A stretch of 64,000 nt of DNA from Pseudomonas gingeri (GTDB taxonomy: Bacteria; Pseudomonadota; Gammaproteobacteria; Pseudomonadales; Pseudomonadaceae): positions 62,001 through 126,000 of the forward strand of contig NZ_JACAOR010000014.1 of NCBI RefSeq assembly GCF_013386115.1, read 5' to 3'. Positions 1 through 64,000 of the stretch are shown one piece after another. The position numbers and the translations under genes are program-made. The notes under the pieces were generated by a model, which saw only the letters and a program-made list of their open reading frames with translations, was not told the origin of the DNA and did not search any database. Position 1 is the first letter of the stretch. Every line of letters starts with the position of its first letter.

Positions 1-950
1 TGGGCACTCCCGCCAAGGCTGCGCAAGGTGATGCGCGGGTTGAGCCAGGTGTAGGCCAGGTCCGAGAAGATCTTGGTCGCGCCGACCACCAGCGCGCTGA
101 TCATCGCGCAGGCTTCGATCAGGTAGACGTCGTGGTTCAGCGACGCGGTGTAGAGCAGCGAGCCGAAGCCCTTGTAGGCGAAGAACACCTCGACCACGAT
201 GACGTTCGACAGCAGCCACGGGATGTACAGCATGATCACCGTGATGGGCGCGATCAGCACATTGCGCAGGGCATGGCGCAGGACGATGCGCCGGGTCGAC
301 GCGCCCTTGAGCCGGGCGGTGCGGATATACGGCGCCTGCATCACCTCGACCATCGAGGCGCGGGTGATCCGCGCCAGGTAGCCGACCCCGAACAGGCACA
401 GCACCATCAGCGGCATCGCCAGTTGCAGGGCGCTGAAGCCATCTTCCATGCTGCTCACGCCCGGCAGCCAGTTGAGCCAGAACACAAAGATCGCCGAGAC
501 GAACACCGCGCTGGCGAAGTCCGGGATCGAGGTGGTGACGATCGACAGGAACGACACCAGCCGGTCCATCGCCGAACCCTGGCGAATCCCCGCCAGCACG
601 CCGAGCGTCAACGCCACCGGGACCATGATCAGCAGCGCCAGTCCGGCGAGCATCAGGGTCTGGCCGAGGTTGGGCAGCAACAGGTCGACCACGGGCGCGT
701 GAAAGTGCACCGAGGTGCCCCAGTGACCGGTGACGAAGTCCTTCAGCCAGACCAGGTAGCGCCACAGGAACGGCTGGTCATAACCATGTTCGGTGAGCCA
801 GGCGGCTCGTTGGTCGGCGGCGGAGTAGGGGCCGAGGACGTTGATGGCGACGTCCTCGATATTCAGCTCCAGCGCGAAAAAGACAATCAGTGACACCGAC
901 AGCAGGGTTGCTGCCAGGGCCAGTAGCTTGCGCCACAGGAAATCAGCCAT
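1..950 (-). CDS. ABC transporter permease, DppB/OppB type (3' end cut by window)
   Basis: Inner-membrane permease of a peptide/nickel-type ABC importer. The reading frame opens with ATG at 950 (protein begins MADFLWRKLL) and stays open to position 1, so the C-terminus lies outside the window. It has an N-terminal membrane helix, a periplasmic stretch with the DppB-like GYDQPFLWRY region, several further hydrophobic segments and the coupling-helix region (RTARLKGASTRRIVLRHALRN) that contacts the ATPase. It starts 74 bases after the upstream binding-protein gene, so the two are probably one operon with further subunits beyond the edge. Family assignment is firm; the substrate is unknown, since this family carries peptides, nickel and other small compounds. 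Confidence 0.88.
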   Translation of the reverse strand, partial: MADFLWRKLLALAATLLSVSLIVFFALELNIEDVAINVLGPYSAADQRAAWLTEHGYDQPFLWRYLVWLKDFVTGHWGTSVHFHAPVVDLLLPNLGQTLMLAGLALLIMVPVALTLGVLAGIRQGSAMDRLVSFLSIVTTSIPDFASAVFVSAIFVFWLNWLPGVSSMEDGFSALQLAMPLMVLCLFGVGYLARITRASMVEVMQAPYIRTARLKGASTRRIVLRHALRNVLIAPITVIMLYIPWLLSNVIVVEVFFAYKGFGSLLYTASLNHDVYLIEACAMISALVVGATKIFSDLAYTWLNPRITLRSLGGSA

Positions 951-1024
951 GTTTGCATGCTCCGGCTAATGAAGTGAGCGGCTCGCCGCACCGCGGTGGG
1001 CGAGCTCATTGTTCAAAGGTCGGA

Positions 1025-2659
1025 TCAGGCGCTGAGCCAGGTCTCGTTCATCGGATAGAAGTCCGACGGATGCACCAGGAAGCCCTGGACCTTCTGCGAG
1101 GTCGCGGTGAACTTGTCGGCCCAGAACGGCTGGACGATGACGCAGGCGTCCTGGAGGATCTGCTCCACGCTCTGCATCGCCACCGCCCGCTGTTTCGGAT
1201 CGACGATGCCCATGGCCTGGTCCAGCGCCGCGTCGAAGGCCGGGTCGGCGTAATGGCTTTCGTTCCACGCCGCGCCGCTGCGGTACGCCAGTTCGAGGGA
1301 CATCACGCCCAGTGGGCGGTGGGCCCAGTAGGTGAGGCTGAAGGCGGCCTTGTCCCAGATCGGCCAGTACTGGGTGGCGGGAATCACCTTGAGGTTGATG
1401 CGGATGCCGGCTTCCAGGCAGTTCTGCTGGAGGATCTGCGCGGTGTCCTGCTCGTAGCGGCCCTGGGTGTTGCCGACGATCAGGTCGATGTCGATGCCGT
1501 TGGGGTGCCCGGCCTCGGCCAGCAACGCCTTGGCCTTGGCCACGTCACGGGCGCGCTTGGGCAGCGGGAAGTATTCCGGGTGGGACGGGGCGACGTGATG
1601 GTCCTCGCCCAGGGTGCCCATGCCGCGATAAGCGATCTTGAGCATCTGCGCATTGTCGGCGCAGAGGGCCACGGCCTTGCGGATGCGCAGGTCGTCGAAC
1701 GGCTTCTGGTCCACGGCCATGCGCATCACCACGGTCTGCGCCGACTTGCAGGTGAGCAGCCGGGCATTCGGCAGGCGCTTGGCCAGGTCCAGTTCGGCGA
1801 CGGTGACGCGGTACAGGACGTCGACCTGGCCGGCCTGGAGGGCGGCGAGCTGGGTCGAGACATCGGTGCCCATGTCGATATAGCGCAGCTCGTCGAGGTA
1901 GGCCGGCTTGCCCCAGTAGTCGGTGCGCCTGGCAAAGGTCGCCTGCTTGTTCACGGCGAACGAGGCGAGCTTGAACGGACCGGTGCCCAGCGGGTTCTTC
2001 GACCAGTCGTCACCCGCCTTGAAGCTGCGGTGGACGATGGAACAGGTGAAGGCGTTGAGCATTTCCGGGATCGCCAGGATCGGCCGCTTGAGCACCAGCT
2101 TGAACTGGTGGGGACCGAGTTTTTCGAAGGCACTGATGTCCTGGAAGGCGGTGCGGTTGACCGACTTGGAGTCGGCGGCGGTCCAGCGCTTGAAGTTGTG
2201 CTCGACGTCGTCGCTGTTGAAGTCGTCGCCGTTGCTCCACTTCACGTCCTGGCGCAGGTTGAAGGTCCACTCCCTGAGATCGTCCGAAGGTTTCCAGCTT
2301 TCGGCCAGGTACGGATGGGTGATGTTTTCGGCATCGACCCAGGTCAGGTATTCCAGGCTGTTGCGCATCAGGTTCGAGGCTTCGATCCAGGTGATCAGCA
2401 TCGGGTCCTGGATTTCCTGGATGGCACAGGCGAAGCGCAGGCTGCCACCCTGGCGTGGTGCCGGGGTTTCGGCGGCCTGGGCCGACTCGCCGAAGAGTAC
2501 CGGGCCGAGGAAGCTGCCGGCGCTGGCGGCGGTGATACCCAGCAGGGTCGCGGTGTGGAGAAATTGCCGGCGGCTGATCTGGCCGCCCTTGGCTTGGGTG
2601 CACAGGTCTTCCACGGCTGGATGCGGCGCGGAGCCGTCCAGGGTCTGCAAATCTTTCAT
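1025..2659 (-). CDS. ABC transporter substrate-binding protein, family 5, Tat signal
   Basis: Periplasmic solute-binding protein of 544 residues, in the normal size range for DppA/OppA-type proteins. The N-terminus has a twin-arginine motif (SRRQFLHT, about residues 29-36) followed by a hydrophobic stretch and an AQA-A cleavage region, so it is probably exported folded by Tat. The family-5 pattern is clear: an [19 protein letters not shown] segment and later the [13 protein letters not shown] and GTGPFKL regions. It directly precedes the DppB-like permease at 1-950. A long leader of about 190 bases separates its start from a 53-bp sequence (2851-2903) that also occurs before the aldehyde dehydrogenase operon at 9193, suggesting shared control. 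Ligand unknown. Confidence 0.88.
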
Positions 2660-2850
2660 GAGCCTCTCCGAATACTTGGGCGTTGGTGCGTGTAGGGCTG
2701 ACTGCGGGAATGGCGGGGCGGTCAGCGCTGGCGGTCAGGATCGAATCCGTGACCGGACAGACAAAACGACGGCAGCAGAACAAAGCGCAAAGGAATCAGG
2801 AGGCAGGACGTGAGGTAGGACATGGCGCGGCTCTCATGTTGTTTTTATTT

Positions 2851-2903
2851 GAGATGCCCGCAGTTTTGTCATCTGGCCCGGGATGAACAAACGATAAATT
2901 CAG
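2851..2903 (-). promoter_or_regulatory. Shared 53-bp regulatory element, copy 1
   Basis: Read on the minus strand, 48 of 53 bases match 9113-9165 on the plus strand. The core TTGTTCATCC, six bases, then (G/A)GATGACAA is an imperfect dyad, as expected for a transcription-factor operator. Downstream AT-rich bases (ATAAAAAC versus ATAAGAAA) are also similar. It lies 191 bases before the binding-protein start here, but only 27 bases before the aldehyde dehydrogenase start in the other copy. The neighbouring LysR gene at 8037 is a plausible but unproven regulator. Confidence 0.6.
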
Positions 2904-3002
2904 CGCAGGATGATTCCTAAAACGCATATTACTGATTGCTCCCCGGTCCAGACACGCTCCCGATCGATTATCCAGGTGGGCCCAGGGCCAACCCGGTCAC
3001 TC

Positions 3003-3092
3003 TGTAGGAGCCGGCTTGCTGGCGATGAACGATAACGCGGTGCAATTGATACTCCGCGGGGTCCGCATCGCCGGCAAGCCGGCTCCTACAGG
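3003..3092. repeat. REP-type extragenic palindrome pair
   Basis: Inverted pair built from GTAGGAGCCGGCTTGCTGGC and its complement, separated by about 45 bases. It is the same family as the other palindromes in this window. Confidence 0.8.
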
Positions 3093-3115
3093 GGTATGGC
3101 GGTATCACCAAGGGT

Positions 3116-4342
3116 TCAAGCCGGCATCAGGCGCGGATCGAACGGATAGTCCGAGAGCAGCTCGATACCGTTCTCGTGGATGTAGATCTGCTCCTCGAGC
3201 TTGACCCCTTCGCCACCGGCATCGTGACCGATGTAGCTTTCCACGCAGATGGTCATGCCGGCCTCGAACACGCCGTCGTAGCCCAGCGAATCGATGTCCT
3301 CGCGATGCACCACGTAAGGGTATTCACCGGTCATGCCAACCCCGTGCACCAGGGCAAAATAACGGTTGGCCTTGTAGTTTTCGGGGATCTTCCAGGCCCG
3401 TTCGGCGTACTCCTTGAAACTGCGTCCGGCCTTGAGCATTTCCATATTGGTCTGCACCTGTTCGTAGGCCAGCTTGTACAGTTCCCGTTGCCTGGGCGTC
3501 GCCGCCTGGTCGCCGCAGAGAAAGGTCCGCGAGAAGTCGGCGTAGTAGCCGAAGCGGCCCACCACATCGGTGTCCAGGGCCACCAGGTCACCGGCTTCGA
3601 TGGGCCGGGTACTGCACTCCTGGAACCAGGGATTGGTGCGCGGGCCGGAGGACAACAGGCGGGTTTCCACATAGTCGCCGTCAGTGGCGATCACATGCTG
3701 GTGCAGGTGCGACCAGAGTTCATTCTCGCTGATGCCGGGACGCAGCTTGCTTTCCATCAGCCGCACCCCGGCCTCGGTCGCCCGCAGGCTGGCACGGATC
3801 ATCTTCAGCTCGTTCGGCACCTTGATGCAGCGGGCGCGTTCCAGCGGCTCCTGGGCATCGAACACCTGGTAGCCGAGGCGTTGCAGTTCGAAGGCCGCCG
3901 CGGAGGTGGCACTTTCGATGGCGATGCGCTTGCCGCCGCCGCATTTTTTCACCAGGTCGTCGATTTCAGCGGCCCAGTCCGCGGTGACATTGCCCAGGAA
4001 GCTGTCGCAGAAGTAATAGGAGATGGCCTTGGCCGGGCGTACTTCGTCGACGGTATTGAGTTGCTGCGCCAGGTGCAGGCAGCCGCCGAACTCGAACACC
4101 ACCACCGGACCTTCCGCCGGGATGAAGGCATAGCGCGCCGGGTTGCGCGCCGAGTACACCTGCATGTTGCGCGAGCCGGTGGCGTAGCGCATGTGGGTCG
4201 GGTCGAACAGCACGCAGGCGGCGTAGTCGCGTTTCTTCAGTTCGTTGCGCACTCGCTGCAGGCGGTCCAGTTGGATCTGCTGGATCTCCGCCGCGGTGGG
4301 TTCGCAGTCGGCGGGGTTGCGGTTGGGGCCGGAAAGACTCAT
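3116..4342 (-). CDS. M24-fold metalloprotein resembling DMSP lyase DddP, catalytic Asp missing
   Basis: A 408-residue pita-bread-fold protein. The closest family I can recall is DddP: it shares ETRLL.SGPRTNPWFQEC, NMEMLK.G, HGVG, CVE and a YPFDP.LM C-terminus. All six metal ligands align without gaps at a constant offset of 38: Asp257, Asp259, Asp269, His333, Glu368, Glu383 (DddP 295, 297, 307, 371, 406, 421). The residue matching the proposed catalytic base Asp377 of DddP is Gly339, so DMSP cleavage is not expected by that mechanism. A hydrolase of the Xaa-Pro peptidase/creatinase type is the alternative. It lies between a 2OG oxygenase gene and a peptide-type importer on the same strand, suggesting it processes an imported or hydroxylated amino-acid-like compound. 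DddP numbering is from memory. Confidence 0.75.
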   Translation of the reverse strand: MSLSGPNRNPADCEPTAAEIQQIQLDRLQRVRNELKKRDYAACVLFDPTHMRYATGSRNMQVYSARNPARYAFIPAEGPVVVFEFGGCLHLAQQLNTVDEVRPAKAISYYFCDSFLGNVTADWAAEIDDLVKKCGGGKRIAIESATSAAAFELQRLGYQVFDAQEPLERARCIKVPNELKMIRASLRATEAGVRLMESKLRPGISENELWSHLHQHVIATDGDYVETRLLSSGPRTNPWFQECSTRPIEAGDLVALDTDVVGRFGYYADFSRTFLCGDQAATPRQRELYKLAYEQVQTNMEMLKAGRSFKEYAERAWKIPENYKANRYFALVHGVGMTGEYPYVVHREDIDSLGYDGVFEAGMTICVESYIGHDAGGEGVKLEEQIYIHENGIELLSDYPFDPRLMPA

Positions 4343-4419
4343 GGGGTGTTCCTCGCTGATACCGGTCGGTGATGGGTGACGTTCTTATGGGCAGTCGTAT
4401 GGGTTGGGCGTGCAGGATC

Positions 4420-4504
4420 TGTAGGGGCCGGCTTGCTGGCGATGGCGTCCGATCAGGCGATGCAAGACTCACTGGCCTCATCGCTGGCAAGCCAGCTCCT
4501 GCAA
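4420..4504. repeat. REP-type extragenic palindrome pair
   Basis: GGGGCCGGCTTGCTGGCGATG and an inverted copy ending CAAGCCAGCTCCTGCAAGG lie between the oxygenase and M24 genes. If transcribed together, these genes have a stable RNA hairpin between them. Confidence 0.75.
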
Positions 4505-4517
4505 GGGTTGCGTGTAT

Positions 4518-5399
4518 TCAGTCGAGCAACTGATCGCTGCGCACCAGGTTGCGTTCGGCTTGCAGGTGGGCTTCGGACAGACGTCCATAGAGTTGCTTGG
4601 TGCGCTGGGCGCGGCCGATGATCCCGGGCTTTTCCGAGTAGGCGAAGATCGCCGTGTTGCGCTCGATGGCGCCTTCGACGCGGGTCACGCGGTGGACCGA
4701 AAAGCGTCCCTTGAAGATCTGCAGGTCGCCGGGATTGAGTTCGAGTTCCTGCACCCGGCTGCGGTCCTCGCCACGTACCACCTTGCCCACGGCCCCGAGG
4801 TTTTCCGCCGAACGCGAGCGGATCATCGGCGCGTACTCGAACAGGCCGCCGGCCTCGGGTTTCTGGGTCATCATGCTGACGATGAATTCGTTGGTGTCGA
4901 AGTGCCAGGGCTGTTCGGTGCCGTTCGGCATGACGTTGATCACCAGGCCGGCGAACGGGTCGGCGTATTCGAAAATCTCCGGTTCGTCGAGACAGGCACC
5001 GATGAACCGTTTCATCATCGGCGATACGTAGAGCCGGTGGATGATCGCGTCCGGGGCGATCATGTCGCGGGTCACGAAACCGCTGGTGCGCTCCATGAAG
5101 GTGCGGCGCGGATCATCTTCAGGCAGCGACGGGTCGTCCTCGGTGAAGTAGGCATTGACCTTGCGCACTGAATAAAAAGTCTTGTCCGACAGCGCCTGGC
5201 CCTCGCTGCGGGCCTGTTCCAGCACTTCGGGACGCAGGAAGTTCTTCAGCAGGCAGCAACCGTCGATGGCCAGTTCGGCCCGGGCGTGTTCGATCAGGGC
5301 CTGTAATTGAACATGGCCCGAATCATGTATGGGATACAGTTCGGTGTTGACGATATCGCTGATATCACCGACTTCGGCATCGGCAAGTTGAAGGCTCAT
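4518..5399 (-). CDS. Fe(II)/2-oxoglutarate oxygenase, BesD/ArpA-like hydroxylase
   Basis: A 293-residue cytoplasmic oxygenase. The facial triad is visible as His166-x-Asp168 (PWHFDTNEF) and His236 (FSVHRVTRV), with Arg247 as the probable 2-oxoglutarate anchor. The segment with MTQKPEAGGLFEYAP and an R(S/A)xEN motif resembles the amino-acid halogenase/hydroxylase family typified by BesD. In halogenases the triad Asp is Gly; here it is Asp, so hydroxylation of a free amino acid or small acid is the better guess. It is divergent from the LysR gene at 5555 and first in a minus-strand row followed by the DddP-like gene and a peptide-type importer. Substrate unknown. Confidence 0.78.
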   Translation of the reverse strand: MSLQLADAEVGDISDIVNTELYPIHDSGHVQLQALIEHARAELAIDGCCLLKNFLRPEVLEQARSEGQALSDKTFYSVRKVNAYFTEDDPSLPEDDPRRTFMERTSGFVTRDMIAPDAIIHRLYVSPMMKRFIGACLDEPEIFEYADPFAGLVINVMPNGTEQPWHFDTNEFIVSMMTQKPEAGGLFEYAPMIRSRSAENLGAVGKVVRGEDRSRVQELELNPGDLQIFKGRFSVHRVTRVEGAIERNTAIFAYSEKPGIIGRAQRTKQLYGRLSEAHLQAERNLVRSDQLLD

Positions 5400-5554
5400 G
5401 TCGCGCTCCGTTTATTAAGTGAAGACTGATCAAGTAAAGAATCGCTCGCCATCGCAAGTTCCAGGTTGTTCCGGCGTTGAATTGATAGTTGCTTAAATAC
5501 GGGAGTAATAGAAATGATCAGTTCCGATCGAATCCATCGGCAGGCGCGATAGTT

Positions 5555-6463
5555 ATGTCAGGTCATCTGGACGGAACCCTGCTCAAGGTCTTTGTCGCGA
5601 TTATCGAGTGCAAGGGCTTTTCAGCGGCGGCCGAACGCCTGCACAAGACCCAGTCGACGGTCAGCCAGAGCCTGCAGCGCCTGGAGGAAGTGGTGGGCAC
5701 GCCGCTGGTCTATCGCACCAGTCGCAGCGTCAGCCTGACCCCCAGCGGCGAGACCTTCCTGATTTATGCGCGGCGCATCCTCAAACTGCACAACGAGGCG
5801 ATCAATGCCGCGCATCTGCCGGGCGAGGGCGGCTGCATTCATGTCGGCCTGCCGGAGGACTATGCGCAGTACTGCCTGGCCGGGGTGTTGCGGGATTTTC
5901 GCGAGCACTTCCCGAAGATCCGCCCGGATATCTGCTGCGAAATGTCCGTGGCCCTGGTTGCCCGTCTGCAACGTGGCGAGCTGGACCTGGTGCTGGGTGT
6001 GCAGCATGCCCACCTGCAACCGGGGGAGTTCCTCTGCGACGAGCCGCTGGCGTGGGTGACCCGCGAGGGCTGGGTGCCGGGTCGCGACGAGTCGGTGCCG
6101 CTGGCGGTCTATGCCGAGGGGTGTGCCTTTCGGGCCAATGCCATCGATGCCCTGGCCGAAGCCGGGCGGCCCTGGCATGTGGTCTACACCAGCCAGAGTC
6201 CGCGGGGCATCGGCGTCGCCATCGACGGTGGCGGGATGGTCGGGGTGACGGCGCGGCGGCTGGTTCCGCCAGGTTGGCGGGTGCTGGATGAGCGGGATGG
6301 CTTTCCGCCCATCGAACCGGCGCGCTTGATGCTCTGGCGGGCGGCGGATCGCCAGGACCCGGAACTGGACGCCCTGGTGGCGATTCTCTGTCGCCAGTTG
6401 GGACGTTCAGAGCGCTTCGGCGAGGGGCGCGCCGCGTCGCTGATGGCGAGCCATGGCGTATAG
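5555..6463 (+). CDS. LysR-family transcriptional regulator
   Basis: Winged helix-turn-helix regulator of 302 residues from ATG 5555 (MSGHLDGTLLKVFVAIIE). The DNA-binding motif FSAAAERLHKTQSTVSQSLQRLE is typical, followed by a periplasmic-binding-like effector domain. A TTG at 5489 would add 22 residues that do not belong to the family, so 5555 was chosen. It is divergent from the 2OG oxygenase gene (5399), its most likely target, with 155 bases between starts. Its last 57 bases overlap the convergent MFS gene. Effector unknown. Confidence 0.85.
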   Translation: MSGHLDGTLLKVFVAIIECKGFSAAAERLHKTQSTVSQSLQRLEEVVGTPLVYRTSRSVSLTPSGETFLIYARRILKLHNEAINAAHLPGEGGCIHVGLPEDYAQYCLAGVLRDFREHFPKIRPDICCEMSVALVARLQRGELDLVLGVQHAHLQPGEFLCDEPLAWVTREGWVPGRDESVPLAVYAEGCAFRANAIDALAEAGRPWHVVYTSQSPRGIGVAIDGGGMVGVTARRLVPPGWRVLDERDGFPPIEPARLMLWRAADRQDPELDALVAILCRQLGRSERFGEGRAASLMASHGV

Positions 6464-7645
6464 CAACAGTAGGCTGGCAAGCGTCCAGGCGGCGATCCAG
6501 GCATGGATCGCGGCGAACGAGCCGCTGGCCTGCAACAGCAGGCCGTTGATGGCATTGGCGCTGGCGCTGCCCAGGCCATAACCGACCATGCTCAGGCTGA
6601 CCACTTGCAGGCTTTGCACCGGTGTCAGGCGGGCGCTGAGGTAGGCGGCCATCAGGCCCCAGACCGGGAAGTAGAACAGCGCGAACAGGCCGGCGGCCAG
6701 CCAGGCCAGGGCCAGCATCGGGTACAGCAGCAGCGCGAGCATGGCCAGGCCGAAGGCGCCGATGCTGAAGGCCATGACCCGCAAGACTCCCCAGCGGTCG
6801 GCGAGGGCGCCCAGCAGCAGCCCGCCCAGCGCCCCGCAAGCGCCGATCAGGGTCCAGAGCGAACCGGTGGTCTGTGGGCCGGCGCCCAGGCGTTCGCTGA
6901 CAAAAGCCGAGAGAAAGTTCAGGAACGGCCCGCTGGTGCTGCCGATAAAGGTGCTGAGCAGCAGGATATGCACCGCGACCGGTTGTTCCAGGCACAGCCG
7001 CAGCCACTGTCGCAATACCTGCCTGAACGACGGCGTGGCAACGGCGCGAGGCGTCGCGGGTGGAGGCGTGGAAGCCAGGGCCCAGCAGGTGAGGGCCGTG
7101 ACCGATAGTGTCAGGCCGGCGCAGATCAGCCAGAAATGTTGCAGGGAAATCCCCTGGAGCAGGGCGATCAGCAGCCCGTTGAGGCAGATCGCAAAGGCCG
7201 CGCCGGAGGAGGCCAGGCCCAGGATCCGACTGCGGTGGCTGGCGGGGATCAGCTCGCCGGCCAGGGCGGCGATGGCATTCCAGTTGGACACCGCGCAGGC
7301 CGACACCAGTGCCAGGCACAGGGCGAAGGGCAGCACCCGCGGCGTCGCCACGGCCAATGCCAGCAGCAGGGGGCTGAGCAGCATGGTCAGGCGCACCATG
7401 TTGCGCGGGCTGATCCAGGCGGCCGCCAGGCCGCTGGCAATCGAGGCGCCCATATAGAAAAGTTGCAGCAGGGCGGCGATGGCCGCGGCCTGGCTGTAGT
7501 TCAGGGCGAAGTGCTGGCGAATTTCCGGTAATAACGCCGAATAGAGAAAGATACTGAAACCATGGGTGGTGGCATTACACGCGGTAAATATAAAGGCGAG
7601 CAGGGCGAGGGATCTTGTCGGAGTGTTTTTATGGGTTGTCATCAT
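6407..7645 (-). CDS. Major facilitator superfamily transporter
   Basis: A 412-residue inner-membrane protein with about twelve hydrophobic segments. The first begins at residue 11 (RSLALLAFIFTACNATTHGFSIFLYS), and a loop between halves carries MARHQRRG-like basic residues at the end. It starts at the first of two adjacent ATG codons (7645 or 7642). It is convergent with the LysR gene and overlaps its 3' end by 57 bases. It may carry the compound used by the neighbouring oxygenase/M24 genes, but the sequence does not show the substrate. Confidence 0.82.
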   Translation of the reverse strand: MMTTHKNTPTRSLALLAFIFTACNATTHGFSIFLYSALLPEIRQHFALNYSQAAAIAALLQLFYMGASIASGLAAAWISPRNMVRLTMLLSPLLLALAVATPRVLPFALCLALVSACAVSNWNAIAALAGELIPASHRSRILGLASSGAAFAICLNGLLIALLQGISLQHFWLICAGLTLSVTALTCWALASTPPPATPRAVATPSFRQVLRQWLRLCLEQPVAVHILLLSTFIGSTSGPFLNFLSAFVSERLGAGPQTTGSLWTLIGACGALGGLLLGALADRWGVLRVMAFSIGAFGLAMLALLLYPMLALAWLAAGLFALFYFPVWGLMAAYLSARLTPVQSLQVVSLSMVGYGLGSASANAINGLLLQASGSFAAIHAWIAAWTLASLLLLYAMARHQRRGAPLAEAL

Positions 7646-8036
7646 GGTATCCGAGAAGAGTTTGATTGTCGGGTTATTGCAACAGGATGGGGCGAAAGTT
7701 CGAGTCTCGCCCTGTGCAAGTGCGTGCGCTTGTTATGTATCGAGTTACCGGTCAGCGTACCTTTTACAAGTTGAAAACAGCCAGTGCTGAATACTCATGG
7801 GCGCTGTGCGAAATACTCCTGCTATTTATCCCGGGGCGACGTGATTGCAGTCGAAACCGACACGCGGATGATCCGTAGCCGGAGGTGGCCTTGTCGCGAG
7901 CGGGCTGGAGTCTTGTGCACAGGAAACTCGGTATTTTTGTAGGACGATCGACGAAAAAGGAATGTTACTCGTCCTGGCCCCGTGCCATGCTTATGGCAGT
8001 CCGGCCCATCGTGAGTGTCTTTTCTTGAAACGCAAA
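7646..8036. other. Intergenic region between divergent genes
   Basis: A gap of 391 bases between the minus-strand MFS gene and the plus-strand LysR gene, so it must carry both promoters. Short overlapping reading frames here have no recognisable product. I see no convincing -35/-10 pair, repeat or RNA. Confidence 0.5.
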
Positions 8037-8969
8037 ATGCCCGCGCTCAATGCGCTCAAAGCCTTCGAGGTGGCCGGTAGCACCGGCAGTTTCACCCGTG
8101 CCGCCGAACTGCTGAACGTTACCCAGAGTGCCGTCAGCCGCCAGGTCCGCCAGCTCGAAGAACAACTGGGCGAGAGCCTGCTGGAGCGGCGCCATCACCA
8201 CCTGGAGCTGACCAGTGCCGGTCGGGTGCTGCTGCGCGCCTTGCACCAGTCCTTCGACAAGATCGAGATGACCGTGCGCGGCATCCAGGAGAAGAACCAC
8301 GCCAACCGCCTGCGCATCAATGCGCCGCCGACCTTCACCAGTCGCTGGTTGCTGCCGCGCCTGGGGCGGCTGCGCCAGCAGCATCCGGGGCTGGAACTGA
8401 GCATCACCACCCGCCTGCAGGACAGCCTGGCCGAGACCAGCACCCTCGATTGCGCGATTCGTTTCGGCGACGGCGAATGGGATGGCCTGGACAGCTCGCT
8501 GCTGATGCACGAGCGGCATATCGCGGTGTGCTCGCCGAGCCTGTATGCGCGGGAAATGGGCGGGCAGGAGATCGATCTCAATCGCCTGACCCTGCTGCAT
8601 GTGCTGGCCAAGGAGGACCAGCGCTACCTGACCTGGAAACACTGGCTGGACGCGGCGCGGATCAGCGGCGTCGATACCCTCAGCGGCTACGAGTTCGACC
8701 TGCTGGACCTGGCGATCCATGCGGCGATCGACGGCCTGGGCATCACCATCGCCGACTGGCACATGGTCACCGGCGAACTGGCCTGCGGGCAGTTGACCCA
8801 GGTGCTCAACGTGCATGTCGACGGGCACCAGTCCTACTGGCTGGTGACGCGTCCGGAACAGACGCAGATCCCCCAGGTACAGCTGTTCAACCAGTGGCTG
8901 CAGGAAGAGCTGGAACTGGCGCGGCGACAGCTGGAACCGTCGACGGCGGCGCAGATGCCCGTTATCTGA
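8037..8969 (+). CDS. LysR-family regulator, GcvA-like
   Basis: A 310-residue LysR protein. From ATG 8037 it begins MPALNALKAFEVAGSTGSF, the usual GcvA-group opening, with the HTH TRAAELLNVTQSAVSRQVRQL. TTG 8025 would add only MKRK and is also possible. The effector domain has the GcvA-type ITTRLQ..., DCAIRFGDGEW and AIDGLGITIADWHM regions. It lies immediately before the aldehyde dehydrogenase/MFS/enolase/GMC operon on the same strand and is its likely regulator. The 53-bp element before that operon, and its copy at 2851-2903, are candidate binding sites. Effector unknown. Confidence 0.87.
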   Translation: MPALNALKAFEVAGSTGSFTRAAELLNVTQSAVSRQVRQLEEQLGESLLERRHHHLELTSAGRVLLRALHQSFDKIEMTVRGIQEKNHANRLRINAPPTFTSRWLLPRLGRLRQQHPGLELSITTRLQDSLAETSTLDCAIRFGDGEWDGLDSSLLMHERHIAVCSPSLYAREMGGQEIDLNRLTLLHVLAKEDQRYLTWKHWLDAARISGVDTLSGYEFDLLDLAIHAAIDGLGITIADWHMVTGELACGQLTQVLNVHVDGHQSYWLVTRPEQTQIPQVQLFNQWLQEELELARRQLEPSTAAQMPVI

Positions 8970-8986
8970 GGGCGTGACACGACCCT

Positions 8987-9074
8987 TGTGGGAGCCGGCT
9001 TGCCGGCGATGCGGGCGCCGCGCTGCCTCCGCTGCACCGCGTGATCGTTCATCGCCGGCAAGCCAGCTCCCACA
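8987..9074. repeat. REP-type extragenic palindrome pair
   Basis: TGGGAGCCGGCTTGCCGGCG and its inverted partner CGCCGGCAAGCCAGCTCCCA lie just after the LysR stop, where they could act as a weak terminator. Confidence 0.78.
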
Positions 9075-9112
9075 CGTCTGGCGGTAACCTGCATTTTTCG
9101 AATGTTCTGCAC

Positions 9113-9165
9113 CTGAATTAATCGTTTGTTCATCCCGCGCCGGATGACAAGACTGCTGGCATCTC
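9113..9165 (+). promoter_or_regulatory. Shared 53-bp regulatory element, copy 2
   Basis: Matches the minus-strand copy at 2851-2903 at 48 of 53 positions; the dyad core is TTGTTCATCC-N6-GGATGACAA. It ends 27 bases before the aldehyde dehydrogenase ATG. If it is an operator, the promoter overlaps or lies just upstream of it. Confidence 0.6.
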
Positions 9166-9192
9166 CGATAAGAAAAGTACGAGAACCAGTAC

Positions 9193-10617
9193 ATGCCCAC
9201 CCAGCGCAATTTTGTTAACGGCCAGTTTATCGATTCCGCCGGCACCGCCTCGATCGCGGTGTACAACCCGGCGACCGAAACCCTGGTCGGTCACGTGCCT
9301 GCCGCCACCCCCGCGCAAGCGATCCAGGCCGTCGACGCCGCCGCCATCGCCCAGAAGACCTGGGGCAAGCTCACCAGTATCCAGCGTGCCGAGCATCTGC
9401 GGGCCTTGGCCGATGCCCTGGAAGCCCGCGCCGGGCTCATCGGCCAGGCCCTGGCGGCCGAGTCCGGGAAAAGCCTGGCCGATGCCAGCAATGAAGCCCG
9501 CTACGCAGCGCAGATCACCCGCTACCACGCCGAATGGGCCCGCCGTATCGAAGGTGAGATCATTCCCAGCGATACCCCGGACGAAAACCTGTTCCTGCAA
9601 CGTGAGCCGATTGGCGTCGTCGCGGCACTGATTCCGTTCAACTATCCGGTCTATACCCTGTTGCGCAAGATCGCTCCGGCGCTGATTGCCGGCAACACCG
9701 TGGTGGTACGGCCGAGCAACAACACGCCGATCTCCGCGTTCGAAATCGCCCGTGCCGTCGAGCAGTCGGGAATGCCGGCCGGCGTGGTGAATATCCTCAC
9801 CATGGACCACGGCACTGCCGCCAGCGTCTGCACCCACAAGGCCGTGGGCCTGATCACCCTGACCGGCAGCGTCAACGCCGGGCGCATCGTGCTCGACTAC
9901 TGCAAGGCCAATATCGCCAAGCCGTCCCTGGAACTGGGCGGCAAGACTCCGGCGATCATCGAGGCCGATGCCGACCTGGAGCAGGCCGCCAGCGCCATCG
10001 TCGCGTCCAAGACCACGCACTGCGGGCAACTGTGCACGGCGGTGGAACGGGTCTATGTTCAGGAGAGCGTGCATGACCGTTTCCTGGCGCTGCTGAAAGA
10101 GAAGATCAGCGCGGTGAAGTTCGGCGACCGGGCCACGGATGCCAGCCTGATGGGACCGCTGGTCAATGCCGCCTCGCGGAGCACTATCCACGCCATGGTC
10201 GAACGGGCCGTGGCCGATGGCGCGGTGCTGGAAACCGGCGGGGTGATTCCCCCGGGCGCGGGGCATTTCTATCCGCCGACCCTGCTCAGCGGCTGCCGCC
10301 AGGACATGGAGATCGTCCAGGAGGAAATCTTCGGCCCGGTCCTGCCGGTGCTCAAGTACCGCGATATCGACGAAGCGCTGGCCATGGCCAACGATCACCA
10401 GTTCGGCCTGTCGTCGGTGCTCTATACCGAGAACTATCGCACGGCGATGAAAGTGGCGAACGCCATCGAATCCGGCGAGCTGTATGTCAACCGGACCCCG
10501 GCCGATCCCTACCAGGGGTTCCACGCCGGCTGGAAGCGCTCGGGCCTGGGCGGCGATGACGGCAAGCACGGCATGCTCGAATTCACCCAGACCCGCCTGG
10601 TGGTCATGAAGTACTGA
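9193..10617 (+). CDS. NAD(P)-dependent aldehyde dehydrogenase, AldA-like
   Basis: Cytoplasmic oxidoreductase of 474 residues that oxidises an aldehyde to its acid. The nucleophile is Cys281 in GQLCTAVERV, the general base lies in LELGGKTP, and the nucleotide region TGSVNAGRIV is present. Overall it resembles the lactaldehyde/glycolaldehyde dehydrogenase group (AldA). It is first of four plus-strand genes (aldehyde dehydrogenase, MFS carrier, enolase-superfamily enzyme, GMC oxidoreductase). In that setting it probably oxidises the aldehyde made by the GMC enzyme or by breakdown of the dehydrated acid. The exact aldehyde cannot be told from sequence. Confidence 0.9.
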   Translation: MPTQRNFVNGQFIDSAGTASIAVYNPATETLVGHVPAATPAQAIQAVDAAAIAQKTWGKLTSIQRAEHLRALADALEARAGLIGQALAAESGKSLADASNEARYAAQITRYHAEWARRIEGEIIPSDTPDENLFLQREPIGVVAALIPFNYPVYTLLRKIAPALIAGNTVVVRPSNNTPISAFEIARAVEQSGMPAGVVNILTMDHGTAASVCTHKAVGLITLTGSVNAGRIVLDYCKANIAKPSLELGGKTPAIIEADADLEQAASAIVASKTTHCGQLCTAVERVYVQESVHDRFLALLKEKISAVKFGDRATDASLMGPLVNAASRSTIHAMVERAVADGAVLETGGVIPPGAGHFYPPTLLSGCRQDMEIVQEEIFGPVLPVLKYRDIDEALAMANDHQFGLSSVLYTENYRTAMKVANAIESGELYVNRTPADPYQGFHAGWKRSGLGGDDGKHGMLEFTQTRLVVMKY

Positions 10618-10704
10618 TCGGCGACACCGCGACACGCTATTCCAATAACAACAATCGATAAAGAGGGGCGCCCGGAGCATGCCGGGTGGCCCGAGGTCTT
10701 CTTC

Positions 10705-12009
10705 ATGTCCAAGCCCGCAGCTGTTCAGGCTGGCGCCGTGTCCGCGAAAAGCGACAAGGGCAGCCGTTATTTCCAATTGATGTTGCTGGTGCTGGCCGCC
10801 GGAGCGATCTACCCGATCCTCTACCTGCGCCAGGTCTACCAGACCACCATGCTCGAAGTGTTTCATATCAATCACAGCGAACTGGGCTATCTGTACTCGA
10901 TGCTCGGCACGATTTTCCTGCTCAGCTACCTGCCCAGCGGCTGGCTGGCGGATCGCCTGCCACCGCGCTTCCTGATCTTCTTCTCCCTGGTCGCTACCGG
11001 TGCCCTGGGCCTGTGGTATTCCAGCGTGCCGTCGCTGACCGGCCTGATGATCATTTTCGGCTGCTGGGGCCTGACCACCGGCCTGACGTTCTGGGCCTCG
11101 GTGCTCAAGCGGGTGAAGATGATCGCCCATCACACCGAGCAGGGCCGTTTCTTCGGTATCCTCGACGGCGGACGCGGCTTGGTGGAGGCCTTGCTGGCGA
11201 CCGTCGCCCTGGGGCTGTTCGCCTACGCCACCGAGACGCGCGGCGAGTCGACGGGCGAAGGCTTCAAGCATGTGGTGTACCTGTATTCGTTCACCTGCAT
11301 CGCCATCGGTTGTGTGCTGGTGCTGCTCAAGGACCCCAAGTCCCTCGAGGCGAAAACCGCCGAAACGGACAGCCAGCCCCACAACCTGCTCGGCGACCTG
11401 CTGACCCTGGTGAAGATCCCCGAGCTGTGGCTGGTGACCGCCATCGTGTTCTGCGGCTATCACATGTTCTGGGCCACCTACAGCTTCTCCGACTATCTGC
11501 AGGGCGGCGGCATGACCGCGGTCATGGCCGGCACCATCACCACCATCAAGCTGTGGATGCGCCCCATCGGCGGTATCGGCGGCGGCTGGCTGGGGGACAA
11601 ATTCTCCAATATCTCGGTGCTGATCGTCGCGCTGGCGCTGGTCACCCTGGCGATGGTCGGCCTGATCGTCTTCCCGGCCCTGGGCAGCCTGGGCCTGCTG
11701 ATCGGCACGGTGATCTTCATCGGCCTGATGACCTACGCCATTCGCGGCCTGTACTGGGCGATCCTCGACAGTTGCAACATCCCGCTGCGCATCACCGGCC
11801 TGGCCATCGGCATCGTCTCGGTGGTGGGCTACCTGCCCGACACCTTTATCCCGCTGATCAACGGCTACCTCACCGAAACCTATCCGGGTGCGGTCGGTTA
11901 CAACCTCTATTTCGGCTACATCGCCTTTATCGGCCTGCTCGGCACGCTCGCGGCCCTGACCCTGCGCGCCCGCATCAATCGCAAAACTCATAACCAGACA
12001 GGTGCCTGA
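10705..12009 (+). CDS. Major facilitator superfamily transporter (catabolic operon)
   Basis: A 434-residue inner-membrane carrier with about twelve hydrophobic segments and the inter-helix motif SGWLADRLPPRF (variant of the GxxxDRxGRR motif) after helix 2. It follows the aldehyde dehydrogenase by 87 bases and abuts the enolase-superfamily gene, so it is probably the uptake system for the substrate of this operon. A start in another frame at 10686 is a shadow. The substrate may be a sugar acid or related carboxylate, judged only from the neighbouring enzymes. Confidence 0.85.
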   Translation: MSKPAAVQAGAVSAKSDKGSRYFQLMLLVLAAGAIYPILYLRQVYQTTMLEVFHINHSELGYLYSMLGTIFLLSYLPSGWLADRLPPRFLIFFSLVATGALGLWYSSVPSLTGLMIIFGCWGLTTGLTFWASVLKRVKMIAHHTEQGRFFGILDGGRGLVEALLATVALGLFAYATETRGESTGEGFKHVVYLYSFTCIAIGCVLVLLKDPKSLEAKTAETDSQPHNLLGDLLTLVKIPELWLVTAIVFCGYHMFWATYSFSDYLQGGGMTAVMAGTITTIKLWMRPIGGIGGGWLGDKFSNISVLIVALALVTLAMVGLIVFPALGSLGLLIGTVIFIGLMTYAIRGLYWAILDSCNIPLRITGLAIGIVSVVGYLPDTFIPLINGYLTETYPGAVGYNLYFGYIAFIGLLGTLAALTLRARINRKTHNQTGA

Positions 12010-12010
12010 G

Positions 12011-13228
12011 ATGAAAATCGTCGCCCTTGAAACCCATATCGTCGCCGTACCGCCACCGCATATCGGCGGCATGTACTGGCTGTTCGTCAAACTCAGGACC
12101 GACTGCGGCATCGAAGGCGTGGGCGAGATCTACGCCGCGACCTTCGGCCCCAAGGCCATGCTGCCGATCATCGAGGACGTGTTCGAGCGCTACCTGCTCG
12201 ACCAGGACCCGCACCATATCGAACGCTTCTTCCGCCAGGCCTATTCCAGCGGTTTCACCCAGCGTCCGGACCTGACCATGATGGGCGTGGTCAGCGGCCT
12301 GGAGATGGCCTGCTGGGACATCATCGGCAAGGCGGCGAACAAGCCGGTCTATGAGCTGCTGGGCGGCAAGGTCCACGAACGCCTGCGTTCCTACACCTAC
12401 CTCTATCCGGTCAACAGCAAGGGCGAGTACGACTACGACGACCCGGACCTGGCGGCCGAGTGCGCCATCGAGAACATGAACAAGGGCTTCACCGCGGTGA
12501 AGTTCGACCCGGCCGGTCCCTATACCGCCTATTCCGGCCACCAGGTTTCCCTGGAAGTGCTGGAGCGTTGCGAAACCTTCTGCCGCAAGATCCGCGAAGC
12601 GGTGGGCAACAAGTGCGACCTGCTGTTCGGCACCCACGGGCAGATGGTGCCGTCCTCGGCGATCCGCCTGGCCAAACGCCTGGAGAAGTACGACCCGCTG
12701 TGGTTCGAGGAACCGGTGCCGCCTGGCCAGGAGGAGGCCATGGCGCAAGTGGCGGCCAAGACCAGCATCCCGATCGCCACCGGCGAGCGGCTGACCACCA
12801 AGTACGAGTTCTTCAAGCTGTTGCAGGCCGGCGGGGCGTCGATCCTGCAGATGAACGTGGCCCGCTGCGGCGGGCTGCTGGAAGCCAAGAAGATCGCCAG
12901 CATGGCCGAGGCCTACTACGCGCAGATCGCCCCGCACCTCTACAACGGCCCGATCGGCGCGGCGGCGAGCTTCCAGCTGGCGACCTGCACACCGAACTTC
13001 CTGATCCAGGAAAGCATCATGACCTGGGGCGGTTTCCATGCCGAAGTGCTGACCAGGCCGCTGCAATGGGAGGACGGCTACATCATTCCGTCCACCGAGC
13101 CGGGGTTGGGCGTCGAACTGAACATGGACGTGGTCCGCAAGCACACGCCCTACACCGGCGAGCGCCTGCACCTGCAAATGGCGCCCACGCCAGCGGACGT
13201 GAAAGACACCTCGCCCGCCAGGGGCTGA
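12011..13228 (+). CDS. Enolase superfamily, mandelate racemase/dehydratase subgroup
   Basis: A 405-residue TIM-barrel enzyme with the alpha-beta capping domain, GEIYAATFG loop, Lys164 (AVKFDPAG), Glu233 (WFEEP), Glu259 (TGERL) and His309 (APHLYNGPIG). It is near galactonate-dehydratase-type proteins in architecture and likely dehydrates or isomerises a sugar acid. The first metal ligand, usually Asp in a LDFHG-type strand, is Gly207 here (LLFGTHGQM). Either the subgroup binds metal differently or another residue substitutes. ATG 12011 follows the MFS stop by one base; a GTG nine bases earlier is less likely. Reaction not assigned. Confidence 0.8.
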   Translation: MKIVALETHIVAVPPPHIGGMYWLFVKLRTDCGIEGVGEIYAATFGPKAMLPIIEDVFERYLLDQDPHHIERFFRQAYSSGFTQRPDLTMMGVVSGLEMACWDIIGKAANKPVYELLGGKVHERLRSYTYLYPVNSKGEYDYDDPDLAAECAIENMNKGFTAVKFDPAGPYTAYSGHQVSLEVLERCETFCRKIREAVGNKCDLLFGTHGQMVPSSAIRLAKRLEKYDPLWFEEPVPPGQEEAMAQVAAKTSIPIATGERLTTKYEFFKLLQAGGASILQMNVARCGGLLEAKKIASMAEAYYAQIAPHLYNGPIGAAASFQLATCTPNFLIQESIMTWGGFHAEVLTRPLQWEDGYIIPSTEPGLGVELNMDVVRKHTPYTGERLHLQMAPTPADVKDTSPARG

Positions 13229-13236
13229 ACCACTTT

Positions 13237-13257
13237 CCCGCCCTCGGCGAGGGCGGG
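13237..13257. repeat. GC-rich hairpin between enolase and GMC genes
   Basis: CCCGCCCTC-GGC-GAGGGCGGG is a perfect 9-bp stem with a 3-base loop, 8 bases after the stop of the enolase-superfamily gene. It has no U-tract, so it is more likely an mRNA stability or partial attenuation element than a full terminator. Confidence 0.55.
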
Positions 13258-13304
13258 GCATGGCACCCCAAGAGTGCCTTCAACGACTGACGCGGTAACC
13301 GTGC

Positions 13305-14915
13305 ATGACATACGACTACATCATCGCTGGCGCCGGCGCCGCCGGCTGCATTCTCGCCAACCGGCTCTCGGCCTCCGGGAAGTTCTCGGTGCTGCTGCTG
13401 GAAGCCGGCGGCAAGGACAGTTCACTGTGGTTCAAGATCCCGGTGGGCTTCGCCAAAATGTATTACAACCCGGCCTTCAACTGGATGTACTACAGCCAGC
13501 CACAGAAGCAGTTGGGCGATCGCCGCATCTACGCGCCACGGGGCAAGGTGCAGGGCGGTTCGGGTTCGATCAACGCCATGGTCTATGTCCGTGGCCAGGC
13601 CCATGACTTCGACGACTGGGCGGCCAACGGCAATGACGGCTGGTCGTTCAAGGACGTGCTGCCGTATTTCCGTAAGCTGGAGAACCACCCGCTGGGCGAT
13701 ACCGAGTACCACGGTGGCAGCGGCCCCATCAGCATCACGCCGATGCAGGGGCACACGCACCCGATCTGCGATGTGTTCCTCAAGGGTTGCGACGAGCTGG
13801 GCTATCAGCGCAGCGACGATTTCAACGGGCCGAAGTTCGAAGGGGCCGGCGTGTATGACGTCAACACCCGCAACGGCCAGCGCAGCTCCAGCAGTTTCGA
13901 GCACCTGCATCCGGCTCTGGGGCGAGCGAACCTGAGCATCGAGCACCATGCCCTGGTGGAACGGGTACTGTTCGACGATGACCTGCGGGCCACCGGCATC
14001 GCCATCACCCAGCACGGTGTGGCGCGGACCTTCAAGGCCAACAAGGAAGTGATCCTCTGCGCGGGTGCGGTGGACACGCCGAAGATCCTGCAACTGTCCG
14101 GAGTGGGCGAGCAGAAGTTGCTCAGCAGCCACCAGATACCGGTGGTCAAGCACCTGCCGGCGGTGGGGCAGAACCTGCAGGATCACCTGTGCGTCAGCTA
14201 CTACTACAAGGCCAATATCCCGACCCTCAACGACGAACTGAGCTCGCTGTTCGGGCAGTTGAAGCTGGGCCTGCAATACCTGCTGACCCGCAAGGGCGCG
14301 CTGTCGATGAGCGTCAACCAGGCCGGCGGCTTTTTCCGCGGCAATGAAGAGCAGGCGCATCCCAACCTGCAGATGTACTTCAACCCCTTGTCGTACCAGA
14401 TTCCGAAGAACAACAAGGCCAGCCTCAAGCCGGAACCCTATTCGGGCTTCCTGCTGTGCTTCAACCCGTGCCGGCCGACCAGCCGTGGCAGCATCCGCAT
14501 CGCGTCGAAGAACCCGGCGGACGCGGCACTGATCGATCCGAACTACCTGAGCACCGAGAAGGATATCGACGAAGTGCTGCAGGGCAGCCGGCTGATCCGC
14601 AAGATCATGCAGGCCCCGGCGATCCGGGCGATTACCGTGGAGGAAGTGTTGCCCGGCAAGGCGGTCAATGACGACGCGGGCATGCTCGAGTATTTCCGCG
14701 AGAACAGCGGTTCGATCTATCACCTGTGCGGTTCCTGCGCGATGGGCTCGGACCCGCAGGTCTCGGTGGTCGACAAGCGCCTGAAGGTGCACGGAATGAA
14801 GGCATTGCGCATCGTCGACGCGTCGATCTTTCCGAACGTGACCTCGGGCAATACCCATGCGGCGGTGCTGATGGTGGCGGAAAAGGGGGCCGACCTGATC
14901 CTCGACGACGCCTGA
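13305..14915 (+). CDS. GMC-family FAD-dependent alcohol/choline dehydrogenase-like oxidoreductase
   Basis: Flavoprotein of 536 residues that oxidises an alcohol to an aldehyde, probably feeding electrons to the respiratory chain. The FAD Rossmann motif GAGAAGCILANRLS is at the N-terminus, the GMC signature (GGSGSINAMVYVRGQ) follows around residue 85, and the C-terminal catalytic part has SIYHLCGSCAMG and FPNVTSGNTHAAVLM. The length fits AlkJ/BetA-type enzymes. It is last in the aldehyde dehydrogenase operon, 76 bases after the enolase-superfamily gene. An alcohol-to-aldehyde-to-acid sequence with the operon's aldehyde dehydrogenase is a reasonable inference. Confidence 0.88.
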   Translation: MTYDYIIAGAGAAGCILANRLSASGKFSVLLLEAGGKDSSLWFKIPVGFAKMYYNPAFNWMYYSQPQKQLGDRRIYAPRGKVQGGSGSINAMVYVRGQAHDFDDWAANGNDGWSFKDVLPYFRKLENHPLGDTEYHGGSGPISITPMQGHTHPICDVFLKGCDELGYQRSDDFNGPKFEGAGVYDVNTRNGQRSSSSFEHLHPALGRANLSIEHHALVERVLFDDDLRATGIAITQHGVARTFKANKEVILCAGAVDTPKILQLSGVGEQKLLSSHQIPVVKHLPAVGQNLQDHLCVSYYYKANIPTLNDELSSLFGQLKLGLQYLLTRKGALSMSVNQAGGFFRGNEEQAHPNLQMYFNPLSYQIPKNNKASLKPEPYSGFLLCFNPCRPTSRGSIRIASKNPADAALIDPNYLSTEKDIDEVLQGSRLIRKIMQAPAIRAITVEEVLPGKAVNDDAGMLEYFRENSGSIYHLCGSCAMGSDPQVSVVDKRLKVHGMKALRIVDASIFPNVTSGNTHAAVLMVAEKGADLILDDA

Positions 14916-15314
14916 GCCGAGGGCGTCAGTGCCGGCTCCTTCGCGGGCAAGCCCGCTCCCACAAAATCTGTGTCGCTCACTCATGTTGTGAGCGACGTCC
15001 CCCCTGTGGGAGCGGGCTTGCCCGCGAAGAGACCATCGGCCACGCCCATCTACCGACGCCCCTGACCCCAATCCTCAAACCACAGAATCTGCTGCCCAGC
15101 CCCTCGCGCCCCGCAACGACAACCATCACCGCCCGTGAATCGGCAGGCTGGCGTTCCCCCATGCCGGCAGGCCAGCGGCTGAAAGTGATTTAGGCACTAC
15201 CAGAGGAACGCCGTACAATGCCAGGGGTGGCGCATGAGATGGATCTGGGTCGCCGAGATCCCCGAGCCTGCGCAACCGTTTCTTTCTGGTCGTTTGAAGT
15301 GAGGCAAGCCATTC
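14916..15314. other. Intergenic region after GMC gene
   Basis: A stretch of 399 bases with a REP pair (14940-15030); the remainder to 15314 holds the upstream region of the Lrp-type gene. I see no further gene or RNA. Confidence 0.5.
14940..15030. repeat. REP-type extragenic palindrome pair
   Basis: TTCGCGGGCAAGCCCGCTCC and inverted GGGAGCGGGCTTGCCCGCGAA, between which lies a smaller dyad GTCGCTCAC...GTGAGCGAC. Placed after the GMC stop. Confidence 0.8.
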
Positions 15315-15794
15315 ATGGCGGATATTCGTGACCTGTCGATCGTGCTGGATCGCATCGACCAGGCAATTATCGAGGTGCTGCGCCACGACGGGCGCATTAC
15401 CTATCAGAAACTCTCCGAGCGCGTGCACCTGACCCCCAGGCCCTGCCTGGAGCGGGTGCGAAAGCTGGAGCAGTTGGGGGTGATTCGCGGCTACGGGGCG
15501 ATTCTCGACGAGAGTAAGCTCTCGCCAGGGCTGTCGCTGCTGGTTCTCGTGGCGCTGTCGAACCAGAGCGGGCGAGCGGCGCAGAAGGCTTTCGAAGCCA
15601 AGACCCGGGCCTGCCCGCACGTGCTCGAGTGCCGCCTGCTCAGTGGAGCGTTCGACTACAGCCTGCGCATGCGCTGCCGGGACATGGAGCACTACCGGGT
15701 ACTGACCGAGACCTGGCTCGAGGATCCGGAACTGCATATCGACAAGCTGGTCAGCCATCCCGAGCTGGCGACGGTCAAGGCGTCCATGGAATAA
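15315..15794 (+). CDS. Lrp/AsnC-family transcriptional regulator
   Basis: A 159-residue regulator with an N-terminal HTH (DQAIIEVLRHDGRITYQKLSERVHLTPRPCLERVRKLE) and a C-terminal RAM ligand-binding domain. Length and layout match Lrp/AsnC proteins, which sense amino acids. It lies 204 bases before the CtlX-like hydrolase and arginine succinyltransferase-like genes, so citrulline or arginine control of that pair is the natural guess. Confidence 0.88.
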   Translation: MADIRDLSIVLDRIDQAIIEVLRHDGRITYQKLSERVHLTPRPCLERVRKLEQLGVIRGYGAILDESKLSPGLSLLVLVALSNQSGRAAQKAFEAKTRACPHVLECRLLSGAFDYSLRMRCRDMEHYRVLTETWLEDPELHIDKLVSHPELATVKASME

Positions 15795-15998
15795 CCGCTG
15801 CGCCAGGGAGCGGGCCTGCCCGCTCGCCACCGCCCGCGCTGCTGCCCTGGACCACAGGCTGTTGCTGAACTCGCCGATTCTGCTGGTCGCGGCAAACCTT
15901 TCAGCCATTTCCAGCACCCGCCACTGGCTTACTCAGCCGGGTTTTCCCCTCGACCGGACAGACAATGGGCACCTCGATCCCTCATTGATCCTGCGCCC

Positions 15999-16937
15999 AT
16001 GCAAACCACCCATACTGTTTTGATGATTCGCCCGGCGAGCTTTGCCTTCAATCCCGACACCGCCGCCAACAACCGTTTCCAGCGTCAGGCGCGGGCTGAT
16101 GAAAACGTCCAGCGCCTGGCACTCGAGGAGTTCGACGGTTATGTCGCGGCGCTGCGGGCACAGGATGTCGAGGTGCTGGTACACAACGACCGGGCGTTGC
16201 CCCATACCCCGGATTCGATCTTCCCCAACAACTGCTGGAGCAGTCATCCCGACGGAACCCTGGTGGTCTATCCGATGCAGGGTGAGAATCGCCGGTTGGA
16301 GCGTCACAAGGGCGTGCTCGACTGGCTGCGCGAGCATCGCCAGGTCGAGCGTCTCGTGGACTTTTCCGATCTGGAGCGCCAGGGCCTGTACCTCGAAGGC
16401 ACTGGCAGCATGGTCTTCGATCGCGAGCAGCGGATCTGTTACGCCGGCTACTCGACCCGGACCCATGCCCGGGCCTTGCGGCAGGTAGTCGACCACCTCG
16501 GCTACCAGCTCTGCGGTTTTCACGCGGTGGATCGTGGCGGCGTGCCGATCTACCACACCAACGTGATGATGAGCGTCGGCCGGCGCCTGGCGGTGGTCTG
16601 CCTGCGGGCACTCGATGACCCGGCCGAACGTGAAGGCCTGCGCCAGTGCCTGGAAACCAGTGGCAAGGAACTCCTGGTGCTGGACTGGCAACAGTTGGAG
16701 TCCTTCGCCGGCAATATGCTCGAAGTGCACAACCGCCGGGGCGAGCCGCTGCTGGTGATGTCGCGCACGGCCTGGGGTTCGCTGGATGCCGGCCAGCGTC
16801 GGCAGATCGAACGCCATGCCACGCCCTTGCCCGTGAATATCGACACCATCGAGCGCATCGGCGGCGGCAGTGCCCGTTGCATGCTGGCCGAGGTGTTCCT
16901 GCCCAAGCGTCAATCCGCCGTGGAGTGTGCCCGATGA
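15999..16937 (+). CDS. ctlX: Citrulline-utilisation hydrolase CtlX-like (amidinotransferase fold)
   Basis: A 312-residue protein of the arginine deiminase/dimethylarginine hydrolase superfamily. It begins with the CtlX-type TVLMIRPASFAFNPDTAANN, carries a substrate-region DSIFPNNCWSSH and ends with the probable nucleophilic Cys in GGGSARCMLAEVF. The conserved His is in YHTNVMMSVG. Family members hydrolyse citrulline-like ureido/guanidino compounds in the cytoplasm. Its stop overlaps the next start (ATGA), so it is translationally coupled to the succinyltransferase-like gene. The match to CtlX is by recall; a peptidyl- or dimethylarginine substrate is an alternative. Confidence 0.82.
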   Translation: MQTTHTVLMIRPASFAFNPDTAANNRFQRQARADENVQRLALEEFDGYVAALRAQDVEVLVHNDRALPHTPDSIFPNNCWSSHPDGTLVVYPMQGENRRLERHKGVLDWLREHRQVERLVDFSDLERQGLYLEGTGSMVFDREQRICYAGYSTRTHARALRQVVDHLGYQLCGFHAVDRGGVPIYHTNVMMSVGRRLAVVCLRALDDPAEREGLRQCLETSGKELLVLDWQQLESFAGNMLEVHNRRGEPLLVMSRTAWGSLDAGQRRQIERHATPLPVNIDTIERIGGGSARCMLAEVFLPKRQSAVECAR

Positions 16938-17968
16938 TCGTTCGTCCCGCCCGCCTGTCCGACCTGCCGGCCCTGTTGTCCCTGGCCAGGAGTGCCGGTG
17001 CCGGCCTGACCACGTTGCCCGCCGATCCGGTACGCCTGCGACATCGCCTGGAGTGGGCGGAAAAAACCTTCGCCGGCGAGGCCCAGCGCGCCGATGCCGA
17101 TTACCTGTTCGTGCTCGAAACCGCCCAGGGCGAGGTGGTCGGGATCTGTGCCGTGGCCGGTGCGGTGGGGTTGCGCGAACCCTGGTACAACTATCGGCTC
17201 GGATTGTTTGTCGCGGCCTCGAAAAGCCTGTCGATCAACCAGCACCTGCCGACCCTGTTCCTGGGCAACGACATGACCGGTCACTCCGAGCTCTGCTCGT
17301 TGTTTCTCGGTGCCGGGCATCGCGACGGCTTGAACGGGCGTCTGCTGTCCAAGGCACGCTTCCTGTTCCTGGCCGAGTTCCGTGGGCACTTCGGCGACAA
17401 GGTGATCGCCGAGATGCGCGGTTATTCGGACGAGCAGGGCGTCTCGCCGTTCTGGGAAGGCCTGGGACGGCATTTCTTCAAGATGGATTTCGCCGACGCC
17501 GACTACCTGACCGGCCAGGGCAACAAGACCTTTATCGCCGAGCTGATGCCCAAGTTCCCGCTGCCCACCTGCCTGCTGCCGGAAGCCGCGCGGGCGGTGA
17601 TCGGCCGGGTGCACCCCAATACCGAACCGGCACTGGGCATGCTCAAGGCCGAGGGTTTCGGCTTCAAGGACTATATCGACATCTTCGACGGTGGGCCTCT
17701 GATCGAGTGTGCCACCGATGAGATCCGTGCGGTCCGCGACAGCCAGGTCCTGGTGCTGAGTATCGGCACACCAGGGGAGCAGGCCGAGCCCTGGCTGATC
17801 CACAACCGCCGGTTCAGCGATTGCCGGATCGGTACGGCGCCGGCAAGGGTCGCCGCCGGCACGCTGATCGTCGACGCCGCGGCGGCGCGGGCGCTCGGGC
17901 TGGAGGCCGGGGCCTCGGTGCGGGCGGTGGCTTTGTCGCCACGCCGGGCACAACGGGCCGCCGCCTGA
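16934..17968 (+). CDS. Arginine N-succinyltransferase-like protein (AstA/AruF/AruG family)
   Basis: A 344-residue GNAT-fold enzyme. It begins MIVRPARLSDLPALLSLARSAG as in AstA and has SLSINQHLPTLFLGNDMTGHSELCSLFL and GKVIAEMRGYSDEQG-like stretches of the family. AstA/AruFG transfer succinyl from CoA to the alpha-amine of arginine or ornithine as the first step of the AST pathway. The remaining ast genes are absent here, so this may be a paralogue acting with the overlapping CtlX-like gene. A longer upstream reading frame exists, but ATG 16934 gives the family N-terminus and overlaps the preceding stop. Confidence 0.85.
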   Translation: MIVRPARLSDLPALLSLARSAGAGLTTLPADPVRLRHRLEWAEKTFAGEAQRADADYLFVLETAQGEVVGICAVAGAVGLREPWYNYRLGLFVAASKSLSINQHLPTLFLGNDMTGHSELCSLFLGAGHRDGLNGRLLSKARFLFLAEFRGHFGDKVIAEMRGYSDEQGVSPFWEGLGRHFFKMDFADADYLTGQGNKTFIAELMPKFPLPTCLLPEAARAVIGRVHPNTEPALGMLKAEGFGFKDYIDIFDGGPLIECATDEIRAVRDSQVLVLSIGTPGEQAEPWLIHNRRFSDCRIGTAPARVAAGTLIVDAAAARALGLEAGASVRAVALSPRRAQRAAA

Positions 17969-18166
17969 CGGCGAGGGCGCCCGGCAAATGACGGGAATCG
18001 CCTGGCGGGATGAAGAAGGTCTGTAAAGTCAGTGAAATGGCACGGTAAAACGCAAAACCTGTTATTTCTGACAGTTGTTCGATGCAACCTCGATGGATTG
18101 AATAGCGGGCAGGTCGCGCGGGCGCTACGGTCGCAGGCGACGCCCCTTTCATGGAGGAATTCGCCG

Positions 18167-19450
18167 ATGCTGCTGCAAGCGTTACGAGGTTATCGGGTCA
18201 GCCCGGCGGGTGAGCTCGATCCGGGATTCGGTTGCTCGGGCAAGGCATTGGTGCGGTTTCCCGGCAGCCTGTCGAGTCAGGCCAATGACGTGGTGTTCTG
18301 TCCCGACGGCAAGATCCTCGTGGTGGCCAAGGTGGACTTCGCCGAAGGTGCGTTCTTCGGCCTGGCGCGCCTCAACAGCGACGGCTCGATGGACGGCGCG
18401 TTCGGCGAGGACGGCAGTCTGGTCGGCCGTTTCGAAGCCGTGGGCGAGTCGGCCGGTATCAGCCTGCGCCGGTTGCATGACGGGCGAATCCTGGTCTTTG
18501 GCCTGCACTATCTGGATGCCCACCGGACCTTGCCGGCCGTGGCCCGGTTTCTCGCCGACGGACGCCTCGATCCGCAGTTCGGCGACCAGGGCATCCAGGT
18601 CTTGCGTCTGTCCGGCAATCTCTCCGAAGGGCCCCGCGACGGCTGGTTGCCACCGGGCCTGCCGGGGGTGGAGAGTTGTTCCGGCAGTGTCCAGCCGGAC
18701 GGCAAGATCCTGCTGACCCTCAATCACAGCTATGCCTGCGCCGATCATGTCGGCCTGCTGGTACGGCTGGAACCGGACGGGGCCCTCGACCCCGGCTTCA
18801 ACGGCCATGGTTTCGTGGTGGTACGGCGTCTGCTGGTGAACACCTGGCTCAGCTGTGTGCAGGTCCAGCCGGACGGCAAGATCCTGGTGGGCGGCTCGAT
18901 CGATTTTCCGCCCAGCGGGCTGATTGCCCGTTATCTCCCGGACGGCCGTCTGGACCCGGCCTTTGGTGACGAGGGTTACTTGTCCGTGCGCTTTGCCGGC
19001 GCCAGTTCGATGGTCACGCAACTGGCCCGTGGCACCCAGGGGCAACTGGTGTGCGTGGGCAATCGTTTCGATCCGCTGAGCTGCGCATTGCAGGGCTTTA
19101 CCGCCAATGGCGGCCTCGATCGGCGTTTCAACGGCGGCGAGGCGGTGCTGCTGGACATCGATGCCCCCGCCAGCCAATGGGCAGCGCTCGCGGTGCAGTC
19201 CGACGGCACCCTGCTCGCCGCCGGTTCGACGGTGGCGGGATTCGGCTCGGACCTGGTGCTGGCGCGCTACCTGCCGGACGGGCAACTCGACCGCGACTTC
19301 GCCGCCGGCAAGGGCTGGGTGCGTACCCGCCTGGGCAAGAGCCTGGACACGGTCACGGCAATTGCCCTGCAGGGTGACCGACGGATCCTGGTGGCCGGTC
19401 ATTCCCTGTTCGGCAGTTTCCAGGCGGTGGTAATGCGTTACCTGGGCTGA
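18167..19450 (+). CDS. Delta-60 repeat protein
   Basis: A 427-residue protein made of repeats of roughly 50-60 residues with the pattern (L)DPxFGxxG followed by VQPDGKILV; at least seven are visible (for example LDPGFGCSG, LDPQFGDQG, LDPAFGDEG, LDRRFNGGE). These are beta-propeller-like delta-60 repeats of unknown function. ATG 18167 was chosen because GGAGG lies at the right distance upstream; a longer frame from 18032 adds non-family residues. No signal peptide is evident, so a cytoplasmic place or non-classical export are both open. It sits alone between the succinyltransferase and the convergent acetoacetyl-CoA synthetase gene. Confidence 0.8.
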   Translation: MLLQALRGYRVSPAGELDPGFGCSGKALVRFPGSLSSQANDVVFCPDGKILVVAKVDFAEGAFFGLARLNSDGSMDGAFGEDGSLVGRFEAVGESAGISLRRLHDGRILVFGLHYLDAHRTLPAVARFLADGRLDPQFGDQGIQVLRLSGNLSEGPRDGWLPPGLPGVESCSGSVQPDGKILLTLNHSYACADHVGLLVRLEPDGALDPGFNGHGFVVVRRLLVNTWLSCVQVQPDGKILVGGSIDFPPSGLIARYLPDGRLDPAFGDEGYLSVRFAGASSMVTQLARGTQGQLVCVGNRFDPLSCALQGFTANGGLDRRFNGGEAVLLDIDAPASQWAALAVQSDGTLLAAGSTVAGFGSDLVLARYLPDGQLDRDFAAGKGWVRTRLGKSLDTVTAIALQGDRRILVAGHSLFGSFQAVVMRYLG

Positions 19451-19460
19451 TCCCTTTGCG

Positions 19461-21416
<1,956 letters not shown>

Positions 21417-21468
21417 GGTTTTTCCTTTGTTGTTTTTCTCACCGATCTTTGCGTTGTACACCCTCACC

Positions 21469-21552
21469 GTGGGAGCTGGCTTGCCAGCGATGGCATCCTT
21501 GAATGCAACGCTGGATTCACTGGCCTCATCGCCGGCAAGCCGGCTCCCACGG
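21469..21552. repeat. REP-type extragenic palindrome pair
   Basis: GTGGGAGCTGGCTTGCCAGC with inverted GCCGGCAAGCCGGCTCCCAC, between the 3-hydroxybutyrate dehydrogenase and acetoacetyl-CoA synthetase genes. Confidence 0.8.
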
Positions 21553-21586
21553 GTAGGGTGGTGTTTTCGAGATACCAGGCATTCAA

Positions 21587-22357
21587 CTATTGCGCCAACC
21601 AGCCGCCATCGATATTCCACGCCGCGCCGCGCACCTGGCTGCCGGCCTCGCTGCAGAGGAACAGTACCAGTTCGCCCAGTTGCGGGGGCGTGACGAACTC
21701 CAGCGACGGTTGTTTCTCGGCCAGCAGGTCATGTTGCGCCTGTTGTGGATCGATGCCGCTGGCGGCGCGGTCGTCGATCTGCTTCTGCACCAGCGGCGTC
21801 AGCACCCAGCCCGGGCAGATGGCGTTGCAGGTGACGTTGCTGGTGGCGGTTTCCAGGCCGACCACCTTGGTCAGGCCGATCACCCCGTGCTTGGCCGCGA
21901 CATAGGCGGCCTTGCCCACGGAGCCGACCTGGCCATGCACCGAGGCGATATTGACGATCCGCCCCCAGCCGCGGGCGCGCATGCCCGGCAGGGCCAGGCG
22001 GGTGCTGTGGAACACCGAGGACAGGTTGATGGCGATGATCGAATCCCAGCGCTCCACCGGGAAATCCTCCACCGCCGCCACATGCTGGATACCGGCGTTG
22101 TTGACCAGGATGTCGACGCCGCCGAACTCCCGTTCGGCATAGGCGAGCATATCGGCGATCTGCGCCGGGTCGCTGACATCCGCCGGGTGGTGGCCGACCC
22201 GGCCACCGAACTGTCGCACCTCGGCAATCACCGCGCTGGCATCGCCAAAGCCGTTGAGGACCAGGTCGGCGCCGGCCTTGGCCAGGCTCAGGGCAATGCC
22301 CAGGCCGATGCCGCTGGTGGAGCCGGTGACCAGTGCGGTTTTTCCTTTGAGACTCAT
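21587..22357 (-). CDS. 3-hydroxybutyrate dehydrogenase (short-chain dehydrogenase)
   Basis: NAD-dependent SDR of 256 residues converting D-3-hydroxybutyrate to acetoacetate. The cofactor motif TGSTSGIGLGIA, NNAGIQHV, catalytic Ser in NIASVHGQVG and the YVAAKHG active site are present. The VHGQVGS and FLCSEAGSQVRGAAWNIDGGW regions are typical of hydroxybutyrate dehydrogenases. ATG 22357 (MSLKGKTALVTG) was chosen; a start at 22375 would overlap the upstream gene. It follows the GntP-type permease by 10 bases, making one operon for 3-hydroxybutyrate uptake and oxidation. Confidence 0.9.
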   Translation of the reverse strand: MSLKGKTALVTGSTSGIGLGIALSLAKAGADLVLNGFGDASAVIAEVRQFGGRVGHHPADVSDPAQIADMLAYAEREFGGVDILVNNAGIQHVAAVEDFPVERWDSIIAINLSSVFHSTRLALPGMRARGWGRIVNIASVHGQVGSVGKAAYVAAKHGVIGLTKVVGLETATSNVTCNAICPGWVLTPLVQKQIDDRAASGIDPQQAQHDLLAEKQPSLEFVTPPQLGELVLFLCSEAGSQVRGAAWNIDGGWLAQ

Positions 22358-22367
22358 AGTCGTTTCC

Positions 22368-23759
22368 TCAGACAATGCCGGTGGCGTAGAACGTGGCGAT
22401 CACCACGAAGACCGCCAGGGTCTTGATCAGCGTAATGCAGAAAATATCCTTGTAGGCTTCGCGGTGGGTCAGCCCGGTCACCGCCAGCAGGGTGATCACC
22501 GCGCCGTTGTGGGGCAGGGTGTCCATGCCGCCGCTGGCCATGGCCGCGACCCGGTGCAGCACTTCGAGGGGAATGTTGGCGGCGTGGGCGGCGCTGATGA
22601 AGCTGTCGGCCATGGCCGCCAGGGCGATGCTCATGCCGCCGGAGGCCGAGCCGGTGATCCCCGCCAGCAGGGTCACGGTAATGGCTTCGTTGACCAGCGG
22701 ATTGGGGATGCTCTTGAGCCAGTCGGCCAGCACCAGGAAGCCCGGCAGCGAGGCGATGACCGCACCGAAGCCGTATTCCGAGGCGGTGTTCATCGCCGCC
22801 AGCAGGGCGCCGCCGACCGCGCTCTTGCTGCCTTCGGCCAGCTTGCCGCGAATCGCCCGGAAACCGAACGCCAGGACCATGATGATGCCCACCAGCAGTG
22901 CCGCCTGGACGGCCCAGATGGCGGTGAGCTTGGCGATCTCGGTCTGCACCGGCGCGGCCATGCCCGGCAGGCTGAGGCTGTGGGTCTTGCCGTACCAGAG
23001 GGGAATCCAGTGGGTGAACAGCAGGTTCATGATGCCCACCAGCAACAGTGGCGAGAGGGCGATCCAGGGATTGGGCAGGCGGATATCCTCGGCCGTTTCC
23101 GGTTCGTTGCGCAGCTCGGTGCCGTAGCCTTCACCGGCGCGCTGGGCCTTGTTGCGCTGGCGTTGCAGGAACAGCATGCCGGCGCAGAACACGAACACCG
23201 TACCGATCACTCCCAGCCAGGGCGCCGCCCACGCGGTGGTGTTGAAGAAGGTACTGGGGATGATGTTCTGGATCTGCGGCGTGCCGGGCAGGGCGTCCAT
23301 GGTGAAGGAGAACGCCCCGAGGGCGATGGTCGCCGGGATCAGGCGCTTGGGGATATTGCTCTGGCGGAACATCTCGGCGGCGAACGGATAGACCGCGAAC
23401 ACCACCACGAACAGCGAGACGCCGCCGTAGGTCAGCAGGGCGCAGACCAGCACGATCACCAGCATCGCCTGGCGGGTGCCGAGCAGGCGGATGGCGGCGG
23501 CGACGATGGAACGGGAGAACCCGGACAGTTCGATCAGCTTGCCGAACACCGCACCAAGCAGGAAGACCGGGAAGTAGAGCTTGATGAAGCCGACCATTTT
23601 TTCCATGAACACCCCGGTGAAGGCGGGGGCGACGGCGGAAGGATCGGTCAGCAGGACGGCGCCGAGGGCGGCGATGGGAGCGAACAGGATGACGCTGTAG
23701 CCACGGTAGGCGGCCAGCATCAGCAGCGCCAGGGCCGCGAGGGCGATGATCACACTCAT
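22368..23759 (-). CDS. GntP-family permease, probable 3-hydroxybutyrate transporter
   Basis: A 463-residue inner-membrane carrier with about twelve hydrophobic segments and GntP-family stretches such as GGVSLFVVVFAVYPFAAEMFR and the NTASEYGFGAVIASLPGF region. GntP members take up gluconate or, in this context, hydroxy acids. The operon with 3-hydroxybutyrate dehydrogenase points to D-3-hydroxybutyrate. A sigma-54 promoter lies 54-70 bases upstream and an activator gene is adjacent. Confidence 0.87.
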   Translation of the reverse strand: MSVIIALAALALLMLAAYRGYSVILFAPIAALGAVLLTDPSAVAPAFTGVFMEKMVGFIKLYFPVFLLGAVFGKLIELSGFSRSIVAAAIRLLGTRQAMLVIVLVCALLTYGGVSLFVVVFAVYPFAAEMFRQSNIPKRLIPATIALGAFSFTMDALPGTPQIQNIIPSTFFNTTAWAAPWLGVIGTVFVFCAGMLFLQRQRNKAQRAGEGYGTELRNEPETAEDIRLPNPWIALSPLLLVGIMNLLFTHWIPLWYGKTHSLSLPGMAAPVQTEIAKLTAIWAVQAALLVGIIMVLAFGFRAIRGKLAEGSKSAVGGALLAAMNTASEYGFGAVIASLPGFLVLADWLKSIPNPLVNEAITVTLLAGITGSASGGMSIALAAMADSFISAAHAANIPLEVLHRVAAMASGGMDTLPHNGAVITLLAVTGLTHREAYKDIFCITLIKTLAVFVVIATFYATGIV

Positions 23760-23812
23760 GGTGTGTCTCCAATTGTTATTTTTGTAGGTTAGGTCTGAAT
23801 CTCCAGTGGGAT

Positions 23813-23829
23813 TAGCGAGTTTCGTGCCA
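23813..23829 (-). promoter_or_regulatory. Sigma-54 promoter of the GntP/hydroxybutyrate dehydrogenase operon
   Basis: On the minus strand TGGCAC, five bases, then TCGC. GG and GC are in exact -24/-12 spacing (12 bases). One mismatch to TGGCAC-N5-TTGC. The predicted transcript start is near 23804, about 45 bases before the ATG. The adjacent sigma-54 activator gene supports it. Confidence 0.75.
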
Positions 23830-23957
23830 TAAGGCTAACGTGTTGAAATCAAAGGCTATTTTTGTTTTTTATGGAAGGTTTTCTTGTGATTGTCTCTGAA
23901 TGGAGACTTTTCTTCTCGGAAATCTATCCTGAAAGTGCCCGATCAGCAGCGAGTTTC

Positions 23958-24030
23958 TGTAGGAGCGGGCTTGCCCGCGAAGCTTTTGACGGCCATGAGG
24001 ACGCCTTCGCGGGCAAGCCCGCTCCCACAG
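23958..24030. repeat. REP-type extragenic palindrome pair
   Basis: GTAGGAGCGGGCTTGCCCGC with inverted GCGGGCAAGCCCGCTCCCAC, between the activator gene and the permease promoter. Confidence 0.82.
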
Positions 24031-24064
24031 GGGAGGGTGTCTCGTTTTGGGGATGTATGTCTCT

Positions 24065-25480
<1,416 letters not shown>

Positions 25481-25491
25481 GGGCGTTTCGC

Positions 25492-27101
<1,610 letters not shown>

Positions 27102-27105
<4 letters not shown>

Positions 27106-28124
27106 GAACGGGGGTCGAAGGCATCGCGCAACGCCTCGCCGATAAAGACCAGCAGCGAAAGGATCAGCGCCAGGGTGAAAAAGGCGGTGAATCCCAGCCA
27201 CGGGGCTTGCAGGTTCTGTTTGCCCTGGCCGATCAGTTCGCCCAGCGAAGCACTGCCGGCGGGCATGCCGAAACCGAGGAAGTCCAGGGCCGTGAGGGTC
27301 GAGATGGCTCCGGTGAGAATGAACGGCAGGTAGCTCAGGGTCGCGTTCATGGCGTTGGGCAGGATATGCCGCAGGATGATCTTGCGGTCGCTCAGGCCCA
27401 GGGCGCGGGCAGCCTTGACGTACTCCAGGTTGCGGCCACGGAGGAACTCGGCGCGCACCACGTCGACCAGGGCCAGCCAGGAGAACAGCGCCATGATCCC
27501 CAGCAGCCACCAGAAATTCGGCTCGACAAATCCCGACAGGATGATCAGCAGGTAGAGCACCGGCAACCCGGACCAGACTTCCAGTACGCGCTGGCCGAGC
27601 AGGTCGACCCAGCCACCGTAGTAGCCCTGCAGCGCGCCGGCGGCGATACCGATCAATGCGCTGATGGCGGTCAGGGCCAGGGCGAACAGGATCGACACCC
27701 GCGCACCGAAGATCACCCGCGCCAGCACGTCGCGGGCCTGGTCGTCGGTGCCCAGCCAGTTCACCGCGGTCGGTGGGCTGGGGGCCGGCTTGTTGAGGTC
27801 GTAGTTGGGGGTGTCGGCACTGAACGGAATCGGTGGGAACAGCATCCAGCCGCCGTCCCTGGTGATCAGCTGGCGCACGTAGTCGCTGCGGTAGTCGGCC
27901 TGGAACGGCAACTGGCCGCCGAACTCCTGTTCGGTATAGCGCTTGAACACCGGGAAGTACAGCGAGCCCTGGTAGTTGAGTACCAGGGGCTTGTCGTTGG
28001 CGATCAGTTCGCCGCCCAGGCTCAGGACGAACAGTGCGGCGAACAGCCACAGCGACCACCAGCCACGGCGATTGGCCTTGAAGCGGTCGAAGCGACGCCG
28101 GCTCACGGGAGAAAGTCTGAGCAT
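27102..28124 (-). CDS. yejE: Peptide ABC importer permease YejE
   Basis: A 340-residue permease. It begins [28 protein letters not shown], as YejE proteins do, then has the long periplasmic region with ELIANDKPL, several membrane segments and the YVKAARALGLSDRKIILRHILPN coupling motif. Overlaps yejB by one base (TGATG) and yejF by four, so the subunits are coupled at translation. Confidence 0.93.
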
Positions 28125-29191
28125 CAGGCGTTCCTCGCGGCGAAGTCGATACGCGGGTCGACCAGGGTGTAGCAGAGGTCACCGACCAGTTTTATCAGCA
28201 GGCCGAACAGGGTGAAGATGAACAGCGAACCGAACACCACCGGGTAGTCCCGTGACACCGCCGCTTCGTAGCTCATGCGGCCGAGACCGTCGAGGGAGAA
28301 GATCACCTCGATCAGCAGGGAACCGGCGAAGAACACGCTGATAAAGGCCTGGGGAATCCCCGAAACCACCAGCAGCATGGCGTTGCGGAACACGTGGCCG
28401 TAGAGCACGCGCCGTTCGCTCAGGCCCTTGGCCCGGGCGGTGACCACGTACTGGCGGGTGATCTCGTTGAGGAAGGAGTTCTTGGTCAGGATGGTCAGGG
28501 TGGCGAAACCGCCGATCACCAGCGAGCTGACCGGCAGCACCAGGTGCCAGAAGTAGTCGGCGATCTTGCCCAGGGTCGACAGCTGGTCGAAGTTGTCCGA
28601 GACCAGGCCACGCACCGGAAACCAGTTCAGCGAAGTGCCGCCGGCAAAGGTCACGATCAGCAGCATGGCGAACAGGAAGGCCGGCATGGCGTAGCCGAGG
28701 ACAATCGCCGTGCTGCTCCAGATATCGAAGCGACTGCCGTGGCTGATGGCCTTGCGGATGCCCAGGGGGATCGACACCAGGTAGGTGATCAGCGTCGCCC
28801 AGAGGCCGAGGGAGATGGTCACCGGCATCTTTTCCAGGATCAGGTCGGTGACCTGGGCGCCGCGGAAGAAGCTCTTGCCGAAATCCAGGCTGGCATAGCT
28901 CTTGAGCATCAGCCAGAAACGCTGCGGCGCCGGCTTGTCGAAGCCGTACTGGCGTTCGATATCGGCGATCAGTTTCGGGTCGAGGCCGCGACTGGCCCTG
29001 GACGAACCGTGCGGAGCGTCACCGCCGCCACCGATGGCGCCGCCGGCACCGCCGCCCAGTCCCTGCAGGCGGGCGATGGCCTGTTCCACCGGGCCGCCGG
29101 GCGCGGCCTGGACGATCACGAAATTGACCAGCAGGATCATCAACAGCGTCGGAATGATCAGCAGCAGGCGCCGCAGGATATAGGCCGGCAT
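28124..29191 (-). CDS. yejB: Peptide ABC importer permease YejB
   Basis: A 355-residue permease beginning [28 protein letters not shown], the standard DppB/YejB opening. It includes a Gly-rich insert ([15 protein letters not shown]), PYGF-type [15 protein letters not shown] and the coupling segment [22 protein letters not shown] 29191 overlaps the yejA stop by one base (TGATG). A longer frame starting at 29275 is ignored because it runs inside yejA. Confidence 0.93.
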
Positions 29192-31059
29192 CAATGGCGT
29201 CCTCCGCTCTGGCCGCGCTTGATCAGCTCGGCGGTCATCTGCTCGTTGGTCAGCGGTGTCGGGCTGACTTCCCACCAGGTTTCGACGGCGGCGTCATTGC
29301 TGGCTTGCACCGCTGGAATGCCGAAGCGGTTCCACCAGACCGTCGAGATGCCCGGCGGGTAATAGTTGGGAATCCAGTAGTAGTTCCATTGCAGCACCCG
29401 GTCCAGGGCATGGGCGTAGCTGAGCATCTGCTTTTGCGTGTCGGACTTGATCAGGCCGGTGATCAGGCTGTCCACGGCGGGGTTCTGCAGGGCCATGAAG
29501 TTGTTCGAGCCGGGATCGTTGGCCGCCGAGGAGCCGAAGAAGTTGTACAGCTCGATACCGGGCGAGGTGCTGACCGGATAGCCGCTGACGATCATGTCGT
29601 AGTCGCGGGCCTTGAGGCGGTTGACGTACTGCGAGGCATCGATGCGGCGGATATCCATGCGGATGCCGATTTGTGCCAGGTTGCGCTTGTAGGGCAGGAG
29701 CAGGCGTTCCATGCCGTTCTGGGCATTGAGGAAGGTGAAGCTCAGCGGTTCGCCCTGGGCATTGACCAACTGATCGCCATCGGGTTTCCAGCCGGCCTGT
29801 TCCAGCAGCGCCAGGGCCTGCAACTGTTTGTCCCGCAGGTTGCCGCTGGCATCGGTCTTCGGTGCCTCGAAGACCTGGGTGAAGACTTCGTCGGGGATCT
29901 GTCCGCGCAGCGGTTCGAGGATCGCCAGTTCGGCCTGGTCGGGCAGTTCACGGGCCGCCAGCGGGGTATTGGAGAAGAAGCTCTGCTGGCGCAGGTACAT
30001 GTTGCGCATCATCTGCCGGTTGCTCCACTCGAAGTCCCAGAGCATGGCCAGGGCCTGGCGCACGCGGCGATCCTGGAACAGCGGCTTCTGCAGGTTGAAC
30101 ACGTAGCCCTGGGCCGGTTGCGGCGATTCCTGGGCCAGGTGGGCCTTTTGCAGGCGCCCGTCGCTCAGGGCCGGGCTGTCGTAGCCGATGGAGTAGGCGG
30201 TGGCGGAGAATTCGCGGTTGTAGTCGTAGGCGCCGCCGCGCAGCACCTGGCGGGCCACATCGGTGTCGCCGAAGTATTCGATGCTGAAGCGGTCGAAGTT
30301 GTACAGGCCGCGATTGACCGGCAGGTCCTTGCCCCACCAGTCGGCGTTGCGGATAAAGGTGATGCTGCGGCCGGAGTCGACCTTGCCGACCCGGTACGGG
30401 CCACTGCCCAGCGGTGCTTCGTAGCCGCCGCCATCGGCGAAGTCGCGGGTCTTCCACCAGTGCTCCGGGAGCACCGGCAGGGTCGCGATATCCAGGGGCA
30501 GGGAACGGTTCTCGGTGTTCTTGAAATCGAAGCGGACCTGGGTCGGCGATTCGACCTCGACGTCCTTGATTCCTTCGAACTGCAGGCGATAGCTCAGGCT
30601 GCCTTCGCTCATCAGCAGATTGAAGGTATAGCGCACGTCTTCGGCGGTGATCGGTGTGTTATCGGCGAAGCGCGCCTTGGGATTGAGGAAGAAGCGCAGG
30701 GACAGGCCGTCATCGGAGCGCTGCATCTTTTCCGCGACCAGGCCGTAGACGGTATAGGGCTCGTCGAGGGAACGCACCGCCAGCGGCGAGTAGATCCAGC
30801 CGTCGACCTGGGAGACGCCGATGCCTTTGTCGATATACGGCAGCACATGGTCGAACTGGCCGATCTCGATGGCCGAGCGCTTCAGGCTGCCGCCCTTGGG
30901 GGCATTGGGATTGGCGTAGTCGAAGTGGCTGAAGCCGGCCGGGTACTTGGCCGGTTCGCCGTAGACCGTCAGTGCGTGTTGCGCGGGGGCGGCGTAGGCC
31001 TGCGTCCCCGTAAACAGGGCCAGGGCGGTAAATGTCAGGGATAGAGCCAGTCGCATCAT
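29191..31059 (-). CDS. yejA: Peptide ABC importer periplasmic binding protein YejA
   Basis: A 622-residue periplasmic binding protein with a Sec signal peptide ([23 protein letters not shown]) and the YejA-type opening [24 protein letters not shown]. The family-5 folds ([22 protein letters not shown] and the [21 protein letters not shown] region) are clear. In E. coli, Yej takes up microcin C and other peptides; a general role in peptide import or peptide-antibiotic susceptibility is likely. First gene of yejABEF. Confidence 0.93.
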
Positions 31060-31137
31060 CAGCCTTGAAGACGGTTCGAAGTATCAGGGTTGTACGCTAC
31101 ACGGGCCTTTCAGGCCAGCCAAGTCTGTGCGGCGGAT

Positions 31138-31173
31138 ACGAAACGGCCCACGCAGAAGTGGGCCGTTTCGTGT
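31138..31173 (-). terminator. Long hairpin downstream of ppiC
   Basis: CGAAACGGCCCAC-TTCTGC-GTGGGCCGTTTCG on the minus strand, a perfect stem of about 13 bp, just after the ppiC stop at 31192. The U-tract is short, but position and stability support termination. It also lies before the yejA start. Confidence 0.7.
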
Positions 31174-31191
31174 CAGCAACGCGCAGGCGGA

Positions 31192-31473
31192 TCAGTCCTG
31201 GCGGCTGGTGACTTCCAGCAGGTGGTAGCCGAACTGGGTCTTGACCGGGCCTTGCACGGTGTTGACCGGGGCGCTGAAGACCACGGTGTCGAATTCCTTG
31301 ACCATCTGGCCAGGACCGAAGGAGCCCAGGTCACCGCCTTGACGGCTGGAAGGGCAGGTCGAGTTCGCCTTGGCGACCTCTGCGAAATCGGCGCCGCCTT
31401 CGATCTGGGCCTTGAGTTCATTGCACTTGGCTTCAGTGGCAACCAGGATGTGACGGGCAGTGGCTTTGGCCAT
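31192..31473 (-). CDS. ppiC: Parvulin-type peptidyl-prolyl isomerase PpiC
   Basis: Single-domain cytoplasmic parvulin of 93 residues, beginning MAKATARHILVATEAKCNELK with family marks FAEVAKANSTCPSSRQGGDLG, FGPGQMVKEFDTVVF and the closing TQFGYHLLEV. It speeds cis-trans isomerisation before proline. Length equals that of E. coli PpiC. A clear hairpin terminator follows; the DAHP synthase gene lies upstream on the same strand after a REP half-unit. Confidence 0.93.
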   Translation of the reverse strand: MAKATARHILVATEAKCNELKAQIEGGADFAEVAKANSTCPSSRQGGDLGSFGPGQMVKEFDTVVFSAPVNTVQGPVKTQFGYHLLEVTSRQD

Positions 31474-31578
31474 GGGGAGATACTCCTTTCAATAAAGTGC
31501 TGAGCCTACCGGATTCAGGCCGCTTTTTCCCGGCAAAAGTTCCTTGGGCGCGGCGCGTCAGGTCAACTGGTGTGCCCT

Positions 31579-31605
31579 TTATTCGCGGGCAAGCCCGCTC
31601 CCACA
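31579..31605. repeat. Single REP-type palindrome
   Basis: One unit, ATTCGCGGGCAAGCCCGCTC and following CCAC, just after the DAHP synthase stop. Confidence 0.75.
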
Positions 31606-31607
31606 GG

Positions 31608-32699
31608 TCAGGCCACCACCGCCGTGGCCGCATGCGGCTGGCGCAAGCGCTCGGCGGCGCCGCGCAGCAGCTGCTCCGTGGCCTCCCAGCCCAGGCAGCC
31701 GTCGGTGATCGACACGCCGTATTTCAAGGTGCCGCTCAACGGCTGGCAGCCTTCGAACAGGTGACTCTCCAGCATCATCCCGATCAGCGAGCGATCGCCC
31801 TGCTGGCGCTGTTCCAGCACATCGGCGAACACCGCCGGCTGGCGCAGCGGGTCCTTGCCGCTGTTGGCGTGGCTGCAGTCGACCATCATCCGCACGGGAA
31901 TGGCCTGCTTCTCCAGGCCTGCCCTGACCTGGGCGACGCTGTGGGCGTCGTAGTTCGGGCCGCGATGGCCGCCGCGCAGCACCAGGTGGGTGTCGCGGTT
32001 GCCGGCGGTCTGGATGATCGCCGGGTGGCCCTGGCCGTCGACGCCGAAGTGCCGGTGCGGATGCGCGGCCGAGCGCATGGCATCACCGGCGATGCCGACA
32101 CCGCCATCGGTGCCGTTCTTGAAGCCCACGGGCATCGGCAAGCCACTGGCCATTTCCCGGTGGATCTGCGATTCGGTGGTACGGGCGCCGATCGCGACCC
32201 AGCTCAGCAGGTCGTCGAAGTAGCTGGCGGCCATGGGCTGCAGCAGTTCGGTGGCAATCGGCAGGCCCATGCGCAGCATTTCACGCATCAGCTCGCGGGA
32301 CAGCGCCAGGCCGCCGGCCATATCGTCGCTGCCATCCAGGTGCGGGTCGTAGGCCAGGCCTTTCCAGCCGACGGTGGTGCGCGGTTTTTCGATGTAGGCA
32401 CGCATCACCAGGAGCATCTGGTCGCTGACGTCGTTCGCCAGGTTGGCCAGGTGTCCGGCGTATTCGAGGGCCGATTGCGGGTCGTGGATCGAGCAGGGAC
32501 CGACGATCACCAGCAGGCGCGGGTCTTCACCGTCGAGGATGGCGCGCACCGCCTGGCGGTGGCTGGCGACCTGGTCGCCCAGCGTTGTATTGAGCGGCAG
32601 GTGTTGCTTGAGCTGCAGGGCGCTGGGCAAGCGCCGGGTCAGCGGCTCGTTGGCGGACGACAGGGTGGACAGTGGCAGTGCAGAGAGTGACGAATTCAT
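31608..32699 (-). CDS. aroG: 3-deoxy-7-phosphoheptulonate (DAHP) synthase, class I
   Basis: Entry enzyme of the shikimate pathway, 363 residues, condensing phosphoenolpyruvate and erythrose 4-phosphate. Class I marks are VGPCSIHD, AYIEKPRTTVGWKGL, GARTTESQ and DCSHANSGKDP. ATG 32699 (MNSSLSALPLSTL) was chosen; a longer frame begins in the leader. The messenger leader holds an aromatic-rich peptide (33048-33179) and an intrinsic terminator (32961-33000), so expression is probably attenuated by charged Phe/Tyr/Trp tRNAs. Which amino acid inhibits this isoenzyme is not readable from sequence, so the aroG symbol is used for the family only. Confidence 0.9.
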   Translation of the reverse strand: MNSSLSALPLSTLSSANEPLTRRLPSALQLKQHLPLNTTLGDQVASHRQAVRAILDGEDPRLLVIVGPCSIHDPQSALEYAGHLANLANDVSDQMLLVMRAYIEKPRTTVGWKGLAYDPHLDGSDDMAGGLALSRELMREMLRMGLPIATELLQPMAASYFDDLLSWVAIGARTTESQIHREMASGLPMPVGFKNGTDGGVGIAGDAMRSAAHPHRHFGVDGQGHPAIIQTAGNRDTHLVLRGGHRGPNYDAHSVAQVRAGLEKQAIPVRMMVDCSHANSGKDPLRQPAVFADVLEQRQQGDRSLIGMMLESHLFEGCQPLSGTLKYGVSITDGCLGWEATEQLLRGAAERLRQPHAATAVVA

Positions 32700-32743
32700 G
32701 TTCGGGCTTCCTGGGCAGGCGGCGGGTCTTCCCGCGCGCGGCC

Positions 32744-32899
32744 CTACTGGGGTGTTCGACAATCAGCGGCCGGATTGGCTACGAGTGTGTGCTTGCCACC
32801 TGTGCGTGACCGTTCGGAGGCGGCGAGCTGTCCCGAGCGGAGGTTGCTAAATCGCCAGGCGGTGGTGAGTTCGTAGCGGTAGCAGGTGGCGTAGTTCAT
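32744..32899 (-). CDS. Small reading frame between attenuator and DAHP synthase
   Basis: A 51-residue frame starting MNYATCYRYELTTAWRF, with a strong ribosome site (GAGGAA, about 8 bases before ATG) and ending 44 bases before the DAHP synthase start. It lies after the terminator and so would be translated only on read-through transcripts. The first 17 residues contain three Tyr, one Trp and one Phe, hinting at a second aromatic-sensing or coupling peptide. No known family; could also be fortuitous. Confidence 0.45.
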   Translation of the reverse strand: MNYATCYRYELTTAWRFSNLRSGQLAASERSRTGGKHTLVANPAADCRTPQ

Positions 32900-32960
32900 G
32901 TCGGTGTTCCTCGATTCAAAATGTCTGGTTGAGCAGTCTGTTGAAAAAGCAGTGCGCTGA

Positions 32961-33000
32961 AAAAACAAAACCCCCGGTCGGGAGGCCGACCGGGGGTTGA
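32961..33000 (-). terminator. Attenuator terminator in DAHP synthase leader
   Basis: On the minus strand AACCCCCGGTCGG-CCTC-CCGACCGGGGGTT is a perfect 11-13 bp stem followed by TTTTGTTTTTT. It begins 47 bases after the leader-peptide stop and lies 262 bases before the DAHP synthase ATG, as expected for transcription attenuation. Confidence 0.88.
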
Positions 33001-33047
33001 GAATTCTCTGGTAGGCGACCCCTTGAGTAGTGGGCGCCGGTTGGGTA

Positions 33048-33179
33048 TCAGGCGCGCCAGTGGCTAAACCAATACCCAAAATAAAAACCTGCGGATGCAC
33101 GGGTGCCATTCATCCGCGCAGCCGCTGGCAAGCGCGGGGCGCTGACAGTCTGGCAAGGCGTGGAATGAACAGGATGCAT
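33048..33179 (-). CDS. Aromatic-rich leader peptide of DAHP synthase attenuator
   Basis: Forty-three-residue peptide with GGAG 7 bases before its ATG and a C-terminus GFYFGYWFSHWRA. Seven of its last 12 residues are Phe, Tyr or Trp (codons 33057-33086). An 8-bp complement, TTGGGTAT inside the Phe-Gly-Tyr codons (33072-33079) and ATACCCAA right after the stop (33041-33048), forms the early pause stem; the terminator follows. Ribosome stalling at aromatic codons would melt that stem and favour read-through. A shorter peptide from the internal Met at residue 23 is possible but has a weaker ribosome site. Not in standard gene calls because of its size. Confidence 0.85.
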   Translation of the reverse strand: MHPVHSTPCQTVSAPRLPAAARMNGTRASAGFYFGYWFSHWRA

Positions 33180-33340
33180 GGTGTGTCTCCGATAGAATGT
33201 GACCGAGCTTACTCGACGGGTGGGAACCTGTTCAATCAGAAATTTCTATGGACCGGGTCGTGCAGTCGCTATGGGTTAAATGCCGTAAACCTTTATGACA
33301 CACTTGTCGGACTTTTCTGATCCGATTATCAGGCCCGACC

Positions 33341-34099
33341 ATGACCACCCTGACCGTTGCCGCCGCCCAGTCCTTTTCCCTCGCCGGCGACCTGCCGGGC
33401 AATATCCGCCGGCACCTGCGCTTCATGCAGCAGGCGGCGGAGCAGGGCGTGGAACTGCTGGTCTTTCCCGAACTGTCCCTCACCGGTTATGAGCGCAGCC
33501 TGGCCGGTGCCCTGGCGATCGCGCCGGACGCGGCTGTCCTGCAACCCTTGCGGGACCTGGCGCGCGAGCTGTGCCTGGTGACCGTGGTCGGCATGCCGAT
33601 TCGCCTGTCCGCCGGCGGGCCGGTGCTGATCGGCGCGCTGACCTTCAAGGCCGATGGCTCCCAGCAGGTCTACAGCAAGCAGCACCTGCATGATGGCGAA
33701 GAGCAGGCCTTTGCCCCCGGAACGGGTGGCGCCACCCTGTCCATCGGCGACAACACCGTCGCTCTGTCAGTCTGTGCCGACTTTTCCCACGCCAGCCATG
33801 CCCGCCATGCCGCGCAATCTGGCGCTAACCTGTATGCAGCCGGTGTCTTGATCACCGGCAATGGCTATGCACCGGATACCGCGTTGCTGGAAGGGTATGC
33901 CCGTGAACATGCCATGGCGGTGTTGATGGCCAACCATGGCGGAGTCACTGGCGGCTGGGAGTCGGCCGGGCGCAGTGCGATCTGGGCGGAAGACGGGCAA
34001 CGGGTGGTTGCCGCGGCCGGGACGGGGGATGCGCTGGTGATCGGGCGACGTGTTGCCGGTCACTGGCGTGGCGAGGTGGTGGAGGTTTCGGGATGGTGA
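33341..34099 (+). CDS. Carbon-nitrogen hydrolase (nitrilase superfamily)
   Basis: A 252-residue cytoplasmic amidase-fold enzyme with the Glu-Lys-Cys triad visible: Glu in LLVFPELSLTGYE, Lys in VYSKQHLHDGEE, Cys in ALSVCADFSHASHA. Members hydrolyse amides or nitriles with small substrates. It is divergent from the DAHP synthase leader and overlaps the next gene, a GNAT acetyltransferase, by 7 bases, so the two are co-translated. Specific substrate not evident. Confidence 0.85.
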   Translation: MTTLTVAAAQSFSLAGDLPGNIRRHLRFMQQAAEQGVELLVFPELSLTGYERSLAGALAIAPDAAVLQPLRDLARELCLVTVVGMPIRLSAGGPVLIGALTFKADGSQQVYSKQHLHDGEEQAFAPGTGGATLSIGDNTVALSVCADFSHASHARHAAQSGANLYAAGVLITGNGYAPDTALLEGYAREHAMAVLMANHGGVTGGWESAGRSAIWAEDGQRVVAAAGTGDALVIGRRVAGHWRGEVVEVSGW

Positions 34100-34545
34100 A
34101 ACGGGACTGGCGTTTTCGACCGGCGACCGATGTCGACCTGGAGTTTGCCCGGTCGCTGACACGCCGCAACATGATGACGTATTACTGCGAGTACGATCTG
34201 CTCTGGCAGGAAGAGGCCTTTGACGTGGCATGGGCGGGGCGACAGAACGCCTTGTTGTGCGGAGGGGAGGACGTCCTGGGGTTCGTCAGTTTCAGCCGGG
34301 ACCCGAGAGCCCTCTATATACGGGAGCTGCAACTGGTCGAGGCGGGGCGGGGGCAGGGTTTGGGTAGCTGGTTGATTGCCCAGGCCCGTGATATCGCCTT
34401 CAGGGAGGGGCGCCCGGAGATGCGGCTGACCGTCTTCAAGAGCAATCCCGCAAGGCAGCTCTATCAGCGTATGGGGCTGGAGATCGTGGGGGAAGATGAA
34501 TGCTTTTTTCGCATGAGCGCGACAGCCTTGAAAGCGGGGTATTGA
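34093..34545 (+). CDS. GNAT-family N-acetyltransferase
   Basis: A 150-residue acetyltransferase beginning MVKRDWRFRPATDVDLEFARSL. The acetyl-CoA motif A is LQLVEAGRGQGLGSWLIAQA, followed by the FKSNPARQLYQRMGLEIVG motif B region. Overlaps the nitrilase-family gene. The substrate cannot be inferred. Confidence 0.85.
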   Translation: MVKRDWRFRPATDVDLEFARSLTRRNMMTYYCEYDLLWQEEAFDVAWAGRQNALLCGGEDVLGFVSFSRDPRALYIRELQLVEAGRGQGLGSWLIAQARDIAFREGRPEMRLTVFKSNPARQLYQRMGLEIVGEDECFFRMSATALKAGY

Positions 34546-34619
34546 TTCGACTGACAGTATTTTCGGATTAAGCCGACGTCTTGGCGCTTTGAGGCGCATA
34601 CTGATCCGAGCAGGCCGGT

Positions 34620-34841
34620 TTATTCACCGGCCTGGCCGCCGGCTTCCAGGATGATGCCGTCTTTCATGCCCAGCAGGACCGCGACCTTATGGGCTTCCCC
34701 ACGCCGTCCCTTTTTTCGCCCAGCGAGCACTTGATAGGTGGTTGCCGGGTCGACGCCATGCTCGCGCGCAAACTCCTGAACCGATTTCCCTTGATGTTCC
34801 AGCCAAGCCTTGGCTTGTGCGGCAGTCCGAATACCGGGCAT
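34620..34841 (-). CDS. Small HTH DNA-binding protein, phage-repressor-like
   Basis: A 73-residue protein with a helix-turn-helix (SVQEFAREHGVDPATTYQVLAGRKKGRRG) of the Cro/Mor-like type common in prophage and tailocin control regions. It is divergent from an XRE regulator with 81 bases between starts, an arrangement like a lambda-type switch. No other phage genes are near, so this is a stand-alone pair. Target genes unknown. Confidence 0.75.
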   Translation of the reverse strand: MPGIRTAAQAKAWLEHQGKSVQEFAREHGVDPATTYQVLAGRKKGRRGEAHKVAVLLGMKDGIILEAGGQAGE

Positions 34842-34922
34842 AGTTCAAAACCGTTCAATTTTGTTTAAATCTTGTTGAGTGTACCACCCTTAGGGGTGCT
34901 TAGAGTGGGATCTTACATCCAA
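34842..34922. promoter_or_regulatory. Divergent operator region with period-10 direct repeats and a dyad
   Basis: GTTCAA (34843), GTTCAA (34853), GTTTAA (34863) and GTTGAG (34874) recur every 10-11 bases, one helical turn, next to the small HTH gene. Nearer the XRE gene is a dyad CACCC-TTAG-GGGTG (about 34887-34900). Both are good operator candidates for the two divergent regulators. Confidence 0.55.
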
Positions 34923-35288
34923 ATGAATGGAATTGGTTCGCGATTGCGGCAAGAGAGGGAGCGACTTGGATTGTCGCAGAAGGCTTTTGGTGAAATCGGA
35001 GGCGTTGAGGCCAACGCCCAGGGTAAATATGAAAGCGGTGACCGCGCGCCGAAGGCGGACTATTTGTCGCGCGTGGCCGAGCGAGGCGTCGATGTGCTTT
35101 ATGTTCTCACCGGCAACCGGACTCCCACGCTGGTGGACAACCTCAACTCCAACGAAGAAAAAGTCCTGGGCAGCTACCGCACGCTGCGCAAGGCAGACCA
35201 GGAAGCGATCAGCCAGTTGACCACGACCCTGGCCGAAGCCATTGCCCCCTATGGCACCAGGGGCCACAAGGGACCGGGCGGCTCCTGA
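34923..35288 (+). CDS. XRE-family transcriptional regulator
   Basis: A 121-residue protein. From ATG 34923 it begins MNGIGSRLRQERERLGLSQ with an HTH (LSQKAFGEIGGVEANAQGKYESGDRAPKADYLSRVAERGVDVLYVLTG) typical of phage CI-like XRE regulators. A C-terminal tail of about 50 residues has no known domain. Divergent from the small HTH gene at 34620-34841. A longer start at 34872 would add non-family residues and is not used. Confidence 0.83.
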   Translation: MNGIGSRLRQERERLGLSQKAFGEIGGVEANAQGKYESGDRAPKADYLSRVAERGVDVLYVLTGNRTPTLVDNLNSNEEKVLGSYRTLRKADQEAISQLTTTLAEAIAPYGTRGHKGPGGS

Positions 35289-35304
35289 GTCATTCCTCTA
35301 TTGA

Positions 35305-35320
35305 TCGCAAGCGTTTGCGA
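35305..35320. promoter_or_regulatory. 16-bp dyad upstream of gacA
   Basis: TCGCAA-GCGT-TTGCGA, perfect 6-bp arms, 17 bases after the XRE gene stop and 120 bases before the gacA start. It could be an operator or part of a terminator; flanking CCTCT and AGAGG extend the symmetry. No U-tract follows. Confidence 0.45.
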
Positions 35321-35440
35321 CCCCCGCAGAGGCTTATAGCGCATTGACACTCTTATGTGACGCTTGCAGCTAGGTCAGGCCGCCGGTTTTTTGCTAAGGT
35401 GGTCAATAACCTGATAAGACCATATTCGCGAGGTGTCTGC

Positions 35441-36079
35441 TTGATTAGGGTGCTAGTTGTCGATGACCATGATCTTGTGCGTACAGGCATTACTCGGATG
35501 CTCGCCGACATCGATGGCCTGCAGGTCGTAGGCCAGGCGGAGTCGGGCGAGGAAGCCCTGCTGAAAACGCGGGAACTCAAGCCAGATGTAGTGTTGATGG
35601 ACGTCAAGATGCCGGGCATCGGCGGTCTTGAAGCCACACGTAAGTTGCTGCGCAGCCACCCTGACATCAAGGTCGTGGCGGTCACCGTGTGCGAGGAAGA
35701 CCCGTTTCCGACACGCCTGCTGCAAGCCGGTGCCGCCGGTTACCTGACCAAAGGGGCAGGATTGGCGGAAATGGTCCAGGCGATTCGCCTGGTGTTTGCC
35801 GGGCAACGCTACATCAGCCCGCAAATTGCCCAGCAGTTGGCGCTCAAGTCCTTCCAGCCGGCCAGCGATTCGCCGTTCGATGCCCTGTCCGAGCGGGAAA
35901 TCCAGATTGCCCTGATGATCGTCGGTTGCCAGAAGGTGCAGATCATCTCGGACAAGTTGTGCCTGTCGCCGAAAACCGTGAACACCTACCGTTATCGGAT
36001 TTTCGAGAAGCTGTCGGTCAGCAGTGATGTCGAGTTGACGCTCCTGGCGGTTCGCCACGGCATGGTCGATGCCGGCTGA
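35441..36079 (+). CDS. gacA: Response regulator GacA
   Basis: A 212-residue response regulator. The receiver has acidic Asp8/Asp9, phosphorylation site Asp54 ([10 protein letters not shown]), Thr in VVAVTV and Lys in YLTKGAG. The C-terminal LuxR-type HTH is [42 protein letters not shown]. The start is TTG at 35441 with GAGG upstream, as I recall for fluorescens-group gacA. With GacS it drives the small RNAs that counter RsmA/E, controlling secondary metabolism and biocontrol traits. uvrC starts 2 bases after its stop, the conserved gacA-uvrC linkage. Confidence 0.95.
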
Positions 36080-36081
36080 CA

Positions 36082-37905
36082 ATGACTGACCTGTTCGATT
36101 CAAGCGCTTTTCTTTCCACCTGCAGCGGCCGTCCCGGTGTGTATCGCATGTTCGACAGCGATGCGCGCCTGCTTTACGTGGGCAAGGCCAAGAACCTGAA
36201 GAATCGCCTCGCCAGCTATTTCCGCAAGGCCGGCCTCACGGCGAAGACTGCGGCCCTGGTGGGGCGTATCGCCCAGGTGGAAACCACCATCACCGCCAAC
36301 GAAACCGAGGCGTTGCTGCTCGAGCAGACGCTGATCAAGGAATGGCGGCCGCCGTACAACATCCTGCTGCGCGACGACAAATCCTATCCCTACGTGTTTC
36401 TCTCGGACGGCGATTACCCGCGCCTGAGCATTCACCGTGGGGCGAAGAAGCTCAAGGGCAAGTACTTCGGACCCTATCCGAGTGCCGGGGCGATTCGCGA
36501 AAGCCTGGCGCTGCTGCAAAAGACCTTTCACGTGCGCCAGTGCGAGGACAGCTACTACAAGAACCGCACGCGTCCGTGCCTGCAGTACCAGATCAAGCGC
36601 TGCAAGGCGCCTTGCGTCGGGCTGGTGGAGCCGCAGGAGTACGCCGAGGACGTGCGCCATTCGGTGATGTTCCTGGAGGGGCGCAGCAACGCCCTGACCG
36701 ACGAACTCAATGCCGGCATGGAGCAGGCGGCCAGTACCCTGGATTTCGAGCGGGCGGCCGAGTTGCGCGACCAGATCTCGCTGCTGCGGCGGGTACAGGA
36801 CCAGCAGAGCATGGAAGGCGGTACCGGCGATGTCGATGTCATCGCCGCGTTCGTCAACCCGGGCGGCGCCTGCGTGCACCTGATCAGCGTGCGCGGCGGG
36901 CGGGTCCTGGGCAGCAAGAACTTCTTCCCGCAGGTCGGGATCGACGAAGACGTGTCCGAGGTCATGGCGGCATTTCTCGGGCAGTACTTCGTCAGCAGCC
37001 CCGAGCGCGACCTGCCCAGCGAACTGATCGTCAACGTGGTCCATGAGGATTTCCCGACCCTGATCGCCGCCATCGAGGAACTGCGCGGCCGTGAGCTGAG
37101 CATCAGTCACCGGGTGCGCGGCACCCGTGCGCGCTGGCAGCAACTGGCGGTGACCAATGCCGAGCAGGCCCTGGGCGCGCGCCTGGCCAATCGTCAGCAC
37201 GTCGCCGCGCGTTTCGAGGCACTGGCCGAGGTGCTGAACCTGGACGAGCCGCCGCAGCGCCTGGAGTGTTACGACATCAGCCACTCCAGCGGCGAGGCGA
37301 CCGTGGCTTCCTGCGTGGTGTTCGGTCCGGAAGGGCCGATCAAGTCCGACTACCGGCGCTACAATATCGAGGGCGTGACCGCCGGCGACGACTATGCGGC
37401 GATGCACCAGGCGCTGACCCGGCGCTTCAGCAAGCTGAAGGACGGCGAGGGCAAGTTGCCGGATATCCTGTTGGTGGACGGTGGCAAGGGGCAGTTGTCG
37501 ATGGCCCGCGATGTGCTCAACGAGCTGGCCGTGCCGGACCTGATCCTGCTGGGCGTGGCCAAGGGCGCCACGCGCAAGGCCGGTTTCGAGACCCTGTACC
37601 TCAACGATGCCGCCCACGAGTTCACCCTCAAGGGCGACTCGCCGGCACTGCACCTGATCCAGCAGATTCGCGACGAGGCCCACCGTTTCGCCATTACCGG
37701 GCACCGCGCGCGACGGGGCAAGACCCGCCGTACCTCGACCCTGGAAGGGGTGGCGGGTGTCGGGCCGAAGCGCCGCCGCGAACTGTTGAAACATTTTGGT
37801 GGATTGCAGGAGCTGTCCCGTGCAAGCATCGACGAGATCGCCAAAGCACCGGGGATCAGTAAAAAGCTCGCGGAGTTGATTTATGCAAGTCTGCACAGCG
37901 AGTAG
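36082..37905 (+). CDS. uvrC: UvrABC excinuclease subunit C
   Basis: Nucleotide-excision nuclease subunit of 607 residues. The N-terminal GIY-YIG domain is [27 protein letters not shown], the UVR/UvrB-contact motif near residue 210 is [17 protein letters not shown], the RNase H-like catalytic domain follows ([19 protein letters not shown]) and the C-terminus has tandem helix-hairpin-helix motifs ([21 protein letters not shown]). Makes the dual incision at lesions with UvrB. Directly follows gacA and is followed by pgsA. Confidence 0.96.
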
Positions 37906-37937
37906 AATGTTCCTTCACCTCGTAGCCAGTTGTGCCG

Positions 37938-38507
37938 ATGAATATCCCTAATCTGATCACCGTTCTACGCGTTTTACTTATCCCGATCTTCATTTTGCTG
38001 TTCTACCTGCCGTACCAGTGGAGCTACATGGCGGCCAGTTCGGTGTTCGCCTTTGCCGCGGCGACCGATTGGCTGGACGGTTACCTGGCCCGACGCCTGG
38101 AGCAGAGCACGCCATTCGGGGCGTTCCTCGATCCGGTGGCGGACAAGCTGATGGTCGCGGTGGCGCTGGTGCTGCTGGTGCAGGAGCACGGCAACCTCTG
38201 GCTGACCCTGCCGGCGGCGGTGATCATCGGGCGGGAGATCGTGGTTTCGGCCCTGCGCGAGTGGATGGCCGAGCTGGGCGAGCGGGCGCAGGTCGCCGTG
38301 TCGAACATGGGCAAATGGAAAACCGCGGCGCAGATGCTGGCGCTGGTGATCCTGCTGGCCAATCCGTCGGACTTCAGCTTCTGGGTCCTGGTGGGCTATA
38401 GCCTGTTGATGATTGCCGCTGGCCTGACCCTGTGGTCGATGGTGCAGTACCTGCGGGCCGCCTGGCCGCATCTGAAGATCAATGCGGAAAATCCTGAAAA
38501 GAAATAA
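37938..38507 (+). CDS. pgsA: CDP-diacylglycerol--glycerol-3-phosphate 3-phosphatidyltransferase
   Basis: A 189-residue inner-membrane enzyme making phosphatidylglycerophosphate. The CDP-alcohol motif DG..AR........G...D...D is present as [27 protein letters not shown]. Begins [21 protein letters not shown] 37938 preferred over GTG 37932. Four or more hydrophobic segments. Follows uvrC by 32 bases, as in other pseudomonads. Confidence 0.95.
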
Positions 38508-38527
38508 AACTATTTTGAATCAAGGGG

Positions 38528-38555
38528 TTGACGTGGTGCGTGGATTCTATAGAAT
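38528..38555 (+). promoter_or_regulatory. Sigma-70-type promoter of tRNA-Gly
   Basis: TTGACG, 16-base spacer, TAGAAT, 15 bases before the mature tRNA. Good match to the housekeeping consensus. Confidence 0.75.
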
Positions 38556-38570
38556 GCGCACCACCAAGAC

Positions 38571-38646
<76 letters not shown>

Positions 38647-38653
38647 AATACAC

Positions 38654-38685
38654 AAAAACGCCACTCAATCGAGTGGCGTTTTTGT
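38654..38685 (+). terminator. Intrinsic terminator after tRNA-Gly
   Basis: AACGCCACTC-AATC-GAGTGGCGTT, a perfect 10-bp stem, followed by TTTTGTTTG, 8 bases after the tRNA. AAAA upstream makes it bidirectional in form. Confidence 0.92.
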
Positions 38686-38690
38686 TTGTG

Positions 38691-39065
38691 CATTTTTTAT
38701 ATCTGGCGTTGACGCGACGGGTTTCTCGCACGGCAGCAGCCAGTCGGTCGCGGCAGTAGAACGGGGTATTGCCGTGATACTGCCTGTCTAAGCTGAAAAC
38801 CCTTCAAGGGTGCCGTCAGGCATCCACGAACAACACCTGGCCGGTGATAAAACCCTCCACCGAGTGTTCGAAGGCCTTGCCCTCCGGATACCGGCTGGAA
38901 GCCCGGCATCGCCGCCATAAAGGGCGGCGGGGTGCAATTCCTTCATTTCTTCCCACAGCACCGAACGGCATGCACCCAAGCCCCACGCCCATGGCGTGGT
39001 GACTGAGGATGGCAATGGGATAAACAGCGGCGGGAGAGGTTGGCTGTCTCCCGCCAAGGACCGGC
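38691..39065. other. Intergenic region with only a gene remnant
   Basis: A stretch of 375 bases after the tRNA terminator. Apart from a short SDR-like C-terminal remnant (38816-38890) I see no gene, repeat or RNA; other reading frames show no family resemblance. Confidence 0.5.
38816..38890 (-). pseudogene. Remnant of a short-chain dehydrogenase C-terminus
   Basis: The minus strand encodes YPEGKAFEHSVEGFITG and then QVLFVDA followed by stop, the usual ending of SDR enzymes. No start, Rossmann motif or active site lies upstream in any frame within the gap, so this is a decayed fragment beside the intact DJ-1 gene. Small size leaves doubt. Confidence 0.4.
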
Positions 39066-39755
39066 TCAGGCGTTGTTCGGGTTCAGTTTGTCCACCAGGA
39101 CCTTCGCGGCTTCACTGGACGACGCCGGGTTCTGGCCGGTGATCAGCAGGCCGTCGCTGACCACGTAGGACGCCCAGTCGTCGCCTTTGGAGTACAGGCC
39201 GCCGTTGGCCTTCAGTACGTCCTCGACCAGGAAGGGCACTACGTGGGTGAGGCCTACGGCTTCTTCCTCGGTATTGGTGAATCCGGTGACATTCTTGCCC
39301 GCGACCAGCGGTGTGCCGTCAGGCTTCTTCACGTGGCGCAGGACGCCGGGAGCGTGGCAGACGAGGGCTGCTGGCTTGTCGGCGGCAAGGAACGACTCGA
39401 TCAATCGGATAGAGATCGGATCTTCGGCCAGATCCCAGAGCGGGCCGTGGCCGCCCGGATAGAAGACCGCGTCGAAATCCGCTGGCGAGACGCTGTCCAG
39501 GCGTACGGTGTTGGCGAGCAAGGCTGTCGCCCGGGCGTCGGCTTCGAAACGGCGGGTCAGGTCGGTCTGGAAGGACGGCTCGTTGCTCTTCGGATCCAGT
39601 GGTGGCTGGCCGCCTTTTGGCGAGGCCAGGACGATTTCGGCGTTGGCCGCGAGAAAGGTGTAGTAGGGCGCCGCCAGCTCCTCGAGCCAGAAACCGGTTT
39701 TACGGCCGGTATTGCCGAGGGTGTCGTGCGAGGTCAGGACCATGAGAACTTTCAT
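39066..39755 (-). CDS. Type 1 glutamine amidotransferase-like (DJ-1/PfpI/HchA superfamily) protein
   Basis: A 229-residue protein with the nucleophile elbow ALVCHAPGVL and a preceding FDAVFYPGGHGPLWDL loop. Begins MKVLMVLTSHDTLGNTGRKTGFWLEEL, as do the glyoxalase III/chaperone-type DJ-1 members. Likely handles reactive aldehydes such as methylglyoxal or acts in electrophile stress. The TetR gene lies upstream on the same strand, with an inverted repeat in between that suits TetR binding. Confidence 0.88.
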   Translation of the reverse strand: MKVLMVLTSHDTLGNTGRKTGFWLEELAAPYYTFLAANAEIVLASPKGGQPPLDPKSNEPSFQTDLTRRFEADARATALLANTVRLDSVSPADFDAVFYPGGHGPLWDLAEDPISIRLIESFLAADKPAALVCHAPGVLRHVKKPDGTPLVAGKNVTGFTNTEEEAVGLTHVVPFLVEDVLKANGGLYSKGDDWASYVVSDGLLITGQNPASSSEAAKVLVDKLNPNNA

Positions 39756-39801
39756 CTTGATGATTCCTTTGCGGTGAATGTGTGGCTACGTTAATCGCTA
39801 A

Positions 39802-39816
39802 TAGACCAGTCGTCTA
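39802..39816. promoter_or_regulatory. Probable TetR operator upstream of DJ-1 gene
   Basis: TAGAC-CAGTC-GTCTA, perfect 5-bp arms, 46 bases before the DJ-1 gene start. It resembles the electrophile-sensing NemR-type box TAGAC...GTCTA as I recall it. The adjacent TetR gene is the likely binder. Confidence 0.65.
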
Positions 39817-39836
39817 GTTCTTTGCGAAATTTTTCC

Positions 39837-39857
39837 CCCATGGTTTTTTGCCATGGG
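39837..39857. repeat. Short inverted repeat between TetR and DJ-1 genes
   Basis: CCCATGG-TTTTTTG-CCATGGG. No U-tract follows in either direction, so its role is unclear. Confidence 0.4.
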
Positions 39858-39977
39858 CAGGGGGCGCACGGGAGCAATATGAGAGCTGAGACGGGGGGAA
39901 ACTGAGCGACGGCGCCGGCGTCTGTATCCGGAGTCGCCAAGGCCAAGAGGCAACGCGATCGGCGTCGCCTTCGCCAG

Positions 39978-40580
39978 TCAGCGCAGATTGAGTATCTGGC
40001 GGGTGGTGGTCATGGCCATGTCGAAGGGCTGGGTGGTTCTGGCAATTTTCACCATGACACTGGCGCCCAGCCATAGCTGATAGAGGCTTTGTGCAACGAT
40101 ATCCGGCTCGGCGCTGATCCGTAGCGATCCTTCCGCGACGCCGGCCTCGATGGCTTTGCCGAGTCGACTGGTGATACCCGACGTGCCGCGCTTGAGCACG
40201 GCACGCATGGGCTCCGAAAGATCGGCGACTTCGACACCCAGCTTCACCGCCAGGCACTTGCCCTGGCAATCCAGGAAGGATTGGGTGTCCTGCCATGCAC
40301 GCCAATAGTTCACCAACCGCTGTGCCATCGTCAGGCCGGGTTGGCTGAGTGTCTGGTCGAGATCGGCCAGGTAGTCGTGGAAATAGCTCTCCAGGATCGC
40401 CTCGCCAAAAGCGTCCTTGGAGCTGAAGTAATGATAGAAGGATCCTTTCGGGACTCCGGCGGTAGCCAGAATCTCGTTCAGGCCCACGGCAGAATAACCT
40501 TTGGCGGCCATGATGCGCTGGCCGACATCAAGGATTTCCTGGCGAACGCTGGAGGATTCACGGGTCTTTGAAGTGCTCAT
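39978..40580 (-). CDS. TetR-family regulator, NemR/AcuR-like
   Basis: A 200-residue repressor with HTH IMAAKGYSAVGLNEILATAGVPKGSFYHYFSSKDAFGEAIL and a C-terminal TetR_C domain with a Cys-containing QSFLDCQGKCLAVKL segment. Paired cysteines of this kind sense electrophiles in NemR. ATG 40580 used; a TTG two codons upstream is possible. It precedes the DJ-1 family gene, which carries a matching dyad upstream; self-control is also likely. Confidence 0.85.
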   Translation of the reverse strand: MSTSKTRESSSVRQEILDVGQRIMAAKGYSAVGLNEILATAGVPKGSFYHYFSSKDAFGEAILESYFHDYLADLDQTLSQPGLTMAQRLVNYWRAWQDTQSFLDCQGKCLAVKLGVEVADLSEPMRAVLKRGTSGITSRLGKAIEAGVAEGSLRISAEPDIVAQSLYQLWLGASVMVKIARTTQPFDMAMTTTRQILNLR

Positions 40581-40726
40581 GGCCAAATGTTATCCCACTG
40601 GCAGATCGCTCTACCAGTTTTTATGGCCGGGCCGGGAGCGACCGGTGTGGGGTTTCGGTATCTGGCGTCGGGATAGAAGGAGGCGCCTCAGCCAGCCCGG
40701 ATAACCCCAGAGGACCTGGCGGTTGA

Positions 40727-41515
40727 TCAATGCCCCACCAACTCTTCCAGCAATTGCTCCTTGTACCCTTGCAGCACCGCTGATGTGCGATCCCGAGGAT
40801 GCGGCAGGTCCACTTCGATCTGGTGCTTGATCCGCCCGGGATGCGCGTCCATGACGATCACGCGCTCGCCCAGGTACAGCGCTTCCTCGATGTCGTGGGT
40901 CACCATGATCACCGTGCAGCGCTGCTGTGCCCAGATGCGCTGCAACTCACGTTGCAGGTGCACGCGGGTCAGCGCATCGAGGGCGCCCAGCGGCTCGTCG
41001 AGCAACAACACCTTGGGTTTGTTGATCAGCGCCCGGGCAATGGCCGCACGTTGCGCCATGCCACCGGAAAGCTGGTGCGGGTAGGCGTTTTCAAAGCCCG
41101 AGAGGTTGACCAGGGCGATATGCTCGGCCACCTGGCGATCCTTCTCGGCCTGGGGCAGCGGGTGGTTCTTCAGGGCCAGGGCGATGTTCTGGCTGACGGT
41201 CATCCACGGAAACAATCGATGGTCTTGAAACACGATGCCGCGTTCCAGGCTGGTGGCGGCGATGCGTTTGCCGTCCAGCAGGATATCGCCCTCGTACTCG
41301 GCTTCCAGCCCGACAATCAGCCGCAACAGGGTGGATTTACCGCAGCCGCTGGCGCCGACGATGCTGACGAACTCCCCAGGGCGCACGTCGAGGTGGATGT
41401 CCTGCAATACCGGCAGCGAGCGGCCTTCGATCCGATAGGCCTTGTTCAGGCCGCGGATCTGCAGGGCGCCTGTTTGCAGGTGGTGATGGAGGGCATGGTG
41501 GGCGATTGCATTCAT
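40727..41515 (-). CDS. ABC importer ATPase, SsuB/TauB type
   Basis: A 262-residue ATPase: Walker A VGASGCGKSTL, signature QLSGGMAQRAAIARAL, Walker B KVLLLDEPLGALD and H-loop VTHDIEEAL. The sequence (EGRSLPVLQDIHLDVRPGEF) places it with aliphatic sulfonate/taurine/nitrate importers. Follows two permease genes by 11 bases. The operon has a sigma-54 promoter at 43093-43109 and is part of the sulfur island. No binding protein is encoded with it. Confidence 0.88.
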   Translation of the reverse strand: MNAIAHHALHHHLQTGALQIRGLNKAYRIEGRSLPVLQDIHLDVRPGEFVSIVGASGCGKSTLLRLIVGLEAEYEGDILLDGKRIAATSLERGIVFQDHRLFPWMTVSQNIALALKNHPLPQAEKDRQVAEHIALVNLSGFENAYPHQLSGGMAQRAAIARALINKPKVLLLDEPLGALDALTRVHLQRELQRIWAQQRCTVIMVTHDIEEALYLGERVIVMDAHPGRIKHQIEVDLPHPRDRTSAVLQGYKEQLLEELVGH

Positions 41516-41526
41516 GTCGGGGCCTT

Positions 41527-42288
41527 TCAACGGAGGTTGCGCCAGCGCAGCAGGTGGCGACTCAGAAGGGTAAACAACAGGGTCATCAGGTAGCCGAGCA
41601 AGCCGATGCACAGCACGCTGAGCACGATCACTTCCATGCGCGAGCCGGCCTCGGCGTTCATCATCAGGTTGCCCAGGCCCGCCCCTGAGGACAGGAACAG
41701 CTCACTGCCGATGGCGGTCACCCAGGCAAAGGCCAGGGCCTGCAACACCCCGGTGGCGATGCTCGGCAATGCCGCGGGCAACAGCACCCGGGTGAACTGC
41801 TGCAGCGGGGTCAACACCAGCACCTGGCCGACTTCGCGGTAGCGCCGCTCGACATGACTGAAGCCCTGGTAGGTGTTGAGCACCATCGGATAAAACGCCG
41901 CGAGGGTGACGATCAGTACTTTGGAAAACTCGCCATTGCCGAACCATATGGCAATCAGGGGAATCCAGCCGAGCATCGGTACCTGGCGAATCGAGTGGAA
42001 CAGTGGCCCGATCAGGCGGTTGGCGACGGTGGAAAGCGCCATCGCCACCCCCAGCGTCACACCGAGCAGAATGCCCAGCAGCAGGCCGCTGCTGGTGCGT
42101 GCCAGGCTCGCCAGGAGGTTGACCAGCAGTTCGCCGTTACCCAGCATCTCGAGCAACGCCGAACCGATCGCCGAGAGCGGCACAAACGCATAGGCACCGG
42201 CGGCGTCCTGGCGCGAGGCGTATTCCCACGCCAGGATCAGCAGCAGGGGCAGCAACCCTCCACGGGCTTTTTTCAGTAGAGGCAACAT
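41527..42288 (-). CDS. ABC importer permease, SsuC type (2)
   Basis: A 253-residue permease with about six membrane segments and the coupling motif YREVGQVLVLTPLQQFTRVLLPAALPSIATG, as in SsuC/TauC. It is the second of two different permeases, implying a heterodimeric pore. Eight bases separate it from the first permease and 11 from the ATPase. Confidence 0.88.
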   Translation of the reverse strand: MLPLLKKARGGLLPLLLILAWEYASRQDAAGAYAFVPLSAIGSALLEMLGNGELLVNLLASLARTSSGLLLGILLGVTLGVAMALSTVANRLIGPLFHSIRQVPMLGWIPLIAIWFGNGEFSKVLIVTLAAFYPMVLNTYQGFSHVERRYREVGQVLVLTPLQQFTRVLLPAALPSIATGVLQALAFAWVTAIGSELFLSSGAGLGNLMMNAEAGSRMEVIVLSVLCIGLLGYLMTLLFTLLSRHLLRWRNLR

Positions 42289-42296
42289 GAGGGCTC

Positions 42297-43058
42297 CTAG
42301 CGGGTCTGCCAGCGGAAGAGGTGCTGTTCAAGGCGGCGAAAGGCATGGTCGAGGGCAAAACCAATCACCCCGGTGACCACTACGCCCACCATCACGACAT
42401 CGATGCGCAGCATCTGCCGGGCCATTTCAATCATCTGGCCCAGGCCGCTGTCGGCCGCCAGCAGCTCCGTGGCCACCAGCACCACCCAGGCACGGGTCAG
42501 GCTGATGCGAAAGCCGGTGATGATCGGCGGTGCGGCGGCGGGCAGGGCCACCAGGCGCACAAAGGTCGGCCAGCGCAGGCGGTAGACGTCGGCCACTTCG
42601 AAATAACTGCGCGGGATGCCGCGCACCCCCTCGCCGGCCGCCAGGGCCACCGGGAAAAACGCGGTCTTGGCGACGATGATGATCTTGAAGGTTTCATCGA
42701 TACCGAACAGCAGCACAAACATCGGGATCAGGGCGATGCTGGGGATCTGGCGCAACGTGTGAAACAGCGGCCCGCAATACACCTCGACATTCTTCGACAA
42801 GGCCATCAGCACGCCGAACGCCAGGCCGCATAGCGAACCGATGCCAAAACCCAGGCCGAGGCGCGACAGGCTGTTGCCCAGGTGCTCCGGCAGTTCGCCG
42901 CTGACGAGCAGTTCCCCGAAGGTCTGCAGCACCTGGGCGGGCGGTACCAGCAGGTTGCGGGGGAAGATCCCCAGGTGGGCGACCAGGGCCCAGGCAGCCA
43001 GCAGGGCCAGGGGCGAGATAAGCCAGGATAGGGCGGTCAACGATCGATGGGCGCGCAT
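42297..43058 (-). CDS. ABC importer permease, SsuC type (1)
   Basis: First gene of the three-gene importer operon, 253 residues, beginning MRAHRSLTALSWLISPLALLAAWALVAHLG and with the coupling motif YFEVADVYRLRWPTFVRLVALPAAAPPIITG. About six hydrophobic segments. Sigma-54 promoter about 35-50 bases upstream and a palindromic candidate enhancer site at 43217-43236. Confidence 0.88.
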   Translation of the reverse strand: MRAHRSLTALSWLISPLALLAAWALVAHLGIFPRNLLVPPAQVLQTFGELLVSGELPEHLGNSLSRLGLGFGIGSLCGLAFGVLMALSKNVEVYCGPLFHTLRQIPSIALIPMFVLLFGIDETFKIIIVAKTAFFPVALAAGEGVRGIPRSYFEVADVYRLRWPTFVRLVALPAAAPPIITGFRISLTRAWVVLVATELLAADSGLGQMIEMARQMLRIDVVMVGVVVTGVIGFALDHAFRRLEQHLFRWQTR

Positions 43059-43092
43059 GGCAGGTCTTATTCAGCGAAGTACCCCGGGGCTA

Positions 43093-43109
43093 TCGCAAGA
43101 CATGTGCCA
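43093..43109 (-). promoter_or_regulatory. Sigma-54 promoter of the SsuC/SsuB-like importer operon
   Basis: On the minus strand TGGCAC-ATGTC-TTGCG; the -24 box is perfect and the GG/GC spacing exact. Start of transcript predicted near 43084, 25 bases before the first permease ATG. The palindrome at 43217-43236 lies about 118 bases further upstream of the -24 element. Confidence 0.85.
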
Positions 43110-43135
43110 CATGACCCCGGGACCACGCCAACCCT

Positions 43136-43201
43136 TGCCGGCGCCCGGCTTGCCGGCGATAAAGCAGCGGCCGCTATCACCGGCAATCCGGGGTCCCACG
43201 G
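43136..43201. repeat. REP-type extragenic palindrome pair (divergent)
   Basis: GCCGGCGCCCGGCTTGCCGGCGA with an inverted, partly decayed copy ending CGGGGTCCCACG, between enhancer palindrome and sigma-54 promoter. Confidence 0.6.
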
Positions 43202-43216
43202 GGGAATTGGTGGTCA

Positions 43217-43236
43217 GGTGCTGCTGGAGCAGCACC
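43217..43236. promoter_or_regulatory. Palindrome, candidate enhancer (UAS), site a
   Basis: GGTGCTGCT-GG-AGCAGCACC, perfect 9-bp arms. A half-site CAGCAG follows 6 bases later (ATTCAGCAGTCG). Same motif as 48332-48350, 51913-51936 and 56981-57050. It lies between the TonB receptor stop (43252) and the importer promoter. Confidence 0.72.
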
Positions 43237-43251
43237 CATTCAGCAGTCGCT

Positions 43252-45717
43252 TCAGAAGTCGTAGCTGATGCTGGTGTAGTAGAACGCGCCCTGGGCACCT
43301 TCCGGGCTGGTGATCGAATACTTCGGTACGCCATACAGCTGCGCGCCATCGGCCTTGTCCGGATGGGTGTCGAACAGGTTGATCGCGCCCACCGAGACCT
43401 TCACGCCCTTGTGAAAGGTGTAGGACAGATCCACGTCGGTTACCCATTGCGGGCTGAAGGTCTGGTCCAGGTTGGGGTTGGTGGCGTTGAGGCTTTTCCA
43501 TTCGCCGTAGCGGCGCTGGGCGATATTGACGCCCCAGTTTTCATACAGCCAGTTGGCGCTCAGGGTCAGCTTGGTGTCCGGTGTGCCGTCTTCGATCAGC
43601 CCCTGGGTGTTGCGCCCGACAATCTGCGAACCCTTGATACTTCCGACATCGCGCAAGCCGGTGATGGTGGTGTTGGTCTTGGCAAAGCCGCTGCTCAGGT
43701 TCAGGCGGCCCCATTGCTGCAAGTCCCACTGGTAATTGCCGGTCAGCTCGATGCCGTCGGTGCGGGTGTCGGCGACGTTGGTGTAGAACGCCGCGCTCTG
43801 GATGTTGGCGTAGGGCGTGCCGGCGAAGATCGGCGTGACCACGCTGGCGGGCAACTGGTCGGAGAGGGTGATGCGGTTGTCGATGTTGATGCGGTAGGCG
43901 TCCACCGTCACCGAGGCATTGTCCACCGGGCGCCACACCAGGCCCAGGGAGTAGTTGGTCGACTCTTCGGGCTTGAGCGCCTTGCCGCCGAGTGCCTGGG
44001 CTTCCGGGCTGTTGGCGCGCAACGTACGCTGCTGCACCTCGACGTAGTTGCCGCTGCCTGGCGGTTGTTCCACTACCTGCACACTGAACGACGACATGCC
44101 GCTCTGTACCAGCGACGGCGCGCGATAACCGGTGCTGGCCGTAGCGCGCGCGGCGATCTGCGGGGTGAAGTCATAGCGCAGCGACAGCTTGCCGTTGGTG
44201 GTGTCGCCAAAGTCCGAATAGTGTTCGGTACGCACCGCGACGCCGGCCTGGAATTTCTCGGTGATCTGGCCTTCGACGTCGATGTAGGCGCCCAGCACCT
44301 TGCGGTCCAGCGACGCCGCGTCGACCTGGGTGATACCTGAGTAGTAGCCGGGAATCCGCCGCCCGGTAATCGGGTCGACGGTATTGAACAGCGGCCCGTT
44401 CTGCCAGCCGGCGGCTTCGCCCGCGCTCAGTTGGTAGTTCTCCTTGCGCCAGGCCAGGCCCGCCGACAGGGTCAGCGGCTTGAACAGCAGGTCGGTGGGG
44501 AAGTCGCGTACCCAGTCCAGGGTCAGGTTGGTCTGGTCGTTTTCGCGTTCGCCGGTATAGATCTTCGACGGGCTGTCGACGCCGTAGCTGGGGTTGATCG
44601 CATTGCGGTCGGTGGATTTGAGCGTGTTGTCGCCGTGGTTCAGCGCCAGGTCGAACTTGCCCAGTCGTTCGTTCTCGAAGCGCAGGCCGCCGGTGACGGC
44701 ATAGTCTTCCAGGCCGTAGCGGGTGATCGGCAGGCGGCCGTCCGGATAGCGTTGCAACGCGGTACTGCCGTAGTTGTTGCGCAAGGCCGTGGGCGGGTCG
44801 AAGAAGCCCTCGGCGTCGGTGTTCTTGTGGGAGTAGGTGGCGAACCCGTAGGCGGTCAGGCCTTCTCCGACCCCGATCTCGCTGTTGGCCACGAAATTGT
44901 ACTGGTCCGAGATATTGCCCGAACCCCAACGCCAGGTGCGGTAGCGGTTGTTCTGCTCGCGAGGCGTGTTGACGCTGGTATCGCCGGGGTAAAAGATCCG
45001 GTTGTCGGGGTTGGTGTCACTGGCGGGGTCCTGGCTGCCGGCGTCGAAACTCAAGGTGAGGAAACCGTCGTTGGGCAGCGTGAAACCTTTCCAGCCGCTG
45101 AGCTTGCGCTGGATGCCGTCGCCCTTGTCGTAGCCGCCGTAACGATAACCCAGGTTGCCGCCGTCATCGTTTTCCTTGAGCACGATGTTGATCACCCCGG
45201 CAATCGCATCGGAGCCGTATTGGGCGGCGGCACCATCGCGCAGGATCTCCACGCGCTGGATCGCGCTCAGCGGGATCAGGCTCAAGTCCACCGCTGCCGC
45301 GCCACGACCATTGACCAGGCTCTGGCGGGTGATGTTGGCGCTGCTGTGGCGGCGCTTGCCGTTGACCAGCACCAGCACCTGGTCCGAGGCCAGGCCGCGC
45401 AGCGATGCCCCCTGGGCGATGGAGCCGGCAAACGCACCTTGGGGCGACTGCGGGAAGTTGAACGATGGCGACAAGGCGGTCAGGGCGCCGGACAGGTCGG
45501 TGGCACCGGTCTGCTGCAACTGCTCGCCGGACAGTACATCCACCGGTGCCGCGCTTTGCAGGGCGGTCAGGTCGCTGCGCCGTGTGCCGAGCACCACCAC
45601 GGTATCCAGGTGATCGTTTTTCGCGGTGGGCTGGTTGTCATCCGCGGCAAATACAGGCACGGCAAGGCTGCCCATGACCAGCGCGATGGCGCCGGCCAAC
45701 GGAGTACGTCGGAACAT
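43252..45717 (-). CDS. TonB-dependent outer-membrane receptor (1)
   Basis: An 821-residue receptor: signal peptide MFRRTPLAGAIALVMGSLAVPVFA, TonB-box region DTVVVLGTRR, plug domain with QVLVLVNGKRRHSSAN and RVEILRDGAAAQYGSDAIAGVINIV, then a beta-barrel closing FYYTSISYDF with a terminal Phe. It takes up a substrate across the outer membrane with TonB energy. It follows receptor (2) on the same strand with a composite REP unit between. Position in the sulfur island suggests a sulfonate, sulfate ester or other organosulfur ligand rather than a siderophore, but this is inference. Confidence 0.9.
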   Translation of the reverse strand: MFRRTPLAGAIALVMGSLAVPVFAADDNQPTAKNDHLDTVVVLGTRRSDLTALQSAAPVDVLSGEQLQQTGATDLSGALTALSPSFNFPQSPQGAFAGSIAQGASLRGLASDQVLVLVNGKRRHSSANITRQSLVNGRGAAAVDLSLIPLSAIQRVEILRDGAAAQYGSDAIAGVINIVLKENDDGGNLGYRYGGYDKGDGIQRKLSGWKGFTLPNDGFLTLSFDAGSQDPASDTNPDNRIFYPGDTSVNTPREQNNRYRTWRWGSGNISDQYNFVANSEIGVGEGLTAYGFATYSHKNTDAEGFFDPPTALRNNYGSTALQRYPDGRLPITRYGLEDYAVTGGLRFENERLGKFDLALNHGDNTLKSTDRNAINPSYGVDSPSKIYTGERENDQTNLTLDWVRDFPTDLLFKPLTLSAGLAWRKENYQLSAGEAAGWQNGPLFNTVDPITGRRIPGYYSGITQVDAASLDRKVLGAYIDVEGQITEKFQAGVAVRTEHYSDFGDTTNGKLSLRYDFTPQIAARATASTGYRAPSLVQSGMSSFSVQVVEQPPGSGNYVEVQQRTLRANSPEAQALGGKALKPEESTNYSLGLVWRPVDNASVTVDAYRINIDNRITLSDQLPASVVTPIFAGTPYANIQSAAFYTNVADTRTDGIELTGNYQWDLQQWGRLNLSSGFAKTNTTITGLRDVGSIKGSQIVGRNTQGLIEDGTPDTKLTLSANWLYENWGVNIAQRRYGEWKSLNATNPNLDQTFSPQWVTDVDLSYTFHKGVKVSVGAINLFDTHPDKADGAQLYGVPKYSITSPEGAQGAFYYTSISYDF

Positions 45718-45749
45718 AAAAGAGGTCCTTTCAGGAAATTACCCACCTT

Positions 45750-45840
45750 GTAGGAGCCCGGCTTGTGTGGGAGCGGGCTTGCCCACGAAGCTTTTAGCGG
45801 CCTCAAGGGCCCTGTCGCCGGCAAGCCGGGCTCCTGCAAG
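45750..45840. repeat. Composite REP element (one unit inside another)
   Basis: Two palindrome types are interleaved: an outer GTAGGAGCCCGGCTT with partner AAGCCGGGCTCCTGC, and an inner GTGGGAGCGGGCTTGCCCAC. This suggests insertion of one unit into the other. Confidence 0.65.
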
Positions 45841-45866
45841 GTGAGGTGGCGTTGTTTGTGGTGGGG

Positions 45867-48131
45867 TCAGAAGCGGCTGGTCACGCTCAGGCCCACGGTG
45901 CGCGGGTCGCCATAGGTGATCACGTATTGGCCCAGGCCACCGTTCGGCCGGCCATGGACCTGGTAGCGGCGGTCGGTGAGGTTGTTGACGAAGCCGGTGA
46001 CGCTGAGTTTTTCGTCGGCGCTGTACCAGGTCAGGCGGCTGTTGGCCAAGGTGTAATGAGGCTGACTCAGGTCCTTGTCGGCACTGCTCTGGCGGTCGGC
46101 GAGGAAGTACTCCTTGTCGCGAAAGCTCACGTCGGCCCCGGCCACCAGCTTGCCGCCGATTTCCAGCGGGATGGTGTAGTCGCCGCCGAGGGACACCACG
46201 TTGCGCGGCGAACGAACGAAGCTGTTGCCGCTGTAGTCACCGGTGACCGCACCGGTGTTGGGGTTGGTGTTCTTGAAGTCGGTGTATTCGGTATCGAGGA
46301 AGGAAACCGCCGCGCGCAGGTGCAGGTAGTCGGTGGGCTGGCCTTCCAGCTCCAGTTCGGCGCCCTTGACCTTGCCCTTGGCGCCGTTGGTCAGCGCGGT
46401 GGTCAGCACGCCGTTGTTGACCGTGAGCAGGTTCACCTGAATATCCGAATAGTCGTAGTAGAAGATGTTCGCGTTGGCCGTGAGGCGACGGTTGAACCAC
46501 TCGGACTTCACGCCGAACTCGTAGGCGTCGAGTTGTTCCGGGTCCACCGTGGTCAACTGCGACAGGCTGGTCGACAGCCCGGTGTTGAAGCCGCCGGAAC
46601 GGAAGCCATGGGCGTAGCGCAAGAACACTCGCACATTGTCGTTGATGCGGTATTCCGGGGTCAGGTCGTAGGTCCAGGCTTCCCAGGTCTTGTCTTCCTG
46701 GCGATTGCCGTTGGTGCCGACGCCGGCCAGGGGAATCAGCGGGCCGTTGGCGGTGGCACGGGTCAGCTGGGTAAGGCTGAGGTCGATATCTTTCTTTTCC
46801 TGGGTCCAGCGCAGGCCGCCGGTGACGCTGAAATTGTCGGTGAAGTCGTAGGTCAGGTTGCCGAACAGCGCATAGCTGTCGGTCTTGTGGTCGTAGCTCA
46901 GGTCACGAAAATCGGTGGCGCCGTTGACCTGGTTGGAGCCGGTGCCGTTGGGTGTCGGCCCGGGGGCGATGAACCGTCCGGCGCTGCTGTCCAGATCCTC
47001 GTGGAAATAGTGCGCACCGGCCAGCCAGCGCAGGGTTTCCTGCTGGGGCGAGGCCAGGCGGATTTCCTGGGAGTACTGGGTGTATTTGTTGTCGGCGGTG
47101 GCGGTGCCGTTGACCTCGTAGGGCGTGTAGTCGGCGTCGCTGCTGGACTGGCCGCGAATGTAGTCATAGGCGCTGATGGACGTCAGGGTGTAGTCGCCCA
47201 GGTGCCAGTTGAGGGTCAGTGAGGTGCCGTCGTGGTTGAGTTTGGAATCGTCATCGACGTTCAGGGCGATATTGCGTCCGGCCGGCCGCTGGTAACCCAC
47301 GTTGTAATAGCGGCCCAGGGTCAACGCGCCGTTGGCGCCGTCGCCCTTGAACTCGCGGCTGTGGATCTTCCACAGCGCATCCAGGTCATCGTTGAGCTGG
47401 GCGAAGAATTGCAGGCGCACGGCCTTTTTGTTGACGTCGCCGTAGGTGTGATCGTCCACCAGGTTTTTCTGGAAGCCATCGCGTTCTTCGGAATACAGCG
47501 AGATCCGTGCCGCGAGTTTTTCATCCACCAGGGTGCCGCCGAGGGCACCGCTGAGTATGCGTTCGTTCTTGCTGCCAAAGCCGATGGTGCCGAAACCGTC
47601 GGTGTCGAAGGTCGGTTTCTTCGAGATGATATTCACCGCGCCTGCCGTGGTGTTCTTGCCGTACAGCGTGCCCTGCGGCCCGCGCAGGATTTCTATGCGC
47701 TCCAGGTCCCACAGCGGCCCGCCACCGGCAATCGGTGCATTCAGGTACACGTCATCGGCGTAGATACCCACCGGGTACACCGTAGCCGCGCCGGTGTCGC
47801 CGGTCCCCAGTCCGCGGATATACCAGCGCGGCCGGCCGTCGCCGTCGGGGTTCTTGGCCGATGCGTTGGGAATGAAGGTCGTGATATCGCCCATCGAGCG
47901 CACGCCGTCCTCCACGATATGGGTGCCCTGGACCGCCGATACCGCCACCGGAACCTCTTGAAGGGTTTGCTCGCGGTGCTGTGCGGTGACGGTCACGGTC
48001 TTGAGCGATGGCTCGGTTTTGCTGGTGTCGTTTTCAGCGGCGTCGGCGGCCAGCAACTGCTCGCTGGCGGCCCCCCCGGCGAGCAGTAAAGCGAGCCACA
48101 GGCCGCTGGTGATCGGATTGATTTTATGCAT
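45867..48131 (-). CDS. TonB-dependent outer-membrane receptor (2)
   Basis: A 754-residue receptor from ATG 48131: signal peptide MHKINPITSGLWLALLLAGGAASEQLLA, TonB box KTVTVTAQ, plug with YIRGLGTGD and IEILRGPQGTLYGKNTTAGAVNIIS, barrel ending RTVGLSVTSRF. Longer frames upstream are rejected because they lack a signal peptide. A -24/-12 promoter lies about 38-54 bases upstream, and a palindrome of the island type is at 48332-48350. This places outer-membrane uptake under the same control as the desulfurisation genes. Confidence 0.9.
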   Translation of the reverse strand: MHKINPITSGLWLALLLAGGAASEQLLAADAAENDTSKTEPSLKTVTVTAQHREQTLQEVPVAVSAVQGTHIVEDGVRSMGDITTFIPNASAKNPDGDGRPRWYIRGLGTGDTGAATVYPVGIYADDVYLNAPIAGGGPLWDLERIEILRGPQGTLYGKNTTAGAVNIISKKPTFDTDGFGTIGFGSKNERILSGALGGTLVDEKLAARISLYSEERDGFQKNLVDDHTYGDVNKKAVRLQFFAQLNDDLDALWKIHSREFKGDGANGALTLGRYYNVGYQRPAGRNIALNVDDDSKLNHDGTSLTLNWHLGDYTLTSISAYDYIRGQSSSDADYTPYEVNGTATADNKYTQYSQEIRLASPQQETLRWLAGAHYFHEDLDSSAGRFIAPGPTPNGTGSNQVNGATDFRDLSYDHKTDSYALFGNLTYDFTDNFSVTGGLRWTQEKKDIDLSLTQLTRATANGPLIPLAGVGTNGNRQEDKTWEAWTYDLTPEYRINDNVRVFLRYAHGFRSGGFNTGLSTSLSQLTTVDPEQLDAYEFGVKSEWFNRRLTANANIFYYDYSDIQVNLLTVNNGVLTTALTNGAKGKVKGAELELEGQPTDYLHLRAAVSFLDTEYTDFKNTNPNTGAVTGDYSGNSFVRSPRNVVSLGGDYTIPLEIGGKLVAGADVSFRDKEYFLADRQSSADKDLSQPHYTLANSRLTWYSADEKLSVTGFVNNLTDRRYQVHGRPNGGLGQYVITYGDPRTVGLSVTSRF

Positions 48132-48168
48132 TGCAGTCTCCCCCGGAAAAGTGTCCTTGAAGGGGGTA

Positions 48169-48185
48169 GAGCAGAGATCGTGCCA
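48169..48185 (-). promoter_or_regulatory. Sigma-54 promoter of TonB receptor (2)
   Basis: Minus strand TGGCAC-GATCT-CTGCT: perfect -24 box, one mismatch at -12, exact GG/GC spacing. Predicted transcript start about 30 bases before ATG 48131. Confidence 0.78.
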
Positions 48186-48331
48186 AGAGAATTTCAAGAC
48201 TGATACAGTGATGTAAGTGTATGAAAGTAAACAGATAAATTATTTATTTTGGGCGCGTCTCACCGAGAAATCCACGGCGCCCGCAGGCTGTGAAAATCAC
48301 CTGTCGAAGATTCAGCAGAAGTTGCTTGGAG

Positions 48332-48350
48332 GGTGCTGCTGGAGCAGCAA
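48332..48350. promoter_or_regulatory. Palindrome, candidate enhancer (UAS), site b
   Basis: GTGCTGCT-GG-AGCAGCAA, 7-bp perfect arms TGCTGCT/AGCAGCA, about 159 bases upstream of the -24 element at 48184. A half-site TCAGCAG lies 20 bases away. Confidence 0.65.
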
Positions 48351-48399
48351 GGGGAGTGTTGACCTGGCAACACTTCAGGGGCTGATATACCCGGCCCTT

Positions 48400-48467
48400 G
48401 CAGGAGCCCGGCTTGCCGGCGATGGCGTTCTTGAAGACGCTATCGCCGGCAAGCCGGGCTCCTGCAG
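48400..48467. repeat. REP-type extragenic palindrome pair
   Basis: TGCAGGAGCCCGGCTTGCCG with an inverted copy, just after the desulfinase-like gene stop. Confidence 0.8.
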
Positions 48468-48480
48468 GTCGTGGGCAGGG

Positions 48481-49539
48481 TTAAACGGCGACGCGGGAAG
48501 TGGAACCGATGACTTTTTCCAGCACGCTGAAATCGATCCAGTCGCGCACGTCAAAGCGCCGGGGAATGAAGTCCCAGCGATGCAGGAAGTCGGTGAAATC
48601 CTGCAGGGCTTCAATCGAACGCGAATCGAGGGTGGTGCGCAGGCGGCGGTGCGCATCTTCGCCGTAGGCCGCCGTCACCCAGTACTCGCTGGTATTGAGT
48701 TCCTTGGCGAGAAAGCGCCGGGTCTCGTCCGGGTTGGCCCAGGCCCATTGCTCGGTGCGCAGCACGGTATCGACGATCTTCACGCTGGCGTCGAAATGTT
48801 CCCGCAGCAGATTGATGTCCACGGTGAGGGTACGCGGCGTGCCGTTGTTGGAACGGATCAGCGGGTCCGGGTGCGAGCCGGTGTCCACCACCACATGAAG
48901 GCCGAACTCGTTGGCCAGGTGGACAGCGTGCGCGCCCTTGAGAAAGATCGCGTCGATATCGCCACGCAGCAGGCCGATCAGTTCGTTGTTGCGCCGACTG
49001 AAACGGCTGACGCCCAGGCTGACTTCGGGGCCATAGACATAGGAGGTCTGGTTGTCGCTGTAGGTGCCACCGTAGGGGTAGTCCACCAGTTCCACATCGG
49101 CCACGTTCAAGCCTTCCAGCCTGAGTGCGTTTTCCAGGCCGCGCAGGGCCTGGGCGCGGGTAAAATCGATTTGCACGTTGGCCCATTTCGGCAGGCCGAA
49201 GCGCCGGTTCTTCAGGTCGCGCACGCTCTTCACACCGCTTTCGGCGGTGGTCAGGATCAGTTGCACTTCATCGCTCCACGACAGCCCCAGCACGCGGGTT
49301 TCGACGCCGCTGGAATAGGCCCAGATCGCCGGGATATTGCCGCCGTGGCGTACCGAGTTCTGCAGGTGATGATCATAGTGGGCTTCGCGAACTTCCCGCT
49401 CCGTGGATTCGCGCAACGATTGGATATTGGTGCCATAGGGCAGGAAGGCTTCGGCGAGTCGCCCGGACTGCACCGCAATGCCGAGCCCGGTGGGGACCGG
49501 GCTGTGGGTGTACCAGAGAGTATCGAGTGGTTTGCTCAT
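48481..49539 (-). CDS. DszB-like desulfinase homologue with catalytic Cys replaced by Ser
   Basis: A 352-residue cytoplasmic protein of the bilobed binding-protein fold, without signal peptide. Alignment from memory to DszB (2'-hydroxybiphenyl-2-sulfinate desulfinase): YSNCPVPN becomes WYTHSPVPTG, so the nucleophile Cys27 is Ser13. His60 and Arg70 correspond to His54 and Arg64, with the same 10-residue spacing, then GGNIPA. DszB Cys-to-Ser proteins are inactive, so this copy may be a binding/regulatory paralogue or have changed chemistry. Third gene of the operon after an SsuD-like monooxygenase and an intact DszB-like gene, 35 bases downstream of the latter. Automatic annotation would call it an ABC sulfonate-binding protein, but there is no export signal. 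Confidence 0.75.
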   Translation of the reverse strand: MSKPLDTLWYTHSPVPTGLGIAVQSGRLAEAFLPYGTNIQSLRESTEREVREAHYDHHLQNSVRHGGNIPAIWAYSSGVETRVLGLSWSDEVQLILTTAESGVKSVRDLKNRRFGLPKWANVQIDFTRAQALRGLENALRLEGLNVADVELVDYPYGGTYSDNQTSYVYGPEVSLGVSRFSRRNNELIGLLRGDIDAIFLKGAHAVHLANEFGLHVVVDTGSHPDPLIRSNNGTPRTLTVDINLLREHFDASVKIVDTVLRTEQWAWANPDETRRFLAKELNTSEYWVTAAYGEDAHRRLRTTLDSRSIEALQDFTDFLHRWDFIPRRFDVRDWIDFSVLEKVIGSTSRVAV

Positions 49540-49574
49540 AAGGGTCTTCGTTCGGATCCATGAAGCCTGGCGGG

Positions 49575-50624
49575 TCAGCCTGCCAGCGCGGTTTTGCCGT
49601 TGAGCAGCGCGTTCAACGGTCGTGCATCAATCCATTCACGCACATCGAGGCTTTGCGGGATAAAGCGCCAGCGGTGCAGGAAATGGGTGAAATCCTGCAG
49701 GGCGGCAATCGCCTGTTCATCCAGTTCGGTACGCAGGCGCAGGTGTGCATCGTCGCCATAGGCCGCGGTTACCCAATACTCGCTGCTGTTGGTTTCCCGG
49801 GCCAGGTAGCGCCGGGTGTCTTCCGGGTGGGTGTGGGCCCACTGCTCGGCACGCAGTACCGAGTCGAGGATGCCGGTGGCCACGTCGAAATGGTTTTCCA
49901 GCAGGTTCAGGTCCACCGCGAGGGTGCGCGGAGTGCCGTTGTTGCTGCGGATCAGCGGGTCGGGATGGGAGCCGGTGTCGATCACCGTGTGCAAGCCGAA
50001 ATCATGGGCGTGCTGCGCCGCGCTGGCGCCCTTGAGGAAGATCGCATCGACCTCGCCGCGCAACAGGCCGATCAGTTCCAGGTTGCGTTCACTCGTGCGT
50101 GCATTGACCGGCGTGCCGGCCACGTTGCGCACGGCGTTGTCGCTGAAGGTGCCGCCATACCGGAAGTTCCCGAGCTTCACATCGCCGACCTTCAGGCCTT
50201 CCAGCGACAGCGCGTTTTCCAGCCCGCGCAATGCCTGGGCGCGGGTGAAATCGATCTGCGCACCGGCCCAGTCCGGCAGGCCGAAGGTGCGGCCCTTGAG
50301 GTCCTTGACGGTCTTGATGCCGCTGTCCTGGCGGGTCAGGATCAGTTGCACTTCGTCCGCCCAGGACAGGCCGATCACCCGGGTTTCGCGACCCTGGGCG
50401 CGGGCCCAGATCGCCGGGATATTGCCGCCATGGCGGACCGAATTCTGCAGGGTATGATCGAAGTGCGACTCGCGCACCGCCTTGTCATTCGATTCGCGCA
50501 GCGACTGCACTTCGGTGCCCAGGGCGCCGACGGTGTCCTGCAGCCAGCCTTTCTGCACGGCGATACCCAGGCCGGTGGGCACGGGACAGCGGGTGTACCA
50601 GAGGGTGTCGAGAGGTTGTGTCAT
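49575..50624 (-). CDS. DszB-like desulfinase homologue (Cys-His-Arg intact)
   Basis: A 349-residue cytoplasmic protein paralogous to its downstream neighbour. DszB active-site residues match Cys13 (YTRCPVPTG), His54 (SHFDH) and Arg64 (SVRHGGNIPA); the H-to-R spacing of 10 and GG-x-IP are preserved. The expected reaction is hydrolysis of a sulfinate to release sulfite and the hydrocarbon or phenol. It starts 19 bases after the SsuD-like monooxygenase, a natural partner generating sulfinates from sulfones or sulfonates. Shared fold with ABC binding proteins explains likely mis-annotation; no signal peptide. Substrate not evident. Confidence 0.78.
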   Translation of the reverse strand: MTQPLDTLWYTRCPVPTGLGIAVQKGWLQDTVGALGTEVQSLRESNDKAVRESHFDHTLQNSVRHGGNIPAIWARAQGRETRVIGLSWADEVQLILTRQDSGIKTVKDLKGRTFGLPDWAGAQIDFTRAQALRGLENALSLEGLKVGDVKLGNFRYGGTFSDNAVRNVAGTPVNARTSERNLELIGLLRGEVDAIFLKGASAAQHAHDFGLHTVIDTGSHPDPLIRSNNGTPRTLAVDLNLLENHFDVATGILDSVLRAEQWAHTHPEDTRRYLARETNSSEYWVTAAYGDDAHLRLRTELDEQAIAALQDFTHFLHRWRFIPQSLDVREWIDARPLNALLNGKTALAG

Positions 50625-50643
50625 CGAGGATTCTCCCCAGCGT

Positions 50644-51795
50644 TCAGGCGCTGGCTTTCAACGGTTGGATGGCCGGGCGTCGGTGCACCAGCGGCAGGAC
50701 TTCCTGGCCGATGCGCAGGGCTTCTTCGAGGTGCGGGTTGCCGGCGAGGATGAAGGTCGAGAAACCGGCGTCGCGGTATTCCACCAGGCGCTCGGCGATG
50801 TTTTCGTGGCTGCCCACCAGGCCGACGGTCGGGCCCGGCTTGGCCTTGGCAAAGCCGGCCCAGAGATTGGGGCCGATGATCAGGTCGTCGAAGCGGTCGA
50901 CGTTCTGGTGGTAGGCGGTTTGCCGCGCGGCGCCCACCGAATCGGAGCCGCTGGTGAAACCCTTGGCGACGACGCTGGTCCGGCCTTCAAGCTTGTCGAA
51001 CTGGCGGCGCAGGTCTTTCCAGGCCAGCTCCTCGGTCTCGCGGGCGAACAGGTCGACCCGCAGGCCGAACCGCACGCTGCGTCCCTGTTTGTCGGCAAGC
51101 TCGCGTACGCGATCGATATGCGGCTTGAGCTTGTCGATGGGCTCGGCCCAGTTCAGGTAGACATCGGCGTGCCTGGCGGCGACGCCCAGCGCGGCATCGG
51201 AGAACCCGGAGAAATACACCCCCGGCTTGCGCTCGTGCTGCAGGCCGGCGGGCAGGCTGCCGTTTTCCAGCTGGTAGATATCGCCGGCGTAGGAGAATTT
51301 TTCGTTCTCCCACAGGCCCTGGATGATGTCGAGGAACTCGCCGGTGCGCTTGTAGCGCAGGTCATGTTCGAGGAAGTCGCCGTTGGCGCGCTGGCTGGCG
51401 GGGTTGCCGCCGGTGATGATGTTCCACTCCAGGCGGCCACGGCTGAGATTCTGCAGGATCGCCGCCTGCTGCGCGGCGTAGGCGGGCAGGGTCCAGGTGG
51501 CCTGGAAGGCGATCAGGAACTTGATGCGCCGGGTTTCCCGGGCCAGCGCGGCGGCGGCAATCCATGGCTCGGGGCCGGTGGGCAGCAGGGCGCCTTCAAA
51601 ACCGGCGAGCTCGGCGGCCTTGGCCACCTGGGCGATGTAGTCGATGTAGGTGAAGTCGTCGGGTTCGCCGTTGGGCAAGCGTCCCGGAGCGATATGACCG
51701 GGGCGGTAGTCGGGGTTGCCACGGTTGTGTTTGTCGGTGGTCAGCTGCGGGCCGTCGGTGCCCAGCGGCAGGCGCCAGAAAAATTCAGTGCTCAT
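50644..51795 (-). CDS. SsuD-like FMNH2-dependent monooxygenase (LLM class) (1)
   Basis: A 383-residue bacterial luciferase-like enzyme, close in length to alkanesulfonate monooxygenase SsuD (381). Marks include WIAAAALARETRRIKFLIAF, LSRGRLEWNIITGGNPASQR, and the C-terminal VGLVGSHENIAERLVEYRDAGFSTFILAGNPHLEEA. It would use FMNH2 supplied by a reductase (none in the window) and O2 to cleave a C-S bond, releasing sulfite or a sulfinate. First gene of a sigma-54 operon with two DszB-like genes. ATG 51795 chosen by family N-terminus. Confidence 0.9.
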   Translation of the reverse strand: MSTEFFWRLPLGTDGPQLTTDKHNRGNPDYRPGHIAPGRLPNGEPDDFTYIDYIAQVAKAAELAGFEGALLPTGPEPWIAAAALARETRRIKFLIAFQATWTLPAYAAQQAAILQNLSRGRLEWNIITGGNPASQRANGDFLEHDLRYKRTGEFLDIIQGLWENEKFSYAGDIYQLENGSLPAGLQHERKPGVYFSGFSDAALGVAARHADVYLNWAEPIDKLKPHIDRVRELADKQGRSVRFGLRVDLFARETEELAWKDLRRQFDKLEGRTSVVAKGFTSGSDSVGAARQTAYHQNVDRFDDLIIGPNLWAGFAKAKPGPTVGLVGSHENIAERLVEYRDAGFSTFILAGNPHLEEALRIGQEVLPLVHRRPAIQPLKASA

Positions 51796-51848
51796 GGATG
51801 CTCCTGATTCAGTCGTGCAAGGTGCGTGGACCTGATGGCAGGGGTGGT

Positions 51849-51865
51849 TGCAACGCCCATGCCAT
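51849..51865 (-). promoter_or_regulatory. Sigma-54 promoter of the SsuD-like/DszB-like operon
   Basis: Minus strand TGGCAT-GGGCG-TTGCA, one base off consensus, with exact GG (51863-51862) to GC (51851-51850) spacing. Palindrome c is centred about 62 bases upstream of the -24 element. Predicted transcript start is about 45 bases before ATG 51795. Confidence 0.85.
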
Positions 51866-51912
51866 GGGGCGGGGCCCAATGGCTACGGGGGCTTGCGCAT
51901 GCGGGAAGGAGA

Positions 51913-51936
51913 CGGGTGCTGCTGTAGCAGCACCCG
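51913..51936. promoter_or_regulatory. Palindrome, candidate enhancer (UAS), site c
   Basis: CGGGTGCTGCT-GT-AGCAGCACCCG, perfect 11-bp arms, the most complete copy. A half-site CCAGCAGTCG follows 2 bases later, matching the arrangement at 43217-43236. Confidence 0.78.
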
Positions 51937-51967
51937 CCCAGCAGTCGATGCTGAGCGTGCAGCAGGC

Positions 51968-52000
51968 CCTTGCAGGCGCCGGCAAGCCGGCTCCTACGGG
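51968..52000. repeat. Single REP-type palindrome
   Basis: CTTGCAGGCGCCGGCAAGCC followed by GGCTCCTACGGGG, between the operon control region and the ABC exporter stop. Confidence 0.6.
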
Positions 52001-53838
52001 GATAGGGCGCTCGGCTCGTGGCTGCGCGCGCTGCGCAGGTAGGTCTGGTACAGCGCGGCATACGGTCCGTCCTTGTCCATCAACTGCTGATGCGCGCCCA
52101 GTTCCACCACCTGCCCATGGCGTACCACCGCGATCCGGTCGGCATCGCGGATCGTCGCCAGCCGATGCGCGATGATGATCGCCGTACGTCCCTCGCACAG
52201 CCGGCGCAACGCCCGCTGGATGCGTCGTTCGGTATGAATGTCCACCGCCGAAGTCGCCTCGTCCAGCACCAGCACCGCCGGGTCCGCCAGGTACGCGCGC
52301 ACCAGGCATACCAACTGCCGCTGGCCGTGGCTCAGATGCGCGCCCAGCGGGCCAACCTCCGTGTGGTACTGGTGAGGCAGGCGCTCCAGCACTTCATCGG
52401 CGCCCAGTTCGCGGGCGGCGGCGATCAGGGTGGCATCGTCGGCTTCGGGGGCGGCGAGGCGCAGGTTGTCGAGAATGCTGCCGCTGAACAGCACGTTGTC
52501 CTGCAACACCACGCCGACATGGCGACGCAGGGTATGTTGCGTCAGCTCGCGTACGTCGATGCCGTCGAGACGGACTGCACCGGTCTGCACTTCGTAGAAG
52601 CGCGTTAGCAATTGCACCAGGGTGCTCTTGCCATGGCCGGACGGGCCCACGATCGCCAGCACTTCACCCGCCGGGATATGCAGGTTCAGGCCGTTGATGA
52701 CCGGGGCTTGTCCGTAGCTGAACAGCACCTGGTCAAAATGCACTTCGCCACGCGCCCGTTCCAGGGGCCGGGGGCCGCTGCTGTCGACGATCTGCGGCGA
52801 GGTATCGAGCAGCAGGAAAATCCGCTGTGCCGACGCCGAGCCCGTGGCGTAGCGCTCAAACAGGTCCGACAGCTCCTGCAACGGTCCCAGGAACAAAAAC
52901 ACATAGAACAGGCTTTCCGCGACCTGGCCGACACTGACCTCGCCCGCCGCCAGGCCATACGCGCCCACCAGCAGCAACAGCGCGATTCCCGCCGAACTGA
53001 GCAGCGCGGTAAACGGTGCGAACCACGATGAGCGCAAGCTGCCGCGAATCAGCGCCTGGTTGAAATCCTCCAGCAACTGGCGATAGCGCCGCAGGTTCGG
53101 TGCCTCGTGGGCACACTGTTGCAGCAGGCGCGCACCACTGACGCTTTCCACCAGGTGCGCGGTAAAGCGGCTGCGGTTTTCCGCGACCCTGGCCCAGTTG
53201 CGCTGGGAGATGCGCTTGAAACTCCAGGTGGCGAGCACCAGTAAAGGCACCGTGGCCGCCAGGCTGAGGAAGAACCGCGGGTCGATGCGCCACAGCATCA
53301 CCGAGGCCAGGCCACAGCGCAGCAGGGCGCCCAGCAGTTCTGGCGGGCCCTGGATCACCAGCGGCTCGAGGGCGTCGACATCGCGGTCGACCCGGGAAAT
53401 GATGCGCCCGGCGCGGGTCTGGTCGAAGTAACTGACGCTCAGGCCCTGGACATGGGCGAATACCTGCACCCGCAACGCGTTCAGCACACGGATCGCCGCG
53501 CCGCCGGCGACAAATTGCGAGACCCCGGCCAGCAGGAAACGCACCAGCCAGCTGGCCGCCAGGCCGAGTCCCAGCCACAGCACCAGGCGCTCGTCCAGCA
53601 GCCAGTGATCGGCCTGTTGGATCAATCCACGGTCGAGCAGTTCACGCACAAACCACGGCCGCAGAAAGACGCTGATCACCAGCAGTATCTCGATGCCGAT
53701 CACCGCGACAATCTGCCGGCGGATCGGCCTGAGCAGTGGCAGCAAGCGCTTGAACATGCTGCGATCCAACGCCTTCTTCGCCAGCATTTCTTCGATTTCG
53801 ATATCGCTCAAGGCTTTGCCTGGCAGCGGGTTAGCCAT
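51994..53838 (-). CDS. ABC exporter half-transporter, active-site subunit
   Basis: A 614-residue fusion of a six-helix membrane domain and an ATPase: Walker A VGPSGHGKSTL, Walker B LVLDEATSAVD with catalytic Glu, H-loop IIAHRL, but signature LSHGQRQL instead of LSGGQ. With its partner (53831-55615) this forms a heterodimer in which one ATP site uses this Walker B and the partner's LSGGQ, and the other is degenerate. ATG 53838 overlaps the partner stop by 8 bases. Location after the SfnB-like gene (34 bases before the partner) puts it in the sulfur operon; it may expel an aromatic or hydrophobic by-product. Cargo not known. Confidence 0.88.
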   Translation of the reverse strand: MANPLPGKALSDIEIEEMLAKKALDRSMFKRLLPLLRPIRRQIVAVIGIEILLVISVFLRPWFVRELLDRGLIQQADHWLLDERLVLWLGLGLAASWLVRFLLAGVSQFVAGGAAIRVLNALRVQVFAHVQGLSVSYFDQTRAGRIISRVDRDVDALEPLVIQGPPELLGALLRCGLASVMLWRIDPRFFLSLAATVPLLVLATWSFKRISQRNWARVAENRSRFTAHLVESVSGARLLQQCAHEAPNLRRYRQLLEDFNQALIRGSLRSSWFAPFTALLSSAGIALLLLVGAYGLAAGEVSVGQVAESLFYVFLFLGPLQELSDLFERYATGSASAQRIFLLLDTSPQIVDSSGPRPLERARGEVHFDQVLFSYGQAPVINGLNLHIPAGEVLAIVGPSGHGKSTLVQLLTRFYEVQTGAVRLDGIDVRELTQHTLRRHVGVVLQDNVLFSGSILDNLRLAAPEADDATLIAAARELGADEVLERLPHQYHTEVGPLGAHLSHGQRQLVCLVRAYLADPAVLVLDEATSAVDIHTERRIQRALRRLCEGRTAIIIAHRLATIRDADRIAVVRHGQVVELGAHQQLMDKDGPYAALYQTYLRSARSHEPSALSP

Positions 53839-55615
53839 GATCGATCCCCAGCAGGTCACGGTATTGCGCATGGGTTGATTGCAGGTCGGCGTGACGGCCC
53901 TGCGCGGTGATCCTGCCGTCGGCCAGCATCAGCACGCGGTCGGCCAGCAGAATGGTCGAGAGCTTGCTGGAGATCACCAGCACCGTGGTGCCGCGCAGTT
54001 GCCGCAGGTTGTGCAGTACCTGGCGTTCGCTGATGGCGTCGAGGGCGCTGGTGGCGTCGTCCAGGCACAGGATGTCCGGCTTGCCCAGCAACGCGCGGGC
54101 CAGGCACAGGCGTTGGCGCTGGCCTCCGGACAAGGTCACGCCGCGATCGCCAAGGGGCGTTTCCAGGCCCTGGGGCAGGCGCTGCAGGACGTCTTCGGCG
54201 GCGGCGAGGTGCAGGGCCTCGCGCAGTTGTTCGTCGCTGGCCTCCGGGGCGGCAAGGCGCAGGTTGGCCGCCAGGCTACCGGCGAACAGGAAACTTTCCT
54301 GCGGCGCGACATGCACGCGCTGGCGCAGCGGGCCGAGTTGCAGGTCACGGATGTCCTGCCAGCCGCTGCTGTCCGAGCCGAGCAACAGGCGCCCGGCCGT
54401 TACATCGCTCAGGCGTGGCAACAGGCTGGCCAGCAAGCTCTTGCCGGTGCCGGTGGCGCCGACCAGCGCGACGATCTCTCCAGGCTGCAAGGTCAGCGAA
54501 GAGTCATGCAGGATGTCGCGGCCCCCACCGGGGGCGGTGACGCTGACCTGTTCCAGCTTGAGCCCCAGCGGGCTGGCGGGCAGGCTGGCGGCACCGCCGC
54601 GGATCGCCACCGGTGCATCCAGCAATTGCCAGATACGCTCGGCGCTGGCGCGGGCATCGGCGAAGGTCTGCATCACCCGGCCGATGCCTTCGATACGGAA
54701 TACCAGGGTGGTGGCGATCAGCAGCGAGGTCACCAGTTCGCCGATCCCGAGTTGACCGGCGGCCACCAAGTGGGCGCCGTACACCAGAATCCACACATGC
54801 CCCAGCGCCACCACCGCCTGGGGCAGTGGAATGCGCGAGCTGGAATAGGCCAGTGCCTGGCGTGCCAATGCGGCGAACACCGCGACCTGATCGGCGAAGC
54901 CCTGGATACGCCGTTGCTCCAGACCGAACGACTTGATCACCCGCACGCCGCCAATCCCTTCGCTCAGGTCCTGGTTGACCCGGTCATAGGCGCTGCCGAC
55001 CGCCCGGTCCAGGCTCACCAGGCGTCCGGTCTGGTGCACGAAGATCCACAGTCCGGTGACCGTGAGCAGCAGCGGCACCAGGCCCAGCAGCGGGTCGTAC
55101 CAGCCCAGCAGGCCCACGGTGGCCAGCACCACCAGCGGCGTTTCCACCAGCTGACGCCAGAAGGTGATCAGCGCATCGCGCACCTTGTCGGCATCGCGGG
55201 TGGTGCGAGTGATCATTTCGCCCATGCCGTGTTGCCAGTGATAACCCAGGTGCAGGCTCTGCACCTGGGACAGGATGCGTTCGCGCAGGCGCGTCAGCAG
55301 TTCCTGGCTGATCACCAGCGACAACACGCTGGCGACGTATTGCAGCAGGCCGCGGCCGAACGCCACGGCGAGCATCAGCCCGAGCCAGTACCAACCGAGG
55401 CTGGCGTCCAGGCTGCCGTCAGGATGGTGGACGACGGCGCGTCCGGTGCTGACGTCGTTCACCGCATGGCCGATCAGCCATTGTTGCCAGACCAGCCCCA
55501 GGTTGATGGCCACGTACAGCGCCGCCACCAGGGTGAATCGCCAGGGCATTTCCCGGTAGATCGCCAGGCTGCGTAGAAGGGGGTGTTGTTCGATCATGAA
55601 AAGCTCGTCAGCCAT
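53831..55615 (-). CDS. ABC exporter half-transporter, degenerate-site subunit
   Basis: A 594-residue membrane-plus-ATPase protein (start MADELFMIEQHPLLRSLAIYREMP). Walker A VGATGTGKSLL and signature LSGGQRQRL are intact, but Walker B is LCLDDATSALD (Glu replaced by Asp) and the H-loop is VISSKLST (His replaced by Ser). This is the usual partner pattern of asymmetric exporters, complementing LSHGQ in 51994-53838. It follows the SfnB-like gene by 34 bases. An alternative start at 55597 lacks no domain. A longer upstream reading is a shadow. Confidence 0.88.
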   Translation of the reverse strand: MADELFMIEQHPLLRSLAIYREMPWRFTLVAALYVAINLGLVWQQWLIGHAVNDVSTGRAVVHHPDGSLDASLGWYWLGLMLAVAFGRGLLQYVASVLSLVISQELLTRLRERILSQVQSLHLGYHWQHGMGEMITRTTRDADKVRDALITFWRQLVETPLVVLATVGLLGWYDPLLGLVPLLLTVTGLWIFVHQTGRLVSLDRAVGSAYDRVNQDLSEGIGGVRVIKSFGLEQRRIQGFADQVAVFAALARQALAYSSSRIPLPQAVVALGHVWILVYGAHLVAAGQLGIGELVTSLLIATTLVFRIEGIGRVMQTFADARASAERIWQLLDAPVAIRGGAASLPASPLGLKLEQVSVTAPGGGRDILHDSSLTLQPGEIVALVGATGTGKSLLASLLPRLSDVTAGRLLLGSDSSGWQDIRDLQLGPLRQRVHVAPQESFLFAGSLAANLRLAAPEASDEQLREALHLAAAEDVLQRLPQGLETPLGDRGVTLSGGQRQRLCLARALLGKPDILCLDDATSALDAISERQVLHNLRQLRGTTVLVISSKLSTILLADRVLMLADGRITAQGRHADLQSTHAQYRDLLGIDHG

Positions 55616-55649
55616 ACACGGGGAATGGGCCGCGCACGGCCCGTATTGC

Positions 55650-56882
55650 TTATTTGCGGGTGGCACCCTGGGTTTCCCGGGCGTTGAGAATCGCGGTGTA
55701 CTCGCCCGGGTCCACGCCGTTGAGGTAGTAGTTGCCCACGTGGTGCAGGCGCCAGCGGATCGGATCGTGGGTGGTATGCACCCGGGCATTGCGCCAGAAG
55801 CGATCCAGGTTCCACTTGCTCAACGATGAACTGGCCCCCAGCAGCGAGAAAATATCGCTGGAGATCTTCAGCGAGGCGCTGTCGGAATGCGCACGGGCGG
55901 TCGCCACCGAGAGGATCAACTCGTCCTGCAGTTCCTTGTTGTCGGGGTCTTGCTCATGGGCATCGAACACCCGCGCCGCGTCGCGCAACAGCGATTCGGC
56001 AGCGCGCAGGCTCACGGCGTATTCGCCGATCTGCTTGATGATGTGCGGCTCTTCATTGGCGTGGTCGACCCCGCTTTCCACCCATGGCCGCGCGTTGTGC
56101 TTGAGGTAATCCACCGCGGCCGACAACGCGCCGGCGGCGATACCGGTATCGATGGCCGCGTGAAGAATCTGTGGGAAGGTCAGTCCGGTGCGTTTCATCG
56201 GGCCTTTGCGCCATGAAACGAAGTCTTCATCCAGGACGACATTGTCGAAAATCACTGTGCCGCTGACCGAGTTTTTCTGGCCGAAGGCTTCCCAGTCATC
56301 CACCAGCGTCAGGCCCGGTGTATTGCGATTGAGCAGCACGCCCGCGCCGCCGTCGTCCGAGGCGGCCGTGAGCGAGATCCATTCGGCGAGGTAGGAACCG
56401 GTGGAGTAGAACTTGCTGCCATTGAGTACCAGGGCGCCGTCTTCGCGACGTTCGACGCGGGTCTTCAGCGCGAATTTGTTCTTGCCCCCGACCTCGGCCA
56501 GGGCGTTGCCGAAACGCTTGCCGGCCAGTACGTCGCTGACCAGTCGATCACGCACCGCGTCCGGGTAACCGTTGAAAATCCCCCGCAGCATCACGTTATG
56601 GATCTGCAGCAACTGTCCGACGCCGCCATCGGCCTCCGAGATCAGGCGTACGGTTTCGACGATGGTCTGCACCGACGCGCCGAGCCCGCCGAAGGCCTTG
56701 GGCACACCGATGGCGGTCAGGCCGCTTTCCGATAACAGCTGAGCCTGGCGCCAGGGCAACTGGCCGTTCTGCTGGCTGTCGGCGGCGATGCTGGCGATCT
56801 CCACGGCGATTTCCCTGGCGGCGGCGATGGCCTCGGCCTCGCTCGGCAGATGGCGTACGGGCGCCTGTTCGAATGTAGTCAT
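55650..56882 (-). CDS. SfnB/DszC-like flavoprotein monooxygenase (acyl-CoA dehydrogenase fold)
   Basis: A 410-residue acyl-CoA-dehydrogenase-fold protein. It lacks a CoA-typical catalytic base context but has the RHLPSEAEAIAAAREIAVEIA opening, LSESGLTAIGVPKAFGGLG, GSKFYSTGSYLAEWI and C-terminal ARVHTTHDPIRWRLHHVGNYYLNG that mark the sulfur-acquisition group (SfnB) and DszC, which oxygenate sulfides or sulfones with reduced flavin. Sigma-54 promoter at 56924-56940 and divergent palindromes at 56981-57050. Heads an operon with the ABC exporter pair. Confidence 0.85.
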   Translation of the reverse strand: MTTFEQAPVRHLPSEAEAIAAAREIAVEIASIAADSQQNGQLPWRQAQLLSESGLTAIGVPKAFGGLGASVQTIVETVRLISEADGGVGQLLQIHNVMLRGIFNGYPDAVRDRLVSDVLAGKRFGNALAEVGGKNKFALKTRVERREDGALVLNGSKFYSTGSYLAEWISLTAASDDGGAGVLLNRNTPGLTLVDDWEAFGQKNSVSGTVIFDNVVLDEDFVSWRKGPMKRTGLTFPQILHAAIDTGIAAGALSAAVDYLKHNARPWVESGVDHANEEPHIIKQIGEYAVSLRAAESLLRDAARVFDAHEQDPDNKELQDELILSVATARAHSDSASLKISSDIFSLLGASSSLSKWNLDRFWRNARVHTTHDPIRWRLHHVGNYYLNGVDPGEYTAILNARETQGATRK

Positions 56883-56923
56883 GGTTCAGTCCTTGGTTTG
56901 CGTAGGGCAGTGAAAAGGGCCTT

Positions 56924-56940
56924 GAGCAAGTTCTGCGCCA
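56924..56940 (-). promoter_or_regulatory. Sigma-54 promoter of SfnB-like/ABC exporter operon
   Basis: Minus strand TGGCGC-AGAAC-TTGCT, one mismatch in the -24 box, exact GG/GC spacing. Predicted start about 30 bases before ATG 56882. Confidence 0.82.
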
Positions 56941-56980
56941 ACGCCAGAACCCCCACTGCACAGGGCTCTCGGTGAGCGGG

Positions 56981-57050
56981 GTGCTGCTGGGGAAGCAGTG
57001 CTCGCCGGGGACTGCTGAAGGAGCAGCAGTGCTGCTGGCAGGCCAGCAGC
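56981..57050. promoter_or_regulatory. Cluster of three palindromic enhancer candidates (UAS), site d
   Basis: Sub-sites: 56981-57003 (GTGCTGCT-GGGGA-AGCAGTGC, imperfect), 57011-57030 (ACTGCTG-AAGGAG-CAGCAGT, perfect) and 57031-57050 (GCTGCTGG-CAGG-CCAGCAGC, perfect). They resemble sites a-c but with wider centres. They lie about 55-100 bases from both -24 elements. Confidence 0.65.
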
Positions 57051-57101
57051 CGTCTTCCGGGTGTCGGCTCGGAACCCTTGTAAACCGGGGCTTCTGGCGA
57101 T

Positions 57102-57117
57102 TGGCACGGCCTCTGCA
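57102..57117 (+). promoter_or_regulatory. Sigma-54 promoter of the DszB-like/aldolase/SsuD-like/importer operon
   Basis: Plus strand TGGCAC-GGCCT-CTGCA: perfect -24 box, one mismatch at -12, exact spacing. Predicted transcript start about 33 bases before ATG 57160. Confidence 0.82.
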
Positions 57118-57159
57118 ATACCCCCATGGACTGCCTTGCCCAATTCAATGGAGCTGACC

Positions 57160-58203
57160 ATGACCCTTTCCGCTGTCCTGCCCACGCCTGAGCTTGAGCA
57201 GATCTGGTTTACCCGGTGCCCGGTGCCGACCGCCTCCGGCATCGCCTACAAGCTGGGGTGGTTGACCGAGGAGTTCGCCCCCGACGGCCTGCCGGTGTCC
57301 ACCCTGCAGGAGGCCCGCCAGTTGGGTCGTCATCATTACGATCACGACCTGCCGGGGCTGTTTCGCGAGGGCGGTAATGTGCCGGCCCTGGCCGCCCGCG
57401 CCGCCGGTGCGCCGAGCCGCCTGATCGGCCTGACCTGGATCGAGGAATGGCAGACCATCCTGGTCCGGCCGGACTCCGGCATCACCCGCCCCGAAGACTT
57501 GCGCGGCAAGCGCCTGGCCTTGCCGGCCTGGGGCGACAACCGTCCCGGCAGCATCGCCCGGGCCATGAGCCTGCACGGCTACAAGGGCGCGCTGAGCCTG
57601 GCCGGCCTGGGCTTTGATGATGTGGAACTGGTGGAAGTGGCGTTGCAGGACCAGGAGCTGGCGGCCGATCCGCGCCAGGGCTTGCAGCGCCTGTGGTCCG
57701 GCCTGGATTACCTGGTGCGTGGCGAGGTCGACGCGGTGTACGTCAAGGGCGCCTCGGCGGCCGACGCGGCACGGCGCCTGGGGCTGGTGGTGGGCATTGA
57801 CCTGGACCTGATCGCCGAGCCGCGCTACCGCATCAACAACGGCACGCCGCGGCCGATTACCGTCCACCAGAGCCTGCTGGATAACCACTTCGACCTGGTG
57901 GTGCGCTTTCTCGCGCAGACCCTCAACGCCGCCGACTGGGCGGCGAACAATCGCGACGGCCTGAACGCGATTCTCGAAGAAGAAACCCGTGCCGGCAGTA
58001 CCGGCGTGGCCGAGGCCTATCGCGGCGATTTCCACACCACCCTGGCGCCGGACCTGTCGACCCAGCGTTTGGACTTCCTTGGTGTGCAGAAGGATTTCCT
58101 CTACCTGCACGGCTTCCTGGAACGTGATTTTACCATCGCCGACTGGGTCGATCCGCGTCCCCTGCAAGCTGCCCATGAACTGCTGGCCAAGCGCCGCGCC
58201 TGA
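57160..58203 (+). CDS. DszB-like desulfinase homologue (3), Cys-His-Arg intact
   Basis: A 347-residue cytoplasmic protein, third DszB-like paralogue. Cys20 (FTRCPVPTA), His59 (HHYDH) and Arg69 (LFREGGNVPA) match the DszB triad with the same His-to-Arg spacing of 10. No signal peptide. Starts at ATG 57160 with GGAG upstream; an alternative ATG is at 57148. First gene of a plus-strand operon with a class II aldolase-fold protein, an SsuD-like monooxygenase and a peptide-type importer. Substrate likely differs from the minus-strand pair because identity is low. Confidence 0.77.
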   Translation: MTLSAVLPTPELEQIWFTRCPVPTASGIAYKLGWLTEEFAPDGLPVSTLQEARQLGRHHYDHDLPGLFREGGNVPALAARAAGAPSRLIGLTWIEEWQTILVRPDSGITRPEDLRGKRLALPAWGDNRPGSIARAMSLHGYKGALSLAGLGFDDVELVEVALQDQELAADPRQGLQRLWSGLDYLVRGEVDAVYVKGASAADAARRLGLVVGIDLDLIAEPRYRINNGTPRPITVHQSLLDNHFDLVVRFLAQTLNAADWAANNRDGLNAILEEETRAGSTGVAEAYRGDFHTTLAPDLSTQRLDFLGVQKDFLYLHGFLERDFTIADWVDPRPLQAAHELLAKRRA

Positions 58204-58218
58204 ACCTGGAGAACCCCC

Positions 58219-58950
58219 ATGACTGCCATTGTCCACGCCCAACCGATCAGCCAAGAACTGCAGGCCTTTGTCGACAAGGTGCTGCTGGAAGCCGAAGAGG
58301 CCTTCACCGTATTCCGCGAAACCAACACCATCACCGCCAATGGCACCGTCGGCTTTATCGAGCGGGTGCCGGGTCAGGATCTGCTGGTATCGGTCAACTA
58401 CGGCGGCCCGTGGAATTACCGCAAGCCGCTGCAAGCCACCGTCACTGACTTTGCCGGCAATGTCATTCTCGGCAAGGGCAAGGGCGGCCTGGGACGCTAC
58501 ACCAAACTGTTCCAGCAGCACGCGGATGTGACCACCGTGTCCCACGTGCATTCGCCATACCTTGGCGCCTGGGCCCAGACCCACCGCACCTTGCCATTCC
58601 ACTACGTACCGGTGCAACGCTACCAGCTGGCCCGGGAACTGCCGGTGTACATCGACCGCCGCCAGCAGGAGGTGGATTTCATCCTCGACAAGATCGCCGA
58701 AAACCCCTTCAACCTGGCGATCCTCGAAGCCAACGGCGGCTCCACCGTGTGGGGCAAGCAAGGGCTGCGGGCCACCGCGGAATTCATCCTGTTGCTGGAG
58801 GAGGGGGCACAGCTGCAATTGCTCGCGGATGCCCTCGGTGGTTCCCGCCCTTATGGTCCGGGCGTGTTGACCCAGCAGTGGAAAATGAGCGGCCTGTTCG
58901 AGCAAGCCACGGAGTTGGGCCTGGTGCCGGCTATCGACCGCCGCAACTAA
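58219..58950 (+). CDS. Class II aldolase/adducin-fold protein
   Basis: A 243-residue protein with the metal motif SHVHSPYLGAW (His-x-His) of class II aldolases and the GLGRYTKLFQQHADVTT region. Members split or epimerise sugar phosphates and related hydroxy-carbonyl compounds. It sits 15 bases after the DszB-like gene and 66 before the SsuD-like gene, suggesting it handles the carbon skeleton after desulfurisation. It has shorter loops than fuculose-phosphate aldolases; the substrate is not evident. Confidence 0.8.
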   Translation: MTAIVHAQPISQELQAFVDKVLLEAEEAFTVFRETNTITANGTVGFIERVPGQDLLVSVNYGGPWNYRKPLQATVTDFAGNVILGKGKGGLGRYTKLFQQHADVTTVSHVHSPYLGAWAQTHRTLPFHYVPVQRYQLARELPVYIDRRQQEVDFILDKIAENPFNLAILEANGGSTVWGKQGLRATAEFILLLEEGAQLQLLADALGGSRPYGPGVLTQQWKMSGLFEQATELGLVPAIDRRN

Positions 58951-58959
58951 TTCCGCCTG

Positions 58960-58986
58960 CGGGGGCCGGTCAACCGGCTCCCACGG
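58960..58986. repeat. Degenerate single REP-type palindrome
   Basis: GGGGGCCGGTCAACCGGCTCCC between the aldolase-fold and SsuD-like genes, shortened relative to the others. Confidence 0.45.
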
Positions 58987-59016
58987 GGGTATCGGCTTAC
59001 TTCAAGGACGTTTCTC

Positions 59017-60204
59017 ATGGCTGTGAAAATTCTCTGGTACCTCACTACGCCCGACGGCCCCTATCCATGGGAACCGGAAGGACGCTGGAAAACCGATTTC
59101 CAGCATCTCAAGCAGCTTGCCGTCGCCAGCGATCGCCTGGGTTACTACGGTTCGCTGCTCGGCTCCAGCCCCAATGAAAGCCTGGCGGTGGCGGCTTCGC
59201 TGATCGACGCGACCCAGCGCCTGCGCTTTCTCGTGGCCCAGCACCCGGGCGAGCTGTCGCCGGCGGTCCTGGCCAAATGGGCACTGACCTTTGATCAGTT
59301 CTCCAACGGTCGCCTGCTGTTCAATGTGGTCAACGGCAACGATGCCGGCCTGGCGACGCTGGGCGTGCACTATCCCCATGACGAGCGTTATGCGTTCAGC
59401 CTGGAATACTGGCGGGCGTTCCAGGGGTTCTATGCCGGCGACACCCGCGGTTATGACGGCCAGTACGTCAAGCTCGCGCCACGTGCGCCGGGCGCGGCCG
59501 GCCATCCCCTGGGAGGGTGGCATCCGCCTTGCCAGAAACCCGGCATCCCACTGTGGGGCGCCGGTACGTCGGGGCCGGGCGTGGAGCATTCGGTGCAATT
59601 GCTCGACGTGTACCTGAGTTTCGCCAATACGCCACCGAAGCTGGGGGACAAGTTCCGCAAGGTCGCCGCCGAAGCGGCGAAGATCGGTCGTGAACTGACC
59701 TTCGGCACCCGTCTGCAAATCATCGTGCGCGAGACCGAGGAAGAGGCCTGGGCCCACGCCGAAAAACTGCTGCAACGCACTTCGCTGCAAACCGCGCGCA
59801 ATGCCATCGAGCGCCAGTTGCCAGCCGGCGTGAGCTTCGACGACTTCCACAGCGACGATCCGCAGACCCAGCGCAACGTCGAGACCATCCGCGCCGGGCG
59901 CCTGCCGACCGCGCGTGAGCTGGAGATCTACCCCAACGTCTGGCTCGGCCCCAGCCTGTTTGGTTTCAACATCCTCGGCCCCGCCGCCGGCACCTACCTG
60001 GTGGGCAGCGCCGAACAGGTCGCCGAACGCATTCGCGAGTACGAGGCCCAGGGTACCTCGGCCTTTATCCTGTCCGGTTTCCCGCTGATCGATGAAGCCC
60101 ACCGCGTGGCCGATCTGTTGTTCCCGTTGCTGGAGCTGGACCATGGCTTCGATGTGCCGCGCCTGGGCGTGACGCAGAAGACCACGCAGCGCGAAGAGGC
60201 ATGA
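59017..60204 (+). CDS. SsuD-like FMNH2-dependent monooxygenase (LLM class) (2)
   Basis: A 395-residue luciferase-like enzyme beginning MAVKILWYLTTPDGPYPWEPEGRW. Marks: LRFLVAQHPGELSP, FSNGRLLFNVVNGNDAGL and the closing TYLVGSAEQVAERIREYEAQGTSAFILSGFPL. Close to alkanesulfonate monooxygenases. It differs from the copy at 50644 by an insertion around residues 155-180 (APRAPGAAGHPLGGWHPPCQ), so it may accept another sulfonate. It precedes the peptide-type importer with 0 bases to the next ATG. Needs a separate flavin reductase. Confidence 0.9.
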   Translation: MAVKILWYLTTPDGPYPWEPEGRWKTDFQHLKQLAVASDRLGYYGSLLGSSPNESLAVAASLIDATQRLRFLVAQHPGELSPAVLAKWALTFDQFSNGRLLFNVVNGNDAGLATLGVHYPHDERYAFSLEYWRAFQGFYAGDTRGYDGQYVKLAPRAPGAAGHPLGGWHPPCQKPGIPLWGAGTSGPGVEHSVQLLDVYLSFANTPPKLGDKFRKVAAEAAKIGRELTFGTRLQIIVRETEEEAWAHAEKLLQRTSLQTARNAIERQLPAGVSFDDFHSDDPQTQRNVETIRAGRLPTARELEIYPNVWLGPSLFGFNILGPAAGTYLVGSAEQVAERIREYEAQGTSAFILSGFPLIDEAHRVADLLFPLLELDHGFDVPRLGVTQKTTQREEA

Positions 60205-61764
60205 ATGATGAGTGACGGATTTTCCCGCCGGGCATTTCTCGGCCACGGCCTGGCCATCGGCGGCGGTCTGCTGCTCGGTGGCTGCGATAGCGGCGCGGCC
60301 ACCCGGGGCGCTTCGGTGCTGGCCGGCAAGCCCGTCAGTGGCGGGCGCCTGCGCGTCGGCATTATCGATGGCGACCAATCCGGCAACCTCGATGCCCATA
60401 AACCGGTAGGCGGCGGGATCATTCGTGGCTGGGCCCTGTACAGCAAGTTCTGGGAATGGAACACCGACGTCAGCACGCGCCTGGCCCTGGCCGAGTTCGC
60501 CGAGCCGAATGCCGACGCCAGCGCCTGGACCATTCGCCTCAAGCCGGGCCTGGAATTCCATCATGGCAAGAGCATCGGCGCCGATGACATGCTGTTTTCG
60601 TTGTTGCGCCTGACCGATCCCAAGCTGGCCTCACCCTTTGCCGGCCTGGTCGGCGCCATCGACCGCAATGCCTTGCGCAAGCTGGATGAGCGCACCATCG
60701 AAATCCGTTTCCAGCAGGGCCAGAGCTTTTTTCCGCTGGATGAAACCCTGATCAGCTTTGGTGGCATCGTCCCCACCGACTACGATCCGGTCAGCAATCC
60801 GGTGGGCGCCGGCCCCTACAGGCTCAAGCGCTTCGTACCCGGCCAGCGCTCGCTGTACACGCGTTTCGAGAATTACTACAAGCCCGGCCAACCCTATGCC
60901 GATGAACTGGAAATCATCGAGTTCAAGGACCAGGTGTCCCGCGTGGCCGCGTTGCGCGCCGGGCAGATCGACGTTGCCAGCGGCGTGCAGGCTGAGCACA
61001 GCGCCTTGCTCAAGGCCGATTCGCGCCTGTCGCTGTGTGTGTCGCCGAGCACCTCGTTTACCGGTTTCAACCTGAACCTGGCCAAGCCGCCGTTCGACGA
61101 CGTGCGGGTGCGCCAGGCGTTTCGCCTGCTGGCGGATCGGCAGGAACTGGTGGACCGTGGCCTCAACGGCTTCGGGCGCATCGCCAACGACCTGTATTCG
61201 CCCCACGATCCGACCTACAACCACGCGATTGCGCAACGTCCCCATGACCTGGAGCAGGCGCGCTCGCTGCTGCGCCAGGCCGGGCAGACGGATTTGCGGG
61301 TGGAGCTGACCACCACGCCCGGGCCCGGGGTCAACGCCGCGCTGGTGTTTGCCCAGCAGGCGAAAAAGGCCGGGGTCGAGGTGCGTGTCCGCCAGGTCGA
61401 TGGCGCCGTATTCAATGGTCCGCAACGCGAGCAATGGCAAGTGTCGCCAGGCTCGACACCGGCACGGGGCTTTCTCGCTTCGGCGCTGCACAACGACGCG
61501 CCGCTGGCGATCTACAACCGCAGCAATTTCCATGATCCACGCTTTGCCAGCTTGTACCGCCAGGCGCTGGCCCAACCCGACCTGGAACTGCGCAAAGGCC
61601 TGGTTCATGAGGCCCAGCAGATCCAGCACGAGCGCGGTGGTCTGCTGATCTGGGGATTCAACGATGTGCTCGACGCGGCCTCGGTGAAGGTGGGGGGCCT
61701 CGGGCCCGAGCAGACCACCTTCGCGTCCTGGCGTTTTGACGAGTTGTGGTTGAACCATGTCTGA
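60205..61764 (+). CDS. ABC transporter substrate-binding lipoprotein, family 5, Tat signal
   Basis: A 519-residue peptide-type binding protein. The N-terminus has the twin-arginine motif SRRAFLGHG, a hydrophobic stretch and a lipobox LLGGC, so it is likely exported by Tat and lipid-anchored. Family-5 marks include GLEFHHGKSIGADDMLFSL and NPVGAGPYRLKRF. Starts at ATG 60205 directly after the SsuD-like stop. Works with the permeases at 61757 and 62812 and the ATPase at 63636. In this context it probably brings in a sulfur-containing peptide or conjugate. Confidence 0.88.
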   Translation: MMSDGFSRRAFLGHGLAIGGGLLLGGCDSGAATRGASVLAGKPVSGGRLRVGIIDGDQSGNLDAHKPVGGGIIRGWALYSKFWEWNTDVSTRLALAEFAEPNADASAWTIRLKPGLEFHHGKSIGADDMLFSLLRLTDPKLASPFAGLVGAIDRNALRKLDERTIEIRFQQGQSFFPLDETLISFGGIVPTDYDPVSNPVGAGPYRLKRFVPGQRSLYTRFENYYKPGQPYADELEIIEFKDQVSRVAALRAGQIDVASGVQAEHSALLKADSRLSLCVSPSTSFTGFNLNLAKPPFDDVRVRQAFRLLADRQELVDRGLNGFGRIANDLYSPHDPTYNHAIAQRPHDLEQARSLLRQAGQTDLRVELTTTPGPGVNAALVFAQQAKKAGVEVRVRQVDGAVFNGPQREQWQVSPGSTPARGFLASALHNDAPLAIYNRSNFHDPRFASLYRQALAQPDLELRKGLVHEAQQIQHERGGLLIWGFNDVLDAASVKVGGLGPEQTTFASWRFDELWLNHV

Positions 61765-62815
61765 GCCCTCGTGCAACTCCCCACGTACCCCGGCATGGCT
61801 GGCATGGTTTATCGGGCGCCTGGGCTATGGCCTGCTCACGGCCTGGGTCATCAGCCTGGTGGTATTTATCGCCACCCAGGCGCTGCCCTCGGACCCGGCG
61901 CGAGTGATCCTCGGCCCGGATGCGCCGTTGGCAAGCATCCTGACCCTGCAACGCCAACTGGGGCTGGACCAGCCGATCCTGTGGCAATACCTGCGCTGGC
62001 TCGGCGCCGCGTTGAGCGGCGACCTTGGCGTGTCGCTGGATTCCGGCGCTCCGGTCGGCCGCATCCTGTGGGGGCGTTTTGGCTATACCCTGGCCCTGTT
62101 GGCCGGGGTGATCGCCGTAGTGGTGCCGGCGGCGCTGGCACTCGGTGTGGCGCTGGCGCTGCGCCGGGACAGTCGGCTGGATCGCTGGAGCCTGTCGTTG
62201 CTGATCTTTCTCAAGGCCACCCCGGGATTCCTGCTGGCGATTGGCCTGGTGTTGCTGTTTTCCATGCCGCACATGGATTTCTTGCCCGCGGTGTCGATCC
62301 TCGATCCCGACCAGGCGCTGCTGCGTCAGCTCAAGTTTCTGATACTGCCGGTATCGGCCCTGAGCCTCGGCGCATTGCCTTACCTCACGCGCATGGTGCG
62401 CGCGGCGATGATCGAGGCCCTGGAGTCCGATTATGTGATTGCCGCGCGGCTGCGCGGCATTCCCCATCGACGCATCGTGTGGGGCCACACCTTGCCCAAC
62501 GCGTTGGTGCCGGCAATCCAGGGCGTGGCGCTGACCTTGCGCACGCTGATCGGCGGCGCGGTACTGGCCGAAGTGATCTTCAGCTACCCCGGTATCGGCA
62601 CGGCCCTTCACGCGGCGATCCAGATGCGCGACCTGCCGATGATCCAGGCGATCGTGCTGGTGACCACCCTGGCGGTGGTGCTGATCAACCTGCTGGCCGA
62701 CCTGTTCACCGTGCTGCTCACACCCAAATTGCGTACCGCGCGCCGGGTCACGATGATTCAACGCAACCGGCGGGGTATCACCCCGTGGTGGCGCCGCTCC
62801 CGAGGTGATGCATGA
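61757..62815 (+). CDS. ABC transporter permease, DppB type
   Basis: A 352-residue permease with an N-terminal helix, ILGPDAPLASILTLQRQLGLDQPILWQYL and coupling motif IAARLRGIPHRRIVWGHTLPNALVP. Overlaps the binding-protein gene by 8 bases and the next permease by 4 (ATGA). Confidence 0.9.
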   Translation: MSEPSCNSPRTPAWLAWFIGRLGYGLLTAWVISLVVFIATQALPSDPARVILGPDAPLASILTLQRQLGLDQPILWQYLRWLGAALSGDLGVSLDSGAPVGRILWGRFGYTLALLAGVIAVVVPAALALGVALALRRDSRLDRWSLSLLIFLKATPGFLLAIGLVLLFSMPHMDFLPAVSILDPDQALLRQLKFLILPVSALSLGALPYLTRMVRAAMIEALESDYVIAARLRGIPHRRIVWGHTLPNALVPAIQGVALTLRTLIGGAVLAEVIFSYPGIGTALHAAIQMRDLPMIQAIVLVTTLAVVLINLLADLFTVLLTPKLRTARRVTMIQRNRRGITPWWRRSRGDA

Positions 62816-63639
62816 GTGCTCGTCGATGGTTGGCTGAACCGCAAACCCGCAAGGGCGGCTGGATTACCTTACTGGTGATTGCCTTTGCCCTGCTGGGGCC
62901 GTGGCTGGCGCCCCATGGCTCGACGGACATGGTCGGCCCGGTCTATGGCGCACCCGCGAACGGCGCGTGGCTGGGTCATGATTTCCTGGGGCATGACGTG
63001 CTGTCACGGCTGCTCAGCGGCGGCTTGTCGGTGCTGTGGATGTCGGTGGCGGCGGCCAGCATCGCCCTGGCTGTGGGCAGCACCCTGGGCTTGCTGGCGG
63101 GGTTGTCGCGGCGCCGGCTGGACCAGTTGATCACCTGGTCGGCGGATGTGTCGCTGGCGTTTCCCGACCTGATCCTGGTGCTGCTGATCGTCTCCATGCT
63201 GGGGCGCGCGCCGTGGCTGATCGTGTTGACCGTCTCCATCGCGTTCATCCCCGGCGTGATCCGTCTGGCGCGGGCCAGTGCGGTAGCGGTGGCGGGGCAG
63301 GAGTTCGTCGAGGCGGCGCAGATGATGGGGTATTCGCGGCGACGCATTCTGTTCAAGGAGATCCTGCCGAACATCCTCACGCCGCTGCTGGTGCACTTCG
63401 GCAACATGCTGACCTGGGGTGTCGGAATGCTCTCCGGCCTGAGTTTTCTCGGCTACGGCGTGGCGCCGCCCACGGCGGACTGGGGCCTGATGATCAATGA
63501 AAACCAGGCCGGCCTGCTGGTGCAGCCGTGGGCCGTATTGGCGCCGGCGGTACTGATCGGCGTGTTTGCCTACGGCACCAATATCCTCGCCGAAGGCATC
63601 GGCCGCAGCAGCGCACGGATGGGAGAAAAACAGCCATGA
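62812..63639 (+). CDS. ABC transporter permease, DppC type
   Basis: A 275-residue permease with HDFLGHDVLSRLLSGG after the first helix and coupling motif FVEAAQMMGYSRRRILFKEILPNILTP. Start overlaps the preceding stop; its stop overlaps the ATPase start. Confidence 0.9.
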   Translation: MSARRWLAEPQTRKGGWITLLVIAFALLGPWLAPHGSTDMVGPVYGAPANGAWLGHDFLGHDVLSRLLSGGLSVLWMSVAAASIALAVGSTLGLLAGLSRRRLDQLITWSADVSLAFPDLILVLLIVSMLGRAPWLIVLTVSIAFIPGVIRLARASAVAVAGQEFVEAAQMMGYSRRRILFKEILPNILTPLLVHFGNMLTWGVGMLSGLSFLGYGVAPPTADWGLMINENQAGLLVQPWAVLAPAVLIGVFAYGTNILAEGIGRSSARMGEKQP

Positions 63640-64000
63640 ACGCCATCACCGAAATCGATACCGGAGTGCTGGAGGTCCGTGACCTGCGCGTGGAGTTGGC
63701 GGGGCAGGTGGATGTGCTATCCGGTATCTCGTTCAACCTGCGGGCCGGGGAAATCCTTGGCCTGGTCGGAGAGTCGGGCTCGGGCAAGACCACCCTCGCG
63801 ACGGCGCTGCTGGCCCACGCCCGGCGCGGTGCACGGATTGTCGGCGGTCAGGTGCGGGTGGGGGGCGAGGCGCTGTTGAGCCTCGAAGGTGAAGCCTTGC
63901 GCCGCGCCCGTGGCAGCCTGATCGGCTATGTCGCCCAGGATCCGGCCACGGCGTTGAACCCTGCGCTGCGCATCGGCAGCCTGTTGCGTGAAACCCTGGC
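63636..64000 (+). CDS. ABC transporter ATP-binding protein, DppD type (5' part only)
   Basis: The first 121 residues are in the window: MNAITEIDTGVLEVRDLRVEL, Walker A VGESGSGKTTLA and Q-loop YVAQDPATALNP. It continues past the window edge. ATGA overlap with the DppC-type gene shows tight coupling. It may be a single or a duplicated ATPase. Confidence 0.88.
   Translation, partial: MNAITEIDTGVLEVRDLRVELAGQVDVLSGISFNLRAGEILGLVGESGSGKTTLATALLAHARRGARIVGGQVRVGGEALLSLEGEALRRARGSLIGYVAQDPATALNPALRIGSLLRETL

Follow-up and report, generated by a model that had tools for sequence, protein, structure and literature searches.

The minus-strand region ahead of a class I DAHP synthase gene in Pseudomonas gingeri is, with a probability of about 0.9, a transcription attenuator of the ribosome-mediated type, followed by a second leader cistron, and folds modelled with a ribosome at successive codons suggest that it would respond to starvation for aromatic amino acids. 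This upholds, at the same strength, a preliminary description of the DNA, in which an aromatic-amino-acid attenuator controlling DAHP synthase was proposed. Much of the attenuator coincides with an RNA listed in Rfam as the small RNA P15, and because P15 precedes a DAHP synthase gene at 61 of 61 Pseudomonadaceae loci the best reading of it is as that gene's attenuated leader RNA. The second cistron, ORF2, is a conserved frame between the terminator and the gene, and most likely serves to couple translation of DAHP synthase to its own.

Anatomy of the locus

All attenuator elements lie on the minus strand, and coordinates are those of the window, the whole 64,000-nucleotide stretch of DNA that was analysed. 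Their order is a promoter-like block, leader peptide 1, an 8-bp stem, a terminator, ORF2, a hairpin and the DAHP synthase gene. The putative promoter block (33206..33235), read from the sequence, consists of TTGAAC (33235-33230), an 18-nt spacer and TAAGCT (33211-33206). In an alignment of 34 same-genus loci the TTG is conserved and a AGTAAGCTCG-like block is mostly conserved upstream of leader 1; a sigma-70 consensus scan called no promoter at 33206..33235. Leader 1, taken from the list of open reading frames and the sequence, runs from 33179 to 33048, has 43 residues and ends FYFGYWFSHWRA, just as the preliminary description stated, with GGAG (33190-33187) preceding its ATG. Its aromatic codon run, FYFGYWF, occupies 33086-33066, which corresponds to codons -12 to -6 before the stop. 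The 8-bp stem that had been described across the aromatic codons and the post-stop bases is likewise present, and we refer to it as the protector hairpin (33041..33079). Here UUGGGUAU (33079-33072), made up of the end of the third aromatic codon and the Gly and Tyr codons of leader 1, pairs with AUACCCAA (33048-33041), which consists of the final base of the leader 1 stop and the bases following it.

Three further segments were delineated between the aromatic codons and the terminator. Segment 2 (GGCGCGCC, 33051..33058) comprises the last codons of leader 1. When the locus is folded to minimum energy with a ribosome modelled at different positions, segment 2 pairs with segment 3 if that ribosome has stalled upstream. 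Segment 3 (GGCGCCC, 33032..33038) is, from folds and pair counts, the partner of segment 2 in antitermination or of segment 4 in termination. Segment 4 (GGGGTCGCC, 33014..33022) pairs either with segment 3 or, as antiterminator, with GGTCGGCCTC at 32991-32982, which is part of the terminator 5' arm and loop. The strong intrinsic terminator expected ahead of the gene was recovered by a terminator scan (32960..32998) as a 13-bp stem at 32998-32969 followed by the T-rich tail TTGTTTTTT. On the minus strand between 31500 and 33400 the scan returned only this terminator and a shorter stem within it, hence no second intrinsic terminator for ORF2, and a Rho-dependent site may exist there. The leader RNA from 33205 to 32961 folds at -100.2 kcal/mol compared with -80.2 +/- 4.7 for shuffled versions (z = -4.26; 0 of 200 shuffles as good).

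The match to Rfam RF00627 ("P15, Pseudomonas sRNA") covers 32971..33090 on the same strand and spans the end of leader 1 and the attenuator structures. The locus is a member by score (130.2 bits against a gathering score of 70), and the model omits the first part of leader 1 and ORF2. Elsewhere in the window, a match to RF02647 (Ruegeria cis52 sRNA) was seen at 263-433 on the plus strand, with 60.1 bits against a cut-off of 56, far from the group that gave the family its name.

Downstream of the terminator lies ORF2 (32744..32899), a frame of 51 residues with a Shine-Dalgarno (SD) motif GAGGA at 32912-32908 and a TAG stop at 32746-32744. The preliminary description took 32744 as its lower bound, which is the stop codon of this frame, and left the frame itself unmentioned. 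A core of 73 nt (32791..32863), beginning 6 nt before the W codon, is defined by an ungapped alignment of 21 sequences; it contains TGGCGATTTAGC at 32857-32846, with GCCGCC and GGTGGC blocks downstream. Folding places a hairpin, P3 (32713..32744), between the ORF2 stop and the SD of the next gene (AGGA, 32712-32709). That gene (31608..32699) encodes a class I DAHP synthase of 363 residues, in agreement with the earlier assignment (NCBIfam TIGR00034, 438 bits; Pfam PF00793, 259 bits). Its best named match is 98% identical and comes from Pseudomonas gingeri strain D8001, and the nearest solved structure by sequence is the Tyr-sensitive 6agl (382.9 bits), Phe-sensitive enzymes scoring about 350 bits.

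P15 distribution and the modelled switch

P15 occurs in a single copy in this genome. In a first sample it was detected in 34 of 36 same-genus genomes (this one included) and in none of 21 from other families. Of 298 genomes sampled from the bacterial family, 244 had it, in 14 of 19 genera; in a sample of the order it was in 21 of 244 genomes, 12 of them in two further families, one with weak scores only. A weak second match in one genome, found without a leader (L064), was removed before all counts. A DAHP synthase motif follows P15 in an open frame of the same orientation at all 61 Pseudomonadaceae loci, a set comprising 34 of the genus from the first sample and 27 from the family sample (four of the genus and 23 of other genera), and at all 12 loci in other families P15 likewise lies upstream of a DAHP synthase motif in the same orientation. 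These 12 all have an aromatic leader 1 as well, and a terminator-like stem is visible by eye. Among genomes lacking P15, 18 were tested (17 of the 54 unmatched in the family sample and one from the first sample), and in all 18 the sole DAHP synthase type is one that is 50-53% identical to the enzyme described here; the P. gingeri genome has the present enzyme plus a second one of that 50-53% type. In one genus of the family with small genomes (L059-L061) the P15 match is weak, at 44-54 bits, and the protector stem is altered. In five genomes (G016, G306, G186, G083 and G238) weak antisense matches of 29-32 bits were seen beside the real P15, and these perhaps stem from the palindromic terminator.

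The preliminary description suggested looking for the same leader before DAHP synthase in other pseudomonads, and an aromatic leader end is found at all 61 Pseudomonadaceae loci. In each of them the motif [G/A]-Y-W-[F/Y] lies near the end of leader 1. Together with the score of the P15 match and its spread through the family, this places the element well outside what chance would give. Counting from the stop, F, Y or W occupies positions -12, -11, -10, -8, -7 and -6 in 53, 53, 54, 60, 61 and 55 of the 61 loci, in a table that is blurred by five loci which stop three codons earlier; the W at -3, outside the stall window, is kept in 22. Another 80 named Pseudomonas loci were retrieved via the DAHP synthase protein and therefore show the reverse association only. 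A combined pattern of leader 1 and terminator matched 70 of these, with 68 of the 70 leaders ending FYFGYWFSHWRA, and the remaining ten show the leader end by eye (nine have an altered terminator arm and one locus starts inside the leader).

The pairs that the switch would need were counted across the 61 loci. Standard pairing is kept in 56-61 loci for the six core pairs of the protector hairpin and in 56-61 for the 11 terminator arm pairs counted. In the 3:4 helix the outer four pairs are kept in 57-61 loci and the inner three in 45, 59 and 61, and in the antiterminator the first seven are kept in 50-61 and the last two in 35 and 14. In a fixed register, each pair of the 2:3 helix is preserved in 43-55 of some 60 loci; by eye, the register shifts between lineages. 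The low counts in the 2:3 helix, for one inner pair of 3:4 and for the last two antiterminator pairs weigh against the switch model.

For the switch itself, a ribosome was placed codon by codon near the end of leader 1, the free downstream RNA was folded up to the terminator loop, and the fraction of the 13-base terminator 5' arm held by upstream sequence was recorded at the 61 loci. With the A site at codons -12 to -5, antiterminator pairing averaged 0.52-0.61. The mean was 0.30-0.38 from -4 to the stop, and at -16 to -13, a placement that lets the protector hairpin form, it was 0.41-0.42. Past the stop, at positions that no translating ribosome would occupy, the modelled pairing climbs back to 0.52-0.57. 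When the upstream sequence was shuffled, pairing stayed at 0.49-0.56 with little trend. A contrast of more than 0.1 was obtained in 49 of 61 loci compared with 34 of 183 shuffled versions, 12 loci falling below the threshold; in this comparison the shuffles preserve base composition and not dinucleotides, the loci are related, and kinetics are ignored. The whole-arm readout was adopted post hoc, after folds showed the antiterminator holding the GGTCGGCC part, and the first readout, the CCCC of the terminator arm alone, had given little contrast (means of 0.23-0.36 over 60 loci, L059 being skipped where the terminator pattern was missed). The folds of the P. gingeri locus agree, with segment 2 pairing with 3 and segment 4 with GGTCGGCCTC when the ribosome is upstream, and segment 3 pairing with 4 when it is near the stop. 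The modelling over 61 loci thus supports the attenuator reading in that the conserved aromatic codons sit where a stalled ribosome favours the antiterminator. What is found here is a leader ORF with a ribosome-binding site (RBS), a run of codons for the products of the pathway, an intrinsic terminator before the structural gene and, in silico, an antiterminator that depends on ribosome position.

We propose the following course of events. A shortage of Phe-, Tyr- or Trp-tRNA would stall the ribosome within FYFGYWF and open the protector hairpin, so that segment 2 binds segment 3 and segment 4, now free, captures some of the terminator 5' arm; RNA polymerase would then continue into the DAHP synthase gene. 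With sufficient aromatics, a ribosome at the last codons would cover segment 2, segments 3 and 4 would pair, and the terminator would form, releasing a short RNA that would correspond to the "sRNA" P15. If no ribosome occupies these codons of leader 1, the protector hairpin can form and termination would again be favored. Read-through transcripts would carry ORF2, Tyr-rich and with its W-R-F signature, the stop of which adjoins the RBS of DAHP synthase. Translation of DAHP synthase would most likely be coupled to that of ORF2, which could add a second, translational check on the supply of aromatic tRNAs.

ORF2, a second leader frame

An ORF2 frame open from an ATG lies between the terminator and the gene at all 61 Pseudomonadaceae P15 loci, and at all 80 named Pseudomonas loci, six of which have an ORF2 region identical to that of an earlier locus. 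Its length, taken from the farthest upstream in-frame ATG within 75 bases, is 27-54 codons in the 61 loci. An SD-like motif precedes that ATG in 56 of them; of the five without it, four have such a motif before a nearer in-frame ATG. Tyr makes up 208 of the 844 residues before the Trp codon, with two to five at each locus, and the signature that follows is WRF in 59 of 61 loci, WRY in one and GRF in one. At 58 of 61 loci the signature is encoded by the same nine bases, TGGCGATTT; TAG serves as the stop codon at 54. As side observations, the last codons of ORF2 (32744-32761 and equivalents) are near-fixed, with TGT in 86, CGA in 86 and ACA in 84 of 86 fifty-codon versions, and CGAAC occurs within the last 24 bases in 52 of 61 loci.

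Among 86 distinct versions of 50 residues, the synonymous share of single-base codon differences before the W is 0.57 against 0.21 expected; in the ORF2 core it is 0.48 against 0.27 and in the rest of ORF2 0.33 against 0.25, in counts that are pairwise and hence not independent. From the synonymous excess before the Trp, ORF2 looks selected as a translated frame. That ORF2 exists as a conserved, translated frame is very probable, a regulatory role is likely though less firmly so, and sensing of aromatics by ORF2 is a tentative idea that we rate at somewhat under even odds. ORF2 itself returned no Pfam, NCBIfam or Rfam match, both leader peptides stayed blank in Pfam and NCBIfam up to E = 1, and Rfam at a loose threshold over ORF2 gave one chance match only (E = 1.7). 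The 21 aligned core sequences come from two families and were chosen by means of a pattern that itself prescribes some of the bases (21 of 22 tried fitted; L018 did not). A core model, R1, has one strong match in the P. gingeri genome (88.8 bits) and two weak ones (E of 0.09 and 0.28), and under strict filters was found in two of 369 genomes of a class sample, P. gingeri included.

Beyond the family, an ORF2 with W-R-F is present in seven of the 12 other-family loci (L166, L167 and L172-L176). In family f43, leader 1 and the terminator are kept in L168 and L170, where ORF2 is degenerate with a short MYRYQP-type frame, and also in L165, L169 and L171, where ORF2 was not found; ORF2 may have been lost within this family. 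A further locus found through the ORF2 model, L180, has both leaders and a DAHP synthase gene. Four ORF2s outside the family share the ungapped 73-base core with Pseudomonas.

The junction between ORF2 and its gene was examined for hairpins; L027, whose DAHP synthase start was misassigned, was excluded both from this analysis and from the masking tests below. Between the stop and the SD, a hairpin of -8 kcal/mol or lower was found in 55 of 60 loci, with a median z of -2.6 over the 60 and 45 at -2 or lower against mononucleotide shuffles. In the 55 loci, the base of the hairpin starts a median of 2 nt past the stop's first base and ends a median of 1 nt short of the SD. In L059-L061 the hairpin is absent and the SD of DAHP synthase comes directly after the ORF2 stop, which is a compact version of the same double leader. 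Counted from the first base of the ORF2 stop, the ATG of DAHP synthase in family f36 lies at -1 in L173, 8 in L174, 6 in L175 and 20 in L176, and in L172 at -1, 2 or 29 according to which start is used. It lies at 5 in L180, and in L166 and L167 of family f43 it is 32 bases from the stop, a distance that counts against coupling. A stop beside the RBS, either directly or across a looped-out hairpin, would fit translational coupling, and we infer coupling of DAHP synthase to ORF2 to be the likeliest role of the frame.

Another possibility is that ORF2 is an erm/cat-type translational attenuator, in which the W-R-F segment pairs with the RBS of DAHP synthase until stalling of a ribosome at the aromatic codons exposes that site. 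Several shuffle comparisons point this way. With a modelled ribosome at W, the unpaired fraction from SD to AUG rises from 0.47 to 0.56, against 0.52 and 0.52 for base-shuffled ORF2 (60 loci); the complementarity of W-R-F and RBS is -13.3 kcal/mol compared with -10.2 for shuffled RBS regions (60 loci); and RBS pairing peaks at the W-R-F segment when set against codon-shuffled ORF2 (57 loci). The identity of TGGCGATTT in 58 loci can also be counted for masking. However, exchanging W-R-F and RBS partners between species gave p = 0.09 over 60 loci and 0.36 over 33 non-redundant ones, in a swap test whose power is low as the W-R-F segment hardly varies. The accessibility of the SD alone is flat, at 0.43 with no ribosome and 0.44 with a ribosome at W (22 up and 21 down of 57 loci), and the openness of the RBS is alike in real and codon-shuffled ORF2 (Wilcoxon p = 0.33, 57 loci); L059-L061, with fewer than 20 bases from stop to start, were left out of the codon-shuffle and SD accessibility tests. 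Moreover, in only five of 60 loci does the W-R-F window have the best complementarity within ORF2, and in 24 it ranks in the top three. Because the shuffle signals are unmatched by the swap and SD accessibility tests, masking of the SD by ORF2 is kept only as a rival reading, and an unlikely one. The internal structure of ORF2 was also examined by a consensus fold of 29 loci. Helices in the core (21 sequences) are near-invariant, with no two-sided change in 13 pairs and hence no covariation support, and the stretch 32960-32680, folded as a single sequence, gained no stability over its shuffled versions (z = 0.92). A likeness of ORF2 to tRNA arms or to the ops pause element is weak and was set aside.

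Translation of bare RNA protects it against Rho. ORF2 could therefore merely shield the read-through RNA, its translation covering an otherwise bare stretch of some 260 bases and its aromatic content being incidental. We consider this doubtful, since protection leaves unexplained both the 208 Tyr in 844 residues before the W and the near-fixed TGGCGATTT. It is still less probable that ORF2 serves to make a functional micropeptide, which might for instance target DAHP synthase, in place of a regulatory leader. The coding constraint in its N-terminal part (0.57 versus 0.21 expected) and the conserved W-R-F would favor a micropeptide, but ORF2 ranges from 27 to 54 codons in length and is loose in the part that precedes its last five codons. 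The signature codons CGA and TTT are near-fixed although they are minority choices in four neighbouring genes (CGA in 4 of 97 Arg codons and TTT in 12 of 51 Phe codons); this suggests a role at the level of the RNA and speaks against a micropeptide.

Translational coupling is the preferred role for ORF2. On a bolder reading, one DAHP synthase mRNA would carry two successive aromatic-codon sensors, first the P15 attenuator and then, on transcripts that get past it, the translationally coupled ORF2 leader, with its W-R-F segment nearly fixed in its bases, which would gauge the supply of aromatic tRNAs a second time during translation, an arrangement that we regard as possible but a little short of an even chance. 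If true, ORF2 and its 73-base core would constitute an undescribed regulatory element present in at least two families of one order.

P15 as a probable leader RNA among known leaders

The trpL, pheL, ilv, leu and his leaders are well-known amino-acid transcription attenuators. The P. gingeri region resembles them in having a leader peptide with codons for the product, the protector, antiterminator and terminator hairpins, and a biosynthetic gene downstream. It differs from them in that all three aromatics are encoded within one seven-codon run and in that a second leader ORF follows the terminator. The preliminary description had set the joint sensing of Phe, Tyr and Trp apart from single-amino-acid leaders, and codons for all three do occur together in FYFGYWF; multi-aromatic leaders of DAHP synthase genes are, however, not unprecedented. 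In Corynebacterium glutamicum, a Phe-Tyr-Phe leader precedes aroF and attenuation has been proposed (PMC4046766), and in Acholeplasma a uORF/terminator motif, uORFC-13-1, has a Phe-coding U run before aroF (PMC8632094). Both are aromatic leaders before DAHP synthase for which, in the parts of these papers that concern them, attenuation is proposed; both belong to other phyla, and a second leader ORF is not described in those parts. For Shewanella aroF, a passage citing E. coli work notes an "attenuator sensing tyr-tRNA" (PMC2659441). Because aromatic leaders before DAHP synthase have already been proposed elsewhere, the kind of system is known, and the present locus is a new instance of it together with a reassignment of P15.

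Double leaders also have a precedent. The mgtCBR leader of Salmonella contains two short ORFs, mgtM and mgtP, which are described as responding to the signals ATP and proline, both acting transcriptionally (PMC3641672). The P. gingeri leader would likewise contain two short ORFs, judging from conservation and coding constraint. In contrast to mgtM and mgtP, both are rich in aromatic residues, and on the minus strand from 31500 to 33400 the scan gave no further intrinsic terminator for the second.

Rfam types P15 as an sRNA gene, whereas we take it to belong to the attenuator RNA that is terminated ahead of DAHP synthase. A paper from 2008 counts it as one of the P. aeruginosa sRNAs that Livny and colleagues had detected (PMC2375449), but that P15 should act mainly in trans, its site before DAHP synthase being incidental, is very improbable given that the site and orientation are constant at all 61 Pseudomonadaceae and 12 other-family loci, that P15 carries an aromatic leader with a switch predicted to depend on ribosome position, and that a cis element was already suspected there from synteny, albeit as a riboswitch in the passage concerned (PMC2527527). 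The RNA released by termination may have a secondary role in trans.

Word searches of the main text of a survey of premature 3' ends in P. aeruginosa for P15, DAHP, tryptophan and aromatic (PMC8297930), and of a survey of premature terminators for aroF, aroG, DAHP, phenylalanine and P15 (PMC2965389), gave no hits. In the open-access literature we found no paper tying P15 or leader 1 to DAHP synthase, nor one describing the combination of an aromatic attenuator with an aromatic-rich second leader conserved across families. Vitreschak and colleagues reportedly treated attenuation in proteobacteria in 2004, and that work could hold a prediction of leader 1.

The attenuator reading gives a likely function to an RNA that is listed in Rfam as an "sRNA" without a stated role. 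Pseudomonads serve as hosts for the production of aromatic chemicals. For these bacteria, P15 and its leader peptide would be a probable means of setting the level of the first enzyme of the aromatic pathway. If both leaders sense the supply of aromatics, the region would be a compact case of double control on one mRNA.
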